Assembly (NCBI GenBank): GCA_913775095.1
Contig: CAJYIW010000019.1
Location: 744,001-808,000 of the forward strand
DNA from: an uncultured Siphonobacter sp.
GTDB lineage: Bacteria; Bacteroidota; Bacteroidia; Cytophagales; Spirosomataceae
Direction: 5' to 3'
Length of the DNA: 64,000 nt
Below, in pieces: positions 1 through 64,000 of the stretch. Position 1 is the stretch's first letter; each line of letters begins with the position of its first letter. Position numbers and translations under genes: made by a program. The notes under the pieces were generated by a model. It made no database searches, was not told the DNA's origin, and was given only the letters and a program-made list of their open reading frames with translations.

Positions 1-231
1 GTCTGTTTTGCCCAGTCGGGTGGAGCACCGGATTTCGTGGAAACCGACGCTGGTTTTGTGGTCGAGTACCTCAACTCTACGGCCATGAGTCAATCTATCT
101 CGCAATTGCTCCAGAATCCTGAATTACGTCAGAAAATGGGGCATACCGCCCGGGAAAAAGTATTTGCCCGTCATCAGGATGAGCGAGCCATGCAGGCTTT
201 TCTGAACCTGATTGAACAAAGCTGTTCCTGA
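1..231 (+). CDS. Glycosyltransferase family 4, C-terminal fragment
   Basis: The reading frame is open from base 1, so the gene begins left of the window; about 76 codons are visible. The fragment begins with a SGGAPDFVETDAGFVV stretch, which matches the nucleotide-sugar binding loop and 'G-A-P-E-x-V' region of GT-B fold GT4 enzymes, followed by the usual C-terminal helix (ARHQDERAMQAFLNLI). Such enzymes transfer a sugar from a nucleotide donor onto a growing surface glycan in the cytoplasm. The next gene starts 24 bases downstream on the same strand and belongs to the same polysaccharide locus. Donor and acceptor cannot be read from this piece. Confidence 0.75.
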   Translation, partial: VCFAQSGGAPDFVETDAGFVVEYLNSTAMSQSISQLLQNPELRQKMGHTAREKVFARHQDERAMQAFLNLIEQSCS

Positions 232-255
232 TTTTATTACTAAATTCGTCAACCT

Positions 256-1245
256 TTGAAAACCCTTGCCTTCACCATTTGCTCCATTAATTACCTCGCT
301 CAGGCTCGTACCCTGGGAGAGTCCTTAGCGGCTACCAATCCAGACATTCACTACGTCATCGGGTTAGTAGATCGTCTGGATGGCGTAGCCTTTGAAGCGG
401 ACAAAACGCCTCCTTTCGAATTACTGGAGCTGCACCGGATTCACATTCCGAACATGCAGTGGATGCAGGATAATTACGACATTACGGAATTAAACACGGC
501 GGTAAAGCCTTTGTTTTTCCAGCATTTTTACAAACAATACGCTGATTATCAAAATTTTATTTATTTCGATCCCGATATCATCGTATTTACCCGATTAAGC
601 TATTTACTGGATAAGTTACGGAAAAATCAGATTGTGGTTACCCCTCATACTCTGAGCCCTTATCAGGATACCTGCATGCCCAATGAGTGTGACATGCTCA
701 ATTCGGGTACGTTCAATCTGGGCTTTATCGCTCTGCGGAAGACCGCTCAGACGGAGGGTTTCGTGAAATGGTGGGCCGATAAACTGGCGTATCAGGCTTA
801 CAACGACATCTGTAACGGTCTCTTTACCGACCAGAAATGGATCAATTACGTCCCTCATTACTACGATGAAGTTCATATCAATCGCCATCCAGGCCATAAT
901 GTAGCGTACTGGAACCTGCACGAACGCCAGTTTACCAACCGAGACGGCGAATGGCTGATTAATAACGAATGGCCCCTGCAATTTTTCCATTTTTCGGGCT
1001 ATTCTCCTACCCAGCCGGATTCTATTTCCAAGTATCAGAATCGATTTGATTTCAAACAGCGTCCGGATGTCAGGCCCCTGTTTGATTATTACGCGGAACG
1101 GCTCGGAGCAAATTTTAACGAGTATTACCGCTCGTTTGCCTGCATTTACGTTCGACCTACCAAAGTTATCCGTCTCAAACGCGTTCGGAAGGCCTTACGT
1201 GTGCCTTTTGAGAAACTGGCTCACTGGCTTAACCCAAACGCCTGA
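256..1245 (+). CDS. Putative glycosyltransferase (GT8-like, DPD motif)
   Basis: A 329-residue cytoplasmic protein without signal peptide. A hydrophobic strand followed by DPD at residues 105-107 (FIYFDPDIIVF) is the metal and nucleotide-sugar binding DxD of GT-A glycosyltransferases, and LNSGTFNLGFIAL downstream resembles GT8-type acceptor loops. The start is TTG at 256: the same frame has a stop at 241 and no ATG near the start of the conserved N-terminal strand. It is a paralogue of the gene at 2327, sharing the spacing of the acidic motif, the NxGT loop and a WW pair. Function inferred: adds one sugar in the surface-polysaccharide pathway. Substrate unknown. Confidence 0.75.
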   Translation: MKTLAFTICSINYLAQARTLGESLAATNPDIHYVIGLVDRLDGVAFEADKTPPFELLELHRIHIPNMQWMQDNYDITELNTAVKPLFFQHFYKQYADYQNFIYFDPDIIVFTRLSYLLDKLRKNQIVVTPHTLSPYQDTCMPNECDMLNSGTFNLGFIALRKTAQTEGFVKWWADKLAYQAYNDICNGLFTDQKWINYVPHYYDEVHINRHPGHNVAYWNLHERQFTNRDGEWLINNEWPLQFFHFSGYSPTQPDSISKYQNRFDFKQRPDVRPLFDYYAERLGANFNEYYRSFACIYVRPTKVIRLKRVRKALRVPFEKLAHWLNPNA

Positions 1246-1273
1246 CACAGGAATCGTTCAGGAATTTAGTTTC

Positions 1274-2323
1274 ATGGAGAAATTTATCGCCCTCTGGCAA
1301 CATCGATACCGAAAGTATTCCGAAATCTTCCTGACCTACTGGGCTTTCTGGAAGACGGTTCTTCGCATCAAATGGATTCGTTTCCGTACGGGTAAGCCTG
1401 CGGTTGGTATTCTCATGGCCGAGCATCTGGGCGACATCGTAGCCTGTGAACCCATTTCCCAGACCATCCGGGAACGCCATCCCGATGCCCAGATTTTCTG
1501 GATCGTGAAGAAGCCCTTTCGCGACCTTGTCGCGTATAATCCGAGACTGAATCACCTCATTGAAGAGCCCAATGTGCTGTTTTCGATCCTAGTCACTGAG
1601 AAAAAGCCCTTTGACACGCTCTATAACCTGCACTTGTCCAACCGGGTTTACCTCCCTTTGCAAAAGCGACTGGTGAACCCCATTGCCGACCAGCAGAACC
1701 TGACGATTTACAACTACCTGAACTTTGGACGTTTAGGAGAGGTTTTTGCGGCTTCGGCCGGGTTACCCCTCCCGGATCGCTCGAAGGCTCCCACCCTTCA
1801 CATTCCCGATCAGGTCCGAACCCGGGTGGACGCTCTAAAACTACCCGAAAAATTTGCCGTTTTTCATACCTTCTCCAACCAGCCGGTTAAAGACTGGCAA
1901 CCCCAGTACTGGAATCAGCTGACGGAGCACATCCTGACCGAATTTGGACCCGTCATCGAAGTAGGTCTGAAAGGCCAGATTACCAGCACTTCCCCTCAGT
2001 TTCGGGACCTCTGCGGTCAGTTAAGTATCCTTGAAACGGCTGAAGTGATTCGCCGGGCCGGCCTTTTTGTGGGCGTGGACAGCGGCCCTGCTCACCTGGC
2101 TAATGCGGTGGGAACCTACGGCTTTCTGCTCATTGGAAAACTGGGCCCTTTTGAAGATTTCAATTTATACACCGGAGGCTACGGGGATGGAACCAACGCC
2201 CGCATCATCTGGAAACGCAAAGGTGCCGCCTCTGAATTAACTTTTGAAGAAGTTTGGCAACCCATTCAGGAATACCTGATGGGGCGACGAATGACCGAAT
2301 TTATGGCCAAACGAATTGTATAA
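1274..2323 (+). CDS. Glycosyltransferase family 9 (heptosyltransferase-like)
   Basis: About 349 residues. The N-terminal GILMAEHLGDIVACEPI and the C-terminal FVGVDSGPAHLANAVGT segment are the signature of GT9 ADP-heptose:LPS heptosyltransferases (WaaC/WaaF/WaaQ family), which add heptose to the lipopolysaccharide core on the cytoplasmic face. An upstream-extended frame begins at 1046 but would overlap the previous gene by 200 bases; the ATG at 1274, 28 bases after that gene's stop, is preferred. In this cluster it could act on a core or O-chain sugar other than heptose. The next gene begins 3 bases after the stop, indicating translational coupling. Confidence 0.85.
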   Translation: MEKFIALWQHRYRKYSEIFLTYWAFWKTVLRIKWIRFRTGKPAVGILMAEHLGDIVACEPISQTIRERHPDAQIFWIVKKPFRDLVAYNPRLNHLIEEPNVLFSILVTEKKPFDTLYNLHLSNRVYLPLQKRLVNPIADQQNLTIYNYLNFGRLGEVFAASAGLPLPDRSKAPTLHIPDQVRTRVDALKLPEKFAVFHTFSNQPVKDWQPQYWNQLTEHILTEFGPVIEVGLKGQITSTSPQFRDLCGQLSILETAEVIRRAGLFVGVDSGPAHLANAVGTYGFLLIGKLGPFEDFNLYTGGYGDGTNARIIWKRKGAASELTFEEVWQPIQEYLMGRRMTEFMAKRIV

Positions 2324-2326
2324 GCT

Positions 2327-3268
2327 ATGCATTTTTTTACTGCCTGCTGGACCAAGCACGTATCTCACCTAAACATCCTGGCGGATCAGCTGGCTCAGCA
2401 TCATCCGGAGTCTCTTTTATACGCAGGATGGGTTGATGCTCCTCTTCAGGTTACGCTTCCGGCTAACGTCCGGGTCATCCCCTTTCAGGAGATAGAAAAA
2501 CTTAGCGATGTAGCTGAAAAATATACGAAAACCGAGTTGTTGCACATCGCTCGTGTATTTCTGGCGAAGCAGTTGTTACAAACGGAAACCCTGATTTTTC
2601 TGGAACCGGAAACGCAGGTGCTTCGTCCACTTAGTGAATTAGTAACGGCTCTGGAAACCCAGCCTGCGGTATTGTTCTCTCAGTGGCTGCAACCCCATCC
2701 CGACCGACAATTCCCGGACAGTAAACATCACCTTAACTACGGCACTTACTTTTCCGGCATCTGGGGCATTCGTCCCGGAACCATCAGCGAGAACTTTCTG
2801 AACTGGTGGTGTCATAATCTGGAGTCCAGAGGTGGATATAACTTGTGCGAGGGCCAGGGTTCTGATCAGCTTTGGCTCGACATGGCTCCGGCTCTGTTCG
2901 AGGGGGTGTATGCCCTGCGAAAGCCCGCCTACGGAATTCACATCGGAAATGCTTTTGAGAGATCGGGTGAACATCCCGCCAGTCTGCATTTTCAGGGCCT
3001 GAAAGCGGACGGAACGTATCCCTCCTACCTGAGCAACCGCCCGCTGCCTGCCTATTTTCGGGAGGCGTCCAAAAAATATTCAACAATCCTAGCCGCTCAC
3101 CCGTTATATTCTCAGTCAGCTCAGACCATTCCCGCCTATGGTTTACCTGACCCGCCGGAACCGGTGAGTTTAACCAAGCAGAAATGGGCTGAATCCCTGA
3201 AAAAATTAATCAAAAAGATTAATACGTATCAGCCGGATTTTTTCTTTAAAGATTCACAGCCCCGGTAA
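2327..3268 (+). CDS. Putative glycosyltransferase, paralogue of the gene at 256
   Basis: A 313-residue protein that aligns by eye with the product of the gene at 256: N-terminal hydrophobic strand with a catalytic-fold 'ACWTKHVSHLNILADQL' start, LNYGTYFSGIWGIR loop and NWW pair occur in the same order. The expected DxD is EPE (LIFLEPETQVL, residues 93-95), so both acidic side chains are kept but lengthened. This may alter metal or donor binding. It starts with ATG three bases after the GT9 stop codon. Role inferred only from context and paralogy: sugar transfer in surface-glycan assembly. Confidence 0.65.
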   Translation: MHFFTACWTKHVSHLNILADQLAQHHPESLLYAGWVDAPLQVTLPANVRVIPFQEIEKLSDVAEKYTKTELLHIARVFLAKQLLQTETLIFLEPETQVLRPLSELVTALETQPAVLFSQWLQPHPDRQFPDSKHHLNYGTYFSGIWGIRPGTISENFLNWWCHNLESRGGYNLCEGQGSDQLWLDMAPALFEGVYALRKPAYGIHIGNAFERSGEHPASLHFQGLKADGTYPSYLSNRPLPAYFREASKKYSTILAAHPLYSQSAQTIPAYGLPDPPEPVSLTKQKWAESLKKLIKKINTYQPDFFFKDSQPR

Positions 3269-3284
3269 CTTCCTTTTCAGTGAC

Positions 3285-3315
3285 TTTCGTAGTCGCCTAG
3301 AATAGGCTACCTTTG
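3285..3315 (+). promoter_or_regulatory. Candidate Bacteroidota promoter inside the glycan locus
   Basis: TACCTTTG at 3308-3315 matches the -7 consensus TAnnTTTG of the Bacteroidota housekeeping sigma factor, with a TTTC element 19 bases upstream (3285-3288). It lies in the only sizeable gap (108 bases) between genes in the first 10 kb and would start transcription near 3322, about 55 bases before the next ATG. It suggests the locus is read as at least two units. Confidence 0.4.
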
Positions 3316-3376
3316 CAGTCATTACTTGTTCAACCCTAAACGAAACCTTCGCGGTTTATTTAGTAGCTTTTTCCCT

Positions 3377-4357
3377 ATGAAAGTTTCTGTGGCGATGTGT
3401 ACTTACAATGGTTCCCGATATTTGCCGGAACAGTTGGAAAGTATCCGAAGTCAGTCACATCCAGTCGATGAGTTAGTCGTTTGCGATGATCGCTCCAAAG
3501 ACGATACCATCCGGATTCTGGAACAATTCGCCGCTCAGGTTTCTTTTCCCGTTCACATTCACGTCAATCCCAGTAATTTAGGATCTACCAAGAATTTTGA
3601 AAAATGCCTGACCCTCTGTACCGGAGATGTCATTTTTTGCTGTGATCAGGACGACCGCTGGCATGCTCAAAAAGTAGAAAAGCAGGTAGCCTACCTACAG
3701 GATAATCCGGACATGGAGGCAGTTTTTACGGATGCCCAGGTCATTGACGATGATTCCAATCCGGTGGGCAAAACCATCTGGCAGGAAATAGAATTCGATG
3801 CTACTGCTCAGGAACGCTGGAAAAGTAACAAAGCTTACGAAATACTTTTCGGTGGGTACGTGGTTACCGGGGCTACTCTGGCCATCCGCCGCCGCATTCT
3901 TCCGGTGGTTTCTCCCTTCCCGGTGGCTTACAAAGAACTCATTCACGATGCCTGGATTGCCATCGTTTTATCCTTACAGGGAAAAATCGGGTTCATCAGT
4001 GAAGAGCTGCTTTTGTACCGCAAACACTCCACGCAACAGGTAGGCTTTGGGCAGAAAAAAGAAAAGGTAACGATGAACGATCGGTTCAACCGCGACCGGC
4101 GGCTGAAACTGGACCCCTTGCAGGAACGGGCGGATAATCTTGATTCCCTGCAAAAGTTATTACGGGCCCGTCAGGATATTCCAGCGGAAAAACTGGTGCA
4201 GTTAACCCAGCGACAGAAACATTTCAGGGTACGATCGACCTTACCTGCTTCGCGGTTAAAACGGATTCCTGCCGTGGTTAATGAATGGATCAACGGCCGT
4301 TACAAGTATAGTAGTAAAGACTGGTGGTTGCCCTTACTGGGTGATCTTTTGGAGTAA
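3377..4357 (+). CDS. Glycosyltransferase family 2, rhamnosyltransferase-like
   Basis: A 326-residue GT-A enzyme. VSVAMCTYNGSRYLPEQL at the N-terminus, a VCDDRSKDDT loop and the metal-binding DQDD near residue 93 define a GT2 catalytic domain; the later IHDAWIAIVLSLQGKIGF and YRKHSTQQVG segments resemble rhamnosyltransferases of the RgpB/RfbF type. ATG 3377 is preferred over a TTG at 3326 because the GT2 fold begins directly at residue 2 and a promoter-like element sits just upstream. Acts in the cytoplasm on a lipid-linked glycan. Rhamnose as donor is an inference. Confidence 0.8.
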   Translation: MKVSVAMCTYNGSRYLPEQLESIRSQSHPVDELVVCDDRSKDDTIRILEQFAAQVSFPVHIHVNPSNLGSTKNFEKCLTLCTGDVIFCCDQDDRWHAQKVEKQVAYLQDNPDMEAVFTDAQVIDDDSNPVGKTIWQEIEFDATAQERWKSNKAYEILFGGYVVTGATLAIRRRILPVVSPFPVAYKELIHDAWIAIVLSLQGKIGFISEELLLYRKHSTQQVGFGQKKEKVTMNDRFNRDRRLKLDPLQERADNLDSLQKLLRARQDIPAEKLVQLTQRQKHFRVRSTLPASRLKRIPAVVNEWINGRYKYSSKDWWLPLLGDLLE

Positions 4358-4374
4358 TATTTAATAGTTAACGT

Positions 4375-5106
4375 ATGCCTTCCACTGATTTGGCGGCCGT
4401 GGTCATTCCTGTGTATCGTTCAGAAATGAATGAGTATGAACGAATTTCATTGCAACAATGCGTTCGGGTACTGGGCCATTATCCGATCATTATCGTAAAG
4501 CCACAATCGCTGGATGTTTCTTTTTTAAATTCCTTTTATTCAGGATTTATCATTCAGTCGTTTGACGATTCTTTTTTTAAGGGAATTGATGCCTATAATC
4601 TATTATTAACTCAACCGGAATTTTATCAGTCTTTCGAGCGATATAAATACATTCTCATCCATCAGCTGGATGCCTTTGTCTTTACGGACGAACTGGAGAA
4701 ATGGTGCCGAAAGGGATACGATTACGTGGGTGCTCCGCTAATGAAGCCGAACAGCAGCGGCTCCTCCATCACTGACCTGAAAAAGCCTCTGCTGAATGGC
4801 GGACTATCGCTGCGTAAAATCGATTCATCCCTGAAGTTAATCCATCTGTACCGGCGATTATACGGACAATGGCCGGGTAATGAAGATATGTTGTTTTCTT
4901 TACATGCTACCCGGCTCTTCGTTCTGCGTCCGTTCATGAATTTACCCCAGCCTCAGGAAGCCTTGTCCTTTGCATTCGAACAGTTTCCCGAGCATTGTTA
5001 TGAATTAAGTCAGCATACATTACCTTTTGGCTGTCATGCCTGGGAGAAATACGATCTCAATTTCTGGCGGCCCTTTTTTCAACAATCAGGTTATAACATT
5101 TACTAG
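4375..5106 (+). CDS. DUF5672 family protein
   Basis: A 243-residue protein beginning AAVVIPVYRSEMNEYE with a central HQLDAFVFTDELEKWCRKGYD-like region; this layout, with an 'LDA' acidic motif and a following 'GAPL' turn, is that of DUF5672, a family found inside polysaccharide loci of many bacteria and regarded as GT-A like. LLNGGLSLR is a typical acceptor loop of such folds. It lies 17 bases after the GT2 gene and 14 before another. No biochemical role is established for the family; a sugar transfer role is inferred from fold and neighbours. Confidence 0.75.
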   Translation: MPSTDLAAVVIPVYRSEMNEYERISLQQCVRVLGHYPIIIVKPQSLDVSFLNSFYSGFIIQSFDDSFFKGIDAYNLLLTQPEFYQSFERYKYILIHQLDAFVFTDELEKWCRKGYDYVGAPLMKPNSSGSSITDLKKPLLNGGLSLRKIDSSLKLIHLYRRLYGQWPGNEDMLFSLHATRLFVLRPFMNLPQPQEALSFAFEQFPEHCYELSQHTLPFGCHAWEKYDLNFWRPFFQQSGYNIY

Positions 5107-5120
5107 TCATTCTGTTAGCA

Positions 5121-6023
5121 ATGGAGTTTTTTAAAGAAGACGATATAAAGAAGTTCATCACCAAGCCCACCTTTGATGAAAAGGTATTACTAAATAAAGA
5201 TACGCGTTATCCCAAAATAAGCGTCATCACTCCTTCGTATAACCAGGCTGACTTTCTCGAAAAGACCATCTTAAGCATCCTGAATCAGAATTACCCCAAT
5301 CTTGAGTTTATCATCATGGACGGGGGCTCAACGGATCACAGCGTTGAAGTGATTAAAAAGTACGAAAAATACATTGATTACTGGGTCAGTGAAAAAGACG
5401 GGGGTCAAACCGTAGCCATTAATTCAGGCTTTAAAAAAGCGACTGGCGACTGGGTTACCTTTCAGAATTCAGACGATGTTTTCGCTCCCAATGCCTTACT
5501 AAATGTAGCCAGAGGGATAAAAAAAGACCCGGCCGTGGATATTTTCTTCGGCCATTTATTAATGATTGACGGAGACGACCTGGTTTTTGAGCACAAAAAA
5601 CAGATTCCTTTCTGGAATCAGGCTCAGGTCTACGAAGGCATGCAGGTTTTTAATCAGTGCATGATTTTCAAACGGGACTTATTACTTCAGCACGGTTACT
5701 TTGACGAGAACTATAAATTTGCGTTTGATTACGAAATCTGTACCCGCTGGGGCAGCATTCCCGGAATCAAATTCAAGTTGCTGGACGATTTCTGGGGATG
5801 CTTCCGCCAGCACGAATTAGCCAAGAGTTCTACTATTTTTACGGTAGGTTTATCGGAGCACCAGAAAATCAAAAATCATTACTCCAGACAGGTTCCTGCG
5901 AGTTTTCCGGAAAGTGTACTTTACAAAGTCATAAAACTGCGGAAACTGGCCTTATTTTTATTTAGCGGAGATCTGGCTTATTTTAAATACAGACTTGGTT
6001 TCAAGCGTACGGTTAAAGCATAA
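5121..6023 (+). CDS. Glycosyltransferase family 2
   Basis: A 300-residue GT2 enzyme. KISVITPSYNQADFLEKTI, MDGGSTDHSVEVI and the NSDD metal-binding motif follow the canonical order, and WVSEKDGGQTVAINSGF is the conserved region between them. About 35 residues precede the catalytic fold. There is no signal peptide; one weakly hydrophobic C-terminal stretch may associate with the membrane. It sits five bases before the polymerase-like gene, so the two are probably co-translated. Sugar specificity is not evident. Confidence 0.85.
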   Translation: MEFFKEDDIKKFITKPTFDEKVLLNKDTRYPKISVITPSYNQADFLEKTILSILNQNYPNLEFIIMDGGSTDHSVEVIKKYEKYIDYWVSEKDGGQTVAINSGFKKATGDWVTFQNSDDVFAPNALLNVARGIKKDPAVDIFFGHLLMIDGDDLVFEHKKQIPFWNQAQVYEGMQVFNQCMIFKRDLLLQHGYFDENYKFAFDYEICTRWGSIPGIKFKLLDDFWGCFRQHELAKSSTIFTVGLSEHQKIKNHYSRQVPASFPESVLYKVIKLRKLALFLFSGDLAYFKYRLGFKRTVKA

Positions 6024-6028
6024 CTTTT

Positions 6029-7360
6029 ATGTTTAAAAGCCTATTTGAAGGTTTTCAATACAAACGAATGGCCCTGGGCGTTGCCATCTTCGCCATGGGG
6101 CACCCGGTTATTTTCTTTCTTCGGGATGGGTTAAAGCTAGCCCCTCAGTCTTCCGTATTTACGGCAGCCTGTCTGGTGTTAGGATTATTCCTGATGATCC
6201 CCGGCACTCTCTTCCAGAAGTATTACTCCCTGAATACTAAAATTTCATTTCCTGTATTCGGCTGGATTGGCGTTTGTCTGTTTTATTTCTTCGTCATTAA
6301 TTCATCGGGTGGAGGCGTTCGGGAGCTGATTAACTATGCCATGACCGGAGCCTTTCTCTTCATGCTCATCAGCATTCCTGACGAAGTTAAAGACCACGCT
6401 CTCCCGGTCTTCATCGTGTTCATTCTGGCCGGTAATCTGGGGCTTTTTTATTCCCTGTATACCAACCCCCACTACGTGCTTGGAGCCCGGGCTTCGATCT
6501 ACTTCGATGACGAATACGGCGGCAATCCTCACGTGTTCTCCCGCAATGGCTTTGCCGGAGTTATTGGTTCCGTGATTCTTTTGTTCATGACCAAAGAGAA
6601 CCTTCTCTACAAATTCATTGCCTTAGTAAACCTTTTAGCCTCCATTGTAACGGTTATCCTGACGCAAAGCCGGGCTACCCTTCTTTCGGTATTTTTATCG
6701 ATTGGGGTCCTGATGTTTTTCCACTTTAGAATCAGTACCATAAAAAAAATTGGCAGTACCTTAACAAAACCTGTTAACCTGCTGATCACCATCGGTGTTG
6801 TTGGGTTTATCGTTCACAAGCTTTCTCAAAGATCAGACTTCACGAACGTTTTACTGGGTATCTCCGAGGGCTTCTGGAATAAATTCCTTGACGTATTCGA
6901 AACGGCTGCTCAGGGAGAAGATGCCGAAGAAATTGCCGATTATTCGGCTATTCAGCGGGTCATGTCCTTCAATGTATTCAAGAATGCCCTGCTGTATAAC
7001 CCGATTTCCATGATCCTGGGCAACGGTTATAAAGCAACGTACATGGATTTTCCCATCCTGGAAGCTATGTACAACTACGGGATTGCGGGTATTTACTTTT
7101 TCGGTCGATCGGTTTTTGAAATCGTCAAAGAATGTTACCGTTGCATTAAAGATATCATCAGCCCCTTTTCGGCCTTCCTGGGATTCATTTTTATTCCTAT
7201 TGGAGTATCCGTATTCTCCGGTGGGCAGCCTTCAGATACTACCTTCCTTTTCCCCTTTTTGATGATGGCCCGGTTCATGGATTATGACAAAGAACTGGTG
7301 CGTTTACGAATAAAGGAAGCGGCTCTGAAAACAGCCAAAGTTTTTGCTCCAGTTGCTTAA
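6029..7360 (+). CDS. O-antigen polymerase / ligase-like membrane protein
   Basis: A 443-residue protein with about ten hydrophobic segments. A central periplasmic-loop region (NPHVFSRNGFAGVIGSVI) followed by a LTQSRATLLSVF helix is characteristic of the Wzy_C / O-antigen ligase superfamily, which polymerises or ligates undecaprenyl-linked glycan repeats at the periplasmic face. It is the only such gene here and sits centrally among the glycosyltransferases, supporting a Wzx/Wzy-type pathway. Polymerase and ligase cannot be told apart by eye. The next gene begins three bases after its stop. Confidence 0.75.
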   Translation: MFKSLFEGFQYKRMALGVAIFAMGHPVIFFLRDGLKLAPQSSVFTAACLVLGLFLMIPGTLFQKYYSLNTKISFPVFGWIGVCLFYFFVINSSGGGVRELINYAMTGAFLFMLISIPDEVKDHALPVFIVFILAGNLGLFYSLYTNPHYVLGARASIYFDDEYGGNPHVFSRNGFAGVIGSVILLFMTKENLLYKFIALVNLLASIVTVILTQSRATLLSVFLSIGVLMFFHFRISTIKKIGSTLTKPVNLLITIGVVGFIVHKLSQRSDFTNVLLGISEGFWNKFLDVFETAAQGEDAEEIADYSAIQRVMSFNVFKNALLYNPISMILGNGYKATYMDFPILEAMYNYGIAGIYFFGRSVFEIVKECYRCIKDIISPFSAFLGFIFIPIGVSVFSGGQPSDTTFLFPFLMMARFMDYDKELVRLRIKEAALKTAKVFAPVA

Positions 7361-7363
7361 CGT

Positions 7364-8530
7364 ATGAGAGTTCTGATCGTCCACAACATATTATGGTCTC
7401 ATTACAAGGCAGCCCTTTTCACGGAGTTAGCTCAGCAGTGTCCTCCAGACGCGGAATTGCTGGTCGTTCAACTGGCAGAATCGGAGGATAAGTACAGGCA
7501 ACTGGGAAAAGGAGGTTCCATTGAACACGGCTATCCGTATACGCTCCTGCACAAGGACTCGTTGAATTCATTACCTGCGGGCAAAAAACTAAGGGGTCTT
7601 CTTGGGGAAATCCATCGGTTTAAACCCGATATTATCAACCTCTCCGGTTATTACGATCCCGTTTACTGGCTCATCATCACTTATGCCCGGATTCGTGGTA
7701 TCAAACTCGTTTTAAGTAATGAATCCAGCGAGAAGGATGGCAACAGAAACGGCTGGAAAGAAAAATTGAAGCGTACGCTGATTCGTCAGTTTGAAGGCTT
7801 CATTAACTTTGGTTCTTCTTCGGCCCAATACATGCTGGGGTTAGGGGCCCTTCCCTCGCAAATCATCAGTCAGCATGCGGCCGTTCTGAACAATCAGGTT
7901 GTTCAGCGGGTTTACCAGACGGCCCTTTCTTCGCGTACGCAGGAAAAAGCGGACTCCTCTCTACCTACTCATAATTTTGTTTTCGTAGGCCGGCTGGCCG
8001 AAGAAAAAAACCTTCCCGTATTACTGAAGGCTTTTGACTGGCTTAAAACGCACGAACCCAATGCTCAGGACTGGGGATTACTCATCGTGGGCGATGGAAC
8101 GCTTCGCTCGCTGGTAGAATCTCAGGCCACTCAGGGAGTTCACTGGATGGGCGGCCATCCCTGGAATGAAGTTCCCCGCTACCTGGCTCTGGCCGATGGG
8201 CTGGTGCTTCCCAGTCGGTTTGAACCCTGGGGACTGGTGGTTAACGAAGCGATGGTTTGTGGGTTACCCGTCATTGTTTCCAGCCAGTGTGGCTGCGTGA
8301 ATGATCTGGTGGAGGAAGGAAAGAATGGGTATGTGTTCAGACCAGAAAACGAACTGGAGCTGGCCGTGGCCTTACAAAAATTTGTTAACTTATCGGAGGC
8401 AGAACGGACTCGGATGGGGCAGCATTCGCTCAAGATGATTGCTCCATTTAGTACGCACGTTGTCGCTCAGGAAATCTGGCAGGGTTTTCGTCGAATCATG
8501 GTCCCCGCTGAAGCCTCCCTTCGTTCATGA
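7364..8530 (+). CDS. Glycosyltransferase family 4
   Basis: A 388-residue GT-B enzyme. The C-terminal domain has FVGRLAEEKNLPVLLKAF and the donor-binding EPWGLVVNEAMVCGLPV motif with the paired glutamates of retaining GT4 enzymes; the N-terminal half carries the acceptor domain (INLSGYYDPVYWL). It overlaps the next gene by four bases (ATGA), so the two are translationally coupled. Acts in the cytoplasm on a lipid-linked glycan. Confidence 0.85.
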   Translation: MRVLIVHNILWSHYKAALFTELAQQCPPDAELLVVQLAESEDKYRQLGKGGSIEHGYPYTLLHKDSLNSLPAGKKLRGLLGEIHRFKPDIINLSGYYDPVYWLIITYARIRGIKLVLSNESSEKDGNRNGWKEKLKRTLIRQFEGFINFGSSSAQYMLGLGALPSQIISQHAAVLNNQVVQRVYQTALSSRTQEKADSSLPTHNFVFVGRLAEEKNLPVLLKAFDWLKTHEPNAQDWGLLIVGDGTLRSLVESQATQGVHWMGGHPWNEVPRYLALADGLVLPSRFEPWGLVVNEAMVCGLPVIVSSQCGCVNDLVEEGKNGYVFRPENELELAVALQKFVNLSEAERTRMGQHSLKMIAPFSTHVVAQEIWQGFRRIMVPAEASLRS

Positions 8531-9669
8531 AAATATTAAATCTCTGTGGTTACTCCTGGGAAATTGGCGGTCCCTCTAAAGTCATTTACGACCATACCAA
8601 TGTTCAAATCAGACTGGGTGCGGAAGTAACCATTCTGACGCCTTTATCGGAGGGCGAGCGACTGTATATCGTACCGGAAGGAGCTAAAGTTATTACGACC
8701 AAACGTCACTGGCTGGCCCGCTTTATTCCCGAATTTTCGCCCGAACTCTGGCAGTATTACCGCAAACACGCTCATGAATACGACATCGTTCATATTCACG
8801 GGCCTTTTCATTTTGCGGGCTGGGTGCCCTTCTGGACTCGTTCGAAAGCGAAAAAAGTTTTCACCGTCCACGGAACCCTGGATCGCTGGGCCATGAAAAA
8901 ATCGGGCTGGAAGAAAAATCTCATTTCTGCCCTTTTTCAGCGTAAATACGTCGAGCAGTGTGACCTCATTCAGGTTCATAACCCCGACGAAGAAGAAGAC
9001 CTGGTTCGTTACCTCGGACATCCTCATCCTCACGTAGTTACCATCAATAATGGCATGTTGTTGTCTGATTACGACCAGTTACCCGCTAAAGGTCAGTTCA
9101 GACAGCAATACGGACTGGATTCCGATACGCCGCTTATTCTGTTTCTCAGCCGGATTAACATCAAAAAGGGTCTTGATTTGTTGTTACCTGCTTTTCAGCA
9201 TATACTCCGGGAATACCCCAAAGCCCGTTTGTTCATCACGGGTCCCGATGATGGCTACCTGAGTTACGTAACGGAGTTCATTCAGAAGAACCACCTGTCG
9301 GAACAGATCAAACTCACGGGTATGCTCACGGGCGAAGACAAACTGAAGGCCATTGTCGATGCCGATGTTTTTGCCTTACCCACCTATTCCGAAAGTTTTT
9401 CACTGGCCGCTCTCGAAGCGATGGTCTGCGGTACGGCTGTATTGACCACCGATCGCATTGGTTTTGGTCATTTACTTAAACAAAATCACGCCGCTGAGCT
9501 TGTTACGCACGAAGTGAAGGATGTAGAAAGAGGATTGCGACGACTCATCAGTGATTCGGCTTACCGCACGGAGCTTGCTGCCAAAGGCCAGGCTTTTGCC
9601 CGCGATGTTGCCGATATTAATAAAGTTGCGACTAAACTGTACCGGGCTTTCGAAGCGTTGATTCGTTAG
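8527..9669 (+). CDS. Glycosyltransferase family 4
   Basis: A 380-residue GT-B enzyme. An N-terminal GGPSKVIYDHTNVQIRLG acceptor region, a HIHGPFHF motif, an LFLSRINIKKGLDLLLPAF start to the donor domain and YSESFSLAALEAMVCG with the E-x7-E-type catalytic pair identify a retaining GT4. The start ATG overlaps the stop of the preceding GT4. It is not a near-identical copy of that neighbour, so the two probably add different sugars or linkages. Confidence 0.85.
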   Translation: MKILNLCGYSWEIGGPSKVIYDHTNVQIRLGAEVTILTPLSEGERLYIVPEGAKVITTKRHWLARFIPEFSPELWQYYRKHAHEYDIVHIHGPFHFAGWVPFWTRSKAKKVFTVHGTLDRWAMKKSGWKKNLISALFQRKYVEQCDLIQVHNPDEEEDLVRYLGHPHPHVVTINNGMLLSDYDQLPAKGQFRQQYGLDSDTPLILFLSRINIKKGLDLLLPAFQHILREYPKARLFITGPDDGYLSYVTEFIQKNHLSEQIKLTGMLTGEDKLKAIVDADVFALPTYSESFSLAALEAMVCGTAVLTTDRIGFGHLLKQNHAAELVTHEVKDVERGLRRLISDSAYRTELAAKGQAFARDVADINKVATKLYRAFEALIR

Positions 9670-9692
9670 TAGGTCCTTATTTCATTGGAAAA

Positions 9693-10616
9693 ATGACCCC
9701 TGCGTATCCTGATTTAACGGTAATACTATTGACCTTCAATGAGGAAAAACACATTGAGCGTTGTTTAAAAAGTTTACTTCCCGTTACTGATAAAATCTTT
9801 ATTGTGGATTCCGGTTCGACAGATCGAACCGTGGAAATTGCCCGTAGCCTGGGGGCCCGGGTGGCTCAGAATCTTTGGGTAAATTACGCCATGCAGTTCA
9901 ACTATGGCATCCAGAATTGTCCGTATGATACCCGGTGGCTCATGCGAATGGATGCGGATGAATATATTTTACCGGAACTGGCCGCCGAAATCGCTCAGAC
10001 CTTACCCAGGGCCGAAGCGGGCGTTTCAGGATACTACATCAAACGGCGGGTGATGTTTATGGATCAGTGGATTCGGCGTGGAGGCTATTACCCTACCTGG
10101 CTGTTACGCATCTGGAGGAGTGGCAAAGGACACTGTGAAGAGTTATGGATGGACGAGCACATCAAAATTTCAGACGGTGACTTACTCCGGATGGAGCATG
10201 ATCTGGTGGATCATAACCTGAACAACCTCACCTGGTGGACGCAGAAACATAACAATTACGCCATCCGGGAAGCCATTGATCTGCTGAACGTTAAGTACGA
10301 TTTTGGAAACGTCGAAATCGTCACTCCCCGTTTGTTTGGAACGCAGGAGCAGCGAAAACGCTATCTGAAGATTAAATACGCCAGTTTACCGCTTTTTACC
10401 CGTCCTTTTCTCTACTTTCTGTTCCGTTATTTCATCAAAATGGGCTTTCTGGATGGGAAAAGAGGCCTGATCTGGCATTTCCTTCAGGGTTTCTGGTATC
10501 GTTTTCTCGTCGATGCGAAGATTTATGAAGTGTACCACCGGGCGGGAATTTCCAAAGACGCCATTGCTCAGTTCTTTTTAACCGAATATGGAAAAGATGT
10601 CCTTGAAAAGCGTTGA
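9693..10616 (+). CDS. Glycosyltransferase family 2 (WaaE/KdtX-like)
   Basis: A 307-residue enzyme: LTVILLTFNEEKHIERCL, IVDSGSTDRTVEIA and the MRMDADEYI metal-binding site form a short-type GT2 domain like WaaE/KdtX, LPS-core beta-glucosyltransferases. A basic and aromatic C-terminal half (FLYFLFRYFIKMGFLDGKRG) resembles the membrane-associating tail of that group. Its last 29 bases overlap the start of the acetyltransferase gene. A core-sugar role is inferred from the family. Confidence 0.82.
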   Translation: MTPAYPDLTVILLTFNEEKHIERCLKSLLPVTDKIFIVDSGSTDRTVEIARSLGARVAQNLWVNYAMQFNYGIQNCPYDTRWLMRMDADEYILPELAAEIAQTLPRAEAGVSGYYIKRRVMFMDQWIRRGGYYPTWLLRIWRSGKGHCEELWMDEHIKISDGDLLRMEHDLVDHNLNNLTWWTQKHNNYAIREAIDLLNVKYDFGNVEIVTPRLFGTQEQRKRYLKIKYASLPLFTRPFLYFLFRYFIKMGFLDGKRGLIWHFLQGFWYRFLVDAKIYEVYHRAGISKDAIAQFFLTEYGKDVLEKR

Positions 10617-11151
10617 TCTGGCCCGTTACCAGCACCAGCCGCAGTATTCGTCCAAGAGCTGGCGAAACCGAATCTGGTTTGTTGTAAACATTCTGTTTTT
10701 TTATACGAAACTACCCGTTCCTGTCAGTTTCAAACTCTGGCTTCTACGCAAATTCGGAGCTAATGTGGGGCAGGGAGTGATGATTAAACCAAACGTTAAT
10801 ATCAAATTTCCGTGGCTACTGGAAATTGGAGATTACGTCTGGATTGGTGAAGAAGTATGGATCGATAATCTCGTACGGGTTCGGATTGGATCAAATGCCT
10901 GCCTTTCGCAGGGAGCCATGTTGTTATGCGGGAATCATAACTATAAATCCACCCGATTTGATCTCATGACGGCCCCCATTACCCTTGAAGAAGGCGTCTG
11001 GATTGGAGCCAAATCAATAGTTTGTCCGGGGGTAACCTGCCGCTCGCATTCCATGCTGGTGGTTGGTTCCGTCGCCACGAGTGACCTTGAAGCGTATGGG
11101 ATTTATCGGGGAAATCCCGCCGCAAAAATTCGCAATCGAGTTATTGAGTAA
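10588..11151 (+). CDS. wcaF: WcaF-type sugar O-acetyltransferase
   Basis: A 187-residue left-handed beta-helix protein. Hexapeptide repeats run from about residue 55 to 175 (LEIGDYVWIGEEVWIDNL, ITLEEGVWIGAKSIVCPGV), and the GNHNY and GNPAAKIRNR segments match colanic acid acetyltransferase WcaF and its relatives, which use acetyl-CoA to decorate exopolysaccharide. Two starts are possible, ATG 10588 and ATG 10597; both overlap the upstream gene. It is the last gene before a 246-base gap that separates this group from the sugar-phosphate transferase; nothing else was recognised in that gap. Confidence 0.8.
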   Translation: MEKMSLKSVDLARYQHQPQYSSKSWRNRIWFVVNILFFYTKLPVPVSFKLWLLRKFGANVGQGVMIKPNVNIKFPWLLEIGDYVWIGEEVWIDNLVRVRIGSNACLSQGAMLLCGNHNYKSTRFDLMTAPITLEEGVWIGAKSIVCPGVTCRSHSMLVVGSVATSDLEAYGIYRGNPAAKIRNRVIE

Positions 11152-11397
11152 TACTTATCCTAGAAGTAATCAAAGGGGCGGAACGTTTTTAGTGACAAAT
11201 TACCCGTTCGCCTCTTACTTAGGATTATTGATTAATTAATTGGCAGACTTTACATTTAAAATCCGGGGAAAGTAAAGTTTGATTAGTAGCTTTGACTATC
11301 AGTACTCATTCTGATATCTTAATGTTGGTGAAGTCTTAGTGAAAAGTAAGTATAGCCCCCCTCTATGCTGCTTGATTGAACCAGATAATCAACTTTT

Positions 11398-12573
11398 ATG
11401 ATCACAGCCTTACGTCAATTCCTCAACGAATCATTCGTTCAGGTCATTATATCTCTCATTGCTGCGTGTTGGCTAACGGTTGAAGCAATTCCTGTTATTA
11501 TTAATATCTCGCGGCTTCGTAATCTGATGGCAGAACCCGAAGCCCGCAGTGCCCACTCCAACCGTACCCCAACGCTGGGAGGTATTGCCATTTTCGCGGG
11601 TACCATGATCGGTTATTTCCTCTGGCTTCCGGATGGAGAAACGCATCTGCACCACCTGGCTATTGCGGGTATCGTCATTCTCTTTTTTACGGGAGTGAAA
11701 GATGACATTCTCGTCATTGCTCCCATGAAGAAGATGCTTGCCCAGATTTTCGCTTCCTCTCTGGTAATTATAGGAGCTGATTTGAGAATAAACGACCTGT
11801 TTGGAATCCTGGGCATTCATCAGATTCCTTACCTGATCAGCATATTGCTTACGGTATTTATCTTCATTGCCCTCACCAATGCCATTAACCTGATTGATGG
11901 CATTGACGGACTGGCCGGCGGCATTGGGCTCATTGCTTCTATGATTTTTGGTTCCTGGTTTCTGCTGAATGGACAGAATGCTCTGGCTATTATGGCCGCT
12001 TCCTTATCGGGTTCTTTGCTGGGTTTTATTCGATTTAACTTCTCGAAGACCAGTAAAATCTTCATGGGAGATACCGGCTCGCTGATTCTCGGATTTGTTC
12101 TGACGCTCTTCGCCGTTAAGTTCATTCACCTCAACACCGGAGCCAATGCTATTCTGGACGCTCCTATTCTGGCTATTGTAGTCCTGATTGTCCCCATTTT
12201 TGATACGCTTCGGGTCTTCATCGTAAGGATCATGAATGGCCGTTCGCCTTTCACTCCCGATAAAAACCACACGCATCACATTCTGATTGCTCAGGGTTTA
12301 TCGCACTTTCAGGCTACCTGCGTGCTTTGCGGTCTGACGCTGTTCCTGACCTGCTTTTTCCTGCTTATTCGTAATTCGGTTACCGCCAATGAAGGGTTAC
12401 TGATTTTGGTAGCCTTATTTGGAGTTTATAACTACGTGAGCTACCGACTCATCAAACGCGTGCAGTACACGGACCCATCGCTTGCGGCTCTGTTGCAGAA
12501 AAAACAGCAGAAACGCGAAGCAAAAGCCCGCCTCAAAAATATCAAGCGGCTGAAAAAAGTATTTGATAACTAG
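11398..12573 (+). CDS. wecA: Undecaprenyl-phosphate sugar-1-phosphate transferase (WecA/MraY family)
   Basis: A 391-residue integral membrane protein with about eleven helices. NAINLIDGIDGLAGG, IFMGDTGSLILGF and the cytoplasmic DKNHTHHILI motif are the magnesium-binding and substrate signatures of polyprenyl-phosphate N-acetylhexosamine-1-phosphate transferases. These load the first sugar onto undecaprenyl phosphate and so start O-antigen or exopolysaccharide units. The C-terminus carries a long basic tail (KKQQKREAKARLKNIKRLKK). It follows the glycosyltransferase cluster as a separate unit and is closed by a strong terminator. GlcNAc specificity is likely but not proven. Confidence 0.85.
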   Translation: MITALRQFLNESFVQVIISLIAACWLTVEAIPVIINISRLRNLMAEPEARSAHSNRTPTLGGIAIFAGTMIGYFLWLPDGETHLHHLAIAGIVILFFTGVKDDILVIAPMKKMLAQIFASSLVIIGADLRINDLFGILGIHQIPYLISILLTVFIFIALTNAINLIDGIDGLAGGIGLIASMIFGSWFLLNGQNALAIMAASLSGSLLGFIRFNFSKTSKIFMGDTGSLILGFVLTLFAVKFIHLNTGANAILDAPILAIVVLIVPIFDTLRVFIVRIMNGRSPFTPDKNHTHHILIAQGLSHFQATCVLCGLTLFLTCFFLLIRNSVTANEGLLILVALFGVYNYVSYRLIKRVQYTDPSLAALLQKKQQKREAKARLKNIKRLKKVFDN

Positions 12574-12588
12574 TTTCATAGGATATAA

Positions 12589-12626
12589 AAAAAATCCCCA
12601 CGTCTGCGAAGGCGTGGGGATTTTTT
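12589..12626. terminator. Bidirectional rho-independent terminator
   Basis: Perfect arms AAAAATCCCCACG (12590-12602) and CGTGGGGATTTTT (12613-12625) enclose a 10-base loop, with A-run and T-run on the two sides. It lies between the convergent wecA-like gene and esterase gene and can serve both. Confidence 0.9.
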
Positions 12627-12637
12627 TGGTAATGCTC

Positions 12638-13462
12638 TTACTTCTTACGGTCGAAATACTGCTTCATGAATAAAGCCTGATGCGTCAGAGCCGTATTCCA
12701 GTAGGACCAGTTATGAGCACCGGGACGGCTGGTGTACTCGTGCGGAATGTTACGTTCGCTCAATTTGTCATGGAGGTTATTATTTACCCGGTAGAAAAAG
12801 TCTTCCGTTCCGCAGTCAATAACCAGAGCCAGCGAGTTGGGCGTTAAGAGGTGGAGCAGGTTAATAACCGTGTGTTTCTCCCAGTTTTCCGGCGACTGAG
12901 CGTAGGTACCTAACCGTTTGGCGATGTCCCAGTTATTGGGGAAAGGCCGAAAGTCTACGCCCCCGCTCATGCTTCCCGCCGCTCCGAACACGTCCTGATG
13001 TTTGAAAGCCAGATATAAGGCTCCGTGCCCGCCCATGCTCAAGCCCGTAATTCCACGGCCTTCCCGGGCTTTTACGGTTTTGTAATGACTGTCAATCCAG
13101 GCGGGTAATTCCGTGGCTACGTACGTCTCATACTTATAGGCAGGGTCGACGGGACTATCAAAATACCAGCTGGAGAAGTTACCATCCGCACAAACAATCA
13201 TCATCTGATGCTGATCAGCCAGTTCGTTGATGGAGAGGTGTTTCCTGGCCCAGTCGCTGTAATTGCCACTGTAGCCGTGCAGCAGATACAGTACCGGAAA
13301 GGCTTTTCCGGACGCATACGAATCCGGTTTGATAACAACAGCCTTGATGTTCTTTTTCATCGAAGCACTGTACGTATCAACTGTATCGACTTTGGCAGCA
13401 AAACTGTACGTAAAGGTAAGCAGGAAAGCCCCGATCAGGGGCAGTATTCGAAAACGTTTCAT
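12638..13462 (-). CDS. Secreted esterase of the D/FGH (PF00756) family
   Basis: A 274-residue alpha/beta hydrolase with an N-terminal signal peptide (cleavage near residue 22-23). The nucleophile elbow GLSMGGHG places Ser142; Asp221 in the GTEDFF segment and His250 in PGAHNW complete a plausible triad, and YLLHGYSGNYSDW is the oxyanion region. The family includes S-formylglutathione hydrolases, mycolyltransferases and acetyl-xylan or feruloyl esterases; the signal peptide argues for an extracytoplasmic carbohydrate or lipid esterase. It could remove acyl groups from a polysaccharide, but this is inference. Confidence 0.8.
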   Translation of the reverse strand: MKRFRILPLIGAFLLTFTYSFAAKVDTVDTYSASMKKNIKAVVIKPDSYASGKAFPVLYLLHGYSGNYSDWARKHLSINELADQHQMMIVCADGNFSSWYFDSPVDPAYKYETYVATELPAWIDSHYKTVKAREGRGITGLSMGGHGALYLAFKHQDVFGAAGSMSGGVDFRPFPNNWDIAKRLGTYAQSPENWEKHTVINLLHLLTPNSLALVIDCGTEDFFYRVNNNLHDKLSERNIPHEYTSRPGAHNWSYWNTALTHQALFMKQYFDRKK

Positions 13463-13525
13463 TAGGAAAACAGGAAGCGGTTAGTAAATAAACAATCAGC
13501 CGCGAATATCCGAAACTTCCTGAAA

Positions 13526-14113
13526 TTAAGGCTGAGGCAGGCGATTTAAAAACATAGCCATTTCATTCATGGTCAGAATCAGATCGATGGAGGCATGCTG
13601 AATGGCATGATGAGGCATGAAGGGCGTTTGAGCCGTGGAAGGGTCCTGCACAATGGTTAACCCGCCGGCTTTTTTGATGGCGATCAGGCCCTGGGTTCCG
13701 TCGGCGTTCGCTCCTGACAGCAGGATACCAATGGCCTTTGAGCCGTACACCTCGGCAACTGACTCGAAGGTTACGTCTAGCGAAGGTCGGCTGTAGTTAA
13801 CCTTTTCGGACGCATCGAGGGCAAACATGGTTTCATTTTCGATCAACAGGTGATAATCGGCCGGGGCTACGTAGATGGCTCCTCTCTGAATGGAATCTTT
13901 ATCTTCTATTTCCGCAACGGGAATTTGGGTTTTCATGGCGAATAAATCGGCCAGTGAGGAGTCCACGGAATTTTTTCGGTGAAGAACAATGATCAGCGTA
14001 TAAGAAATCGGGGTTTTCAATAGGGGAAATAATTTCATTAATGCATCAATACTTCCGGCCGAACCACCAATCACGACCACTTCAGAAGCATCCATTAATT
14101 TATTTTTCGCCAT
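13526..14113 (-). CDS. cheB: CheB-type methylesterase domain protein
   Basis: A 195-residue protein made only of the CheB catalytic domain; no receiver domain precedes it. Ser18 (IGGSAGS), His45 (VVLHRKN) and Asp138 (LSGANADGTQG) match the Ser-His-Asp triad of CheB, which removes methyl esters from glutamates or deamidates glutamines of chemoreceptors. Its start overlaps the end of the CheR gene by 19 bases, so the two are coupled. With no receptor nearby, the target may be a non-chemotactic sensor such as the neighbouring hybrid kinase; that is speculation. Confidence 0.85.
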   Translation of the reverse strand: MAKNKLMDASEVVVIGGSAGSIDALMKLFPLLKTPISYTLIIVLHRKNSVDSSLADLFAMKTQIPVAEIEDKDSIQRGAIYVAPADYHLLIENETMFALDASEKVNYSRPSLDVTFESVAEVYGSKAIGILLSGANADGTQGLIAIKKAGGLTIVQDPSTAQTPFMPHHAIQHASIDLILTMNEMAMFLNRLPQP

Positions 14114-14904
14114 ATTTTTTCTCGGGTCAATTGTTTGTAATGAGGGTTAACGCTTGAAAACTTCAAGGTCTCTTTAGACCCCAGAGCCAGATAACCCAGG
14201 GTGCCCAGACTTTCATCAAACAGTTTCAATACTTTTTCCTGTAAGTCCTTATCGAAGTAAATCAACACATTGCGACAGAGAATCAGATCGAATTCATTGA
14301 AAGAGCGGTCTGATACAAGGTTATGGGTTGAAAAGATCATCTTTTCCCCCAGACCCTCGCTGAATTTTACCTGGCCATAATTAGCGATGTAATACGAGGA
14401 GAAATCGTGCTTCCCCCCCGATTCAATGTAATTCTCTGAATACAGCTTCATGTGGCTCATGGGAAAAATGCCCCGGCGGGCTTTCTCCAGAACGGTTGGA
14501 TTTAAATCGGTGGCGTACAGCAAAGCTTTATGCAGCAGATTCGCTTCCTGCAAAAGAATGGCCATGGAATAGACTTCTTCCCCCGTGGAACACCCCGCAT
14601 GCCAGATACGAATAAAGGGCTTTACGGCCAGCGTCGGCAGTACTTCCGTTCGCAGATACTGATAAAACGTCGGGTCCCGAAACATCTCGGTCACGTTGAC
14701 GGTCAGTTCCTCCACAAAGCGTTTGAGATACCCGGCATCGGATTTAACGCGGTATCGTAATTCAGCAAAACTGGGAAATTTATCAATCGTACAAATCCGC
14801 TGAATGCGACGCTTTAACGAAGCTCGGGAGTAATTATTAAAGTCGTACCCGTATAGTTCATACAGGTCATTCAGCAGCAGGTCTATCTCTTCCTCTTCAA
14901 TCAT
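14095..14904 (-). CDS. cheR: CheR-type protein-glutamate methyltransferase
   Basis: A 269-residue two-domain methyltransferase: an N-terminal helical domain to about residue 75 and a SAM-binding domain with WHAGCSTGEE at 101-110 and a RNVLIYFDKDLQ motif near residue 210, both CheR hallmarks. It would methylate receptor glutamates using S-adenosylmethionine. It lies 6 bases after the single receiver gene and overlaps cheB. Together with the kinases it forms the CheB-CheR-kinase arrangement common in Bacteroidota that lack flagella. Confidence 0.88.
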   Translation of the reverse strand: MIEEEEIDLLLNDLYELYGYDFNNYSRASLKRRIQRICTIDKFPSFAELRYRVKSDAGYLKRFVEELTVNVTEMFRDPTFYQYLRTEVLPTLAVKPFIRIWHAGCSTGEEVYSMAILLQEANLLHKALLYATDLNPTVLEKARRGIFPMSHMKLYSENYIESGGKHDFSSYYIANYGQVKFSEGLGEKMIFSTHNLVSDRSFNEFDLILCRNVLIYFDKDLQEKVLKLFDESLGTLGYLALGSKETLKFSSVNPHYKQLTREKIWRKIN

Positions 14905-14910
14905 GGCCTT

Positions 14911-15279
14911 CTAGTAGTCACGTCCCATTAGTTCCAGTAACCGCTCTACATCAATGGGTTTTGAAATGTATTCCGTAGCCCCTGCCCGCAGGCACTTTTC
15001 CCGGTCTCCCACCATAGCCTGAGCCGTTACGGCAATGACAGGGGTATGTTTCCGGTTTTCCAGGGCCTTAACCCGTGGAATGGCCTCGTAGCCATCCATT
15101 TCGGGCATCATCATGTCCATCAGAATCACATCAATGCTTTCTTCCGTTTGCAATAGTTCCAGAGCCTCCTGAGCACTGGTGCAGGACAGGCACTCAAACC
15201 CTCTGGAACGCAGTGTAGCTTTCAAAGCGAAAATATTTTTAGCATCATCGTCAATGATGAGCACTCGTTTCTTTTCCAT
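14911..15279 (-). CDS. Single-domain response regulator
   Basis: A 122-residue lone receiver domain. Acidic pair in IIDDDAKN, phospho-acceptor Asp55 in ILMDMMMPEMDG, Thr in VTAQAM and Lys in SKPID are all present. No output domain follows. ATG 15279 is chosen; a TTG 27 bases further upstream is possible but adds only a polar leader. It is closely similar to the third receiver domain of the adjacent hybrid kinase (same IFALKATL/IFSLSKAL layout and TAQAMxGDREKC segment), suggesting a duplication and a shared phosphorelay. Confidence 0.88.
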   Translation of the reverse strand: MEKKRVLIIDDDAKNIFALKATLRSRGFECLSCTSAQEALELLQTEESIDVILMDMMMPEMDGYEAIPRVKALENRKHTPVIAVTAQAMVGDREKCLRAGATEYISKPIDVERLLELMGRDY

Positions 15280-15309
15280 TCGGGTTCTTTCGGATGAGGT
15301 GGGCAAAGC

Positions 15310-18300
15310 TTAGGAACGTTCATACAACCAGACACGTAGCAGCGAAAGCAGCTGATCAATGTCAACGGGCTTGGTAATGTAATCCGACGCACCCGCCTGA
15401 ATACATTTCTCCCGGTCACCGGTCATGGCCTTGGCCGTTACGGCAATCACGGGCAGGTCTTTCCAGAGGTAATTTTCACGAATCTTCCGGGCCGTATCGT
15501 AACCGTCCATCTGTGGCATCATCATGTCCAGCAGAACGATATCGATGGTCGAATTTTCATTTAATTTTTCGAGAGCTTCTTTGCCATCCAGAGCCGTAAT
15601 CACGTTCATCTGGTAGTTTTCCAGAGCTTTAGACAGGGAGAAAATATTTCGAATGTCATCATCCGCCACCAGGACATTTTTCCCCTTAAGAATTTGACTC
15701 AACTCACCCAGTTTTTTGTATCGGCCCTCTTTTTTCTCGCTTGGCTTGTTATCCTCCACCAGATGCAGAAACAGCGATACTTCGTCCAGCATTCGCTGAT
15801 AGGAATGAGCCGTTTTCACGATGATGGAGTCGGCGTATTTTTTGATCTTCAGTTCCTCCGACAGCGAAAGACTTTTTCCGGTGAAAATAATAATGGGCAG
15901 GCTTTCAAAATCGGGATCTTTCCGGGCCTGTTCGAGCATGTCGTAAGCTTTGGAATCCGGGATGCCCATATCCAGAATAACGCAGTCAATGTCTTCCCGG
16001 CGAAGGGCCAGGATGCCTTCTGACACGTCACTCCTTAACTCTGAATTGATATTAAAACTCTCCAGGAAGTAAGCCAGTGCTTTCGCGTGCTTGGGGTTGT
16101 CTTCAATGATCAGCACCTTTTTGGCGTTCCGATTCAGGACGTATTCAATTTTCTCGAACACATCTTTCATCTGCTCGAAGGCCATGGGTTTGTTCACAAA
16201 GTCAATTGCCCCTTTCAGCATACTTTCGTTCTTCATCTTGTGGGAAGACATGATATGCACGGGAATGGGTCTGGTTTGCGGATCGGCTTTCAGGGCATCC
16301 ATTACTTCCCACCCACTCATCACCGGAAGCTGAATATCCAGCAAAATACCCGCGGGCTTGTAAATACCCGCCAGTTTCAACCCTTCGTCTCCCCGCACGG
16401 AAACGATACCTTTGTAGCCCTGCTTCCGGGAATACTCAAGCAGCGACTTGGCAAAGGCCGTATCATCTTCAATGATCAGAATGACTTTGTCATCGGGGTT
16501 AATAGACTGCCGGTCGTCGGGTATATTCGGGGGAATCGTAGTGCTGATGAATTCAGGAATCCGTTCCTTCGGGGTTACAACCTCAGGTTTCACTTCCTCT
16601 GCTTTAACGGACTCGGTTACTACGGGTTCGGACGTGTCAATGCGACTTAGCGTAGAAACGGGTATATGAAGCGTAAATTCACTGCCCTGATTTACTTCAC
16701 TTTTTACTACCAATTCCCCGCCTAATAACTTCACCAACTCCCGACTGATGGATAATCCTAAACCCGTTCCGCCGTACTTGCGTTTCGTAGAACCATCGGC
16801 CTGCTGGAAGGCTTCAAAAATCAGATGTTGTTTCTCTTTAGGTATGCCAATGCCCGTATCTTTTACGATAAAGCAGATGGAATTTTCGTACTTATTATCT
16901 TTCTGAACAATCAGGCTAACCTCTCCTTCTGACGTAAATTTAATGGCGTTGGAAAGCAAGTTTTTAAGGATCTGTCCCAATCTCAGGCGATCGGTTTCAA
17001 TAACGGGAGTAGTATTTTCCGAAATGTGGACTTTAAAATCAAGTTTTTTATCCCTGGCTAAAGGAATAAACAATGATTTTAATTCGTCCGTAATGTCATT
17101 AACGGCTACATTCATGAACTCGAGCTTCATTTGCCCAGCTTCGATTTTTGAAAGATCCAGGATCTCGTCAATCAACCCAAGCAATCCATTTCCTGAATTA
17201 TTAATAACCTGAGCGTATTCTACTTCATCTTTCGAAAGGTGGGATTCATTGTTCTCCGCTAATAAGCGACTTAACAACAGAATAGAATTCAAAGGCGTCC
17301 TTAATTCATGGGACATGTTGGCCAGAAACTCCGATTTATAGCGGGTCGTAATTTCCAGCTCTTCGGCCTTTCGCTGAATTTCCTCGTTTTTTTCTTCCAG
17401 TAATAAACTACGTTCTTCCAGTTCAGTATTGGACTGCAATAATTCCTCCTGCTGCACCCTTAATTCTTCTTCAGAAGCCTGTAATTTCTGAGACTGAGCT
17501 TCAAGTTCTGCATTGAGGTTCTCCAGTTCGTTGTGCTGAGCCTGTAATTCCTCCGCCTGCGACTGCGTTTCTTCCAGAAAATTCTGCAGTTTAATGTAGT
17601 CAAGAGCCGCATTCACGCTGATGGCCATGTCATCTTTATTGTCCCGAATGAATGTCATTTCCAGCTCGGTGGGCGTCCTTAAAAAGCCAAGTTCCACTAC
17701 GCCAATGCACATATTTGCGTACACCAGAGGAATAATAACCAGGGAAGCAATGGGGGTCTGCCCTAAGCTGGACTCTACCACCAGATAGTTTTCAGGCAGA
17801 TCATTGATGATCATTACCTGTTTTTCTTTAATAGCCTGCCCGATCAGTCCCTTCTCAATGTGTACCATTTCGGGAGCATTACTGGCTGCGTAACTGGAAA
17901 TCAGCCTGTAGCTCAGATCTGAGTCCATGAAATAGACGGTCCCAACGGGTATTTCGAGGTAATGAGTAAGGGTTTCTATTAATCCGGAAGCCAGTTTTCG
18001 GGCATTACGCTCTCCATTAATGGCATTGCTTAACTCCACCGAACCGGTTTGTAACCAGTTTCTTCGTTCCAGGTCATTGAAGCTGGTTTCCAAAGATTCA
18101 ACCATTAGATTGAGAGCCTTCCCGATCCGCCCCAACTCGTCGTCTTCTATATCTTTACTACGGGCCGTATAATCCCCTCCGGCGATCCGCCTGGTGATGC
18201 CTTCCATTACTGAAATACGGCGACTGGCATCTAAATACTCCTCTTCCCGCTCAATCTGCTGCCGTAGTTTAGTATCCAGTTCATTTTTTATCCGGGTGTA

Positions 18301-18921
18301 GGAGAAGCCGGTAATCAGGATGGAAACAATCGCAGCTATCGCCAAGACGATGGGTGTATATGTAATGTAAAAACTCTGCTTTTCCAGTCGGCTCTGAAGG
18401 ATCTTGTTTTCTTCCTTTTTGATTTGTTCAATCAGGACCCGAATATTATCCATGATCTTCTTTCCTTTCACCATCTCGTCATTCTGACGGCCGGTGTCAC
18501 GACTCACGGAAAGTCCTCTCTTTCTGACCAGATCTATGATGAGCTGCATCTGATTGAATTTCGCATCAAACAGGCGTTTCACCTCATCCAGATTCCGCTG
18601 TTGAACATCGTTATCAATGGTAAGATTCTTGAGGGCACTATAACTACGATTTGCTTTATCGTAAGCCCCGTTATACGGATTAAGAAAATCAGAATCAAGG
18701 GTAATCAGATATCCCCGCTGGCCGGTTTCGGCATCTTTCAGATGCGAAATAATGTTTTCTGACTCCAGTAAAACTTCATTCGTATGATTAACCAGTTGTG
18801 AGTTAGCAATCAGTCGCTGGGTGCTGTAAAAAGAAGCAACCAGACTCAAAATCAAGAGAATGACAGAGATTGAAAAGACAACCTGTAACTGTTTAATTAC
18901 TGAATAATGTGCTTTAGGCAT
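15310..18921 (-). CDS. Hybrid histidine kinase: CHASE3-HAMP-GAF-HisKA-HATPase-REC-REC-REC
   Basis: A 1,203-residue membrane sensor. Helix 1 at about 13-33, a periplasmic CHASE3 domain (DAETGQRGYLIT at 63-74), helix 2 at about 188-207, HAMP near 235-285, GAF near 295-440, a long Glu/Gln-rich coiled coil at 450-525, HisKA with phospho-accepting His538 (MSHELRTPLNS), HATPase motifs DTGIGIP and GGTGLGLSI, then three receivers with Asp862, Asp984 and Asp1132. All phosphorylation residues are intact. Such proteins run multi-step phosphorelays for stress or biofilm responses. The stimulus is unknown. The downstream receiver, cheR and cheB follow within a few bases, so one operon is likely. Confidence 0.9.
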   Translation of the reverse strand: MPKAHYSVIKQLQVVFSISVILLILSLVASFYSTQRLIANSQLVNHTNEVLLESENIISHLKDAETGQRGYLITLDSDFLNPYNGAYDKANRSYSALKNLTIDNDVQQRNLDEVKRLFDAKFNQMQLIIDLVRKRGLSVSRDTGRQNDEMVKGKKIMDNIRVLIEQIKKEENKILQSRLEKQSFYITYTPIVLAIAAIVSILITGFSYTRIKNELDTKLRQQIEREEEYLDASRRISVMEGITRRIAGGDYTARSKDIEDDELGRIGKALNLMVESLETSFNDLERRNWLQTGSVELSNAINGERNARKLASGLIETLTHYLEIPVGTVYFMDSDLSYRLISSYAASNAPEMVHIEKGLIGQAIKEKQVMIINDLPENYLVVESSLGQTPIASLVIIPLVYANMCIGVVELGFLRTPTELEMTFIRDNKDDMAISVNAALDYIKLQNFLEETQSQAEELQAQHNELENLNAELEAQSQKLQASEEELRVQQEELLQSNTELEERSLLLEEKNEEIQRKAEELEITTRYKSEFLANMSHELRTPLNSILLLSRLLAENNESHLSKDEVEYAQVINNSGNGLLGLIDEILDLSKIEAGQMKLEFMNVAVNDITDELKSLFIPLARDKKLDFKVHISENTTPVIETDRLRLGQILKNLLSNAIKFTSEGEVSLIVQKDNKYENSICFIVKDTGIGIPKEKQHLIFEAFQQADGSTKRKYGGTGLGLSISRELVKLLGGELVVKSEVNQGSEFTLHIPVSTLSRIDTSEPVVTESVKAEEVKPEVVTPKERIPEFISTTIPPNIPDDRQSINPDDKVILIIEDDTAFAKSLLEYSRKQGYKGIVSVRGDEGLKLAGIYKPAGILLDIQLPVMSGWEVMDALKADPQTRPIPVHIMSSHKMKNESMLKGAIDFVNKPMAFEQMKDVFEKIEYVLNRNAKKVLIIEDNPKHAKALAYFLESFNINSELRSDVSEGILALRREDIDCVILDMGIPDSKAYDMLEQARKDPDFESLPIIIFTGKSLSLSEELKIKKYADSIIVKTAHSYQRMLDEVSLFLHLVEDNKPSEKKEGRYKKLGELSQILKGKNVLVADDDIRNIFSLSKALENYQMNVITALDGKEALEKLNENSTIDIVLLDMMMPQMDGYDTARKIRENYLWKDLPVIAVTAKAMTGDREKCIQAGASDYITKPVDIDQLLSLLRVWLYERS

Positions 18922-18936
18922 GAGTAATATAAATCT

Positions 18937-20517
18937 TTAATTCAATAGGTTATTTGTTTGATTAACGGGTAATACAATGATGAAACTCGTTCCTTCGCCG
19001 ACTGTACTTCTGGCAGAAATAATTCCATGATGGGTATCAATGTTTTTCTTCGCAATGGCTAACCCAATCCCCGTACCTTCGTAACTATTATGATCATTTA
19101 ATCGCTGGAAAATAATGAAGATTCGATGCAGGAATTTTTCGTCAAACCCAATTCCATTATCCTGCACAATGATCCGACAGTAAGGTCCCTGATCAGTAGC
19201 CGGACTATCAATGGATTTGTCCGCGACCAGTTCACCACTGATTCTTATAACCGGAGCTTCCTGGGGCTTTGAAAACTTCAGTGCATTACTAATGAGGTTT
19301 TGAAACACCTGACGAATTCGGCTGGGCATCGCAGAGATCCGGGGTAAGGGATCCACCTGGATACGGGCTTCTTTACGGGAAATCAGATCATCGAAATCAA
19401 CTAATAATTCATCAATGATTTCATTTAAATCGGTGTCCTGAAAGGCTGCGTAATTGGATAAACGTGAATACTCCAGCACGTCAGTGATTAACTTCGACAT
19501 GCGGGCGGAAGAATGAATGGACCGATCCAGATACGATACAGCTTCGGCGTTATCCTTCAGGTATTTTTCCTTAATAACCCCGTTAAAAATCTGAATTTTC
19601 CGCAGAGGTTCTTTTAAATCGTGCGAAACCACCCAGGCAAATTGTTGCAATTCGTGATTGGTTCGCTCCAGCTCCACGTTCTTGTCCAGCAGCTCCTTGG
19701 TACGTTGCTCTACTTTTTGTTCGAGCTCTTCGGCATTGGTTTTCTGCTGGTGAATATCCGTGAAAGTCCCCACCCATCGCACGGTTACATTCTGAAATTT
19801 AATGGGCGTAACCCGTAGTAAATGATGTCGGTAATGGCCCGTAGTTACTTCCTTTATCCGAACTTCTTTATTGTATTCCACGTCCTGATTCAGGTACTCT
19901 TTCCATTCCAGGTCGGTCTGATCATCCGGATGCGTTTCGGGGAATTGGTCCAGTCTTTGGGAGTAGCGGTACCAGTGTTCGTTGACGTATTCAATGCGTC
20001 CGGTAGCGGCGATGGTGAAGGCCATCTGGGGCAGGGATTCAACGATGGAACGTAATTCCTGCATCCCTTTCTCCAGTTTTTCCTCGGCTGCTTTTCTAAC
20101 TTCTATTTCTTTGAGTAATGATTCCTGCGTAGCCCGTAACTCCTGTTGCTGCTCGTATAAGCGATGCAGAATTTTTACTTTTAACAGTAAAATATCAGGA
20201 TCAACGGGTTTGGTCAGGTAGTCAATTCCACCTGAAGTATATCCCTTGGTAATAAATTCTTTCTCTTTACTAACGGCTGAAAGGAAAATAATGGAAGTAT
20301 CCTTGGCCTTGCTGTAACCCGCAATAAAGTTAGCCACCTCAAATCCATCCATGCCTGGCATTTGTACGTCCAGAATAATGACTGAGTAATTATGGGCCAG
20401 AACTTTCTTTAAAGCCTCCTCTCCCGATTCTGCGGTATCAACAGAGAACTGATGTTGCTCAAGAATGATCTTCAGAGGGAGAATATTCTCAGGCCTGTCA
20501 TCCACTATAAGGATCAT
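18937..20517 (-). CDS. Response regulator-histidine kinase (REC-PAS-HisKA-HATPase)
   Basis: About 526 residues and no membrane helices. An N-terminal receiver with Asp50 (VIILDVQMPGMDG), a short coiled coil, a PAS-like domain at about 155-260, a second coiled coil, HisKA with His299 (VSHDLKEPLRKI) and HATPase motifs NALKFS, DNGIGF and GTGIGLAIAKK. The layout fits a soluble kinase controlled by phosphorylation of its receiver, and so could act below the adjacent hybrid kinase. The longer frame begins at 20550, but ATG 20517 gives the canonical receiver start MILIVDD. It precedes the big kinase by 15 bases. Confidence 0.87.
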   Translation of the reverse strand: MILIVDDRPENILPLKIILEQHQFSVDTAESGEEALKKVLAHNYSVIILDVQMPGMDGFEVANFIAGYSKAKDTSIIFLSAVSKEKEFITKGYTSGGIDYLTKPVDPDILLLKVKILHRLYEQQQELRATQESLLKEIEVRKAAEEKLEKGMQELRSIVESLPQMAFTIAATGRIEYVNEHWYRYSQRLDQFPETHPDDQTDLEWKEYLNQDVEYNKEVRIKEVTTGHYRHHLLRVTPIKFQNVTVRWVGTFTDIHQQKTNAEELEQKVEQRTKELLDKNVELERTNHELQQFAWVVSHDLKEPLRKIQIFNGVIKEKYLKDNAEAVSYLDRSIHSSARMSKLITDVLEYSRLSNYAAFQDTDLNEIIDELLVDFDDLISRKEARIQVDPLPRISAMPSRIRQVFQNLISNALKFSKPQEAPVIRISGELVADKSIDSPATDQGPYCRIIVQDNGIGFDEKFLHRIFIIFQRLNDHNSYEGTGIGLAIAKKNIDTHHGIISARSTVGEGTSFIIVLPVNQTNNLLN

Positions 20518-20741
20518 ATCTAAGGAAAGCTTTTCAACGTAATAGAGCACTATTTAACAACGTTGTAACTTAAAATTGTCCCTCTTGTTTAAAATCAGGG
20601 TTGAATTTACCCCCGTTTTCACCTCCACTCCGATCTTCTGCAATTATAACCGATTGGCTTCCGTTGGGGATCTAGTGGTTTAGTATCAGGGCCTGAACTT
20701 TCCTTAATTTCTGATGGCTTCGCTATCTCTGATTTGCCTTG

Positions 20742-20749
20742 TATTTTTG
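20742..20749 (+). promoter_or_regulatory. Candidate -7 box of the ModE-like gene
   Basis: TATTTTTG fits TAnnTTTG exactly. The predicted start point (20755-20757) falls on or beside the first ATG, so the message is either leaderless from 20757 or starts at the second ATG (20769) with a very short leader. The upstream element (TTCG, 19 bases before) is weak. Confidence 0.35.
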
Positions 20750-20756
20750 CCTTTAA

Positions 20757-21104
20757 ATGAGCTATCGTATGAAATTTAAACTCAACGGCCGCATCTGGAT
20801 TGAAGGCGAAGAACGTTTTATGGGCATCGGCAGATTTCAGTTACTGGAGCAGATTGAACAGACGGGCTCGATCTCAGCGGCAGCGAAAAAAATGGGAATG
20901 TCCTACAAACGGGCCTGGGATCTGGTTCAGTCGATGAATAGCCAGTCCGAAACGCCCGTGCTCAGTACTCAGGCCGGTGGAGAACGAGGGGGTGGAACCC
21001 ATCTTACCGAAGAAGGCAAACGCTGGGTAACGCTCTATTCCCAATTTCAGCAACGATTTCAGGAATTTCTGGAAACGGAAACGCTAAAGCTGCCGGCCGA
21101 ATAA
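20757..21104 (+). CDS. ModE N-terminal-domain transcriptional regulator
   Basis: A 115-residue winged-helix protein. GRFQLLEQIEQTGSISAAAKKMGMSYKRAWDLV matches the helix-turn-helix of ModE and the stand-alone LysR-type 'ModE N-terminal' family, followed by the wing GGERGGGTHLTEEG. The C-terminal molybdate-binding TOBE domains of true ModE are absent. In-frame ATGs lie at 20757 and 20769. No molybdate transport gene is near, so the effector and target are unknown; the nearest downstream gene (GH76, 80 bases away, same strand) is a possible target. Confidence 0.82.
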   Translation: MSYRMKFKLNGRIWIEGEERFMGIGRFQLLEQIEQTGSISAAAKKMGMSYKRAWDLVQSMNSQSETPVLSTQAGGERGGGTHLTEEGKRWVTLYSQFQQRFQEFLETETLKLPAE

Positions 21105-21184
21105 TTTTTCAGCCGTGTGAGTTAAGGGCTACGGGGATTCGCTATGTATAGAAGAATCCGAATCAAAGCCTCTATCCTTCATTT

Positions 21185-22249
21185 ATGAAAAAACCTGCTC
21201 TGCTCCTCGCGGCTCTGCTGTCCCTGAATGTAACCTGCCGGGCTCAAACCGAGCGACTGCATCACATTCACCAGAATATCAAAAACGTTTTTTACGAACC
21301 TGCAACCGGCTTATACAAGGAAACCAACGATGCCGCTCGTAATGAGAAGCCTCACTCCTATTTATGGCCGCTTTGTGCATTGGTGCAGGCAGCAAACGAG
21401 ATGGAAGTACTGGAGCCCAAGGTTTCTTACCTGAAGCCCGTGTTGCAAACCATTCAGCAGTATTACAACACGAACCCGCCCGCTCCGGGGTATCAGGCGT
21501 ATGTCACGAAAGAAATGACCGATACGCGTTTTTATGACGATAACCAGTGGATTGCCATTGCCTGTCTGGATGCGTACGAACGGACGAAACAGAAGTCTTA
21601 CCTCGATACGGCTGAGCTGATCTACAAATTCATGCTGACGGGTTACGATCAGCAGGGCGGCGGAGGTATTTACTGGAAAGAGGACGATAAGACGACGAAA
21701 AACACCTGCTCGAATGGTCCCGGCGTTTTGATTGCCCTGCAGTTATACAAACTCAAGAAGAATCCCAAAAACTTACAAACCGCACTGGAACTGTACCGCT
21801 GGACAAATCAGCACTTACAGGCTCCGTCGGGGGTGTATTACGACGCGGTGAAGTTACCCAGCATGAAAATTGACTCCGCGATCTATACCTATAATACTGG
21901 CACTATGCTGCAGTCCAGTGTCCTGTTGTACAAGCTAACGAAAGAAGAACATTACCTGAAAGAAGCGAAACGCGTGGCCGAAGCGGCAAAGAAACATTTT
22001 TTCCGGAAGAACAGATTTCCGGAGAATTACTGGTTCAACGTGGTGCTGATGCGGGGATACTCCGAGCTTTTTTCGGTAGATCATGACCCGCAATACCTGC
22101 GTTTGTTTGCCCGGGATGCCGAGCGAATCTGGCAGGAAGAAAAGGACCAGCAACATCTGATCGGTCCGCGAAAATGGAAATCCCTGATTGATCAGTCGGC
22201 CATGCTGGAAATGTACGCCCGGCTGGAAGCCTTAAAAGGGAAAATTTAA
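21185..22249 (+). CDS. Glycoside hydrolase family 76 (alpha-1,6-mannanase-like)
   Basis: A 354-residue secreted protein with a signal peptide ending near residue 20 (CRAQ). Several repeated helical pairs fit an (alpha/alpha)6 barrel, and RFYDDNQW with Asp118-Asp119 is the paired-aspartate catalytic motif of GH76 endo-alpha-1,6-mannanases. NGPGVLIALQLYKL and YTYNTGTMLQS are also conserved segments. It would cut alpha-1,6-mannan such as yeast cell-wall mannan in the periplasm or outside. A Cys at residue 18 could instead make it a lipoprotein. It is closed by a clear terminator. Confidence 0.82.
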   Translation: MKKPALLLAALLSLNVTCRAQTERLHHIHQNIKNVFYEPATGLYKETNDAARNEKPHSYLWPLCALVQAANEMEVLEPKVSYLKPVLQTIQQYYNTNPPAPGYQAYVTKEMTDTRFYDDNQWIAIACLDAYERTKQKSYLDTAELIYKFMLTGYDQQGGGGIYWKEDDKTTKNTCSNGPGVLIALQLYKLKKNPKNLQTALELYRWTNQHLQAPSGVYYDAVKLPSMKIDSAIYTYNTGTMLQSSVLLYKLTKEEHYLKEAKRVAEAAKKHFFRKNRFPENYWFNVVLMRGYSELFSVDHDPQYLRLFARDAERIWQEEKDQQHLIGPRKWKSLIDQSAMLEMYARLEALKGKI

Positions 22250-22273
22250 TCGCTGATTTTGAAAGTATTACCA

Positions 22274-22304
22274 AGAAAGTGCCCTTCTGAGGGCACTTTC
22301 TGTT
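22274..22304 (+). terminator. Terminator of the GH76 gene
   Basis: Perfect 11-base arms AGAAAGTGCCC (22274-22284) and GGGCACTTTCT (22291-22301) with a six-base loop, then TGTTT. Confidence 0.8.
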
Positions 22305-22484
22305 TATGGGCTCAGTTGGTAAGGTTGGGTTTAGAGTTTAACGTTTTGAGTCAGAGTTTGGAGCGGCGGCTTATAGTTGTTGATACTCCATAGCCTGAGG
22401 TGTTTGGGAGTCTGATGTGCATCAACTCAAAAACCCAAACTCACAACTCCAAGCCCTAAACCCCTAATACTTTCTTCAGAGACC

Positions 22485-23645
22485 ATGCTAAATTTTGAAT
22501 TTAAGAATCCGACTAAAATCCTTTTTGGAAAAGGACAAATCGAAAAACTATCCACCGAGTTACCTGCCGATGCTAAAGTGCTCCTTCTCTACGGTGGTGG
22601 AAGTATCAAGAAAAATGGCGTCTACGAGCAGGTGCTTGCGGCCCTTCAAAAGTTTGAAGTCGTTGAATTTGGTGGCGTTCCGGCCAATCCCGAATACGCC
22701 GTTCTCCTGGAAGCTCTGGACGTGATCAAAACCCAGCACATTACGTTTATTCTGGCCGTAGGCGGTGGATCTGTGATTGACGGAGCCAAGTTTCTGTCGG
22801 CGGCGGCTTTGTATGAAGGCACCGAGCCCTGGGATATTCTCTCGAAAGGCATCCGTTTTGAAAAGGGACTGCCCTTTGGAAGTGTGCTGACCTTACCCGC
22901 CACGGGTTCCGAAATGAATTCCGGATCTGTGATCAGCCGGGCTGAAACTCAGGAAAAGTTATCCTTTGGCGGCCCCGGTATGTTCCCGGTCTTTTCCATT
23001 CTTGATCCGCAGGTGATTCATTCCATTCCTCCCCGCCAGATTGCCAACGGCATTACCGACGCATTCACGCACGTGCTGGAACAATACATGACCTACCCAA
23101 TCCAGGCTCGTTTGCAGGATCGTTTTGCGGAAAGCATTCTGCAAACGCTGGTTGAAGTGGCTCCGGTGATCATGAAAGACCCGTCGGATTATTCGGCAGC
23201 GGCTGACTTCATGTGGAGTTGCACGATGGCTCTGAATGGGCTGATTCAGAAGGGAGTTCCTACCGATTGGGCGGTTCACGCCATGGGTCACGAACTAACC
23301 GCTCTCTACCATATTGACCACGCCCGCACACTGGCAGTGATCGCTCCGAGCCATTACCGATACAATTTCGAACGCAAAAAAGAGAAGCTGGCTCAGTACG
23401 CAGAGCGGGTCTGGAACATTACGGCAGGAACGACTGAAGAGAAAGCGGAACAGGCCATCGTGAAAACAGAGGAGTTTTTCCATTCTCTGGGTATCCAAAC
23501 CAAATTGTCTGAATACACGGATCTGTATGCCCAGACGGCTGAACAAATTGAGCAACGATTTACTCAGCGAAACTGGATGGGCATTGGTGAACACCGGGAC
23601 CTGAAACCCGCCGATGTCAGAAAAATCGTAGAGATGAGTTACTAA
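22485..23645 (+). CDS. Iron-containing NAD(P)H-dependent alcohol dehydrogenase (BdhA/YqhD type)
   Basis: A 386-residue group III dehydrogenase. GGGS at 37-40 and AVGGGSVIDGAKF at 91-103 form the nucleotide site; Asp192, His196, His265 and His279 align with the metal ligands of YqhD. These cytoplasmic enzymes reduce aldehydes to alcohols with NAD(P)H and often protect against reactive aldehydes. The first residues MLNFEFKNPTKILFG are typical of the family, which fixes the start. The 235 bases upstream hold the GH76 terminator and a low-complexity stretch of AACTC/AAACCC words. Confidence 0.9.
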   Translation: MLNFEFKNPTKILFGKGQIEKLSTELPADAKVLLLYGGGSIKKNGVYEQVLAALQKFEVVEFGGVPANPEYAVLLEALDVIKTQHITFILAVGGGSVIDGAKFLSAAALYEGTEPWDILSKGIRFEKGLPFGSVLTLPATGSEMNSGSVISRAETQEKLSFGGPGMFPVFSILDPQVIHSIPPRQIANGITDAFTHVLEQYMTYPIQARLQDRFAESILQTLVEVAPVIMKDPSDYSAAADFMWSCTMALNGLIQKGVPTDWAVHAMGHELTALYHIDHARTLAVIAPSHYRYNFERKKEKLAQYAERVWNITAGTTEEKAEQAIVKTEEFFHSLGIQTKLSEYTDLYAQTAEQIEQRFTQRNWMGIGEHRDLKPADVRKIVEMSY

Positions 23646-24408
23646 TCTTCCAAAGTCAGAGACGAATTTTTGTCGCTGTGGCTGGTGTCCTCACCAGCCA
23701 CTTTTTCTATAACTCCCCAGGCACCCTTTCGGGTTTTCACCCGGAGCTACTCAGATTTCACCCCGCTGGGGTTCTTACGCTCAGGTACAAACGTCTCCCC
23801 TATCTTTATGGGTTGGTTTCTCTTTCAAACTTGAAACCCCTACCGTATTGGTGTCCTCACCAACCCCTTATAACCGGCTGGTGCAGACACCAGCCAGGGC
23901 AAGGGAAGGCAGATGTCACTTCGGTGTAACCAGGAGCTACCCAGCCGGGAGCTATCCGGGATTATCACTTTCATTGCTAGTTCTCTCCGCTGCCTTATAG
24001 GCCGCTGTGGTTGGTGTCCTCACCAACCACTCAAAACCCCGGATTGGCATCCGAGGCTATCCAGCCGGGGGCTACCCAGATTAAACCCCGCTGGGGTTCT
24101 TCCGTTCAGTTCCAAACGGTTCTCCCTACCTTTACGAGTTTTCTCTTTCCAACTGAAAACTGAAAACTGAAAACTGAAAACTGAAAACTGAAAACTGAAA
24201 ACTGAAAACTGAAAACTGAAAACTGAAAACTCAAAACTGAAAACTGAAAACTCAAAACTCAAAACTCAAAACTCAAAACTCCCCACCGTGGTTGGTGTCC
24301 TCACCAACCACTTTCGTTATACCGGGCTGAGCCTGGCTGGTGAGACACCATCCAGGGGTAAACATCATAACTCCAAACCGCAACAGCGGCCGCTCTAAAC
24401 TCAACCCC
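23646..24408. repeat. Intergenic repeat mosaic, 763 bases
   Basis: No gene is supported here. The stretch holds six copies or half-copies of a palindrome with a GGCTGGTG/CACCAGCC or GGTTGGTG/CACCAACC core (23678-23701, 23847-23864, 23876-23895, 24007-24030, 24288-24311, 24334-24354), two copies of a longer unit containing CCCCGCTGGGGTTCTT (about 23750-23810 and 24075-24135), related words of the form GAGCTACCCAGCCGGG, and the 7-bp tandem array. It separates two convergent genes. Confidence 0.8.
24153..24280. repeat. 7-bp tandem array, about 18 units of CTGAAAA / CTCAAAA
   Basis: Eleven consecutive CTGAAAA units run from 24153 to 24229, then variants with CTCAAAA interleave to 24280, for 128 bases in all. 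The shift of variant units towards the right end is what slippage with local spreading would give. The same word, AAAACTGAAAAC, is the arm tip of the long inverted repeats at 53022 and 55351. Confidence 0.9.
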
Positions 24409-25422
24409 TTAACCTGCACTGGCCCGTGCCATCACGATCAGGATCAGTCCGACAACGTAGGTTCCACCCATGATCCACAGGTAGCGATTCGCTTTCGCTG
24501 GTGCTCCTTCGAATTCTTTCCAGGCCAAAAGTCCCCAGAGTACCGATACTACCGTAGCTCCCTGACTTAATCCATAGGAAACGGCTCCACCGGCATCCTG
24601 TGAGCCTAATAGCAGGGTAATCATCCCCACTCCCCAGACAAAACCACTTCCCAGACTCAAGGCATGTTCTTTAGCAGAAGCATCTCCGTATTTTGCATGA
24701 TTTTCGCCTTCCAGTAACTTCAGTCGCTTGATGATCCATTCCATGAGTGGATTACTCAGCAGAATTCCCAGAGCAAAACAGACAAAGCCCGTGTAGGGCG
24801 TAAGCTTACGGGCTTCGGGTAAAGCAATATCTTCAACAATAGACTGCGTGACCAGCAGAAAAAAGAAACCGGAAAAGGCTCCCCCGGCCAGGGCTATCCA
24901 AATGCCCTTGTTACTTGATTCGTCGGAATCGCTTTCTTCTTCGTTTTTAGCTTTATAAGCAAAAGCACAGGCCGCAATGGAGGCCAGCACCAGCCCCCCT
25001 CCAAGGGCTAGCAGTGTCACATTGCCTTCGGGTTTAGCTATATAATTGACAATCAGGCCCAATGCCAGCGACAAACCCGTTCCAACGGGCATGGCTACGG
25101 CAATGCCTGAAATGTTGATACCGACGGTTAATAAGGTGTTGCCAATGTTAAAAATGATCCCTCCCGCCACAGCCAGAGCTATATTCTGCCAGGCAGCCTG
25201 CTGAAAGTCCTCCAGAAAAGGTCGCTCGTTTGGTCCCAAACTTCCCAGCGTGAACGCCAGGAGCAGAGCGGTGATCATGATTCCGTAGACGTAGTCACGG
25301 TAGAAAATGGATAATGGGGCGGATTGCGTAACCAGTTTCTGTCCACTCGTCCAGGAGCCCCAGCAAAGCATGGTAATCAGGCAAAAGACAATAGCCAGCG
25401 TAGAGTTTTCAAGAATAACCAT
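24409..25422 (-). CDS. GRP/RhaT-like sugar permease (DMT superfamily)
   Basis: About 337 residues with ten hydrophobic helices and an acidic cytoplasmic loop (NEEESDSDESSNKG) in the middle. LCWGSWTSGQKL in helix 1 and the repeated five-helix layout fit the glucose/ribose porter and L-rhamnose:H+ symporter branch of the drug/metabolite transporter superfamily. A longer frame starts at 25515, but that extension is occupied by the terminator of the next gene; ATG 25422 is therefore chosen. It faces the alcohol dehydrogenase across the repeat mosaic. Substrate is unknown; a sugar is likely. Confidence 0.78.
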   Translation of the reverse strand: MVILENSTLAIVFCLITMLCWGSWTSGQKLVTQSAPLSIFYRDYVYGIMITALLLAFTLGSLGPNERPFLEDFQQAAWQNIALAVAGGIIFNIGNTLLTVGINISGIAVAMPVGTGLSLALGLIVNYIAKPEGNVTLLALGGGLVLASIAACAFAYKAKNEEESDSDESSNKGIWIALAGGAFSGFFFLLVTQSIVEDIALPEARKLTPYTGFVCFALGILLSNPLMEWIIKRLKLLEGENHAKYGDASAKEHALSLGSGFVWGVGMITLLLGSQDAGGAVSYGLSQGATVVSVLWGLLAWKEFEGAPAKANRYLWIMGGTYVVGLILIVMARASAG

Positions 25423-25483
25423 GGGTTTCAGATTCGCTATAGTGGAAGTTTCACTGCTTAATAAAATCCGGCCAGTAGCGGCA

Positions 25484-25512
25484 TAAAAAAACCGCTGACC
25501 CAGGGCCAGCGG
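25484..25512 (-). terminator. Terminator of the outer-membrane barrel gene
   Basis: CCGCTG (25492-25497) pairs with CAGCGG (25507-25512), with additional pairing in the loop; on the minus strand it is followed by seven T. It ends the gene at 25562-26203 and excludes an upstream start for the permease. Confidence 0.75.
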
Positions 25513-25561
25513 CATAATTCATGAGTTTGAAGGTAAGTTAAAAGGTCTTTAATTCAAGTCA

Positions 25562-26203
25562 CTAGCGAATACGGCCCGTATTGGAGTTGTATTTACCCAG
25601 GGGGAAACTCACACCCAGGTTTACGCCCCAGTTGCTGTGATATACGTCGCCACTGCCGTAGATAGGCTTGGCTACGTCCACCAGACCCAGTCCGTAACGC
25701 ACGTCAAAGTTCAGCCATACCCGGTCCTGAATGCGATAGTTGAAACCACCACCCAGGTGCAAACCGGCGTCTGCTTTGGTCCATGCCTGATTGTTTTCAT
25801 TGAGGTTGGCTCCGTTTTGATCACGAGCGGCCAGCAGGAAACCAACGTAGGGACCTGCAAAGAGCTTGGGCCGGAAGGCATTTCCCCGATCGTTCAGATA
25901 AAAAGTAGCAAGGATAGGAATCTGAAGGTAGTTCAGTCTGATTTGCGAATCAGCCAGACGGTTCTTGGCTCCCAGCTGAGTATAGAGGAGTTGTCCACCC
26001 ACTCCAAATCGTTCGTTCACGCTGTAGTTGATGAACAGACCAGCCGTTCCCCCCGTTTTCCAGGTAGTATTACCAGCTCCTCCCCCACGGAAGGTAGCGA
26101 CGGATAAACCACCCATAGGTCCCCAGGAAAGATTGTCCTGAGCTTGTACTTTTGTGGCAAAAATGCATGCAAAGAGAAGGATGAAGAAACTGTACTTTTT
26201 CAT
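25562..26203 (-). CDS. Outer-membrane beta-barrel protein (PorT-like)
   Basis: About 213 residues. ATG 26203 gives a clean signal peptide (KKYSFFILLFACIFATKVQAQ, split here by the Ala-Gln cleavage point), better than the frame start at 26251. Alternating hydrophobic strands, glycine-rich turns (GPMGGLSVATFRGGG, GAGNTTWKTGGTAGLF) and terminal aromatic strands are typical of the small Bacteroidota outer-membrane barrel family PF13568. Function not known; it may be a porin or a structural barrel. Confidence 0.8.
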   Translation of the reverse strand: MKKYSFFILLFACIFATKVQAQDNLSWGPMGGLSVATFRGGGAGNTTWKTGGTAGLFINYSVNERFGVGGQLLYTQLGAKNRLADSQIRLNYLQIPILATFYLNDRGNAFRPKLFAGPYVGFLLAARDQNGANLNENNQAWTKADAGLHLGGGFNYRIQDRVWLNFDVRYGLGLVDVAKPIYGSGDVYHSNWGVNLGVSFPLGKYNSNTGRIR

Positions 26204-26299
26204 GATTGTAGTAGGGGTAAATGTTATGGACGATTGCTCGAAAAACCTCATTCCACCCTATTTACGGCTATAACTTGTTGAAGGATTTCCCCAAACCGA

Positions 26300-27247
26300 T
26301 TATTCCCCACTTTCGACAAATAGTACATTTCGCTGAAGTCCTTCGTATTTGGTTCGCTTCAGCGGCGATGTTTTAAATACTTTTTTGAAAGTTTCTTCGG
26401 TAAGTTCCTGCCAATCACGCTTTTGCCAGGATTTTAACGCTTCGGGTAAATCGAAGGCGGATTCCTGATGTGGTTTCGAGAAGCGATTCCAGGGGCAGAC
26501 GTCCTGACAGATGTCACAGCCAAAAAACCAGTTTTCCATTTTTCCCCGGAATTCATTCGGGATGGCTTCTTTCAGTTCAATGGTCAGGTAACTGATGCAG
26601 CGACTGCCATCCACGGAATAAGGCTCGGAAATGGCATCCGTGGGACAGGCATCAATGCAACGCGTGCAGGTTCCGCAATAATCGGCCATGGGACCGTCGG
26701 GCTGTAGCTCCAGGTCAATAATCAGTTCAGCGATGAAGAAAAAGCTGCCGCTTTTACGGGTAATGAGGTTCGTGTTTTTTCCAACCCAACCCATTCCGGA
26801 TTTTTTAGCCCAGGCCTTTTCCATCACCGGGGCCGAATCCACAAAACACCGTCCTTCCACCAGGCCAATTTCATCCTGAATACGCTGAAGAAACGTTTTC
26901 AGTTTGTCTTTGACCACAAAATGATAATCAACGCCATAGGCATATTTGGAAAGCTTGAGGTCGGATTCCCCGGCAGGTAAGGTTTCGGGGGGATAGTAAT
27001 TGTACAGCAAAGAGACCACCGATTTGGCCCCTTCTACCAGCAGCCGGGGATCAAGCCGTTTGTCGAAATGGTTTTCCATGTACTGCATCTTTCCATGCTT
27101 ACCCATCTGAAGCCATTTCTCCAGCCGGGGAGCTTCCTCTTCCAGAAAGTCAGCCCGCGAAATACCACAGAAATCGAAGCCCAGATCCCGGGAAATTTCC
27201 TTGATTGTTAAAGCATTACGCTGCTGAATAATTTCTGATACTGTCAT
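26300..27247 (-). CDS. queG: Epoxyqueuosine reductase
   Basis: A 315-residue cobalamin and iron-sulfur enzyme that performs the last step of queuosine synthesis, reducing epoxyqueuosine in tRNA. Two ferredoxin-type clusters are read from Cys191/194/197/201 ([12 protein letters not shown]) and Cys217/244/247/251 ([11 protein letters not shown]). Asp137 in [14 protein letters not shown] is the catalytic acid region of QueG. Length is near that of the short QueG form without HEAT repeats. It is divergent from grpE across a 203-base gap. Confidence 0.92.
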
Positions 27248-27377
27248 ACCTGCTGAAAAACTTTCCCCCTTTTTAACACAAAGTTACGGCATAAATGATG
27301 CATCGCTGCAAAAGAGTCCGCTCGACTTTAGAGACGAATTGACCTGGCTTTTTCGTGAAAAACTTTATTTAAAATGT

Positions 27378-27416
27378 CATTCTGTCAGCGAAAACCCGAA
27401 TGGCAAAGTAATTTTG
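27378..27416 (+). promoter_or_regulatory. Candidate grpE promoter and heat-shock-like direct repeat
   Basis: TAATTTTG at 27409-27416 matches TAnnTTTG and lies 35 bases before the grpE ATG. Upstream at 27376-27388 is a TGTCATTCTGTCA direct repeat of TGTCA, suggestive of a regulator site for the chaperone genes. No CIRCE element was seen. Confidence 0.35.
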
Positions 27417-27450
27417 TAGTTACGCTAACAGTAAAAAGGTACGAAAAGAC

Positions 27451-28011
27451 ATGACGAATCCGGAATTTACGCAACCCGAAGAAAACGAAAAAGCTCCTCA
27501 GGCTGACCATGTAACGGAGAACTCCGACGACAATACAGGCACTGAAAAATCAGAACAAGCTTCTGAAACGAAGGCCGATAAAGCTCAGACTGAACTTGCG
27601 GAATTAAAAGATAAATACATCCGCCTCGCCGCTGAATTTGACAACTTCCGCAAACGCACGTTACGCGAAAAAGAAGAGCTGGTGAAGACGGCTTCGGAAG
27701 GGGTCATTAAAGCCATTTTGCCCGTGCTCGACGATATTGAACGTGCTCAGGCGAATTATGGTTCCGATGGAAAAGTTGAAACCGAAGGCATCGACCTGAT
27801 TTTCAACAAACTGGTTAAAGCAGTGGCCGCCAAGGGTCTGAAACCCATGGAATCCAAAGGTCAGCCTTTTGATCCAGATCTGCACGAAAGTATTACCCAG
27901 TTCCCGGCTCCCTCTGAAGACCTGAAAGGTAAAGTGGTGGAAGAAGTGGAAAAAGGATATTACCTGGGTGACAAAGTAATCCGCTTTGCCAAAGTTGTGG
28001 TTGGAGCGTAA
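27451..28011 (+). CDS. grpE: Nucleotide exchange factor GrpE
   Basis: A 186-residue chaperone cofactor that releases ADP from DnaK. The acidic, low-complexity first 50 residues are followed by the long dimer helix (LKDKYIRLAAEFDNFRKR) and the C-terminal beta domain (GQPFDPDLHESITQ, KGYYLGDKVIRFAKVVV), all GrpE signatures. dnaJ follows 70 bases later; dnaK is not in the window. Expected to rise on heat shock. Confidence 0.95.
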   Translation: MTNPEFTQPEENEKAPQADHVTENSDDNTGTEKSEQASETKADKAQTELAELKDKYIRLAAEFDNFRKRTLREKEELVKTASEGVIKAILPVLDDIERAQANYGSDGKVETEGIDLIFNKLVKAVAAKGLKPMESKGQPFDPDLHESITQFPAPSEDLKGKVVEEVEKGYYLGDKVIRFAKVVVGA

Positions 28012-28020
28012 TTGAATTCC

Positions 28021-28050
28021 GGGAGAGGAGAACGCCTGTTTTCCTCTCCC
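28021..28050 (+). terminator. Hairpin between grpE and dnaJ
   Basis: GGGAGAGGAGAA and TTTTCCTCTCCC pair over 11 of 12 positions with a six-base loop. The T-run after it is weak (TTGGTCTTTC), so it may act as a partial terminator or a processing stem that sets the ratio of GrpE to DnaJ. Confidence 0.5.
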
Positions 28051-28081
28051 TTGGTCTTTCTCTCCATATTTATAGAAAACG

Positions 28082-29233
28082 ATGGCACAGAAGCGTGATT
28101 ATTACGAAATATTAGGGGTAACAAAATCTTCTACGGAAGACGAAATCAAGAAGGCGTACCGGAAACTGGCCATTAAGTACCACCCGGATAAGAATCCTGA
28201 TAACCCCGAAGCAGAAGATAAATTTAAAGAAGCCGCCGAAGCTTACGAGGTCCTCTCGGATCCGAACAAGAAAGCCCGTTACGATCAGTATGGCCACGCG
28301 GGTATGGGCGGCGGGTATTCCGGCCCTCAGAATGCCGAGGATATCTTCTCTCAATTTGGTGACATTTTTGGCGAAGGCAGTCCGTTTGGAAGCTTCTTTG
28401 GTGGTGGTTTTGGCGGCGGCGGTGGCCAGCGGCAACGCGTTCGCAAAGGCTCTGACTTACGCATCAAACTGAAGCTGGATTTACAGGAAGTAGCCAATGG
28501 CGTTGAGAAAAAGATCAAGGTCAAGCGGCACGTCACCTGTAACGCCTGCGGAGGGAACGGCTCTAAAAACGGTACTTCACTCCGCACGTGTAATACCTGT
28601 AACGGTCAGGGTCAGATTCGTCGTGTTCAGCAGACCATGCTGGGTCAGATGGTTACGGCCAGCACCTGTCCTACCTGTAACGGCGAAGGTAAAATTGTAG
28701 ATGCCAAATGCGACGTTTGCGTGGGCGAAGGCCGTACGCTGGCAGAAGAGGTTATCTCGATTAAAATTCCGGCTGGTGTTGCCGAAGGAATGCAGCTTTC
28801 GATGAGTGGCAAAGGTAACGTTCCGCCCCGCGGCGGCGTGGCCGGTGACCTCCTCATCGTGGTGGAAGAAGAAGAAAACGAATTCCTGAAACGCGACGGC
28901 AATAACGTCGTTCATGAGCTATACGTAAACTTCGTTGATGCGGCTCTGGGTACTTCCCTCGAAGTGCCTACCATTGAAGGACGGGCTAAGATTACCCTGG
29001 AACCCGGCACCCAAAGCGGGAAGATTCTTCGGATGAAGGGCAAAGGTATTCCGCATCTGAACAGTTACGGCAAAGGTGATCAGCTGATTTACGTCAATGT
29101 CTGGACGCCACGCGTACTATCCTCGGAAGAAAGGGGTATTCTGGAAAGACTCCGCACCTCGCCTAACTTCCAGCCACGTCCAACCAAAAATGACAAGAGC
29201 TTCTTCGAAAAAATGAAGGATTTCTTTAACTAG
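28082..29233 (+). CDS. dnaJ: Chaperone DnaJ
   Basis: A 383-residue type I J-protein. The J domain has the HPD triad (KYHPDKNPD), followed by a Gly/Phe-rich linker (about 75-115), four CxxCxGxG zinc repeats ([32 protein letters not shown]) and the two client-binding beta domains. It delivers substrates to DnaK and stimulates its ATPase. The start ATG is fixed by the conserved [13 protein letters not shown] opening. Confidence 0.97.
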
Positions 29234-29270
29234 TTTGAGGTTTGATGAATGTATAGTTTGATATAAGTTT

Positions 29271-29304
29271 GAAAGGTTGGCTCAATGCCAGCCTTTCTAC
29301 TTTT
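29271..29304 (+). terminator. Terminator of grpE-dnaJ
   Basis: GAAAGGTTGGC (29271-29281) and GCCAGCCTTTC (29287-29297) pair with one G-U, five-base loop, then TACTTTTA. Confidence 0.75.
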
Positions 29305-29651
29305 ATAGAGATTTTGTGAGTAGTTGATGTTTAAACGACTTGTGGATGCACACGAATGCCTGACTATTGACTGATGTAATCCCGGTTTAGCATCCGGGGC
29401 TACTCCTACGAAACCATTCTGGAGTTACATCTTTCTTCTGCTGTGGTGGGTATCCTCACCAGACACATTATCTACAAATGGCTGGTGAAGACACCAGCCA
29501 GGGCTGGAGTAAGTAGTTGACCTTTAGACGACTGTAACATCACATCAATGCTGGGTATACTCCATTCAAACGTCAAACCTAAATTCAAACATTCAAACCT
29601 AAATCAAACCCTTCAATTCAAACACTCAAACATCCATATCAAACCTTAAAC

Positions 29652-29683
29652 AAAAAAAGACGATTCAGTTAAACTGAACCGTC
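29652..29683 (-). terminator. Terminator of the nitroreductase gene
   Basis: GACGATTCAGTT (29659-29670) pairs with AACTGAACCGTC (29672-29683); minus-strand T-run of seven follows. Confidence 0.8.
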
Positions 29684-29718
29684 CTCATTATTCATGGCTT
29701 TCAAAGGGAAAAAGCGTC

Positions 29719-30351
29719 TTAGTTTAATTCAGTAATGAACTGCTCTTTCGGCTTACGAACTTTCTTCATGCCGTGCAGCCAGTCATTTTCAGCATCACGA
29801 TAGCCCAGAGGCAATAAGGTTACGCTACGAAGGCCTTTTTCTTTCAGATTAAGTAATTGATCCAGAGCAGCGGCATCAAAACCTTCCATGGGCGTCGCAT
29901 CTACGCGTTGCTCAGCGGCGGCGGCAATGGCAATACCAAAACCGATATAGGCCTGACGAGCCGTAGCCTGAAAGTTTTCTTCCGCCGTTTTTGATCCGTA
30001 GATCGACAACAGGAAGTTTTTATAACTATCCATCCGGTCATCGGGCAAACCACGCTCGCGGGTAGTATAGAGGAACATATCGTTGATGCGTTTCGCGTCC
30101 AGGTCATCCCAGGCAGCAAAAACCAGCACGTGTGAAGCATCCGTAATCTGACTCTGATCGTTGGCAATCGCCCGAATTTTCTGCTTCAGTTCAGGATTCG
30201 TAATGACCAGAATTTCAAAGGGTTGTAATCCAGATGAGGTTGGAGCAAGACGGGCTGCTTCCAGAATAATATCTACTTTTTCCTGAGGAACGGGAACGCC
30301 ATTCATTTTTTTCGTAGCGTAACGCCATTCCAGGTTTTCAATAAGACTCAT
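29719..30351 (-). CDS. NAD(P)H-dependent nitroreductase (NfsB-like)
   Basis: A 210-residue flavoprotein. RYATKKMNGVPVP at 10-22, LAPTSSGLQPFEILV and the C-terminal GYRDAENDW match oxygen-insensitive nitroreductases of the NfsB/YdgI type that bind FMN as dimers. They reduce nitroaromatics, quinones or other electrophiles. It has its own terminator and stands alone; the 203 bases upstream carry an AT-rich promoter region and the GH36 terminator. Confidence 0.87.
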   Translation of the reverse strand: MSLIENLEWRYATKKMNGVPVPQEKVDIILEAARLAPTSSGLQPFEILVITNPELKQKIRAIANDQSQITDASHVLVFAAWDDLDAKRINDMFLYTTRERGLPDDRMDSYKNFLLSIYGSKTAEENFQATARQAYIGFGIAIAAAAEQRVDATPMEGFDAAALDQLLNLKEKGLRSVTLLPLGYRDAENDWLHGMKKVRKPKEQFITELN

Positions 30352-30501
30352 GATGTTGTTTTTTATGAAGGAAAAATGTTGACTTTCACATTAAATGTCG
30401 GTACATATAATACAAATGCTATTTAGGATCAATTAGTTTTCGGCTTAAGGACTTTTTTTATTTTTTTTTCTGAAGTATTATTTAGTTTGTTGATAATCAA
30501 T

Positions 30502-30532
30502 AAAAAAGGGCACTACTCCTGAAGTAGTGCCC
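30502..30532 (-). terminator. Terminator of the alpha-galactosidase gene
   Basis: GGGCACTACT (30508-30517) and AGTAGTGCCC (30523-30532), five-base loop, six T on the minus strand. Confidence 0.85.
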
Positions 30533-30554
30533 GGGCTAAAAATTAATACGGTCC

Positions 30555-32765
30555 TTACTTTACTTCCGTCAGTTCAATGATAACGCTGGTGCGATTAACA
30601 TTGGCGGCGGGATTAAATCCTACCCGCATCAGAAAATCTCCGGTATAGACGGCGTCCGGTGTGATCCGTGACTTGGTGCCGGGATACAGATTGAGTTCTT
30701 TCAAGGTGTATCTTTTCCGGGGATCCAGTCCTTTCAAAAGCACAGATCGACCCGTCCCTACCCCATACCGGCTGCTCACCATGTAGGTAAACCAAACCGA
30801 CCGCGATTTATTTTCATTCACGAACTGTAAGGAAGCATAGTCGTTTTCACGGGGGTTGGCCAGACGGTATAAGTCGCCGTGCCAGACCAGATCACTGATA
30901 TTCTTGTAGGTTTCTACGGACTGCTTACTAAACTCCAGCTCTTTTTCATCCAGCTTGCTTACCACAATATCGTATCCTAACTTACCCATCATCGCGACGT
31001 CAGTCCGGAATTTCAGCGGCTGTTTGCCCCAATCCGTTACGTGGTCGCAGTGAGCAATCGTTGGGAAAAAGTAGGAATACTCCCATTGCATGAACACCCG
31101 CTCCAGCGGATCCGTGTTATCACTCGGCCAGAACTCCGTGAAATACTTCAGAGCTTCGTAATCCACCCGGCCACCGCCACCCGAGCATAGCATCATGGGT
31201 ACTTTCGGATACTTCGCCCGCACACGTTCCAGCACTTTATATAAACCCTTCACGTAATCGACATAAAGCCTGGAATCGGCCTGTTTGCTGTTTTTCAGGT
31301 ATTCCGAATGAGCATTATAGATGACGGCATTACAATCCCATTTAATGAAAGCCAGGTCAGGATTTTTCGTGAATAAGTCATCCAGAACACCAAATACAAA
31401 ATCCTGTACTTTGGGGTTGGAAAGGTCTAATACCAGCTGATTGCGGAAGTAATGCTCCGGGCGTTCGGGTTGTTTAATGACCCAGTCCGGGTGTTTTTCG
31501 TACAATTCGCTTTTGGGATTCACCATTTCCGGTTCAATCCAGATACCAAATTTTACGCCAGCTTTCTGGGCTTCCTTAACCAGATAGCCAATGCCGTGCG
31601 GTAATTTCTTTACGTTCTCTTTCCAGTCGCCCAAACCTGCATTATCGCCATTTCGGGGATACTTATTACCAAACCAGCCGTCATCCAGGAGAAACAGATC
31701 CACGCCTAATTTTTTACCATCGGCAAAAAGTCCGGTTAACTTCTGTTCGTCAAAATCGAAATACGTCGCCTCCCAGTTATTGAGCAAGGTCAGTCGGGAG
31801 CCTTCACCATCCAGAATCCGGTACTTACGAGCCCAGCGGTGCAGATTGCGGCTGGCTTCTCCCTTGCCATGATCCGAAAACGTATAGATGAACGAAGGCG
31901 TCTGAAACTCCTGACCACTCGCCAGCGGGTATTCCGAAGCGTGCGGGTTAATTCCTGCAATCAGTCGCAGGTTATTATAGGTGTCATTTTCAAAATCAAT
32001 CCGGAAGTTACCAGACCACCCCAGCGTTCCCAACAGTACCTTACCCGTTTCCTCCGTCGCTATTTCATCGAAGGAAAGCATAAAACTGGGTGGCTGAAAC
32101 AGGTTGGCACGCGTACCGAGTTTGGAATCCAGCGTCAGAATTCCCGCTTTCAGTTCCGTCGTTTCGGGGTTCATCTCGTGAGCCCAGCCGCCGTGGTAAT
32201 GCGTCAGGTGAAACGACTGGCCCGTGAAGTACAGATTGGCCGAAGCATATTTGTTGAGCGTCAGCGTGCCTTTCTCTTTATTACGAATCGTACTCCACTG
32301 CTCCACTACGTTTTCCCGGCGGTAGGTTTTATAATACAGGCTTACCTCCACGGCATAGGCGGGGTCTTTCAGTAACACGGTCGTCAGGGTGACATTCTCA
32401 TCTACTTTCTGCGTCTGGTGACTCTGGTATTGTAGTTCCAGAGACGTGTTTCCGTCGGCGTGCGTCACTCGTATAGCGGGTTCAAAAAGATTCCAGCTCC
32501 CACTGGGCGTATAGGCTGAATTGGAAATACCCGAATTTTCGTCTTTCTGACGACTTTCCCGACCCACCAGAGCGTATTCGCCCGGCTGCTGGAGACGCGT
32601 TCCGAAATAGCTGATACCAAGGCGTTTACTGGCATCGGTTTGTAATACCAGAGCGTTTTGCTCGGTTTCAATCGGAATAACCGTTTGTTGAGCGTATACG
32701 AGAGAGGTGGTTAGGATCGTAGCTAAAAAACTGGGAATCCACCGGGCAGATAAGCGGTTTTGCAT
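30555..32765 (-). CDS. Alpha-galactosidase, GH36
   Basis: About 736 residues from ATG 32765, which gives a signal peptide ending near residue 25 (VYAQQ); a longer frame starts at 32822 without supporting homology. N-terminal beta-supersandwich, then the (beta/alpha)8 barrel: FLLDDGWFG at 358-366, nucleophile Asp477 in FIKWDCN, acid/base Asp549 in EFWPSDNTD, and LCSGGGGRVDYE. It retains configuration and releases terminal alpha-galactose from raffinose-family sugars or galactomannan, probably in the periplasm. No transporter is adjacent. Confidence 0.92.
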   Translation of the reverse strand: MQNRLSARWIPSFLATILTTSLVYAQQTVIPIETEQNALVLQTDASKRLGISYFGTRLQQPGEYALVGRESRQKDENSGISNSAYTPSGSWNLFEPAIRVTHADGNTSLELQYQSHQTQKVDENVTLTTVLLKDPAYAVEVSLYYKTYRRENVVEQWSTIRNKEKGTLTLNKYASANLYFTGQSFHLTHYHGGWAHEMNPETTELKAGILTLDSKLGTRANLFQPPSFMLSFDEIATEETGKVLLGTLGWSGNFRIDFENDTYNNLRLIAGINPHASEYPLASGQEFQTPSFIYTFSDHGKGEASRNLHRWARKYRILDGEGSRLTLLNNWEATYFDFDEQKLTGLFADGKKLGVDLFLLDDGWFGNKYPRNGDNAGLGDWKENVKKLPHGIGYLVKEAQKAGVKFGIWIEPEMVNPKSELYEKHPDWVIKQPERPEHYFRNQLVLDLSNPKVQDFVFGVLDDLFTKNPDLAFIKWDCNAVIYNAHSEYLKNSKQADSRLYVDYVKGLYKVLERVRAKYPKVPMMLCSGGGGRVDYEALKYFTEFWPSDNTDPLERVFMQWEYSYFFPTIAHCDHVTDWGKQPLKFRTDVAMMGKLGYDIVVSKLDEKELEFSKQSVETYKNISDLVWHGDLYRLANPRENDYASLQFVNENKSRSVWFTYMVSSRYGVGTGRSVLLKGLDPRKRYTLKELNLYPGTKSRITPDAVYTGDFLMRVGFNPAANVNRTSVIIELTEVK

Positions 32766-32822
32766 AGGGTAGAGTTGAAATGAATCGCCAAAAATAAAGC
32801 AGGAACTTGTTCCGGAAGGCAT

Positions 32823-32848
32823 AAAAAAGGCAGCCTGGTTCGGCTGCC
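32823..32848 (-). terminator. Terminator of the DUF2256-lipoprotein unit
   Basis: GGCAGCC (32829-32835) pairs with GGCTGCC (32842-32848), six-base loop, minus-strand T-run of six. Confidence 0.8.
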
Positions 32849-32894
32849 TCGAAATTGCATCATTAAATGATAAAATACTATCGAACCTCTGTCC

Positions 32895-33599
32895 TTATTT
32901 GGTACAGTTGGTTTTAGTTAAGGTTATTCCATTGATGAAGTTGATGTTTTTATGGTCCTGAAAAATCGTTTTTCCTTCTTTTTCATTCACCGGACCAAAT
33001 CCTTCGACATAAGTTTCTCCTTTTTTCAGAAAAACGACTTCCCGAACCGATGAACGTCCTTCCGAGTTGAAAGTGTATTCAGCCAGCAGGGTATCTCCTT
33101 TGATCCGGCCATCCAGTGAACCCACATTCCTGTCTTTTTCGTAGAGCCTATACGTCAGATCACCCGTAATATTCCGGTTCTTTCTGGAGATGTGGAGATA
33201 GACCGTATCCCTGGGAGTTACGTAGGAATAACATTCTTCCTCGTTTTCCTGAGCTGAATCCAGCGTTTTCGTGTACGTCAGGGTTTGGCCGTCTTCGTTT
33301 TCCACGATGAGCGTGTTGTCCTGGATCGATAGCACTTTCAGCGTTTGGTCAAACTCGGAGGAAGAACCGTTTTCCATTTTTCTTCCGTGCAGAATCAGGT
33401 TATCTCCCTGCATTTCCCAGGTTTTGTATTCCACATCTCCCGCCGGGAAAGCCGAAGCCATGCCTTCTTTATCAAAGACAAATCCGGCACCCGTGTGATT
33501 TTCTCCGCTCATCGTCCATTTTCCGATCACTGAATCCTGGTCTTTGCTCTGACAGGCCACCAGACTGACGATCAACATTAAAAAAATCAAAGGTTTCAT
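32895..33599 (-). CDS. Lipoprotein of unknown function
   Basis: A 234-residue protein with a lipoprotein signal (lipobox LVAC, Cys16). The mature part begins with a lipocalin-like strand pattern ([28 protein letters not shown], here given in parts: VIGKWTMSG then GFVFDKEG), reminiscent of lipocalin-like DUF families, and a second beta-rich half ([20 protein letters not shown]). Its ATG overlaps the stop of the DUF2256 gene (ATGA). No function can be assigned. Confidence 0.65.
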
Positions 33600-33754
33600 A
33601 TCGTTTCTGACTTGGTTTTTGATTTATTCATTCGGCATTTATCGCTGCAATACACCACTTCCTCCCAGTTTTTCTCCCATTTCTTACGCCAGCTAAAGGG
33701 CAACTGGCAAACCGGGCAGATTTTAGTGGGGAGGTATGGTTTACGATGCGGCAT
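33596..33754 (-). CDS. DUF2256 family zinc-ribbon-like small protein
   Basis: A 52-codon gene. The product starts [17 protein letters not shown], has Cys13-x2-Cys16 and Cys36-x3-Cys40 (YCSDKC), and a Trp-rich centre ([13 protein letters not shown]); this is the whole of the DUF2256 family, small proteins often encoded beside cryptochrome/photolyase or DNA-repair genes. Here no photolyase is near. It lies 47 bases after the extended DoxX-like frame and overlaps the lipoprotein start by four bases, so it is expressed with the latter. Confidence 0.82.
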
Positions 33755-33801
33755 AGTTCAGGCGAATAATGATGCTTGATTGCCTTAAATAAACTGTACC
33801 A

Positions 33802-35040
33802 TTACCGGTTGTAGGGATACTCGCTGATCCAGTGAAATCCCCGGCCGGTGAGGGTATAATCGCTGATTTTTTTACGTTTCAAGCCAGCTTTCAGAGCTTT
33901 ACCCTTCCATTCTCCGTGGATCATTAAACTATCCTTTTGAAGCGTATACTAAAACGTATGGACTAAAGTTGAATCGTAGTAGTTTTTCAAGGCAATGGTT
34001 TTTTCTTTATCATCCATGTTCAGCATAAACGACTCCGAGTTTCTATTCATCAACCGTACTTCAGCAAAATCATTTTCTATGATCAACTTATTCCATCGAA
34101 TGGTATCCGTAGTCAGGGGCGGCAAGGTATCATTTGCCAGTACAAAGGATTTCACTTCGTAAATCCCACGCAGCGGACGATCTGGTTTTTGAGTCCAGGA
34201 GTGCCCATTAAGCGTTACAAAAAGTACAAACACAATTACAATTGTTTTACCAACCCGATGCGTAATGCAATGCCATTTTTTCGACAATACCACCGAGTCA
34301 CGATTCAGCGAGGCAGGTTTGTGAAGAATGAAAAAACGATACACGGCGGATAAGTCAGGAGACAATATGAAAAAGGCTAGCAGAAGCAGGTAACTGGAAA
34401 ACAACTTTACGGGAATGTCAAAGCTGAAATTCAGCATAACCACATTAGCCATGACGGCGATCACCACCAGGGCTCCCAGAGCTTTGGTTCGTCTGAAAAG
34501 TAACAGCAATCCTCCCAGTACTTCACCTAAACCACCGAAAATGGAATAAGGTCTGGAAAGTCCCATCAGCCGCCAGACGATCCCCATCGGCGAAGACTCG
34601 CCGTAGGTTTGTTCCAGAGTGTAAAAATTCGGGTATCTGAATTGAGCTTCAAACACCTTGGCAAACCCGTACGACAACATCATCTGGGCGAGGTAATACC
34701 GGACAAACGTTTGGGTTAATACGTACAGTAATCCATAATTGAAGCGTTGTCGGAGGAAAATGGAAAGACCCAGGGAGAGAGTAAGGGAAAAGGTTACTAA
34801 AGTAAATAAATACGCATAATCAAAAGAGGTATCTCCGCTGCCCGTTCTGGTTATTTTTTTAATATTATCCATGCCTAATACTGAATTACCGATATGCTCA
34901 ATAAGCGGAATCAGTCCTAAAAGTGTGGGCAAGGGTAATACATAGCAGATCGTATAAATGGCAACAAACCAGATACCCAAACGATGCGGAAAAGACCAGC
35001 GATGAGATGAAGACAAGGGCGGTGTATACGTAACAGACAT
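33802..35040 (-). pseudogene. DoxX-like membrane protein gene interrupted by an in-frame TAG
   Basis: The main open part (33949-35040, 363 codons) encodes an N-terminal membrane region with several helices (FVAIYTICYVLPLPTLL, LLLLAFFILS) and a C-terminal soluble tail, as in Bacteroidota DoxX-like proteins. A TAG at 33949-33951 ends it, yet the same frame continues for 48 sense codons to a TAA at 33802, ending RGFHWISEYPYNR, which resembles the usual C-terminus of the family as I recall it. So the gene is truncated by one nonsense codon, or the base is a sequencing error, or the stop is read through. The rest of the frame looks intact and under coding constraint. Confidence 0.65.
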
Positions 35041-35103
35041 AGAGGAAAGAGGATTAAGATCGGTTAGGTGCTAAGAATTAGTCAAATATTCAGAATTCAA
35101 CAG

Positions 35104-35130
35104 AAAAAGCCAACCCAAAGGCTGGCTTTT
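35104..35130 (-). terminator. Terminator of the DinB gene
   Basis: AAAAGCCA (35105-35112) and TGGCTTTT (35123-35130) with partial pairing in the loop; minus-strand T-run. Confidence 0.6.
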
Positions 35131-35151
35131 AGCATTTATTTAGAAAATAGA

Positions 35152-35646
35152 TTACATCGCTTCATCCGCACTAGGACCATAACTGCCGGGAATGGGAATG
35201 TTAAGCAATCGCAGATAAACGCCTAACTGAGCCCGATGATGCGTGATCTGTGAGAAAGCCATTCGGATTACTTCGTGCTTAGGTCGAATACTGTAAATGA
35301 TTTCGCCGTTTCGCAAAGTCCAGGGTTCGTTGAGAAGGGTTTCGTTTTCGGGGATTAACTGCGTTCGTCCATCGGCCAGGCTTTCTTCGAAAAAAGCCAA
35401 TAGTTCGGCATTGCTCTGGATTTTTTTGTCTTCATAAGGCACTGTGGCGAAATCCAGCTCATCAGTGGTTAAGGTCATTGTTACCCAGGTTGGTAACTCT
35501 GCAATATGTTTAGCGAGTCTGCCCATAACCATACTCTTCTGATGAGGAGCCCAATCGAGTTTGTCATCAGGAACAAGGGCTAAAAACTTGCGGGTTGTGA
35601 GAGCTTCCTGCTCCATTTCCTTTAAAAACAGGGGAATCAGTTCCAT
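35152..35646 (-). CDS. DinB-like four-helix protein
   Basis: About 164 residues from ATG 35646; a longer frame from 35691 adds 15 residues without clear meaning. A four-helix bundle with metal-ligand histidines in HIAELP, and a late HHRAQLGVYLRLL helix, fits the DinB/YfiT superfamily. LDWAPHQKSM near residue 35 is the family's conserved 'W-x-P-x-x-K-S' start. These proteins bind a divalent metal; some are thiol-dependent transferases. Target unknown. Confidence 0.8.
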   Translation of the reverse strand: MELIPLFLKEMEQEALTTRKFLALVPDDKLDWAPHQKSMVMGRLAKHIAELPTWVTMTLTTDELDFATVPYEDKKIQSNAELLAFFEESLADGRTQLIPENETLLNEPWTLRNGEIIYSIRPKHEVIRMAFSQITHHRAQLGVYLRLLNIPIPGSYGPSADEAM

Positions 35647-36051
35647 CGGCTGTGTTGTTTTATCGTTCGCTTCAAAACTAAAACAGCCCAATGACAGCCC
35701 TATGTCAGCAGGATTTCTGTGTTCAAACTAATGTAGAGGTATGCTTAATCGCGTCTGGCCGTGAAAGGTAAACAAATCAATAGTCCTAAGAACAGCCTCA
35801 TTCGTCCTGGCTGGTGTCTTTACCAACCATCAGGCTCCCACCTTGGCTGGTGAGGACACCAGCCAAGGTGGGAGCTGATGAAGACACCAGCCAGGGCGGG
35901 AGCCAAAGCGGGAGTAACCACCTTTACCCAAACGCAATCAATCGTGTTTCTACCAGCAAACAAAAAGGTCAGCCCGCTAAGCAGGCTGACCTTTGGCAAT
36001 AGGTGGATTTGTGCGGTAACTTTACACACCAAGCCCTAAACTCCAAACCGA
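35647..36051. repeat. Intergenic region with a long perfect palindrome
   Basis: No gene supported over 405 bases. It contains one degenerate palindrome (35808-35829), a 42-base perfect inverted repeat with 19-base arms and an AGGA loop (35834-35875), a third half-copy (35880-35900), a GCGTCTGG word (35750) also seen in the later 100-bp elements, and the secA terminator. Confidence 0.75.
35962..35994 (-). terminator. Terminator of secA
   Basis: AAAGGTCAGCC (35964-35974) and GGCTGACCTTT (35984-35994), nine-base loop, T-run on the minus strand. Confidence 0.85.
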
Positions 36052-39000
36052 TTAGTCGATCAGAACGCAAACTCCGCGTTTGACGTCCTCTTCCACTTTT
36101 TTGTATTTCACGTCACGTTCAATGCGTCCATCGCTGTACTGAACCGATACCCGCTGGTTAGGCTCAATCTTGTTAACGCGGACGGGTTGCTGACGAGGGC
36201 GTTCTATTTCGATTTCTTCGTATTCTTCCACCGCAGGTTCTCCACCCGTAAGACCCGTTACGTCATCTTTACTCAACTGCAACTGAGGCTGAGGTTCAGG
36301 ACGACGGGGAGGCTGAGGCACCTGGGGTTGCTCCACATGAAGTTCAGGCACATCGTAACGCATCAGCAACTGAACGACATCGAAGTTTACTTTATTGATG
36401 AACTGCTTGAACAGATCAATCGACTCGAATTTGTAAATCAGCAAAGGATCCTTCTGTTCGAATACGGCATTCTGCACTGATTGTTTCAGGTCATCCATAT
36501 CCCGAAGGTGCTCCTTCCACTCCTGATCAATGACGGTCAGAGCGATGTTTTTCTCGATCTCGCGGGTTACCTCACGACCTTCGCTGTTCAGAGCTTTCAG
36601 GAAATTAACCTGGAAGCCCATCACGTGCTCACCATCGGTGTACGGCAGGCCAATCACCGAGTTATCGTTGACATTACCCTGATTAGCTTCAAACAGATCC
36701 TGGAAGAACGGTTGCATGCGGCGGGCAATGTCCGCTCCTTTGGCCTGGTAATGGGCTTCAGCCGCGGCGTATAACTGCTGGGTGCGTTGCTCAGGCTTCA
36801 GACGAATAAATTCATCCTTGCTGAAGGGCACCTGAATAGCCAGCGTTTCAATCACCCGAAGTTCGAATTCTTCATAACCGGGGTTGTTCGATACCAGCTC
36901 TTCGCACACGTCGTAAGTAATGTTGGCAATATCCAGAGCCAGACGGTCACCAAACAGAGCGTTTTTCCGACGCTTGTAAATAGCTTCCCGCTGGTAGTTC
37001 ATGACGTCATCGTATTCGAGCAGACGCTTCCGGATGCCGAAGTTGTTTTCTTCAACTTTTTTCTGGGCCCGTTCAATGGACGAAGTAATCATGGAGTGCT
37101 GAATGACCTCTCCTTCTTCCATACCCATCCGGTCCATGACCTTCGCAATCCGCTCCGAACCGAACAGACGCATCAGGTTATCTTCCAGTGAAACGAAGAA
37201 CTGAGACGATCCGGGGTCACCCTGACGACCGGCACGACCCCGTAACTGACGGTCTACCCGGCGGGATTCGTGACGTTCGGTACCGATGATGGCCAGACCA
37301 CCCGCGGCTTTCGACTCGGGGGTCAGCTTAATATCCGTACCCCGACCGGCCATGTTCGTAGCAATCGTAACGTTTTGTGAATGACCTGCTGAAGCAACAA
37401 TCTCAGCCTCGCGTTGGTGTTGCTTGGCGTTCAGTACCTGGTGTTTGATTCCACGCATCCGTAACAGACGACTTAGAATTTCCGAGTTTTCCACGGAGGT
37501 AGTACCCACCAGCACCGGACGGCCTGCTTTTACCAGTTCGTCAATCTCCTGAACGACCGCGTTGTATTTCTCGCGAACCGTTTTATATACTTTGTCTTCC
37601 TGATCTTTCCGTGAAATTTTCAGGTTCGTAGGAATCGAAACGACGTCGAGTTTATAAATCTGCCAGAACTCGCCCGCTTCCGTTTCCGCCGTACCCGTCA
37701 TTCCTGAGAGTTTGTGGTACATCCGGAAGTAATTCTGAAGCGTCACCGTGGCATAGGTCTGGGTAGCGTCTTCGACCTTCACCTGCTCTTTGGCTTCAAT
37801 CGCCTGGTGAAGACCATCCGAGTAACGACGACCTTCCATAATCCGGCCCGTTTGCTCATCGACGATCTTGATCTTTCCGTCCATGATCACGTACTCTACG
37901 TCCAGTTCGAACAGCGTGTGAGCTTTCAGTAACTGGTTAACCGTGTGAATACGTTGCGTTTTAATGGAGTAATCGCGGATAATCTCGTCTTTCTTGTGAA
38001 TTTTATCTACTTCCGAAAGATCCGATTTATCGATCTGATTCAGTGCTACTGACAAATCAGGCAGAATGAAGAAATTAGGATCTTCATTATTGGCCGTCAT
38101 GACGTCGATACCCTTTTCCGTTAACTCAACCGAATTATTTTTCTCTTCGATCACGAAATACAGGGGAGCATCGGCTTCCGGCATACGCTTACCCTGCTCC
38201 TGCAGGAAGTCGTTTTCTGTAGCCCGCATCACGGCCTGATTTCCCTGTTCACTTAGATACTTGATCAGAGGTTTGTATTTGGGTAAACCCCGGTGAGCCC
38301 GGAACAGAGCCAGCCCCCCTTCTTTGGTATTACCCGCGGCAATGAGTCGGCGAGCTTCCGTAAGGAATCCCTGTACCAGCTTCTGCTGTTCTTCCACGAG
38401 TCGGGAAATCCGGGGATTTAATACTTCGAATTCCTGCACATCGTTGTCTTTCACCATCGGTCCACTGATGATCAGAGGCGTACGGGCATCATCAATCAGG
38501 ACGGAATCGACCTCATCGACCATGGCGTAATGGTGTTTCCGCTGAACGAGTTCTTCCGGGCTGCGGGCCATATTGTCACGCAGGTAATCGAAGCCGAATT
38601 CGTTATTAGTACCGTAGGTAATATCCGCCAGGTAAGCACTGCGGCGGCTATGGGTGTTAGGTTCGTGACGATCAATACAATCGACATTCATCCCATGGAA
38701 TTCGAAAAGCGGAGCATTCCATTCGGAGTCACGTTTTGCCAGGTAGTCGTTGACGGTGACAATGTGAACGCCTTTACCTCCCAGTGCATTCAGGAAAGCC
38801 GGGAGCGTAGACACCAGCGTCTTCCCTTCCCCGGTTGCCATCTCTGAAATTTTACCCTGATGCAGCACGACTCCACCAATCAACTGAACATCGTAGTGAA
38901 CCATGTTCCAGGTGATGGGTTGCCCCATGACATTCCAGGTGTTTTTCCAGGTAGCCTTATCACCTTCAATGATGACGTTCGACTTCCGGGAAGCAACGAA

Positions 39001-39411
39001 ACGGTCGTGAACATTGGCAGTTACCACCAGTTCACCGTTTTCAGTATAGCGACGACCCGTCTCTTTCACAATGGCAAAAGCACGGGGCAGAATTTCCAGT
39101 AAAATTTCTTCCAGTTTCTGATCCGACTGAATCTCCAGGGCATCAATCTGCTTGAAGAGCGTGTCTTTTTCATTCACGTCCAGATCGGGATTGGATTCGA
39201 TCCGCTGACGAATGCTATCTATCTGACTGGTAATGGGTGCCAGACCATCCTTGATAATAGACTTAAGATCAGCGGTTTCCTGACGAAGCTGATCATCCGT
39301 TAACTCTCTTAATTTAGCAAATTCGGCATTAATTTTTCCTACGTAGGGATATAAATCCTTTAAATCCCGATCGGACTTGGTGCCGAAAATTTTGGTGATG
39401 AGTTTAAACAT
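36052..39411 (-). CDS. secA: Preprotein translocase ATPase SecA
   Basis: A 1,119-residue motor that drives unfolded proteins through SecYEG. Walker A (MATGEGKT, 191-198), [19 protein letters not shown], the preprotein-crosslinking region and motif VI ([14 protein letters not shown]) are all seen. It is longer than the 900-residue E. coli protein owing to insertions usual in Bacteroidota, and the C-terminus ([14 protein letters not shown]) has no zinc-binding CxCxnCH motif. A Pro/Gln-rich linker precedes the tail. Single gene unit with its own terminator. Confidence 0.97.
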
Positions 39412-39826
39412 AGCTATGTGCTAATGCACCGTTATTCGTGGTTAGGCAGCCCTTTTACCAGACTGCTTTTCATAATCCGGCCAGGTTTAGCGGATTTACA
39501 TGAAACCCCAACTGGGGTACAACAATAGGTAGAATGCAAATTTACGCCATTCTTTTGACCCGAAAACAAAAAAACGGTTCCTAAATACAGTTTAGAGTCG
39601 AAAGCAGTCAAAAGTTTAGAAGGAAGCGACAAATTGACAGCTTTTAGACTCCAGACGGTACCGGCCCGGAAACTTTCAAACTAAAAAATTCGTTGTAAAT
39701 TGCCAGCGTATTTCAGCTTATTCATTCGCAACTAACCACAGTTTTTCAAATTAAGTCTGGATTGAAACGTTAATTCTGAGGATAACGTTCTCCTGGCAGA
39801 CTGTTTAACCCCTATTTCATTTCACT
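39412..39826. other. Gap between secA and the divergent gene at 39827
   Basis: No gene supported over 415 bases. The frames here are short and without coding pattern. AACGTTA (39766-39772) and TAACGTT (39783-39789) form a perfect 7-base inverted repeat about 40 bases before the next start, a possible operator. No clear promoter consensus was found for either side. Confidence 0.4.
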
Positions 39827-40333
39827 ATGAGTCAAAACCAGCAAGATAATCCTTATTACCGCCCGGTCCGTCGGGAGCGTAAGAAAATGTCCATACCAGG
39901 CTTTGGTGGAGGCAGTATGTTTGGTGGTAAGGGTACCAATGAAGACCGAAAAGATCGTGGAGACATCTGGATGAAATTCATGCCGCTCATCGTGCTTATT
40001 TTCGCGGCTTATGCCATGTATGACACCTTCTCTGCTTTCAATAAAAAGAAGAAAAATACGATAGACGAGCCCAAAGCCATCCAGGCCATGGAGTGGAAAC
40101 ACGCAAAAGTGTACAAGAAATTCGCGGATGTTACGCCCCGGTCCACTCATTATTACCTCGTCATCGGTTACGAAGGAGCCAGTAAGACCATTGATTTCGG
40201 TCAGGAAAAAAGTGAATTCTGGGATCAGATTGATACGTATAACTTTTTAACCAAAGCTCCGGGTAGTTTATCCGTGGACGTTGATGCCTACGATAATTCG
40301 AGGGATCGGGTGCTTACCCTGAAGTTCGATTAA
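39827..40333 (+). CDS. Small single-pass membrane protein of unknown function
   Basis: A 168-residue protein. A Gly-rich, basic N-terminus (residues 1-45, PYYRPVRRERKK, GFGGGSMFGGKG) precedes one transmembrane helix at about 50-68 (FMPLIVLIFAAYAMYD) and a soluble C-terminal domain. With no signal peptide, the N-terminus is likely cytoplasmic and the C-terminus periplasmic. I do not recognise a family. It shares a bidirectional terminator with fabH. Confidence 0.65.
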   Translation: MSQNQQDNPYYRPVRRERKKMSIPGFGGGSMFGGKGTNEDRKDRGDIWMKFMPLIVLIFAAYAMYDTFSAFNKKKKNTIDEPKAIQAMEWKHAKVYKKFADVTPRSTHYYLVIGYEGASKTIDFGQEKSEFWDQIDTYNFLTKAPGSLSVDVDAYDNSRDRVLTLKFD

Positions 40334-40352
40334 CTTTTTTTGAGTTAGATAC

Positions 40353-40387
40353 ACAAAAAGGCTGGTCAGCATGACCAGCCTTTTTGT
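40353..40387. terminator. Bidirectional terminator
   Basis: AAAAAGGCTGGTCA (40355-40368) and TGACCAGCCTTTTT (40372-40385) are a perfect 14-base pair with a three-base loop, A and T runs on both sides, between convergent genes. Confidence 0.92.
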
Positions 40388-40409
40388 ATGCAGGACTGTT
40401 GATGGGGCC

Positions 40410-41357
40410 TTACTCTACACTTACCAGCATGGCACCGTAGGAATAGCCGCCTCCGAATGTGGTAACAACGATGTGATCCCCCTTCTGGAAACGGTATCTG
40501 TTTTCGCTCAGTCCGATGGCACAACCGGCACAGCCGGTATTGCCCAGGTACTGAATGTTAGATAGAAGTTTGTCCATGGGTAATTCCAGTTCTTCCATTA
40601 CTTTCTTACTGATTCGGAAATTGGCCTGGTGCGGTAATACCCAGTCCACATCTTCGAGCGTCAGTCCATTACGACCTAAAATCTGACGACTGGCCTTGGG
40701 CATGTACTGAACCGCATTGATGAAGACATCGCGGCCATTCGGCATTACGAAACCATCATCGTTGGGTCGCAATACAACTCCTTCCAACGCTTTGCCAACC
40801 GTGGCAGCACCGCCCGTGAGGACGTCTACTACTTTCAGATCAGAATCAGAAATGCGTTCACTGGACATGAACAGAGCAGCCGCTCCATCCCCCCATAAGT
40901 GACCGGCAACTTTGTCCGATTCGTTACTGTAAGCCGTATTGTTATCCGACACTACGACTAAGGCTTTGGTCGCCTTCTTCATGCAGAAATAGCCTTGCAC
41001 TACTTCAATCGCATTCAACAAAGACGAACAGGCCGTAGAAACGGACAGCACCGGAATATCCGGAATCTGCAGGTCGTGCTGTACAGCATGGGCCAGTGAG
41101 ACAATCGTATCATAAGGGGTATAGGTCGCCCCTACAATCAAATCAATTTCCTGTACTGGGTAAGGTAAAAGGGCCAGGCCCTGACGAACGGCCTCTACGG
41201 CCATCGTATTCGTGTTTTCGTGAGGGGCGGCTTTCCGACGTTCTCGGATGCCCGTCCGCTCCACGATCCACTGGTCAGACAATCCATTCAGTCGGGCAAA
41301 ATGTTCATTGGTAACAACTTGCTCCGGCAGATAGCTACTTATCGCGTTGATATACAT
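40410..41357 (-). CDS. fabH: 3-oxoacyl-ACP synthase III (FabH)
   Basis: About 315 residues from ATG 41357; an extended frame from 41417 adds an unlikely tail. The catalytic triad is Cys110 (STACSSLLNAIEV), His243 (LPHQANFRI) and Asn273 (GNTGCAGCAI), as in FabH, which condenses acetyl-CoA with malonyl-ACP to start fatty-acid synthesis. TACSS instead of the usual ACAG around the cysteine places it away from E. coli FabH; a role in a branched or specialised acyl product is possible. No other fab gene is adjacent, so it may be an extra copy. Confidence 0.85.
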   Translation of the reverse strand: MYINAISSYLPEQVVTNEHFARLNGLSDQWIVERTGIRERRKAAPHENTNTMAVEAVRQGLALLPYPVQEIDLIVGATYTPYDTIVSLAHAVQHDLQIPDIPVLSVSTACSSLLNAIEVVQGYFCMKKATKALVVVSDNNTAYSNESDKVAGHLWGDGAAALFMSSERISDSDLKVVDVLTGGAATVGKALEGVVLRPNDDGFVMPNGRDVFINAVQYMPKASRQILGRNGLTLEDVDWVLPHQANFRISKKVMEELELPMDKLLSNIQYLGNTGCAGCAIGLSENRYRFQKGDHIVVTTFGGGYSYGAMLVSVE

Positions 41358-41403
41358 AAGGGTCAAGCGGGGAACAGCTCGTATTTGTACTTTGCCGTGA
41401 TAT

Positions 41404-41433
41404 TTTGTACTATGCAAAGAATGCTTATCTTTG
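41404..41433 (+). promoter_or_regulatory. Promoter-like element directed into the fabH upstream gap
   Basis: TTTG and TATCTTTG are separated by 18 bases, a close match to the Bacteroidota -33/-7 consensus, and point rightwards into a region with no gene. It may drive a small RNA, or be fortuitous. The imperfect palindrome at 41450-41478 lies just downstream. Confidence 0.35.
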
Positions 41434-41679
41434 CGAACTTACCAAATATTTCAACGAATGATTATATAATTCATTGAAATAATTATAAATATTTTATTAA
41501 TTCCTTAATCTCATGGCCCTAAGGCCCGAAATGGCCCTTTACAACGGCTTCTGTTTCTCAAAAAGTTCATAGGCTGTTTGCAATTTCCTTTTCTTCGCCC
41601 ACAGCCGCTTTCCTTCCTGATAGGTCAGAGTAATTCAGCCTAGGTTTTGAACCCAGCAGCGTTCAAATTATCTATTATC

Positions 41680-41718
41680 AAAAGAGCCGAAACTAATACT
41701 TTAGCTTCGGCTCTTTTG
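41680..41718 (-). terminator. Terminator of the DUF3857 pair
   Basis: AAAAGAGCCGAA (41680-41691) and TTCGGCTCTTTT (41706-41717), perfect 12-base arms. Confidence 0.85.
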
Positions 41719-41735
41719 TTTAAGGGAATCAGGGA

Positions 41736-43628
41736 TTATTGTTTCACAAATACCGCCTGTGAACGATCCGCACGGGCTATTTTCTTGCAAAAATCCACAA
41801 ATCGGGCGTACTCCTTCGCGGGTTTCCGGAAACTGCTCATTTCCAGCTTTCGAGTATAAACGATGGTTTCCCCTTTTTTGATGGCCTGAGCCGTATACGT
41901 ACCAAATTCCGTTTCCAGCTTCACTGGTTCGGGCAGGGCTTCGAGTGCGTAGGATTCCGGGATGTGGTACGTAACGGTATCCGCGTCCGTGAAGCCAATG
42001 GGCCAGATTACCTCATGCTGACGCTCAGCACTTGACTTAGGAATATGAGTCCAGGGAGTGAACTGATTGACAGTCAGGAACATGCGATTGCCGCTCATGG
42101 TAGCACTTTTCCGAACGGTTAATTTTAGTTTCTCCGCAATGGAAGGAATGGTTTGCCCTGGGCGGGAAGCTTCGAAGGTAAAATCGTTCAGATCGAAACT
42201 GGCTAATCGCATCTGTCGGATCTTCCAGCGTTTCAGAGTTTCACCCGCCATTGATTCGGTGGCGGCCCGGTAATCGTCCTGCTGAATACCGGAATAATTC
42301 GTCAGCATGTGCGTGGTTGCGTTCCCTTCTTTATCCAGGAATACTTCAATTATACGATGCTGTCCATTTTCTGCCTGCTGGTAAGCGGGCGTTTTCACCA
42401 GAACCCCACCCATTGGCGTTTCCAGCAGAGCATGACGATTACCCGTGAAACTTCCCATATACCCCGGACTGGCGTGCTGACTTGTGCACTCCAGCCAGAG
42501 CGTATCCTTCAGCAACGGGACACACAAGATTTCGTGATTGAAACGGGCCGAAGTAAATTCCGGAATGATGTCTCTGGCATTAGCCGAAACCGAAGCGGTA
42601 TAGGAAGTAATGCCGGCTACTTTCAGCATGGCCTTCATATAGTTCGAAAGGGCCTTGCAATCGCCGTACCCTTTCTCAACAACGGTGGTGGCCGGTATAC
42701 TCTGCCAACCCCCAACGCCCAGCTGGATGCTGACGTAACGGGTGGACTGCTGAAGATACTGATAAAGTTTTTTCACTTTCTGAAGCGGTTCTTTCTCGGT
42801 TGCAACCAATTTTAGAACGTTGGCCCTGGCTGATTCGGGTAACTCGTCGCGGTTCACATTCAGGTCATAGAAAAACTGACCCAGTTCTTTCCAGCTGGCC
42901 GCCGAGCCCTTGTTTCCCTTCATATCAAACTGATTGGGAGCTGTCAATACGGCAGGACCGCAGGAGGCATAGACATCCGTATAAGGTTCTTCTTCGCGGG
43001 TTTTCAGGTTTTTCACCTGCCACTGATACGTCTGGATTGCCTCACGTTCTGATTTCTGAACCGCTCCTACTCCATTCATTTCCCGATAACGCAGTCCCAG
43101 AGCGATCGGAACCTTCACCGTAAATACGGCATTTTCAATCGCCAGTTCTTCATCGCTCTGGGGAATCCAGTAAGGATAAAAAAGTGTATTGTAGGTTACC
43201 AGCTCGTAGTCAAATTCTACGGTAAAGGGGTAATTCGCGTATTTAAAATCGGCCCGTTTTACTTTATGATCATCGTAAAGGGAATAATCTGAATTGGATG
43301 AAATATCCAGAATATCCGGTTTTTTCAGACGTTTAATCTCTCTGCCATTTGCATCGTATAACTTCCCTTCAAAATTTTTGACGCGACTTAGTTTACTATA
43401 ATGCACTTCCTCGGAAGCGTACTTTTCTCCTTCTTCATTTAGGATAGTAACTACCGTATGAATGCGGTGAACAGCTTCCCCCACAGTTAATACCTCAAAG
43501 CTCTCTTCCTGCAGACGAATCACGGCGGATGCCTCGTTTTTCAATTCAGAAGGTATCGTTTGGACAGCATAATTCTGGGCAGAAAGCCCCAGAGGTAACA
43601 GAATTAGCCAGCAGAGTAATCTTCTCAT
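41736..43628 (-). CDS. DUF3857 and transglutaminase-like protein
   Basis: A 630-residue exported protein with a signal peptide cut near residue 17 (LSAQ). The DUF3857 beta domain spans about 45-230, then a transglutaminase-like core with Cys324 (KGYGDCKALSNYM) and His365 (SARFNHEILC), and a C-terminal DUF3858-type beta domain. The cysteine and histidine suggest an active protease or crosslinking enzyme acting on peptides in the periplasm or at the surface. It lies 27 bases downstream of a related gene on the same strand, so they form a pair. Confidence 0.83.
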   Translation of the reverse strand: MRRLLCWLILLPLGLSAQNYAVQTIPSELKNEASAVIRLQEESFEVLTVGEAVHRIHTVVTILNEEGEKYASEEVHYSKLSRVKNFEGKLYDANGREIKRLKKPDILDISSNSDYSLYDDHKVKRADFKYANYPFTVEFDYELVTYNTLFYPYWIPQSDEELAIENAVFTVKVPIALGLRYREMNGVGAVQKSEREAIQTYQWQVKNLKTREEEPYTDVYASCGPAVLTAPNQFDMKGNKGSAASWKELGQFFYDLNVNRDELPESARANVLKLVATEKEPLQKVKKLYQYLQQSTRYVSIQLGVGGWQSIPATTVVEKGYGDCKALSNYMKAMLKVAGITSYTASVSANARDIIPEFTSARFNHEILCVPLLKDTLWLECTSQHASPGYMGSFTGNRHALLETPMGGVLVKTPAYQQAENGQHRIIEVFLDKEGNATTHMLTNYSGIQQDDYRAATESMAGETLKRWKIRQMRLASFDLNDFTFEASRPGQTIPSIAEKLKLTVRKSATMSGNRMFLTVNQFTPWTHIPKSSAERQHEVIWPIGFTDADTVTYHIPESYALEALPEPVKLETEFGTYTAQAIKKGETIVYTRKLEMSSFRKPAKEYARFVDFCKKIARADRSQAVFVKQ

Positions 43629-43655
43629 ACAATGATTTTAAACGTAGGTTCTATA

Positions 43656-45593
43656 CTATTTTTTTTTCAGGATAATCTGCTCGCTATTTTTTGCAATAAC
43701 CATATCCATGAGCTTCTTGAGGTAGGGATATTCTTCCGAAGAATAAACAGGTTTCTTGAGTTGTAAACGGGTTACGATATTGATTACGTCATCGCCCTGT
43801 ACCTGAGCCTGATAGGTAAACCGTCCCCCATCATCGGGCAAAAGCAGCACCTGAGTAGCCGGTGAATTTTCAACCACATATCCTTTGGGTATTTTGATAT
43901 TGGCCATAAATACCTCTTCGCTTGGATTGCCAAAGTCTACTGGATAAAGTCGCTTTTCATACTTGAACTGATTCACGGAAAGAGCTTCTCCCAGGGCAGG
44001 ACTTAAGTAAATGCGATCCCCTATTTTATTGAAAGCGTCTTCATAATATACTTTTGTTGTAAGGATCAAAGGTTTTTCCACGACGTCCGCAAATTCAACC
44101 TTCGATTCTCCTGCTTCAGCAGCCGGTTGTTTAATCAGTTCTTTACCGTATTTCTGAATCCCTGATTTCTGAATTCCTTTTCGGTGGCTGGCCGCCAATT
44201 CTCCCGTCCAGTTCCAGGAAAGGGTACCCTTAATGGCACCCGACTCCTCCATCTCATATTCAAGCGTTTTGACCTGCCGATTGATGGTAGGTTTCAGGTA
44301 AATCCAGTTCGCTTTTCTGGCGTCTACGATCCGGCCGATCCGGGTCAGACAACGTTCCGGCAGAAGCCCCATGGGCAAGTAAGAATCCGTGGCATCCAGT
44401 AAAACTTCCTTATTCCCAATCATCGCTACTCCGACCATGTCATTGAAATAAGAAACCATGGGAATCTCCATAAACACGGCTCCGTTGGAACGGGTACTCA
44501 GGATTACCGGGTAAGCTTCCAGCCCCATTTCACGAATCAGGCCCACCAGCAACATATTGATTTCGGCGGAGTTACCCGTTTTTTGCTCAAAAATCGTTTT
44601 AGGCGAACTGTTGGACCAATAGGTTGCCATTCCGTTCCAGTTCATACTCGTGCGAATGAAACGATGAGCTTCCGTAACCCGTGATAAGGTATCTTTGTAC
44701 TTGCTGTTAATGGTTTTAGCGGCTTCTTTCAGGAATGAAGTCTTCCGTAAATAACTTCCTACCTGATCATCGTCGATCAGACTTTTATCGACATCGGGCC
44801 AACTTTGGGTAAAGCGTTTTACCCGCCCATCTACCACTGCTTCTACCAGTTCAAAACGCAGCCGGGTCATGTAATCACTCATGGTCGTTATATACGGTTC
44901 TGCCCGTAAAGCGGGCAAGTCTTTGACCGCATAACGCATGATTGTACCCGCATTTACGGTTTCATTGTAATCTTTAATGACTAACTCGACCGGGTTTTGA
45001 AAAACCGCCCGATATCCCAGTTTAGGAGGGAAGCTGGCGTAATACTCGCTGTATTTAATGGGAATGTCTGATTGAAACTGCCAGTCGGGTAACTGAAAAA
45101 TAAAGTCAGAATGCAGATCGTATTCATATTCTATAATACATCCTTCCTGTACGTGCGGTAATGTGAATTTAGTTTCGTAGAAATTTTTGTCTGTTTTAGT
45201 CGTAAAAATCGCTAACCTGCTTAAGTCTTCGGTTTTTATTTCACCTTTGTCCAGCCAATACGTTGTGCCTTTAATGCTGCGAATCACCTCTTCGTGATTA
45301 GCTCCTCGCCGGTATTGCCGAACGGCGATAGTAGCCCGGTCATAGGCTGATTTTTTCAGGATTTTAATACGACAAATACGCCGGTGAATGGCATAATACC
45401 CCTTGATGTCGTTATCCGTAATTTCGACCGATCCATAGTCGCCCAGTACTACTGCCTCGGCGGATGAATCCAGAGGATAAGCCTGAGCAGCCAGATCGGC
45501 TACACTAACTTTACTAATTTTAAAGCGTTGAGCAGACGCAACACTGCTGACCATACAGAAAAGTACAGTAGCCCAGACAGAAAACCGTTTCAT
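43656..45593 (-). CDS. DUF3857/transglutaminase-like paralogue lacking the catalytic residues
   Basis: A 645-residue exported protein with signal peptide (cleavage near residue 22), DUF3857 domain and transglutaminase fold. At the position of the catalytic Cys the sequence is Ser342 (KTGNSAEINMLLV) and at the catalytic His it is Asp385 (SYFNDMVGVA), while a downstream Asp remains (VLLDATD). It therefore probably binds but does not cleave its substrate. Pairing with the intact enzyme next to it suggests a working pair or a chaperone-like partner; this is inference. Confidence 0.83.
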   Translation of the reverse strand: MKRFSVWATVLFCMVSSVASAQRFKISKVSVADLAAQAYPLDSSAEAVVLGDYGSVEITDNDIKGYYAIHRRICRIKILKKSAYDRATIAVRQYRRGANHEEVIRSIKGTTYWLDKGEIKTEDLSRLAIFTTKTDKNFYETKFTLPHVQEGCIIEYEYDLHSDFIFQLPDWQFQSDIPIKYSEYYASFPPKLGYRAVFQNPVELVIKDYNETVNAGTIMRYAVKDLPALRAEPYITTMSDYMTRLRFELVEAVVDGRVKRFTQSWPDVDKSLIDDDQVGSYLRKTSFLKEAAKTINSKYKDTLSRVTEAHRFIRTSMNWNGMATYWSNSSPKTIFEQKTGNSAEINMLLVGLIREMGLEAYPVILSTRSNGAVFMEIPMVSYFNDMVGVAMIGNKEVLLDATDSYLPMGLLPERCLTRIGRIVDARKANWIYLKPTINRQVKTLEYEMEESGAIKGTLSWNWTGELAASHRKGIQKSGIQKYGKELIKQPAAEAGESKVEFADVVEKPLILTTKVYYEDAFNKIGDRIYLSPALGEALSVNQFKYEKRLYPVDFGNPSEEVFMANIKIPKGYVVENSPATQVLLLPDDGGRFTYQAQVQGDDVINIVTRLQLKKPVYSSEEYPYLKKLMDMVIAKNSEQIILKKK

Positions 45594-46085
45594 AAGGGTA
45601 TTAATTCAGAGTAGGTACGTGCATGAATGCCTTCTAAATCAAGGCTATCTAGTGAGAAGGGAGGATACGATTAAACCTTCAGAACACCCTTGTAAGGATG
45701 AGGTTCTTAACGCAAACGGTGATGGCTACATAGTTCAAGGTGGTGATAGAAAATTTCAGAAGGTAAATGCTAACAAAATAAATCAATCAAACGTATATTT
45801 CTTACTAATGCGATTGAATAAATTACTTATCAACCAGGATTTAAAACTTTATCACTCCTGATTAAGAGTTGTGTTTTTATATTTTTAAAGTATAGCTAAA
45901 CTATGGGTTATTTACTCATCCTAAGCTTCTTCTTTTTCAAGCAGCGTTCCTGAAGAAAAAGTGATAAATTTATGATATTGTAATTTCTGCCGGGTCATTA
46001 TTAACAATTTGTTCACCGCTCAGGCGATCGTTCCCTTCTATAAATAGCAGAATTTTGTTCTTCGAAACATTTCTCTTTAGTACCT
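45594..46085. other. AT-rich gap before the alkaline phosphatase gene
   Basis: 492 bases, visibly richer in A/T than its neighbours. An 80-codon plus-strand frame at 45619-45861 has no recognisable features and is not supported as a gene. AATTTTG at 46050-46056 could be part of a promoter for the phosphatase gene. No repeat family was found here. Confidence 0.4.
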
Positions 46086-47174
46086 ATGAATCGTTACGCA
46101 CTGCTTTGTTTAGGGTTAATGACCGCCTGCGTGTCGGGTTTTGCTCAGAATGCACCCAAACGTCCTAAAAATGTAATTTTACTGATTGGCGACGGTATGG
46201 GAGCCAACCATGTGTATGCTGCTCAGATCGCCAACAAAGGTGCTCTTCATATGAATCGTTTTCCTTACCTGGGCATGTCTACCACGCACCCGGTGAAGGA
46301 TTTCATTACGGATTCGGGAGCGGGCGGCTCAGCCCTGGCTACGGGTGTGAAAACAAAAAACGGAGCCATTGCCGTAGACTCATCGAACCGTCCACAGGTA
46401 ACCTTAGCCGAACTGGCCAAGAAGAAAAAACTATCCACGGGAATTGTTACGACCTGTGACATTACCGATGCCACTCCTGCCGATTTTTACGCCCACCAGT
46501 CGTCGCGTTCCAAGCACGAAGCCATCGCCGAGGACATGGTTACGTCCGATCTTGACGTGGTTATTGGTGGAGGCATGCGGTATTTTACCGAACGTAAAGA
46601 CCAGAAAAACTTACTGGCGGCTTTCAAAGACAAGGGCTATTCAGTAGCCGATACTTCTGGCGATTTTACGAAACTGGAAGGTAAAAAACTGGTAGCGTTC
46701 ACCGCTCGCGAAAATCCGAAAAAAGTTAGAGAAGGTCGCGGTGAAATGCTTCGTCAGGAAGTAGAAAAAGCTTTATCCGTTCTCTCGACGAACAAAAACG
46801 GTTTCTTTCTCATGGCCGAAGGCTCTCAGATTGACTGGGCCGGTCACGCCAACGATATGGATTATCTCCTCACGGAAACGCTTGATTTTGACAAAGCCGT
46901 AGGGGCCGCTCTGGACTTTGCCGAGAAAGACGGTGAAACGCTGGTCATTGTTACGGCCGACCACGAAACGGGCGGTTTATGCCTGACGGGTGGTGACTGG
47001 AGAAATGGCAAAGTAGAGGGTAAATTCATCTGGTCCAACCACACGGCCAATCCTGTTCCGGTCTTTGCTTACGGTCCCGGAGCGGAGTTATTCCGCGGCA
47101 TTTTCCCTAATGTAGAAGTAAACAAGAAAATCCAGCAGGCCTGGTGGGGAGAATCGGTGTTAAGCCGGAAGTAA
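46086..47174 (+). CDS. Alkaline phosphatase
   Basis: A 362-residue secreted enzyme with a signal peptide (cleavage near residue 20, GFAQ). The metal site begins at Asp36 (LLIGDGMGANH), the phosphorylated nucleophile is Ser77 in TDSGAGGSALATG, and DWAGHAND and ADHETGG supply the zinc and magnesium ligands. It hydrolyses phosphomonoesters in the periplasm to supply phosphate. It is shorter than E. coli PhoA and closest to the small PhoA-family enzymes of Bacteroidota. A terminator follows. Confidence 0.92.
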   Translation: MNRYALLCLGLMTACVSGFAQNAPKRPKNVILLIGDGMGANHVYAAQIANKGALHMNRFPYLGMSTTHPVKDFITDSGAGGSALATGVKTKNGAIAVDSSNRPQVTLAELAKKKKLSTGIVTTCDITDATPADFYAHQSSRSKHEAIAEDMVTSDLDVVIGGGMRYFTERKDQKNLLAAFKDKGYSVADTSGDFTKLEGKKLVAFTARENPKKVREGRGEMLRQEVEKALSVLSTNKNGFFLMAEGSQIDWAGHANDMDYLLTETLDFDKAVGAALDFAEKDGETLVIVTADHETGGLCLTGGDWRNGKVEGKFIWSNHTANPVPVFAYGPGAELFRGIFPNVEVNKKIQQAWWGESVLSRK

Positions 47175-47463
47175 CTGCTGGTGTTTGTTTGTCAAAACCT
47201 TCCGTTTGGTTAGACCTACATGTAGGGCTGCCAGCTTTTTCGCTGGCAGCGGCAAGATAAAAGCCGAAGTGATTTTGTTCACTCCGGCTTTTATCTTTAA
47301 GTATAATGACAGAGGATAGAATCTTTCTGAGTGCTACTGTCCCCGTGGCAGCATTACAACAGTTAAACTCCAAACCTTAAAACTCTAAACTCAGCGGATT
47401 GCTGCCTGCGAAAAAGCTGGCAGCGGCACAACATGACAAACTCCAAACGCTGAACTCCAAACT
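47175..47463. repeat. Intergenic region with GCTGCCAGC hairpins
   Basis: 289 bases. Two copies of a 24-base hairpin with arms GCTGCCAGC and GCTGGCAGC around a six-base A or T run (47227-47250 and 47401-47424, the second imperfect) flank the phosphatase terminator and an AAACTCCAAACC-type low-complexity stretch. Confidence 0.75.
47254..47297 (+). terminator. Terminator of the alkaline phosphatase gene
   Basis: AAGATAAAAGCCGAAGTG (47254-47271) pairs with CACTCCGGCTTTTATCTT (47280-47297) with one mismatch, then TAAG. Confidence 0.8.
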
Positions 47464-47877
47464 CTACACCACAAACTCAAACGTAACGGCCTTCACCAGA
47501 TCCGGATGCAAACTTTGAGCGACGGGGCAGGTTAATGCCGCGTTTTCCAGTTTTTTACGACGGGTTTCGGTTAAGGGCTGACCGGTTTTTACCACCAGTT
47601 TCACCTCTATCCTGCTAATCCGGCGGGGATTTTCAGTCATACTTTTCGTAACCTCAACGTTCGTTCCAACGATGTCGATGCTGTCCCGCTGAGCTACGAT
47701 TCCCATGATGGTTAACATGCAGGATCCCAGAGCAGTAGCAACCAAATCGGTTGGAGAGAAGGCCTCTCCCTTGCCATGATTATCTACCGGAGCATCCGTA
47801 AAGATTTCTGAACCTGATTTGACGTGCGTAGCCTGCGTGCGAAGTTGTCCTAAATACGTGATGGTAGCCGTTGCCAT
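47464..47877 (-). CDS. OsmC family peroxiredoxin-like protein
   Basis: A 137-residue protein. The redox Cys is in ALGSCMLTIMGIV near residue 53, with the second in AALTCPVAQSLHPD near residue 119, the two cysteines of the OsmC/Ohr fold. The order of conserved blocks (SPTDLVATALGSCM and CPVAQSL) matches the YhfA/OsmC type. It reduces organic hydroperoxides or acts as a disulfide-stress factor. It is divergent from lipA and convergent with the phosphatase gene. Confidence 0.85.
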   Translation of the reverse strand: MATATITYLGQLRTQATHVKSGSEIFTDAPVDNHGKGEAFSPTDLVATALGSCMLTIMGIVAQRDSIDIVGTNVEVTKSMTENPRRISRIEVKLVVKTGQPLTETRRKKLENAALTCPVAQSLHPDLVKAVTFEFVV

Positions 47878-48083
47878 TTTTTTGTTATCAGTAATATTGG
47901 TTAGCTGAATCCACGGGGCTGAAGCGTAAAGGGTCCGGCCCGGGTTAATTAAAAATACGGTTAAAGGTAAGTTATTCTTTCAAATTCATCTTTTCAGGGC
48001 TCCCTATCTGTCTCACAATTAATACGAAAGCTTGCATTCTTTTATCAAACGCAACTTTTTATCGTCTTTACAGGTTAGCTGAT

Positions 48084-48091
48084 TACCTTTG
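48084..48091 (+). promoter_or_regulatory. Candidate lipA -7 box
   Basis: TACCTTTG, an exact match to TAnnTTTG, 52 bases before the chosen lipA ATG. The -33 element is poorly defined. Confidence 0.35.
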
Positions 48092-48142
48092 TACATCTTT
48101 TGGTAAACCCCTTTGTTTATCAAACCAGCAATTGATATTGGG

Positions 48143-49051
48143 ATGATTGAGCTACCCGTAATAACGAAATCAGGTACTGGCACCAGAGGCGAAAACAAGC
48201 CCGGTTCCTCTACCCGCAAACCCGACTGGCTGCGAGTGAAACTCCCAACGGGTCCGGAATACCGCAACGTGCGTCAAGTGGTTGACGAATATAAACTCCA
48301 CACCATTTGTCAGTCTGGTAACTGCCCGAACATGGGTGAGTGCTGGGGAGCGGGAACGGCTACCTTCATGATTCTGGGTAACGTCTGCACGCGTTCCTGC
48401 ACCTTTTGTGCCGTTGCGACGGGTCGCCCCAACGAATATGATGCCGACGAACCCCGTCGGGTCGCCGAAGCCATTAAAATTATGGGCGTGAAACACGCCG
48501 TTCTGACTTCCGTAAACCGGGACGAACTGAAAGACCGGGGAGCTGAAATTTGGTACCAGACGGTTCGCCTGACGAAAGAATTAAGTCCCAGCACGACCAT
48601 TGAAACGCTGATTCCTGATACCAAAGGAAACTGGCCCGCTCTGGAACGAATGATTGCGGCCGGTCAGGAAGTGGTTTCCCATAACATGGAAACCGTTGAA
48701 CGCCTCTATCGTCCGGTACGTCCTCAGGCGAAGTACTCGCGGAGTCTGGAACAGATCAAGCGGACGAAGGACTTTGGCAAACGTACCAAAACGGGTATTA
48801 TGCTGGGTCTGGGGGAAACACAGGACGAAGTATTCAAAGCCATGGATGATCTGGTGGAACACGGTCTTGATGTTCTGACCCTCGGCCAGTATCTTCAGCC
48901 CACCAAGATGCACCACGAAGTAATTGAGTGGATTCATCCCGATACGTTCGCCATGTATAAGGAAGAAGGCGAAAGACGCGGTATTAAATATGTGGAGTCC
49001 GGCCCGCTGGTGCGTTCCAGCTATCACGCCGAACGTCACGTCAATGTATAG
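48143..49051 (+). CDS. lipA: Lipoyl synthase
   Basis: About 302 residues from ATG 48143; the frame could also begin at TTG 48113. Auxiliary cluster Cys56/61/67 ([12 protein letters not shown]) and radical-SAM cluster Cys82/86/89 (CTRSCTFC) are complete. The enzyme inserts two sulfurs into octanoyl groups on the E2 lipoyl domains of pyruvate and 2-oxoglutarate dehydrogenase and the glycine cleavage H protein. LipB is not in the window. It is followed by a strong terminator. Confidence 0.95.
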
Positions 49052-49071
49052 ATTCTTCTCTTTTGAGATTG

Positions 49072-49107
49072 AAAGGACTCGTTATCTAAGGTAACGAGTC
49101 CTTTTTT
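49072..49107 (+). terminator. Terminator of lipA
   Basis: AAAGGACTCGTTA (49072-49084) and TAACGAGTCCTTT pair perfectly, followed by a run of T. Confidence 0.9.
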
Positions 49108-49127
49108 CTGTAGCGACGTTCATTCCT

Positions 49128-49265
49128 GGCGTCTGGGTAGAGGCGGTTTTTACTACGCCTTTCTAATTTCCATCTCCCGGCCAGACGTAATGAAGCCAGA
49201 CCCTGCTGTTTCGTAGGTATAACCTTAACTAGTCAAAGAAACCAACCGCCTTTGACCCAGACGCC
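49128..49265. repeat. Inverted-repeat element, GCGTCTGG family, copy 1
   Basis: Arms GGCGTCTGGGTAGAGGCGGT at the left and a matching arm ending GACCCAGACGCC at 49265 enclose about 90 bases; one partial internal CCAGACG word pairs with the left arm. It fills most of the 277-base gap before the lycopene cyclase gene. Related elements lie at 52073 and 61324. Confidence 0.7.
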
Positions 49266-49328
49266 ACACCTCGCAAACAAAATCGGGTTTTCAGGGTTCT
49301 ATGTTCATTCACGAGATTCTATTGTTGC

Positions 49329-50516
49329 TTGAAGTACGACATCATCATAACGGGAGGAGGCATGGCGGGGCTTAGTCTGGCGTATTACCTCCATCGTAGT
49401 TCCTTACGCCATAAAAAAATCCTGATTATTGATCGTCAAAAGAAAACCCGGAACGACCGAACCTGGGCCTTCTGGCAGGAAGGCGAAGGTGCTTTTGAGT
49501 CCATTCTTTACCGGAAATGGGATTCCATCTGGTTTCACGGCTCCAATGGGTTTTCCAGAAAACTGAGCCTGGGCAAGCATCAATACAAGCTGCTTCGCGG
49601 CATTGATTTCTACACCTTCGTGCATCAGGAACTGGCCCGCAACCCGCAGATTACTTTTCTGTACAGTCCAATTCAGTCCATTCAGTCCAGCAATGATGAG
49701 GCTATTGTTCAAACCGAAGCGGGCGAATTTCGGGCCAGCTGGTGTTTTGACAGTACCCATGTGCTGCAGGCCATGAAGCCTTTACCCGATCAGGGTTTTA
49801 TCTATCAGAACTTACTGCAACATTTCAAAGGCTGGGTAATCCGCACCGATCAGCCAGCTTTTGACCCTCAGGTTCCGGTGATGATGGATTTTCGCATCGA
49901 ACAACACGACGAATGCCGATTTGTGTACGTGATGCCCTTTTCTGAAACGGAAGCTCTGATTGAATTTACGCTTTTCACGCCTGCCCTGCTTTCACAAGAG
50001 GCTTATAACAAAGGTTTGAGAAGTTACATTCAGCAATTCACGTCGATTCAGAACTACGAAATTCTGGAAGAAGAATTCGGCATCATTCCCATGAGTGACG
50101 AACCCGCGTCGGAGAACCCCGCTCCCCGAATCATCCGCATCGGTACGGGCGGCGGGTACACCCGGGCCAGTACGGGCTATACCTTTACCCGCACCCAAAA
50201 ACGATTGCAGCAGCTGGTGCAGAATCTGGAAACGTCTTTTGAGGAGTCTCCCGTAACGGATAAAGTCATTCCTGCTCTGAATTACTTTTATGATCAGGTA
50301 TTTCTTAATGTCTTTTTGAAAAAGCGGGTTTCTACGGCTGCTATCTTTACGGGGCTATTCCGAAAAAATCCGGCGGAACGAATTTTCCGGTTTCTGGACG
50401 AGGAAACGAACCTGACCGAAGACGTGAAAGTCATTGTCTCCGTACCGATTCTTCCCTTTACCAGGGCTGCCGTTGATGTTTTTAAACGAAATATTCAGGA
50501 AATCCGACAACGTTAG
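49329..50516 (+). CDS. crtY: Lycopene cyclase (CrtY family)
   Basis: A 395-residue flavoprotein with an N-terminal dinucleotide-binding motif (DIIITGGGMAGLSLAYYL) and the MMDFRIEQ and GIIPM segments of the CrtY/LCY family. It cyclises the ends of lycopene to beta-carotene. The start is TTG 49329, since no ATG precedes the conserved N-terminal strand. No other carotenoid gene is in the window, so it stands apart from the main pathway cluster. Carotenoid pigments are common in this group. Confidence 0.87.
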   Translation: MKYDIIITGGGMAGLSLAYYLHRSSLRHKKILIIDRQKKTRNDRTWAFWQEGEGAFESILYRKWDSIWFHGSNGFSRKLSLGKHQYKLLRGIDFYTFVHQELARNPQITFLYSPIQSIQSSNDEAIVQTEAGEFRASWCFDSTHVLQAMKPLPDQGFIYQNLLQHFKGWVIRTDQPAFDPQVPVMMDFRIEQHDECRFVYVMPFSETEALIEFTLFTPALLSQEAYNKGLRSYIQQFTSIQNYEILEEEFGIIPMSDEPASENPAPRIIRIGTGGGYTRASTGYTFTRTQKRLQQLVQNLETSFEESPVTDKVIPALNYFYDQVFLNVFLKKRVSTAAIFTGLFRKNPAERIFRFLDEETNLTEDVKVIVSVPILPFTRAAVDVFKRNIQEIRQR

Positions 50517-50525
50517 GCCATCTTA

Positions 50526-50557
50526 TTTGGTGGTTTTCCACGGAATGTACAATTTTG
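50526..50557 (+). promoter_or_regulatory. Candidate metK promoter
   Basis: TTTG (50526-50529) and CAATTTTG (50550-50557) are 20 bases apart and near the Bacteroidota consensus. A start near 50564 would give a 190-base leader to metK, described below. Confidence 0.4.
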
Positions 50558-50561
50558 CAAA

Positions 50562-50753
50562 AGTATCCAGAGGCTCCAGTTAGGGCACCAACCGAGTTTA
50601 GAACGCTACGGTGGTTTGACGATACGGACTTTTTCAGTAGAAATTCACTCTTTGGGGAAAAGTCAAAAACGTTCAATTCCTTCCTTTGGCCAAGGATTAC
50701 GAGATATTACTCATTCATCGATTCGTACTCCCAAATCAATTAATTAACAGAAC
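50562..50753 (+). promoter_or_regulatory. metK: Long structured metK leader, possible SAM-responsive element
   Basis: The leader is about 190 bases long. GTATC (50562-50566) could pair with GATAC (50620-50624), enclosing two internal stems: CACCAACCG (50587-50595) with CGGTGGTT (50610-50617), and TCC with GGG. The known SAM-I or SAM-II core sequences were not seen. A regulatory RNA is possible on position alone; a plain leader is equally possible. Confidence 0.3.
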
Positions 50754-52010
50754 ATGCCTTATTTGTTCACTTCTGAGTCTGTATCTGAAGGACACCCTGA
50801 TAAAGTTGCCGATCAAATTTCAGATGCCCTCATTGATCATTTTTTAGCCTTCGACCCTCAATCTAAAGTAGCCTGTGAAACGCTGGTAACTACCGGACAG
50901 GTTGTTTTGGCCGGTGAAGTAAAGTCAACGACTTACCTCGACGTTCAGAGCATTGCTCGTGAAGTGATCCGTAAAATTGGATATACCAAGTCGGAATACA
51001 TGTTTGAAGCCAATTCCTGCGGTGTTCTTTCAGCTATTCACGACCAGTCGGCGGACATTAACCAGGGCGTCGACCGTTCAAACCCCGAAGAACAGGGTGC
51101 CGGTGATCAGGGTATGATGTTCGGTTACGCCACCCGCGAAACGGATAACTACATGCCTTTGGCTCTGGACCTGGCTCATAAGATCCTGAAGGAAATGAGT
51201 GACATCCGTAACCACGAATTGTCGCTGATGCCTTACTTGCGTCCCGATGCCAAGTCTCAGGTAACGATTGAATACAGCGATGACAATACGCCTCAGCGAA
51301 TTGACACCATTGTTGTTTCAACCCAGCACGATGATTTCGGCGATGACGACACGATGCTTGCGAAAATCCGCGAAGACATCATCAACATCGTTATTCCCCG
51401 CGTGAAAGCGGCTCTGAAGCCTGAATTAAGCCAGTTGTTTGAAGGTGAAATTACCTATCACATCAACCCAACGGGTAAATTCGTCATCGGTGGTCCTCAC
51501 GGCGATACGGGTCTGACGGGTCGTAAGATCATCGTAGATACCTACGGGGGCAAAGGTGCCCACGGCGGCGGTGCGTTCTCGGGTAAAGATCCTTCGAAGG
51601 TAGACCGCTCGGCAGCTTACGCCACTCGTCACATTGCCAAAAACCTGGTAGCAGCGGGTCTGGCTGATGAAGTACTGGTTCAGGTGTCTTATGCGATCGG
51701 TGTAGCGGAGCCTTGTGGATTGTATATCAACACCTATGGTACTTCGAAAGTAGGGTTAACGGACGGAGAAATTGCCGTGAAAGTGGGCCAGATCTTCGAC
51801 ATGCGTCCTTACTTCATTGAGCAGCGTCTGAAATTGCGTAACCCCATTTATTCGGAAACGGCGGCGTATGGTCACATGGGCCGTGAGTCGAAAGTGGTTA
51901 CCAAGACCTTCAAATCTCCGGATGGCAAAGTAATCGAACAGGAAGTAGAATTATTTACCTGGGAAAAACTGGATTACGTAGATCAGGTAAAAGCTGAATT
52001 TGGTCTGTAA
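50754..52010 (+). CDS. metK: S-adenosylmethionine synthase
   Basis: A 418-residue enzyme that makes S-adenosylmethionine from methionine and [24 protein letters not shown] (split: [15 protein letters not shown]), [13 protein letters not shown] and [15 protein letters not shown] are the three MetK signatures. An intact start and end and typical length are seen. It supplies SAM for CheR, LipA and QueG-independent reactions among others. It has a long leader and a strong terminator. Confidence 0.97.
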
Positions 52011-52030
52011 TTTGATCAGTTATATGGTTT

Positions 52031-52066
52031 CAAAGGCCCGGATTGTGCAGACAATCCGGGCCTTTG
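52031..52066 (+). terminator. Terminator of metK
   Basis: CAAAGGCCCGGATTGT and ACAATCCGGGCCTTTG, perfect 16-base arms with a four-base loop. Confidence 0.95.
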
Positions 52067-52072
52067 TATGTA

Positions 52073-52168
52073 GTAGAGACGCCGATTTATCGCGTCTGGG
52101 GTAGAGGCGGTTTTGTTACTTTACAATGACTACCATTCCCCGGCTGAAACGCGATAAATCGACGTTTC
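52073..52168. repeat. Inverted-repeat element, GCGTCTGG family, copy 2
   Basis: Perfect 13-base arms CGATTTATCGCGT (52083-52095) and ACGCGATAAATCG (52149-52161) with GTAGAGAC before and GACGTTTC after. Shares CGCGTCTGGGGTAGAGGC with copies 1 and 3. Confidence 0.8.
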
Positions 52169-52241
52169 CAAGTTTATAGATTCCTTTTTCCACTTATCTT
52201 CGGTTTCCATTCTTTCTTCTCAGATTCCTAAATCTCATCCA

Positions 52242-53003
52242 TTGAAAACCTTAACCACTATCATTTTACTCCTGATTCCGGCTTTTATCTTTGCCCAAAC
52301 TACCAAAGTTGTGGTTCGGGCTCAGGCCAAAGATGCGAAGTTTATTGGCACGGGCATTGGCGGAGCTTACGTGATTATTCGCAATGACCTGACGGGTGAA
52401 ATTCTGGCTAAGGGCCTCACCACTGGCAATTCCGGAAACAACGATGTCCTGATGAAACAGCCGCATCAACGCCACACCCGGCTCAGCGACGATCAAACGG
52501 CTAAATTCGAAGCGAACCTGGCACTCGACACTCCGACTTTCGTTACCATCGAAGCTATTGCCCCCGTCAATCGGAAAAGTTCAGCGGTCAAAGCGTCTAC
52601 TCAACTTTGGCTTATTCCCGGAAAACCCATCGATGAAGACGGTATTATTTTGCAAATTCCCGGAATGATGGTGGATATTCTGGAGCCTCAGTCGCATCAG
52701 GTATTTACTCAAACCACGCTAAAAGATCACCAGCTCAAACTCCGGATTAATCTGGTGATGATGTGTGGCTGTGTGATTAATAAAAACGGGTTCTGGAAAT
52801 CCGATAACCTTGAAGTGAAAGCTCTGGTCAAAAAAGATGGAATGAAGTTTGGGGAAGTTTCCTTAAGCTTTACTTCACAGGATAATATTTTTGAAGGAAT
52901 GCTATCCGTTCACGAGAAAGGACTGTATGAAGTACAGATTTACGCCTATGATCGAGTGAATAAAAATACCGGAATCGACCGGATTAATTTTGTAATCCAA
53001 TAA
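52242..53003 (+). CDS. Exported protein of unknown function
   Basis: A 253-residue protein with a signal peptide (KTLTTIILLLIPAFIFAQ). The start is TTG 52242; no ATG lies upstream in frame. The mature part is beta-rich with repeated hydrophobic strands (YVIIRNDLTGEILAKGL) and a single MMCGC cysteine pair, suggesting an Ig-like periplasmic domain. I do not recognise the family. An inverted repeat separates it from the next gene. Confidence 0.65.
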   Translation: MKTLTTIILLLIPAFIFAQTTKVVVRAQAKDAKFIGTGIGGAYVIIRNDLTGEILAKGLTTGNSGNNDVLMKQPHQRHTRLSDDQTAKFEANLALDTPTFVTIEAIAPVNRKSSAVKASTQLWLIPGKPIDEDGIILQIPGMMVDILEPQSHQVFTQTTLKDHQLKLRINLVMMCGCVINKNGFWKSDNLEVKALVKKDGMKFGEVSLSFTSQDNIFEGMLSVHEKGLYEVQIYAYDRVNKNTGIDRINFVIQ

Positions 53004-53021
53004 GTTAGTTTTCCGTGGTCT

Positions 53022-53146
53022 GTTTTCAGTTTTCCATTTTTGCCACAAAGGCCGAAGACACCAGGGATCACAAAATCTTATACTGTGTTACTCTGTGCAA
53101 AACTCTGAGTAACTCTGTGGTTAGTCAAAAATGGAAAACTGAAAAC
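53022..53146. repeat. Inverted repeat with 21-base perfect arms
   Basis: GTTTTCAGTTTTCCATTTTT begins the left arm (53022-53042) and its complement ends the right arm (53126-53146); about 83 bases lie between. The loop has words like TTACTCTGTG and CACAAAGGCC, as found in widespread bacterial intergenic repeats of the CACAGAGTTAC type. It occupies the gap between two plus-strand genes. Confidence 0.85.
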
Positions 53147-53175
53147 TCATTACCTTCCAACCTACTCTATTATCT

Positions 53176-55350
53176 ATGAATGAACGTAATCGAATTGATG
53201 AATTAGAAGCTGAAATCCGGCGACTGGCGGAACAACTTTCCACTGCCCAGAAAAACCTGTTTCAGATTCAGCGGGAATTATCCTCATTACGCACGGGTGC
53301 CACTCCCGTAACAACCGTGGTGCCCCCTCCCATCACTCCTCCACTGACGCCGGCGGCAACCGTAACCCCGCCACCACCACCCCTTACCAAACCCGCATCC
53401 ACCTACACGAAAACACCGACGGAGGAATACATCGGAGGCAATCTGTTGAGCAAAGTAGGCATTGCGGCTCTGGTTATCGGAATTGCTATTTTCGTTAAAT
53501 ATGCGTTCGATAATGACCTCATCGGCCCCTGGGGACGACTGGCTCTGGGTTGGGGCATCGGGTCCGGACTGGTCGGGCTGGCCCTCTGGCTAAAACCTAA
53601 ATACTTGACTTACAGTGCTGTATTGCTGAGTGGCGGCGTAGCCACCGTGTACCTTACTACGTACGCGGCTTACTACTTTTACCAGTTTTTGCCTTCCCCC
53701 TTGTCCTTTGCCATACTGGTCCTGGTCACGCTGTTTACTGTCTGGCAGGCCACGCGTTATGAAGTGCAATGGATTGGTTTGTTTAGTCTGGTTGGAGCTT
53801 ATGCCGTGCCGTTTCTGGTCGGCGGCAACGGAGCCGCCTGGGGGCTTTTTGTGTACATGACCATCCTGAACGCCGGGGTGCTGAGTCTGGCCTATCAACG
53901 CGACTGGCAACTGATGAACAGTTCGGCCTTTTTTGTAACCTGGCTGATCTTCATTGCTTTCATTATCAATGGTTTTGATCGTCCGGGATACGTTTGGATC
54001 AGCCTGGTTTTCGGTACGATTTTCTTTTTGCTGATGTACGCCAGTCCACTGGTTTATCCCTTATTCCGAAAAGCCTACGCTCACAACCGTACCATTCTTC
54101 AGATTATTCTTAATGCTCTGTTTTTCTATATACCCACGTATTTCGTTCTGAAAGAGCAGCATTATTCGGCCTGGATACTTACGGGTTTTACACTGTCTAA
54201 TAGCCTATTACACGGCGGAATTGCCTGGTTTTTGCGTCAGCGAAGTCTGGTTTCCCTGTCAGAGGCCTCGCTTTCCATGGCCCTCGTATTCCTGATCCTG
54301 ATGGTACCCATTCAACTGGAAGGCGATTGGATTACGCTGGTCTGGGCGGGTGGAGCGGCCGCTCTGTACACGCTGGGCATTCAGCGATCTTCGAAAATTC
54401 TGACTCATTTCGGGACGGCTCTTATTAACCTGGCGGCCTGTGCTCTGCTCATTCACTGGTACGATCTACGTAAGCCTTCGCCGGATTACCTGCCTTACTG
54501 GAATCTTACCTTTGTAAGCAATGTCTTATTCCTGACTGCTCTGGGCTTTATGCTCTGGCAGTCCGTTCAGGCTCAGAAAGTTGGTTTTTCCAGAAAGCTA
54601 CTGGGACTGTTACTTTTTGTGATGGGTTACTTTGTCATTTCGATGGAATGGGATCGGTACTACGAAGCTCAGGGAAATCTGATGTTCCCGCCAAGCATTC
54701 AGAACCTCATTCTGAGCATCTATTCCACCCTGTACATCGGAGCCACGTTACTCATCATTGCCCCGCGAAGGCTGTACTTCTGGCAGGTCGCCAGTCTGGT
54801 ATTGAGTATTCTGATTTTCCTCTACATTTTTTTCCAGAATCCGGTTCAGGACGTCACCTTACTGACCATCCAAACCCCTACCGCCTGGATTCACACCCGT
54901 TACCTGCTTTACCTCGGCATTGGACTCGTCACCTATGGCCTGTACCGCGTGATTCCCGACGATGCGTCCAGCTGGACACAAACCCGGAATTTATTCCTCT
55001 ACGCCATTCACGGCATTATTCTGTGGGTGTTAAGTCAGGAACTGGTAACCCTTTTCATCCTGAATAGTCCAGCTGAAGCGGCCAGCCAGCGACTGATGGC
55101 TACGCAGGCGGGCTTTAGCGTCCTGTGGGGTGTTTACTCGCTGGTGCTTATTGCCCTGGGTTTCAGTAAAAAAATAAAGCGATACCGGCTGGCCGGGATC
55201 GCTTTATTCGGTATCGTATTAATCAAACTCCTGATTTTTGATCTGAGCCGCGTCGCTACGGGTGGAAAAATCATCATCTTTCTCAGCGTCGGCGTGCTGC
55301 TACTGGTTACTTCGTTTTTGTATCAGAAATTCAAGGACAAGTTGCTTTAG
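53176..55350 (+). CDS. DUF2339 membrane protein
   Basis: A 724-residue protein. A short coiled coil at 1-45 (NRIDELEAEIRRLAEQLSTA), a Pro/Thr-rich linker at 45-95, then about twenty membrane helices; this layout and the EEYIGGNLLSKVGIAALVIG start to the membrane part define DUF2339. The family is conserved in Bacteroidota but uncharacterised. The soluble N-terminus could bind a partner in the cytoplasm. It ends in a long inverted repeat shared with the convergent GH3 gene. Confidence 0.85.
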   Translation: MNERNRIDELEAEIRRLAEQLSTAQKNLFQIQRELSSLRTGATPVTTVVPPPITPPLTPAATVTPPPPPLTKPASTYTKTPTEEYIGGNLLSKVGIAALVIGIAIFVKYAFDNDLIGPWGRLALGWGIGSGLVGLALWLKPKYLTYSAVLLSGGVATVYLTTYAAYYFYQFLPSPLSFAILVLVTLFTVWQATRYEVQWIGLFSLVGAYAVPFLVGGNGAAWGLFVYMTILNAGVLSLAYQRDWQLMNSSAFFVTWLIFIAFIINGFDRPGYVWISLVFGTIFFLLMYASPLVYPLFRKAYAHNRTILQIILNALFFYIPTYFVLKEQHYSAWILTGFTLSNSLLHGGIAWFLRQRSLVSLSEASLSMALVFLILMVPIQLEGDWITLVWAGGAAALYTLGIQRSSKILTHFGTALINLAACALLIHWYDLRKPSPDYLPYWNLTFVSNVLFLTALGFMLWQSVQAQKVGFSRKLLGLLLFVMGYFVISMEWDRYYEAQGNLMFPPSIQNLILSIYSTLYIGATLLIIAPRRLYFWQVASLVLSILIFLYIFFQNPVQDVTLLTIQTPTAWIHTRYLLYLGIGLVTYGLYRVIPDDASSWTQTRNLFLYAIHGIILWVLSQELVTLFILNSPAEAASQRLMATQAGFSVLWGVYSLVLIALGFSKKIKRYRLAGIALFGIVLIKLLIFDLSRVATGGKIIIFLSVGVLLLVTSFLYQKFKDKLL

Positions 55351-55448
55351 AGTTTTCAGTTCGCGGTTGTCAGTTAGCAGTTTAGGCATTCCCTAATGCT
55401 TTACTCTGTGATTTAAAATGGAAAACTGACAACCGCAAACTGAAAACT
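55351..55448. repeat. Inverted repeat filling the gap between two convergent stops
   Basis: 25-base arms, 24 matching: AGTTTTCAGTTCGCGGTTGT begins the left arm at 55351 and the right arm ends at 55448, with the spacer rich in A/T. The DUF2339 stop ends at 55350 and the GH3 stop begins at 55447, so the element fills the gap exactly. It could end transcription from both sides. The arm tip AACTGAAAACT is shared with the array at 24153 and the repeat at 53022. Confidence 0.85.
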
Positions 55449-57837
55449 ATTTCCGAATATCCGTCGCTAACTGAAAATCTTTCTTCACCCGGATGTCATC
55501 CGAGGAGGCTCCGATTTGTAAGGTGAAATCGCCTTTTTCAGCTACCCATTGATTTTCGGCATTATACAGCATTAGATCTTTTGCCTTTAATTCAAACGTC
55601 AGCGTCTTCGTTTCTCCTGCTTTCAGATGAACCCGCTGGAATTTTTTCAGTTGCTTCACCGGACCTACTACGGAGGATACCTTATCCGTTACGTACAGCT
55701 GAACTACTTCATCGCCGTCCCGTCCGCTGGTATTTTTTACCTGAACACTTACGTTTACCGTTACGTCCGCTTTAGCAGGAGTTACCTGTGTTTGCAGGCC
55801 ACTGTACTCAAACGTTGAATAACTCAGCCCATAACCGAAGGGGTACAGAGGCTTCGCATCCATTTCCACGTAATCGTGTTTGACGGGGTTCTTGTGGTTG
55901 TAATACACGGGAATCTGGCCAATGGATTTGGGAATTGAAATGGGCAGGCGACCGGCGGGGTTATAATCCCCGAATAATACATCCGCAATGGCATTTCCTC
56001 CTTCCTGACCGGGATACCAGGCATCGATTACCGCTGGGGCATGCTCCGAAATCCAGTTCATATTCAGCGGACGGCCTTTGATCATCACCACCACGACGGG
56101 CTTACCCGTTTTAAGTACGGCTTCGAGCAACTGTAACTGCCGACCCATCAGATCCAGGCTGACGCGGTCGTAGCCTTCGCCGCTTTCCATGTCGCTGATG
56201 GAGGTCTCCGAAGCTTTCACGTGGGCGGCTCCGGTATCCTGATATTCCGTTTTGAAATCACGGGCACTGGACCCTCCGATGACTAATACGGCTACGTCCG
56301 ACTTCCGGGCTACCTCCACTGCCGCTCCAATCTGAGCCGTGGACGTATCCCGGATGCTGCAACCTTTGGCATAGGTAACCTGCGTAGCGTTACCCAGTTT
56401 ATTCTGGATTCCTTTCAATACCGTAATCACGGCCCCATCGGCTTGTGGGGCGGTATAATCACCGAGCTGATTGTAGACGTTATCCGCGTTGGGACCAATC
56501 ACGGCAATGCTCTTGAGGTCTTTTTTCAGGGGCAACAACTGGCTGGTGTTCTTCAAAAGAACAATGGCTTCCCGCGAGACCTGACGGGCTAACTGAAGGT
56601 GCTCGGCACTGCGAACCACGGGGGTTACTTTCTGAGGATCGACGTAGGGATTTTCGAAAAGGCCCATCTCAAACTTCAGCCGCAACACATGGCTAACGGC
56701 CGAGTCCAGCACTGCCGTCGAAACCTTGCCCTGCTTAAGGGCCTGTAGCAACGATTTGTCGAAGCCCGTTCCACTCAGATCAGCGTCCAGCCCGGCATTG
56801 ATGGCCAAAGCCGCCGCGTCGGTATTGTTGGCGGCAACTTTATGGTTGAAAGTCAATCCCTGAATACTGTTCAGATCCGACACGGTAAATCCTTTAAAGC
56901 CCCAGTCTTTCCGTAAAATGGACTTTAGCAAAACCGGATTTGCCGTACAGGGAATACCGTCAATGGAATTGTAGGCCGTCATCACCGACAAAGCTCCGGC
57001 CTGAACGGCATCCCGAAAAGGAGGCAGATAGGCCTGATGCAACTCACGGATTCCGGGCGATACGCTACCGCCGTTATGCCCGCCATCGGGAACGCCGTAT
57101 GCGGTAAAGTGCTTCAAGGTCGAGACAATATTTGATCCACTTTTCAGATTTTTCCCCTGAAAACCCGTTACCATGGCAATCCCCATCTGACCATTCAGCA
57201 CGGGATCTTCGCCGTAGGTTTCCTCCACGCGGGACCAGCGGGGTTCACGGGCCAGATCCAGCACGGGCCCATACCCGATGTGAGCCCCCTGCATCCGGGC
57301 TTCCTGAGCAATGGCCTGGGCCATCTGATGAATCAGAGCCGGGTCCCAGGTGCTTCCCTGAGCCAGAGCCGTAGGGAATACCGTGGTTCCAATGGCCATG
57401 TGACCGTGAGGACATTCTTCCGATAACAACAGCGGGATACCCAGACGGGTATTTTCAATGACGTATTTCTGTAAAGCGTTGGTGGCCTGAGCGGCCTGCT
57501 CGGGATTCAGTCCCGTTTTCAGGGTTTTCTGCGTCCAGGGATCGGCCCGGAGCGTGGCCCACAGCATGCCAATCTGTTGTTCTTTGACCGCTTGTCTGAA
57601 CTTCTCACTAACCGTGATCTGCGATCCATTTTTCTCATACATGAACCAGCCCAGAGGCGTAGCCAGCTGACCCACTTTTTCTTCAGTGGTCATGCGTTTG
57701 AGCAAGTCCTGTACCCGACGATGGGTCGGAAGGGAAGCGTTCTTATAGAGAGGTTTGGGATCCGTAAGGGAAGAAAGAGACACCAGTGCAAAAAAAGCAC
57801 CTGCCACGATGAGGGGGGTACGTACCATGCGTTTCAT
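55447..57837 (-). CDS. Beta-glucosidase, GH3
   Basis: About 796 residues from ATG 57837 (a later ATG at 57828 is possible; the frame runs up to 57864). A signal peptide ends near residue 28. The N-terminal barrel has KHFTAYG and the nucleophile Asp in FTVSDLNSIQGL (the usual aromatic after SD is Leu here). The second sandwich (AIVLLKNTSQLLPLKK, VIGGSSARDF) and a C-terminal fibronectin III-like domain (VQVKNTSGRDGDEVVQLYV) complete the BglX-type layout. It releases terminal beta-glucose from oligosaccharides in the periplasm. Confidence 0.9.
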   Translation of the reverse strand: MKRMVRTPLIVAGAFFALVSLSSLTDPKPLYKNASLPTHRRVQDLLKRMTTEEKVGQLATPLGWFMYEKNGSQITVSEKFRQAVKEQQIGMLWATLRADPWTQKTLKTGLNPEQAAQATNALQKYVIENTRLGIPLLLSEECPHGHMAIGTTVFPTALAQGSTWDPALIHQMAQAIAQEARMQGAHIGYGPVLDLAREPRWSRVEETYGEDPVLNGQMGIAMVTGFQGKNLKSGSNIVSTLKHFTAYGVPDGGHNGGSVSPGIRELHQAYLPPFRDAVQAGALSVMTAYNSIDGIPCTANPVLLKSILRKDWGFKGFTVSDLNSIQGLTFNHKVAANNTDAAALAINAGLDADLSGTGFDKSLLQALKQGKVSTAVLDSAVSHVLRLKFEMGLFENPYVDPQKVTPVVRSAEHLQLARQVSREAIVLLKNTSQLLPLKKDLKSIAVIGPNADNVYNQLGDYTAPQADGAVITVLKGIQNKLGNATQVTYAKGCSIRDTSTAQIGAAVEVARKSDVAVLVIGGSSARDFKTEYQDTGAAHVKASETSISDMESGEGYDRVSLDLMGRQLQLLEAVLKTGKPVVVVMIKGRPLNMNWISEHAPAVIDAWYPGQEGGNAIADVLFGDYNPAGRLPISIPKSIGQIPVYYNHKNPVKHDYVEMDAKPLYPFGYGLSYSTFEYSGLQTQVTPAKADVTVNVSVQVKNTSGRDGDEVVQLYVTDKVSSVVGPVKQLKKFQRVHLKAGETKTLTFELKAKDLMLYNAENQWVAEKGDFTLQIGASSDDIRVKKDFQLATDIRK

Positions 57838-58149
57838 TCCCGAATGATACGAATTATTGGGCAATGGACCGAGTAGGCCGGAGATAATTTTTAAATTATT
57901 TTATTATATAGCGTATCAAGATCCACTCTATTTCTTTTGGTTCCTATTTTCTCTCGGTCGCTCGGCTCCAGCCGAGTGACGCTGTAGTCTGGTAGGCCTC
58001 TGGCCGATGTTAGCAAGCCTGTTTTGGTTGGAAAATGTTCCCTCATCCTTTACTGGTTCGCAACCTACCGGCCAGAGGCCCAGAGCCCGGTAGTCGCTCG
58101 GCCAGAGTCGAGCGACTGCGAGGTCTCCGTCAGACAAAGACCTTTTTCC
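57838..58149. repeat. Gap with nested inverted repeats
   Basis: 312 bases without a supported gene. GGCCTCTGGCCG (57995-58006) pairs perfectly with CGGCCAGAGGCC (58069-58080); a hairpin CTCGGCT/AGCCGAG lies at 57961-57976 and GTCGCTCG/CGAGCGAC at 58093-58116. The left part near 57890-57915 is AT-rich and may contain the GH3 promoter. Confidence 0.7.
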
Positions 58150-59532
58150 TTACACCCCATATAAATTCTTATCAATAAACTCATTTCTGAACTTTCCTTC
58201 GGGATCGTACTCTTTTGCTAATTTTTTGAAATCGTTCAGCTTTTTATACTGAGCCTGAAGTCTGGACGGTGACATGGTAAAAAGCTTGGCCCAGTGCGGC
58301 CGAGCGTTAAAGGGAGCCAGTTTTTCTTCGATCAGCGGTAAGACCTGCTTCACCGCTGCCCAGTCCTGCTTCCAGGTAAAGTGAATGGCTACGGAATCCT
58401 GCTGGTAACAGGGGCTCATCCAGAGGTCATCGGCGGCGATGGTACGCACTTCAGAAATCAGTAAATGAGGCGTAATTTTTTCGTGTAATTCAAACACCGC
58501 GGCCAGAGCATCAGCTCCATTTTTGTAAGGAACGAAAAATTCCGACTGTAACTCCTCGCCACTACTGGGCGTAAAGTTCATTTTAAAATGCGGCAATCGT
58601 TCGTGCCACGGTCCGGCTACGCCCATTTGCTCGGTGCAGTTTTCCGCCGAAATCTCTTCAATGGGATGCAGGTTTTTCGTGGCGATGGTCGAGCCAAACC
58701 ATTCGGAAGCGAGTTTCATTTTGATATTCCCTTCTACCTTCCGCTTCACCCACACCTGATTGATGTTTTCCTTCGCGTAATTGGTAAATAAACTCACACT
58801 ATACCCGGCGGACATGACTTCGTCGAAGTGTTTTTTCAGTTCGGCCAGGGGCATATTCTGATACACATCCTGCCGGATGTTATAGGTGGGTACAATGTTC
58901 AGAGTAACTTTGGTAATAGCTCCCAAACAGCCCAGTGATACCACCGTTCCGGCAAACGTCTCGGGACTTTCAGAACGGGAAGCCCGCACCAGTTGCCCGG
59001 CTGCGTTGATCATCTCCAGCCCCACCACAGCCGAAGACAGATTACTGTTTTTTACTCCCGACCCGTGCGTAGCCGTTGCACAGGATCCCGCCACGGAGAT
59101 GTGCGGCAATGAAGCCATGTTATGCAACGCATAACCTTCCGCTTGCAGGTATTCCGCCAGCTCGCCGTATTTGACGTGACCATCGACCGTAACGGTCTTC
59201 TGGTTTTTGTCGATCATGTAAAGCGGCTTGATTTTCTCCAGGGAAACGATCTCCTGAGTGCTGTCCGCAATCCGATTGAACGAGTGCCGGGTTCCGAGAA
59301 TTCTCAGACTCCTGCTGCCTTTAATGATGCCCTGAAGGTCGCGGGCGTATTCCGGGTACTGGAAATTCTCCGTGCTATATTCCAGGTTACGGGCCCAGTT
59401 ATACTGTTTCTGGCTCTGACTTTCCGTAGAGGCAGAGCCCGACTTGGTGTTCTGGTTGCAACTCGTCATAGGTGAAAAAAGCGAACCCGTCAGGAAGACG
59501 GAGGATAATTTAAGAAAGGTACGTTTTTCCAT
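58150..59532 (-). CDS. FAD-linked sugar/alditol oxidase, lipid-anchored
   Basis: About 460 residues from ATG 59532. A signal peptide with lipobox (FSPMTSC) ends near Cys26, so the protein is probably membrane-tethered outside the inner membrane. The FAD-binding region has GTRHSFNRIADS and SVAGSCATATHGSG of the vanillyl-alcohol oxidase superfamily, and the C-terminus (RPHWAKLFTMSP) matches D-arabinono-1,4-lactone and alditol oxidases. It would oxidise a sugar alcohol or lactone and may produce hydrogen peroxide. Exact substrate unknown. Confidence 0.82.
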   Translation of the reverse strand: MEKRTFLKLSSVFLTGSLFSPMTSCNQNTKSGSASTESQSQKQYNWARNLEYSTENFQYPEYARDLQGIIKGSRSLRILGTRHSFNRIADSTQEIVSLEKIKPLYMIDKNQKTVTVDGHVKYGELAEYLQAEGYALHNMASLPHISVAGSCATATHGSGVKNSNLSSAVVGLEMINAAGQLVRASRSESPETFAGTVVSLGCLGAITKVTLNIVPTYNIRQDVYQNMPLAELKKHFDEVMSAGYSVSLFTNYAKENINQVWVKRKVEGNIKMKLASEWFGSTIATKNLHPIEEISAENCTEQMGVAGPWHERLPHFKMNFTPSSGEELQSEFFVPYKNGADALAAVFELHEKITPHLLISEVRTIAADDLWMSPCYQQDSVAIHFTWKQDWAAVKQVLPLIEEKLAPFNARPHWAKLFTMSPSRLQAQYKKLNDFKKLAKEYDPEGKFRNEFIDKNLYGV

Positions 59533-59627
59533 AAGTATCAGGTTGATTGTCAATATCCTTTTCGGCTATTTACTTAAAATACCGGAAATATCCATGATCC
59601 GGCTACAAAACCAGACTTCCCAGGAAA

Positions 59628-59664
59628 GAAAAGAGGTCGCTCCTGGGCTGGAACGACCTCTTTC
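59628..59664 (-). terminator. Terminator of hpf
   Basis: AAAGAGGTCG (59630-59639) and CGACCTCTTT (59654-59663) with a 14-base loop, minus-strand T-rich run. Confidence 0.7.
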
Positions 59665-59684
59665 ACGTATGATTGATTTAGAGT

Positions 59685-60041
59685 CTAGAACTCTTCCTCT
59701 TCTTCTTCAACAATCAGCTCCGCCGCTTTGGGAGCCGTTTTGTCCTTTAACTTTTCTTTATATTTTTTCACCGTCGTCTTGGCTGCATTGAGCACCAGAT
59801 CCGTAGCTTCTTCGAAGGTAGTCCCGTTTTCTTTAATAAATATGGAATCGCCGGGGAGATAGAGCTTCAGCTCGACGATCTTATTTTGAATCTTGCTTGA
59901 TTCGCCTTTATCCACTTTCAGATATACTTCGCCGCTCGTAATCCGATCATAAAACTGATCCAGTTTATTGAACTTGGCTTGTACAAAGTCGAGCAGTTTG
60001 CTATCTGCATCGAAATGAACTGTTTGCACTTGCAGTTTCAT
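59685..60041 (-). CDS. hpf: Ribosome hibernation promoting factor, short form
   Basis: About 118 residues. MKLQVQTVHFDADSKLLDFV opening, the double-stranded-RNA-binding-like fold and basic KKYKEKLKDK helix match HPF/YfiA, which binds the 30S subunit in stationary phase and blocks translation. The C-terminus is a short acidic tail (EEEEEEF) and lacks the dimerising domain of long HPF. ATG 60041 is preferred to ATG 60053. Expressed alone with a terminator. Confidence 0.88.
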   Translation of the reverse strand: MKLQVQTVHFDADSKLLDFVQAKFNKLDQFYDRITSGEVYLKVDKGESSKIQNKIVELKLYLPGDSIFIKENGTTFEEATDLVLNAAKTTVKKYKEKLKDKTAPKAAELIVEEEEEEF

Positions 60042-60234
60042 ACGCACACTCATTTTTAGGGTTTGACCATATTGGCTTGCGTAAAAAAACCATTCTATTC
60101 TTTCCTAATTAAAGAAAGCAGAATAGTTCTTAGCGAGAGTGAACCTAGTTAGCTCAACCCATAAAGTCAAGCATAAAGTGATTTATTTCATTGCACTTTT
60201 TAACTGCCTTTTTCGTTAAACAGAGCATAAACCC

Positions 60235-61311
60235 ATGAACTTGAGACGAAAACTAGCCCTCTGGGGACTTCTATTTTTTCTTGCCGGATTACTAAGTTCT
60301 GTTCAGGCCCAGCGAATTCTTGAGCTGCGATCGGAGTCGATCCCGCAATTACCCAATTTGTACAGTATTCAGGACATTGTAGACGAACGACCCAACCGTT
60401 CGGGCATTGGTTCCATCATTCTTCCTTCGGGGCAAATGACTACTTTACGGTTTTCCGGCAGCCTGCCTGTCACGTTTCAAAGACTACTCCGGCAAAACTC
60501 CCGGCAGGAGCGGGATTACCCGGTTCGGGTGAAAGTGAAGCAACTGTGGTTCGATGAAAAAGCATCCAGTCGAATGATCCGGGGTACATTTCGGGTTCAA
60601 CTGGCTTTTGAGCGGGAAGTGGAAGGGCGTTACATTCTCCTGACGGAGTGTCAGGCGGGAGCCGACTACAATCGCTCCATGGGTATGGATGGTAACTATG
60701 AAATCCAGCTTCGGCAAACCCTGGAACGCTGCTTGCGGGAATTTGGTAACTGGGTCAGAACGAATGAACAGAAAACTGAAAAGCTGGCTCGCCGCGTGCA
60801 GATTCGCTTCAGGGACTATGAACCCAAAGGCCGCCTGGGCGATACCGTTTTTTATAACCCCAATCGTAAATTAACGTGGAATGATTTCCGGGGGCCTATT
60901 CGACGGGCTAATCCGAGAACCGGAGCCATGATTTATACCAGTTTTGGCTACGATGCCATGACTCACGTAGAAAAGGGAACCGTTTTTATTGACATGACGG
61001 TGAAGGCATTCATGCTGCAAAATTCATCCTGGACGTCCGAGCCGGCGACGAATGCCTACGCTCTGGCTCACGAACAGCTGCATTTTGACATTACTCATCT
61101 GATTACGGAGCGATTCAAAAAAGCTTTGATGGCCGAAGAGTTACCCCTCGAAGATTACGACAGCCGCATTCAATACATCTTTCTGGAATCGTTCCGGGAA
61201 ATGAATCGCTATCAGGAGTTATACGATGCGGAAACCCGCCACAGCATTAATCACGCCGAACAGGCCCGCTGGGCAGAGAAAGTAGCGACCGAGCTAAAGG
61301 AGTTTCTGTAG
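60235..61311 (+). CDS. Exported DUF922-like HExxH protein
   Basis: A 358-residue secreted protein (signal peptide cut near residue 26, VQAQ). The C-terminal part from about residue 205 has KLTWNDFRG and the zincin-type AHEQLHFDITH with His279, Glu280 and His283, as in DUF922. A third ligand is not certain. It may be a metallopeptidase working in the envelope. The N-terminal half is of unknown function. It stands before a repeat element and the convergent FAN1-like gene. Confidence 0.72.
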   Translation: MNLRRKLALWGLLFFLAGLLSSVQAQRILELRSESIPQLPNLYSIQDIVDERPNRSGIGSIILPSGQMTTLRFSGSLPVTFQRLLRQNSRQERDYPVRVKVKQLWFDEKASSRMIRGTFRVQLAFEREVEGRYILLTECQAGADYNRSMGMDGNYEIQLRQTLERCLREFGNWVRTNEQKTEKLARRVQIRFRDYEPKGRLGDTVFYNPNRKLTWNDFRGPIRRANPRTGAMIYTSFGYDAMTHVEKGTVFIDMTVKAFMLQNSSWTSEPATNAYALAHEQLHFDITHLITERFKKALMAEELPLEDYDSRIQYIFLESFREMNRYQELYDAETRHSINHAEQARWAEKVATELKEFL

Positions 61312-61323
61312 TTCATTCTTAGG

Positions 61324-61421
61324 GTAGAGACGTCGATTGATCGCGTCTGGGTAGAGGCAATTTTTATTCCCCTTGGATTGATTGTACTCCCCGACCAGAC
61401 GCCATAACTGGACGTCTCTAC
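61324..61421. repeat. Inverted-repeat element, GCGTCTGG family, copy 3
   Basis: Perfect 11-base ends GTAGAGACGTC (61324-61334) and GACGTCTCTAC (61411-61421), with internal CGTCTGG/CCAGACG. It lies between convergent genes and could form a long hairpin in either transcript. Confidence 0.85.
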
Positions 61422-61435
61422 GTATAAAACAACCA

Positions 61436-63133
61436 TTAACTAACAACCCAATCACTGGTACCCCAGACCACCCGTAATACTTTGGAACGAATCCCAATGG
61501 TTTCGAAAAAGCGTAACCAGTACAACTGTTGCGGCGAGAGGTGATCGGTGGGAGATTTTACTTCGATGAACTCATAACCCGTTTCATCCCAGACAAAAAG
61601 GTCAGGAAAGCCCCGCGTATGCTCCCGTACGTTGGTAGCCATTTCGATGAGTAACTTCCTTACTAGATCCGCCGGAATCTTTTCTACCGCAATCTTCACC
61701 AGCGTGATTAGTTCCGGAAACCAGACCACCAGCGGATTGCTGATTCCGTATTTCTCTTCAAAAACAGCTTCCAGGAAATGGAACGTATCCGCCTGGTTTT
61801 CCAGCAAATCCAGCCGATCCAGCAAAGCAGAACGGCGTTTTTCGAAGAAGGTAGGTTTATAGATATCCGAAGGAGATCGTTGCAGCGGATGGTGAATGGC
61901 CGAACTCCCGGCGTCAAAAATGATATCCCAGAAGAGCAACCCGAAAAGACCGTCGAAGAGAAAATTTTCGGTATGTACGGCCTGTTTGCCCTGCTTCCGG
62001 AAATGTTCCGCCACGCCCTCCTCTACCCGATACCGCCAGCTGACGTCAATCGTCACGCTTTCTGATTTCAGTAGCCATTCCGTGGTTGATTTGCGGGCCC
62101 GCTTTTTCTGCCCCTGAGTGGCCTGCTGATTCTGAAAATCAATGGCAAAAAACTGTTCATCGGCATTCAGAGGATTGATGAGCATCTCTTCGGCCAGGGC
62201 CGTTGCCGCTTCCGGGTCTTTCAGTTTCACGAGTAACCGAACCTGCCGCTCCCGCGAGGGCGGAGCCGTCGTCATCCGAAATAAGACCAGGGCTTCTTCG
62301 AGTTTTTTCTGACGTTCCATAAACCCCGCAATCTTCAGAATCAGGCGATCCAGCGAAGGCTGGGCAATGTCAGCGAGGGGAACGTTATTCTCATACCAGT
62401 CCAGAAACCAGGTATTAATCTCCAGCGGATCGGTTTCGGCCGTTTTCATAAGATGGAAATCTTCCGCCGCCAGGGATACTTTCAGGCGATCTTCGACTTC
62501 TTCCCGCGAAGTAAAATGCGGCACAAACCGATCCTCATCGAAGCGTTCAAAGCGAATATGACCCAGGTCACGCACCACGAATTCGCTCATATCCGCGTGT
62601 CGGTTTCCGAAAAACAGAAACTTGAAGAGCATCGTCTGAGCTTCGTAGTTGACCTTAACTACGGGTTCACTTTCATCAATATATCTGGCTAAATCCGGGA
62701 ACGAAACCGACTCCAGAAACCACTCGTTTACCTCGTCTTTTTTGAGACTGGCTTTGCCTTTGGTATCCAGCGTTAGCTGTTTGGCAAAAGCCAGCACTTC
62801 GGGCTTACTGAACACATCCAGGATTTCTCCCGCCCGGTTCTGATGGTAGTCGGACAATCGGGCCACAAAACCTTTGCTTTCCAGCTCCCGTAAAGCCTCG
62901 GCCCAGTTGTCAATTTCGGGATACTTGATTTTTCGAACCCGGAAAAAAGATACCCGCCGATTCGTAAACCGGATGAAAAGACACTGGGCATTCTCGCTCA
63001 GCTCATCAAATTCCTGTAGAAATTCTTTTTCATCGTCGGTCAATAATTCCAGGTAAAACCGACGCACAAAGGCAAGCAAATACGTAAAATACTCGAGGTA
63101 ATATTTGGGTGGAAGTTCCAGACGTTCAGACAT
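61436..63133 (-). CDS. VRR-NUC nuclease, bacterial FAN1 homologue
   Basis: A 565-residue protein. The C-terminal VRR-NUC domain has GFPDLFVW with Asp511 and FIEVKSPTD with Glu524 and Lys526, followed by SPQQLYWLRFFETIG, as in FAN1; this is the PD-(D/E)xK catalytic core of a structure-specific nuclease that cuts flaps and helps remove interstrand crosslinks. The helical N-terminal and TPR-like middle (residues 200-330) fit bacterial FAN1 such as that of Pseudomonas, which is of similar length. No mobile or partner gene is adjacent. Crosslink repair is the likely role. Confidence 0.82.
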   Translation of the reverse strand: MSERLELPPKYYLEYFTYLLAFVRRFYLELLTDDEKEFLQEFDELSENAQCLFIRFTNRRVSFFRVRKIKYPEIDNWAEALRELESKGFVARLSDYHQNRAGEILDVFSKPEVLAFAKQLTLDTKGKASLKKDEVNEWFLESVSFPDLARYIDESEPVVKVNYEAQTMLFKFLFFGNRHADMSEFVVRDLGHIRFERFDEDRFVPHFTSREEVEDRLKVSLAAEDFHLMKTAETDPLEINTWFLDWYENNVPLADIAQPSLDRLILKIAGFMERQKKLEEALVLFRMTTAPPSRERQVRLLVKLKDPEAATALAEEMLINPLNADEQFFAIDFQNQQATQGQKKRARKSTTEWLLKSESVTIDVSWRYRVEEGVAEHFRKQGKQAVHTENFLFDGLFGLLFWDIIFDAGSSAIHHPLQRSPSDIYKPTFFEKRRSALLDRLDLLENQADTFHFLEAVFEEKYGISNPLVVWFPELITLVKIAVEKIPADLVRKLLIEMATNVREHTRGFPDLFVWDETGYEFIEVKSPTDHLSPQQLYWLRFFETIGIRSKVLRVVWGTSDWVVS

Positions 63134-63566
63134 AAATAGCTACGTGGCTTAGAGCTATAATAAGTCTTTTTCTAAGAAAAAAGTTTGATTTGCTATTAGT
63201 TTCTGAATATCATTACCGCCATGGTATAACTGGTTGCTGCCAGCGGCAAGGCTTTACTGATACCTCGTGATCTAACCATTTTAATTATTACCAGGTCTAT
63301 TCATTTTCTTTATTTCTGGCCGCCATCTTTTTGATAGCCGCCCCCGAAGACTGACTTATTCTTCTAACTGGTTGCTGCCAGCAAAAAAGCTGGCAGCGGC
63401 CACTTGGGCAGCAGCAGGGCCTTACTTCTTTTAGCGTGGTCCAGCTGTCTTCTCGCTGATGTTCATTTGTTTAATGATGCTTTACAGACTGACTTGCTGT
63501 TACTCTTACGGATTGCTGCCAGCTTTTTCGCTGGCAGCGGCATAGCTTTATTTTTGTTCTGGAAAC
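63134..63566. repeat. Intergenic region with GCTGCCAGC hairpins
   Basis: 433 bases, no gene supported. Full copies at 63374-63397 and 63515-63538 and a half-copy at 63235-63246 of the same hairpin seen near 47227. Frames running across the region are shadows of the adjacent gene or of the hairpin. Confidence 0.75.
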
Positions 63567-63779
63567 TTATGCGAATGCTCTTGCTTCCTGCTGTAAGTCC
63601 TGCAAACAATTCAGACATAAACAGCCGCTGTCGTAATCCATCGTTGAGATATCGCGGATGTATTGCATCTCTGATGGGGTTAACACAATCTGGTTGCAAT
63701 CGCACTTCAGACTGGCGTTGAGTTTACAGGTAAATAACTGCCCACAACGCGGACAGCCTTCCATGGCGTGTTTGCTCAT
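63567..63779 (-). CDS. Cysteine-rich CWC family small protein
   Basis: A 70-residue zinc-binding-like protein. Cys pairs CPRCG (residues 9-12), Cys at 18 and CDC at 26-28, and CLCLNCL near 53-59 fit the CWC family (PF14375), whose members are small and uncharacterised. The start ATG at 63779 and stop at 63567 give a complete protein. A low-complexity stretch and the thioesterase gene lie upstream. Confidence 0.75.
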   Translation of the reverse strand: MSKHAMEGCPRCGQLFTCKLNASLKCDCNQIVLTPSEMQYIRDISTMDYDSGCLCLNCLQDLQQEARAFA

Positions 63780-63883
63780 AATGGTTTAGCGTTAGGGGTT
63801 TAGGGTTTTGAGTTCATACTTGCCATGTAAACACTTTTCTCATCAAAAACAACTTCCTAACCCTAAACTCAAAACTCCAAACA

Positions 63884-64000
63884 TCAATCCAAAATTCGAA
63901 TGGGTTTCTTATTCTCGTCGATGGCTACGAAGGTGAAGGTGCCGTGGATAGCTAGTTCCCGGCCTTCGGCGTACATGCTTTCTACGTAAATCTCCACGCT
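63884..64000 (-). CDS. Acyl-CoA thioesterase, C-terminal fragment
   Basis: The frame is open to the right edge and holds 38 codons and a stop at 63884-63886. SVEIYVESMYAEGRELA and GTFTFVAIDENKKP match the C-terminal half of hot-dog fold acyl-CoA thioesterases of the YciA/BACH type. The N-terminal half with the active-site Asp lies outside the window. Confidence 0.75.
   Translation of the reverse strand, partial: SVEIYVESMYAEGRELAIHGTFTFVAIDENKKPIRILD

Follow-up and report, generated by a model that had tools for sequence, protein, structure and literature searches.

The closest described systems for a reading frame that continues beyond a stop codon are genes in which the stop is read through or encodes an amino acid, and species-specific pseudogenes. 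For the former, Fujita et al. 2007 (PMC1914089) take conservation of the stop in position and type as the criterion that sets readthrough genes apart from pseudogenes and sequencing errors. Since that method is itself unable to detect species-specific readthrough (PMC1914089), a stop that lacks such conservation is no proof against readthrough. The gene described here resembles stop-encoded amino acid and readthrough genes in having an in-frame stop followed by a conserved frame, and differs from them in that neither the position nor the type of its TAG is conserved across species, and in that no decoding machinery was found. As in species-specific bacterial pseudogenes and nonsense alleles (PMC11078800), a lone premature stop breaks a gene that is intact apart from it and has full-length orthologs, and this stop is not conserved between species; unlike these pseudogenes, the gene carries a single disabling change so far and shows no decay, which suggests that the break is very young. 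We consider it quite probable that the TAG marks a recent nonsense (pseudogene) allele of a gene for an accessory DoxX-like membrane protein. A nonsense allele is an ordinary kind of event.

The window analyzed here is a stretch of 64,000 nucleotides from an uncultured Siphonobacter sp. (contig CAJYIW010000019.1). On its minus strand, a frame at 33802-35040 runs over 412 codons from an ATG at 35040 to a TAA at 33802-33804. A TAG at 33949-33951 (codon 364) is its sole interruption. An earlier note on this sequence had claimed a single in-frame TAG without a frame shift, and this was confirmed, as 48 sense codons continue in the same frame. The features are as follows.

33949..35040, minus strand: open part of the DoxX-like membrane protein gene (363 codons plus TAG); Pfam DoxX match at 111-200 just under the cut-off, and orthologs.
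33949..33951, minus strand: premature in-frame TAG, codon 364; no stop there in 97 homologs, and surrounding sequence unique in the genome.
33802..33948, minus strand: remaining intact stretch, with 48 codons up to the closing RGFHWISEYPYNR and the TAA at 33802-33804; from frame reading and ortholog comparison.

The open part comprises the transmembrane DoxX-like region and the beginning of a C-terminal beta domain. The 26 bases that surround the TAG occur only once in the genome.

The family label given in the earlier note holds weakly. The Pfam DoxX profile (PF07681) was matched with E-values of 0.0002-0.0009, and 12 of 15 family members matched it at E <= 0.1, but the scores of 20.4 and 22.2 bits lie just below the gathering cut-off of 23.6 bits. 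Like DoxX proteins, the gene product has a transmembrane region that aligns to the profile (77 of its 85 positions); unlike them, it carries an additional C-terminal beta domain that ends in RGFHWI..YPYNR. The coda RGFHWISEYPYNR, which the note had described as closing full-length members, proved to be real: the same motif closes all four same-genus orthologs as well as homologs from other phyla. The latter, a homolog from a Verrucomicrobia MAG ending in RGFHWITEQSFNR and one from a Pirellulaceae MAG ending in RGFRWINEVPFNR, are distant, and were the only two matches from a contig scan for near relatives. In an alignment of 15 family members, residues R400, F402, W404, and E407 were invariant. 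No Pfam model matched this C-terminal domain and its coda, conserved across phyla; a deeply conserved motif outside the current Pfam models is a small but useful lead.

Five other genomes of the genus were compared. Four of these contain an ortholog (82, 79, 58, and 58% identity), in each case without a stop, and share the gene order SecA, DinB-like, DoxX-like gene, DUF2256, lipocalin-like, and GH36-like. In the fifth (G001, L097), the DoxX-like, lipocalin, DUF2256, and DinB genes are all absent between SecA and GH36. As a side observation, the SecA gene of another genome, G003, is split into two frames (L064/L065) near residue 600, most likely by an assembly error there. The search was extended to a family set of 222 genomes and an order sample of 390, counting other loci that match to at least query residue 405. 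None of the resulting 97 loci had a stop at codon 364. The earlier note had proposed that relatives ending at the same stop would refute its reading, and no such relative was found. Together with the full-length orthologs, the lineage-specific stop agrees with what is expected of a pseudogene. In the two closest species, codon 364 reads CAC and CAT (His); elsewhere, it encodes Asn, Thr, Ser, Ala, Gln, Arg, or Lys. The TAG allele is known from one genome, the only one of its species, and could therefore not be observed twice.

The part of the gene behind the stop is well conserved. Over its 48 residues, the tail shares 85% amino-acid identity (41/48) with the nearest ortholog, and chance would not explain an open tail with this degree of identity. 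Between the window and the related genome G005, dN/dS was 0.06 in the tail (19 synonymous and 8 nonsynonymous differences) and 0.16 in the body of the gene. Among the tail changes assigned to the window lineage by comparison with four genus relatives, there was 1 unique amino acid (Met373) versus 9-11 unique synonymous codons; under neutrality, the probability of finding at most one nonsynonymous change in 10 is 9e-6. These substitution patterns indicate that the tail has been under purifying selection since divergence. A tail kept in this way implies that the stop is either young on its branch or absent from the living genome. Assuming that decay began at the stop, its age would not exceed about 7-23% of the branch leading from the G005 split, or roughly 10-20% in round terms; this bound is approximate and depends on assumptions, with dS near saturation and small counts.

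Given this conservation, either the stop arose recently, or it is not real, or it is read through. These are also the three options that the earlier note had listed, of which a recent change is best supported, while suppression or recoding was left unsupported and an error is less likely. As the code past the stop is still intact, the break is either very recent or an assembly error. If a sequencing or assembly error created the TAG, the living organism would carry a sense codon at this site, and its gene would be intact. In line with this, the stop is single and isolated, the gene carries no other disabling change, and its tail has not decayed; nor was any other gene truly interrupted among the window genes compared with G005 and G003, where stops flagged at other open reading frames turned out, by coordinate inspection, to lie in antisense frames or upstream extensions. 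The histidine codons of the nearest orthologs, however, are two base changes away from TAG, so that one wrong base would be insufficient to produce it, and the assembly seems to be of good quality, with 27 contigs, a size of 5.65 Mb, and 99% completeness. An error ranks next after a nonsense allele, as an unlikely alternative, and we infer a real stop, not a miscalled base.

Alternatively, a suppressor tRNA, pyrrolysine insertion, or a leaky stop could yield the full-length protein. Functional readthrough at a useful rate would give rise to the DoxX-like protein in two forms, one short and one full-length, with selection on the long form preserving the tail. The purifying selection on the tail is the point in favor of this scenario, and it weakens the case for a nonsense allele, since a selected tail is equally expected under readthrough. 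Against it, the TAG is not conserved in relatives, and RF1 is present, intact, and above its cut-off. Among the 47 tRNA genes detected in the genome with Rfam and ARAGORN, which an atypical tRNA could escape, none had a CUA anticodon. No match to PylS passed the cut-off (29 bits versus 178 bits), and similar sub-cut-off matches occurred in 13 of 14 control genomes. Folding of the RNA around and after the TAG was no better than that of shuffled sequences (z-scores of -0.41 and 0.35). Finally, TAG terminates 12 of the 44 window genes, the DoxX-like frame included, and is an ordinary stop in the window. Nothing points to an altered genetic code. Functional recoding of the TAG is highly improbable in light of these results, and the same very low probability applies to the production of two forms of the protein.

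Under the preferred reading of a recent nonsense allele, RF1-dependent translation would stop at the TAG, and the 48 codons downstream would still be intact simply because they have not had long enough to decay. The product would end 49 residues early, without the final strands of the beta domain or the invariant RGFHWI..YPYNR coda. In an AlphaFold model, built from a three-sequence alignment and of low confidence (mean pLDDT of 52, rising to roughly 70-80 over residues 341-390), the stop is predicted to fall inside a strand at 359-368, and strands 371-378 and 381-390 would be removed along with the coda. With the last 49 residues lost, the product would most likely be non-functional or reduced in function, and the missing invariant C-terminal residues make such a loss or reduction likely. 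Translation restarting internally at an ATG at 33922-33924 was considered and rejected, as this Met is unique to the window lineage and a fragment of 40 residues would be unlikely to work by itself.

A nonsense allele could also leave a working protein of 363 residues, with the tail newly freed from selection. Breaks in this gene do occur occasionally, as 2 of the 97 other loci have true in-frame stops with intact code downstream. The homolog in G155 (L049) has an independent in-frame TAA that lies in the same C-terminal segment, about 8 codons past the position of the TAG, and the one in G521 (L121) has two independent in-frame stops near the N-terminus, in the membrane part. The first of these, as well as the divergent homologs in G220 and G465 that end without the RGFHWI coda, would fit a tolerated truncation. 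The invariant residues of the tail, however, are kept even in Verrucomicrobia and Pirellulaceae, and the predicted position of the stop within a strand, with two further strands lost, also speaks against it; this sub-case seems rather unlikely. Several other flagged stops were not counted: those in G107 and G112 are positioned upstream of the likely start; in G220 and G465, which form a divergent subgroup, the stops appear to be where the genes naturally end; and the one in G292 is close to where a more distant match begins. The absence of the whole block in G001, along with the independent stops in G155 and G521, indicates that the DoxX-like gene is dispensable.

Beyond annotation, the finding matters little: an entry for this gene should flag the premature stop that interrupts it, rather than list two genes or a recoded one.

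In the nearby intergenic region at 35803-35913, a cluster of inverted and direct repeats was found around CACCAGCCAAGGTGGGAGC. This motif forms a perfect 19-nt inverted repeat with a 4-nt loop, and within the genome, it occurs only in this region.
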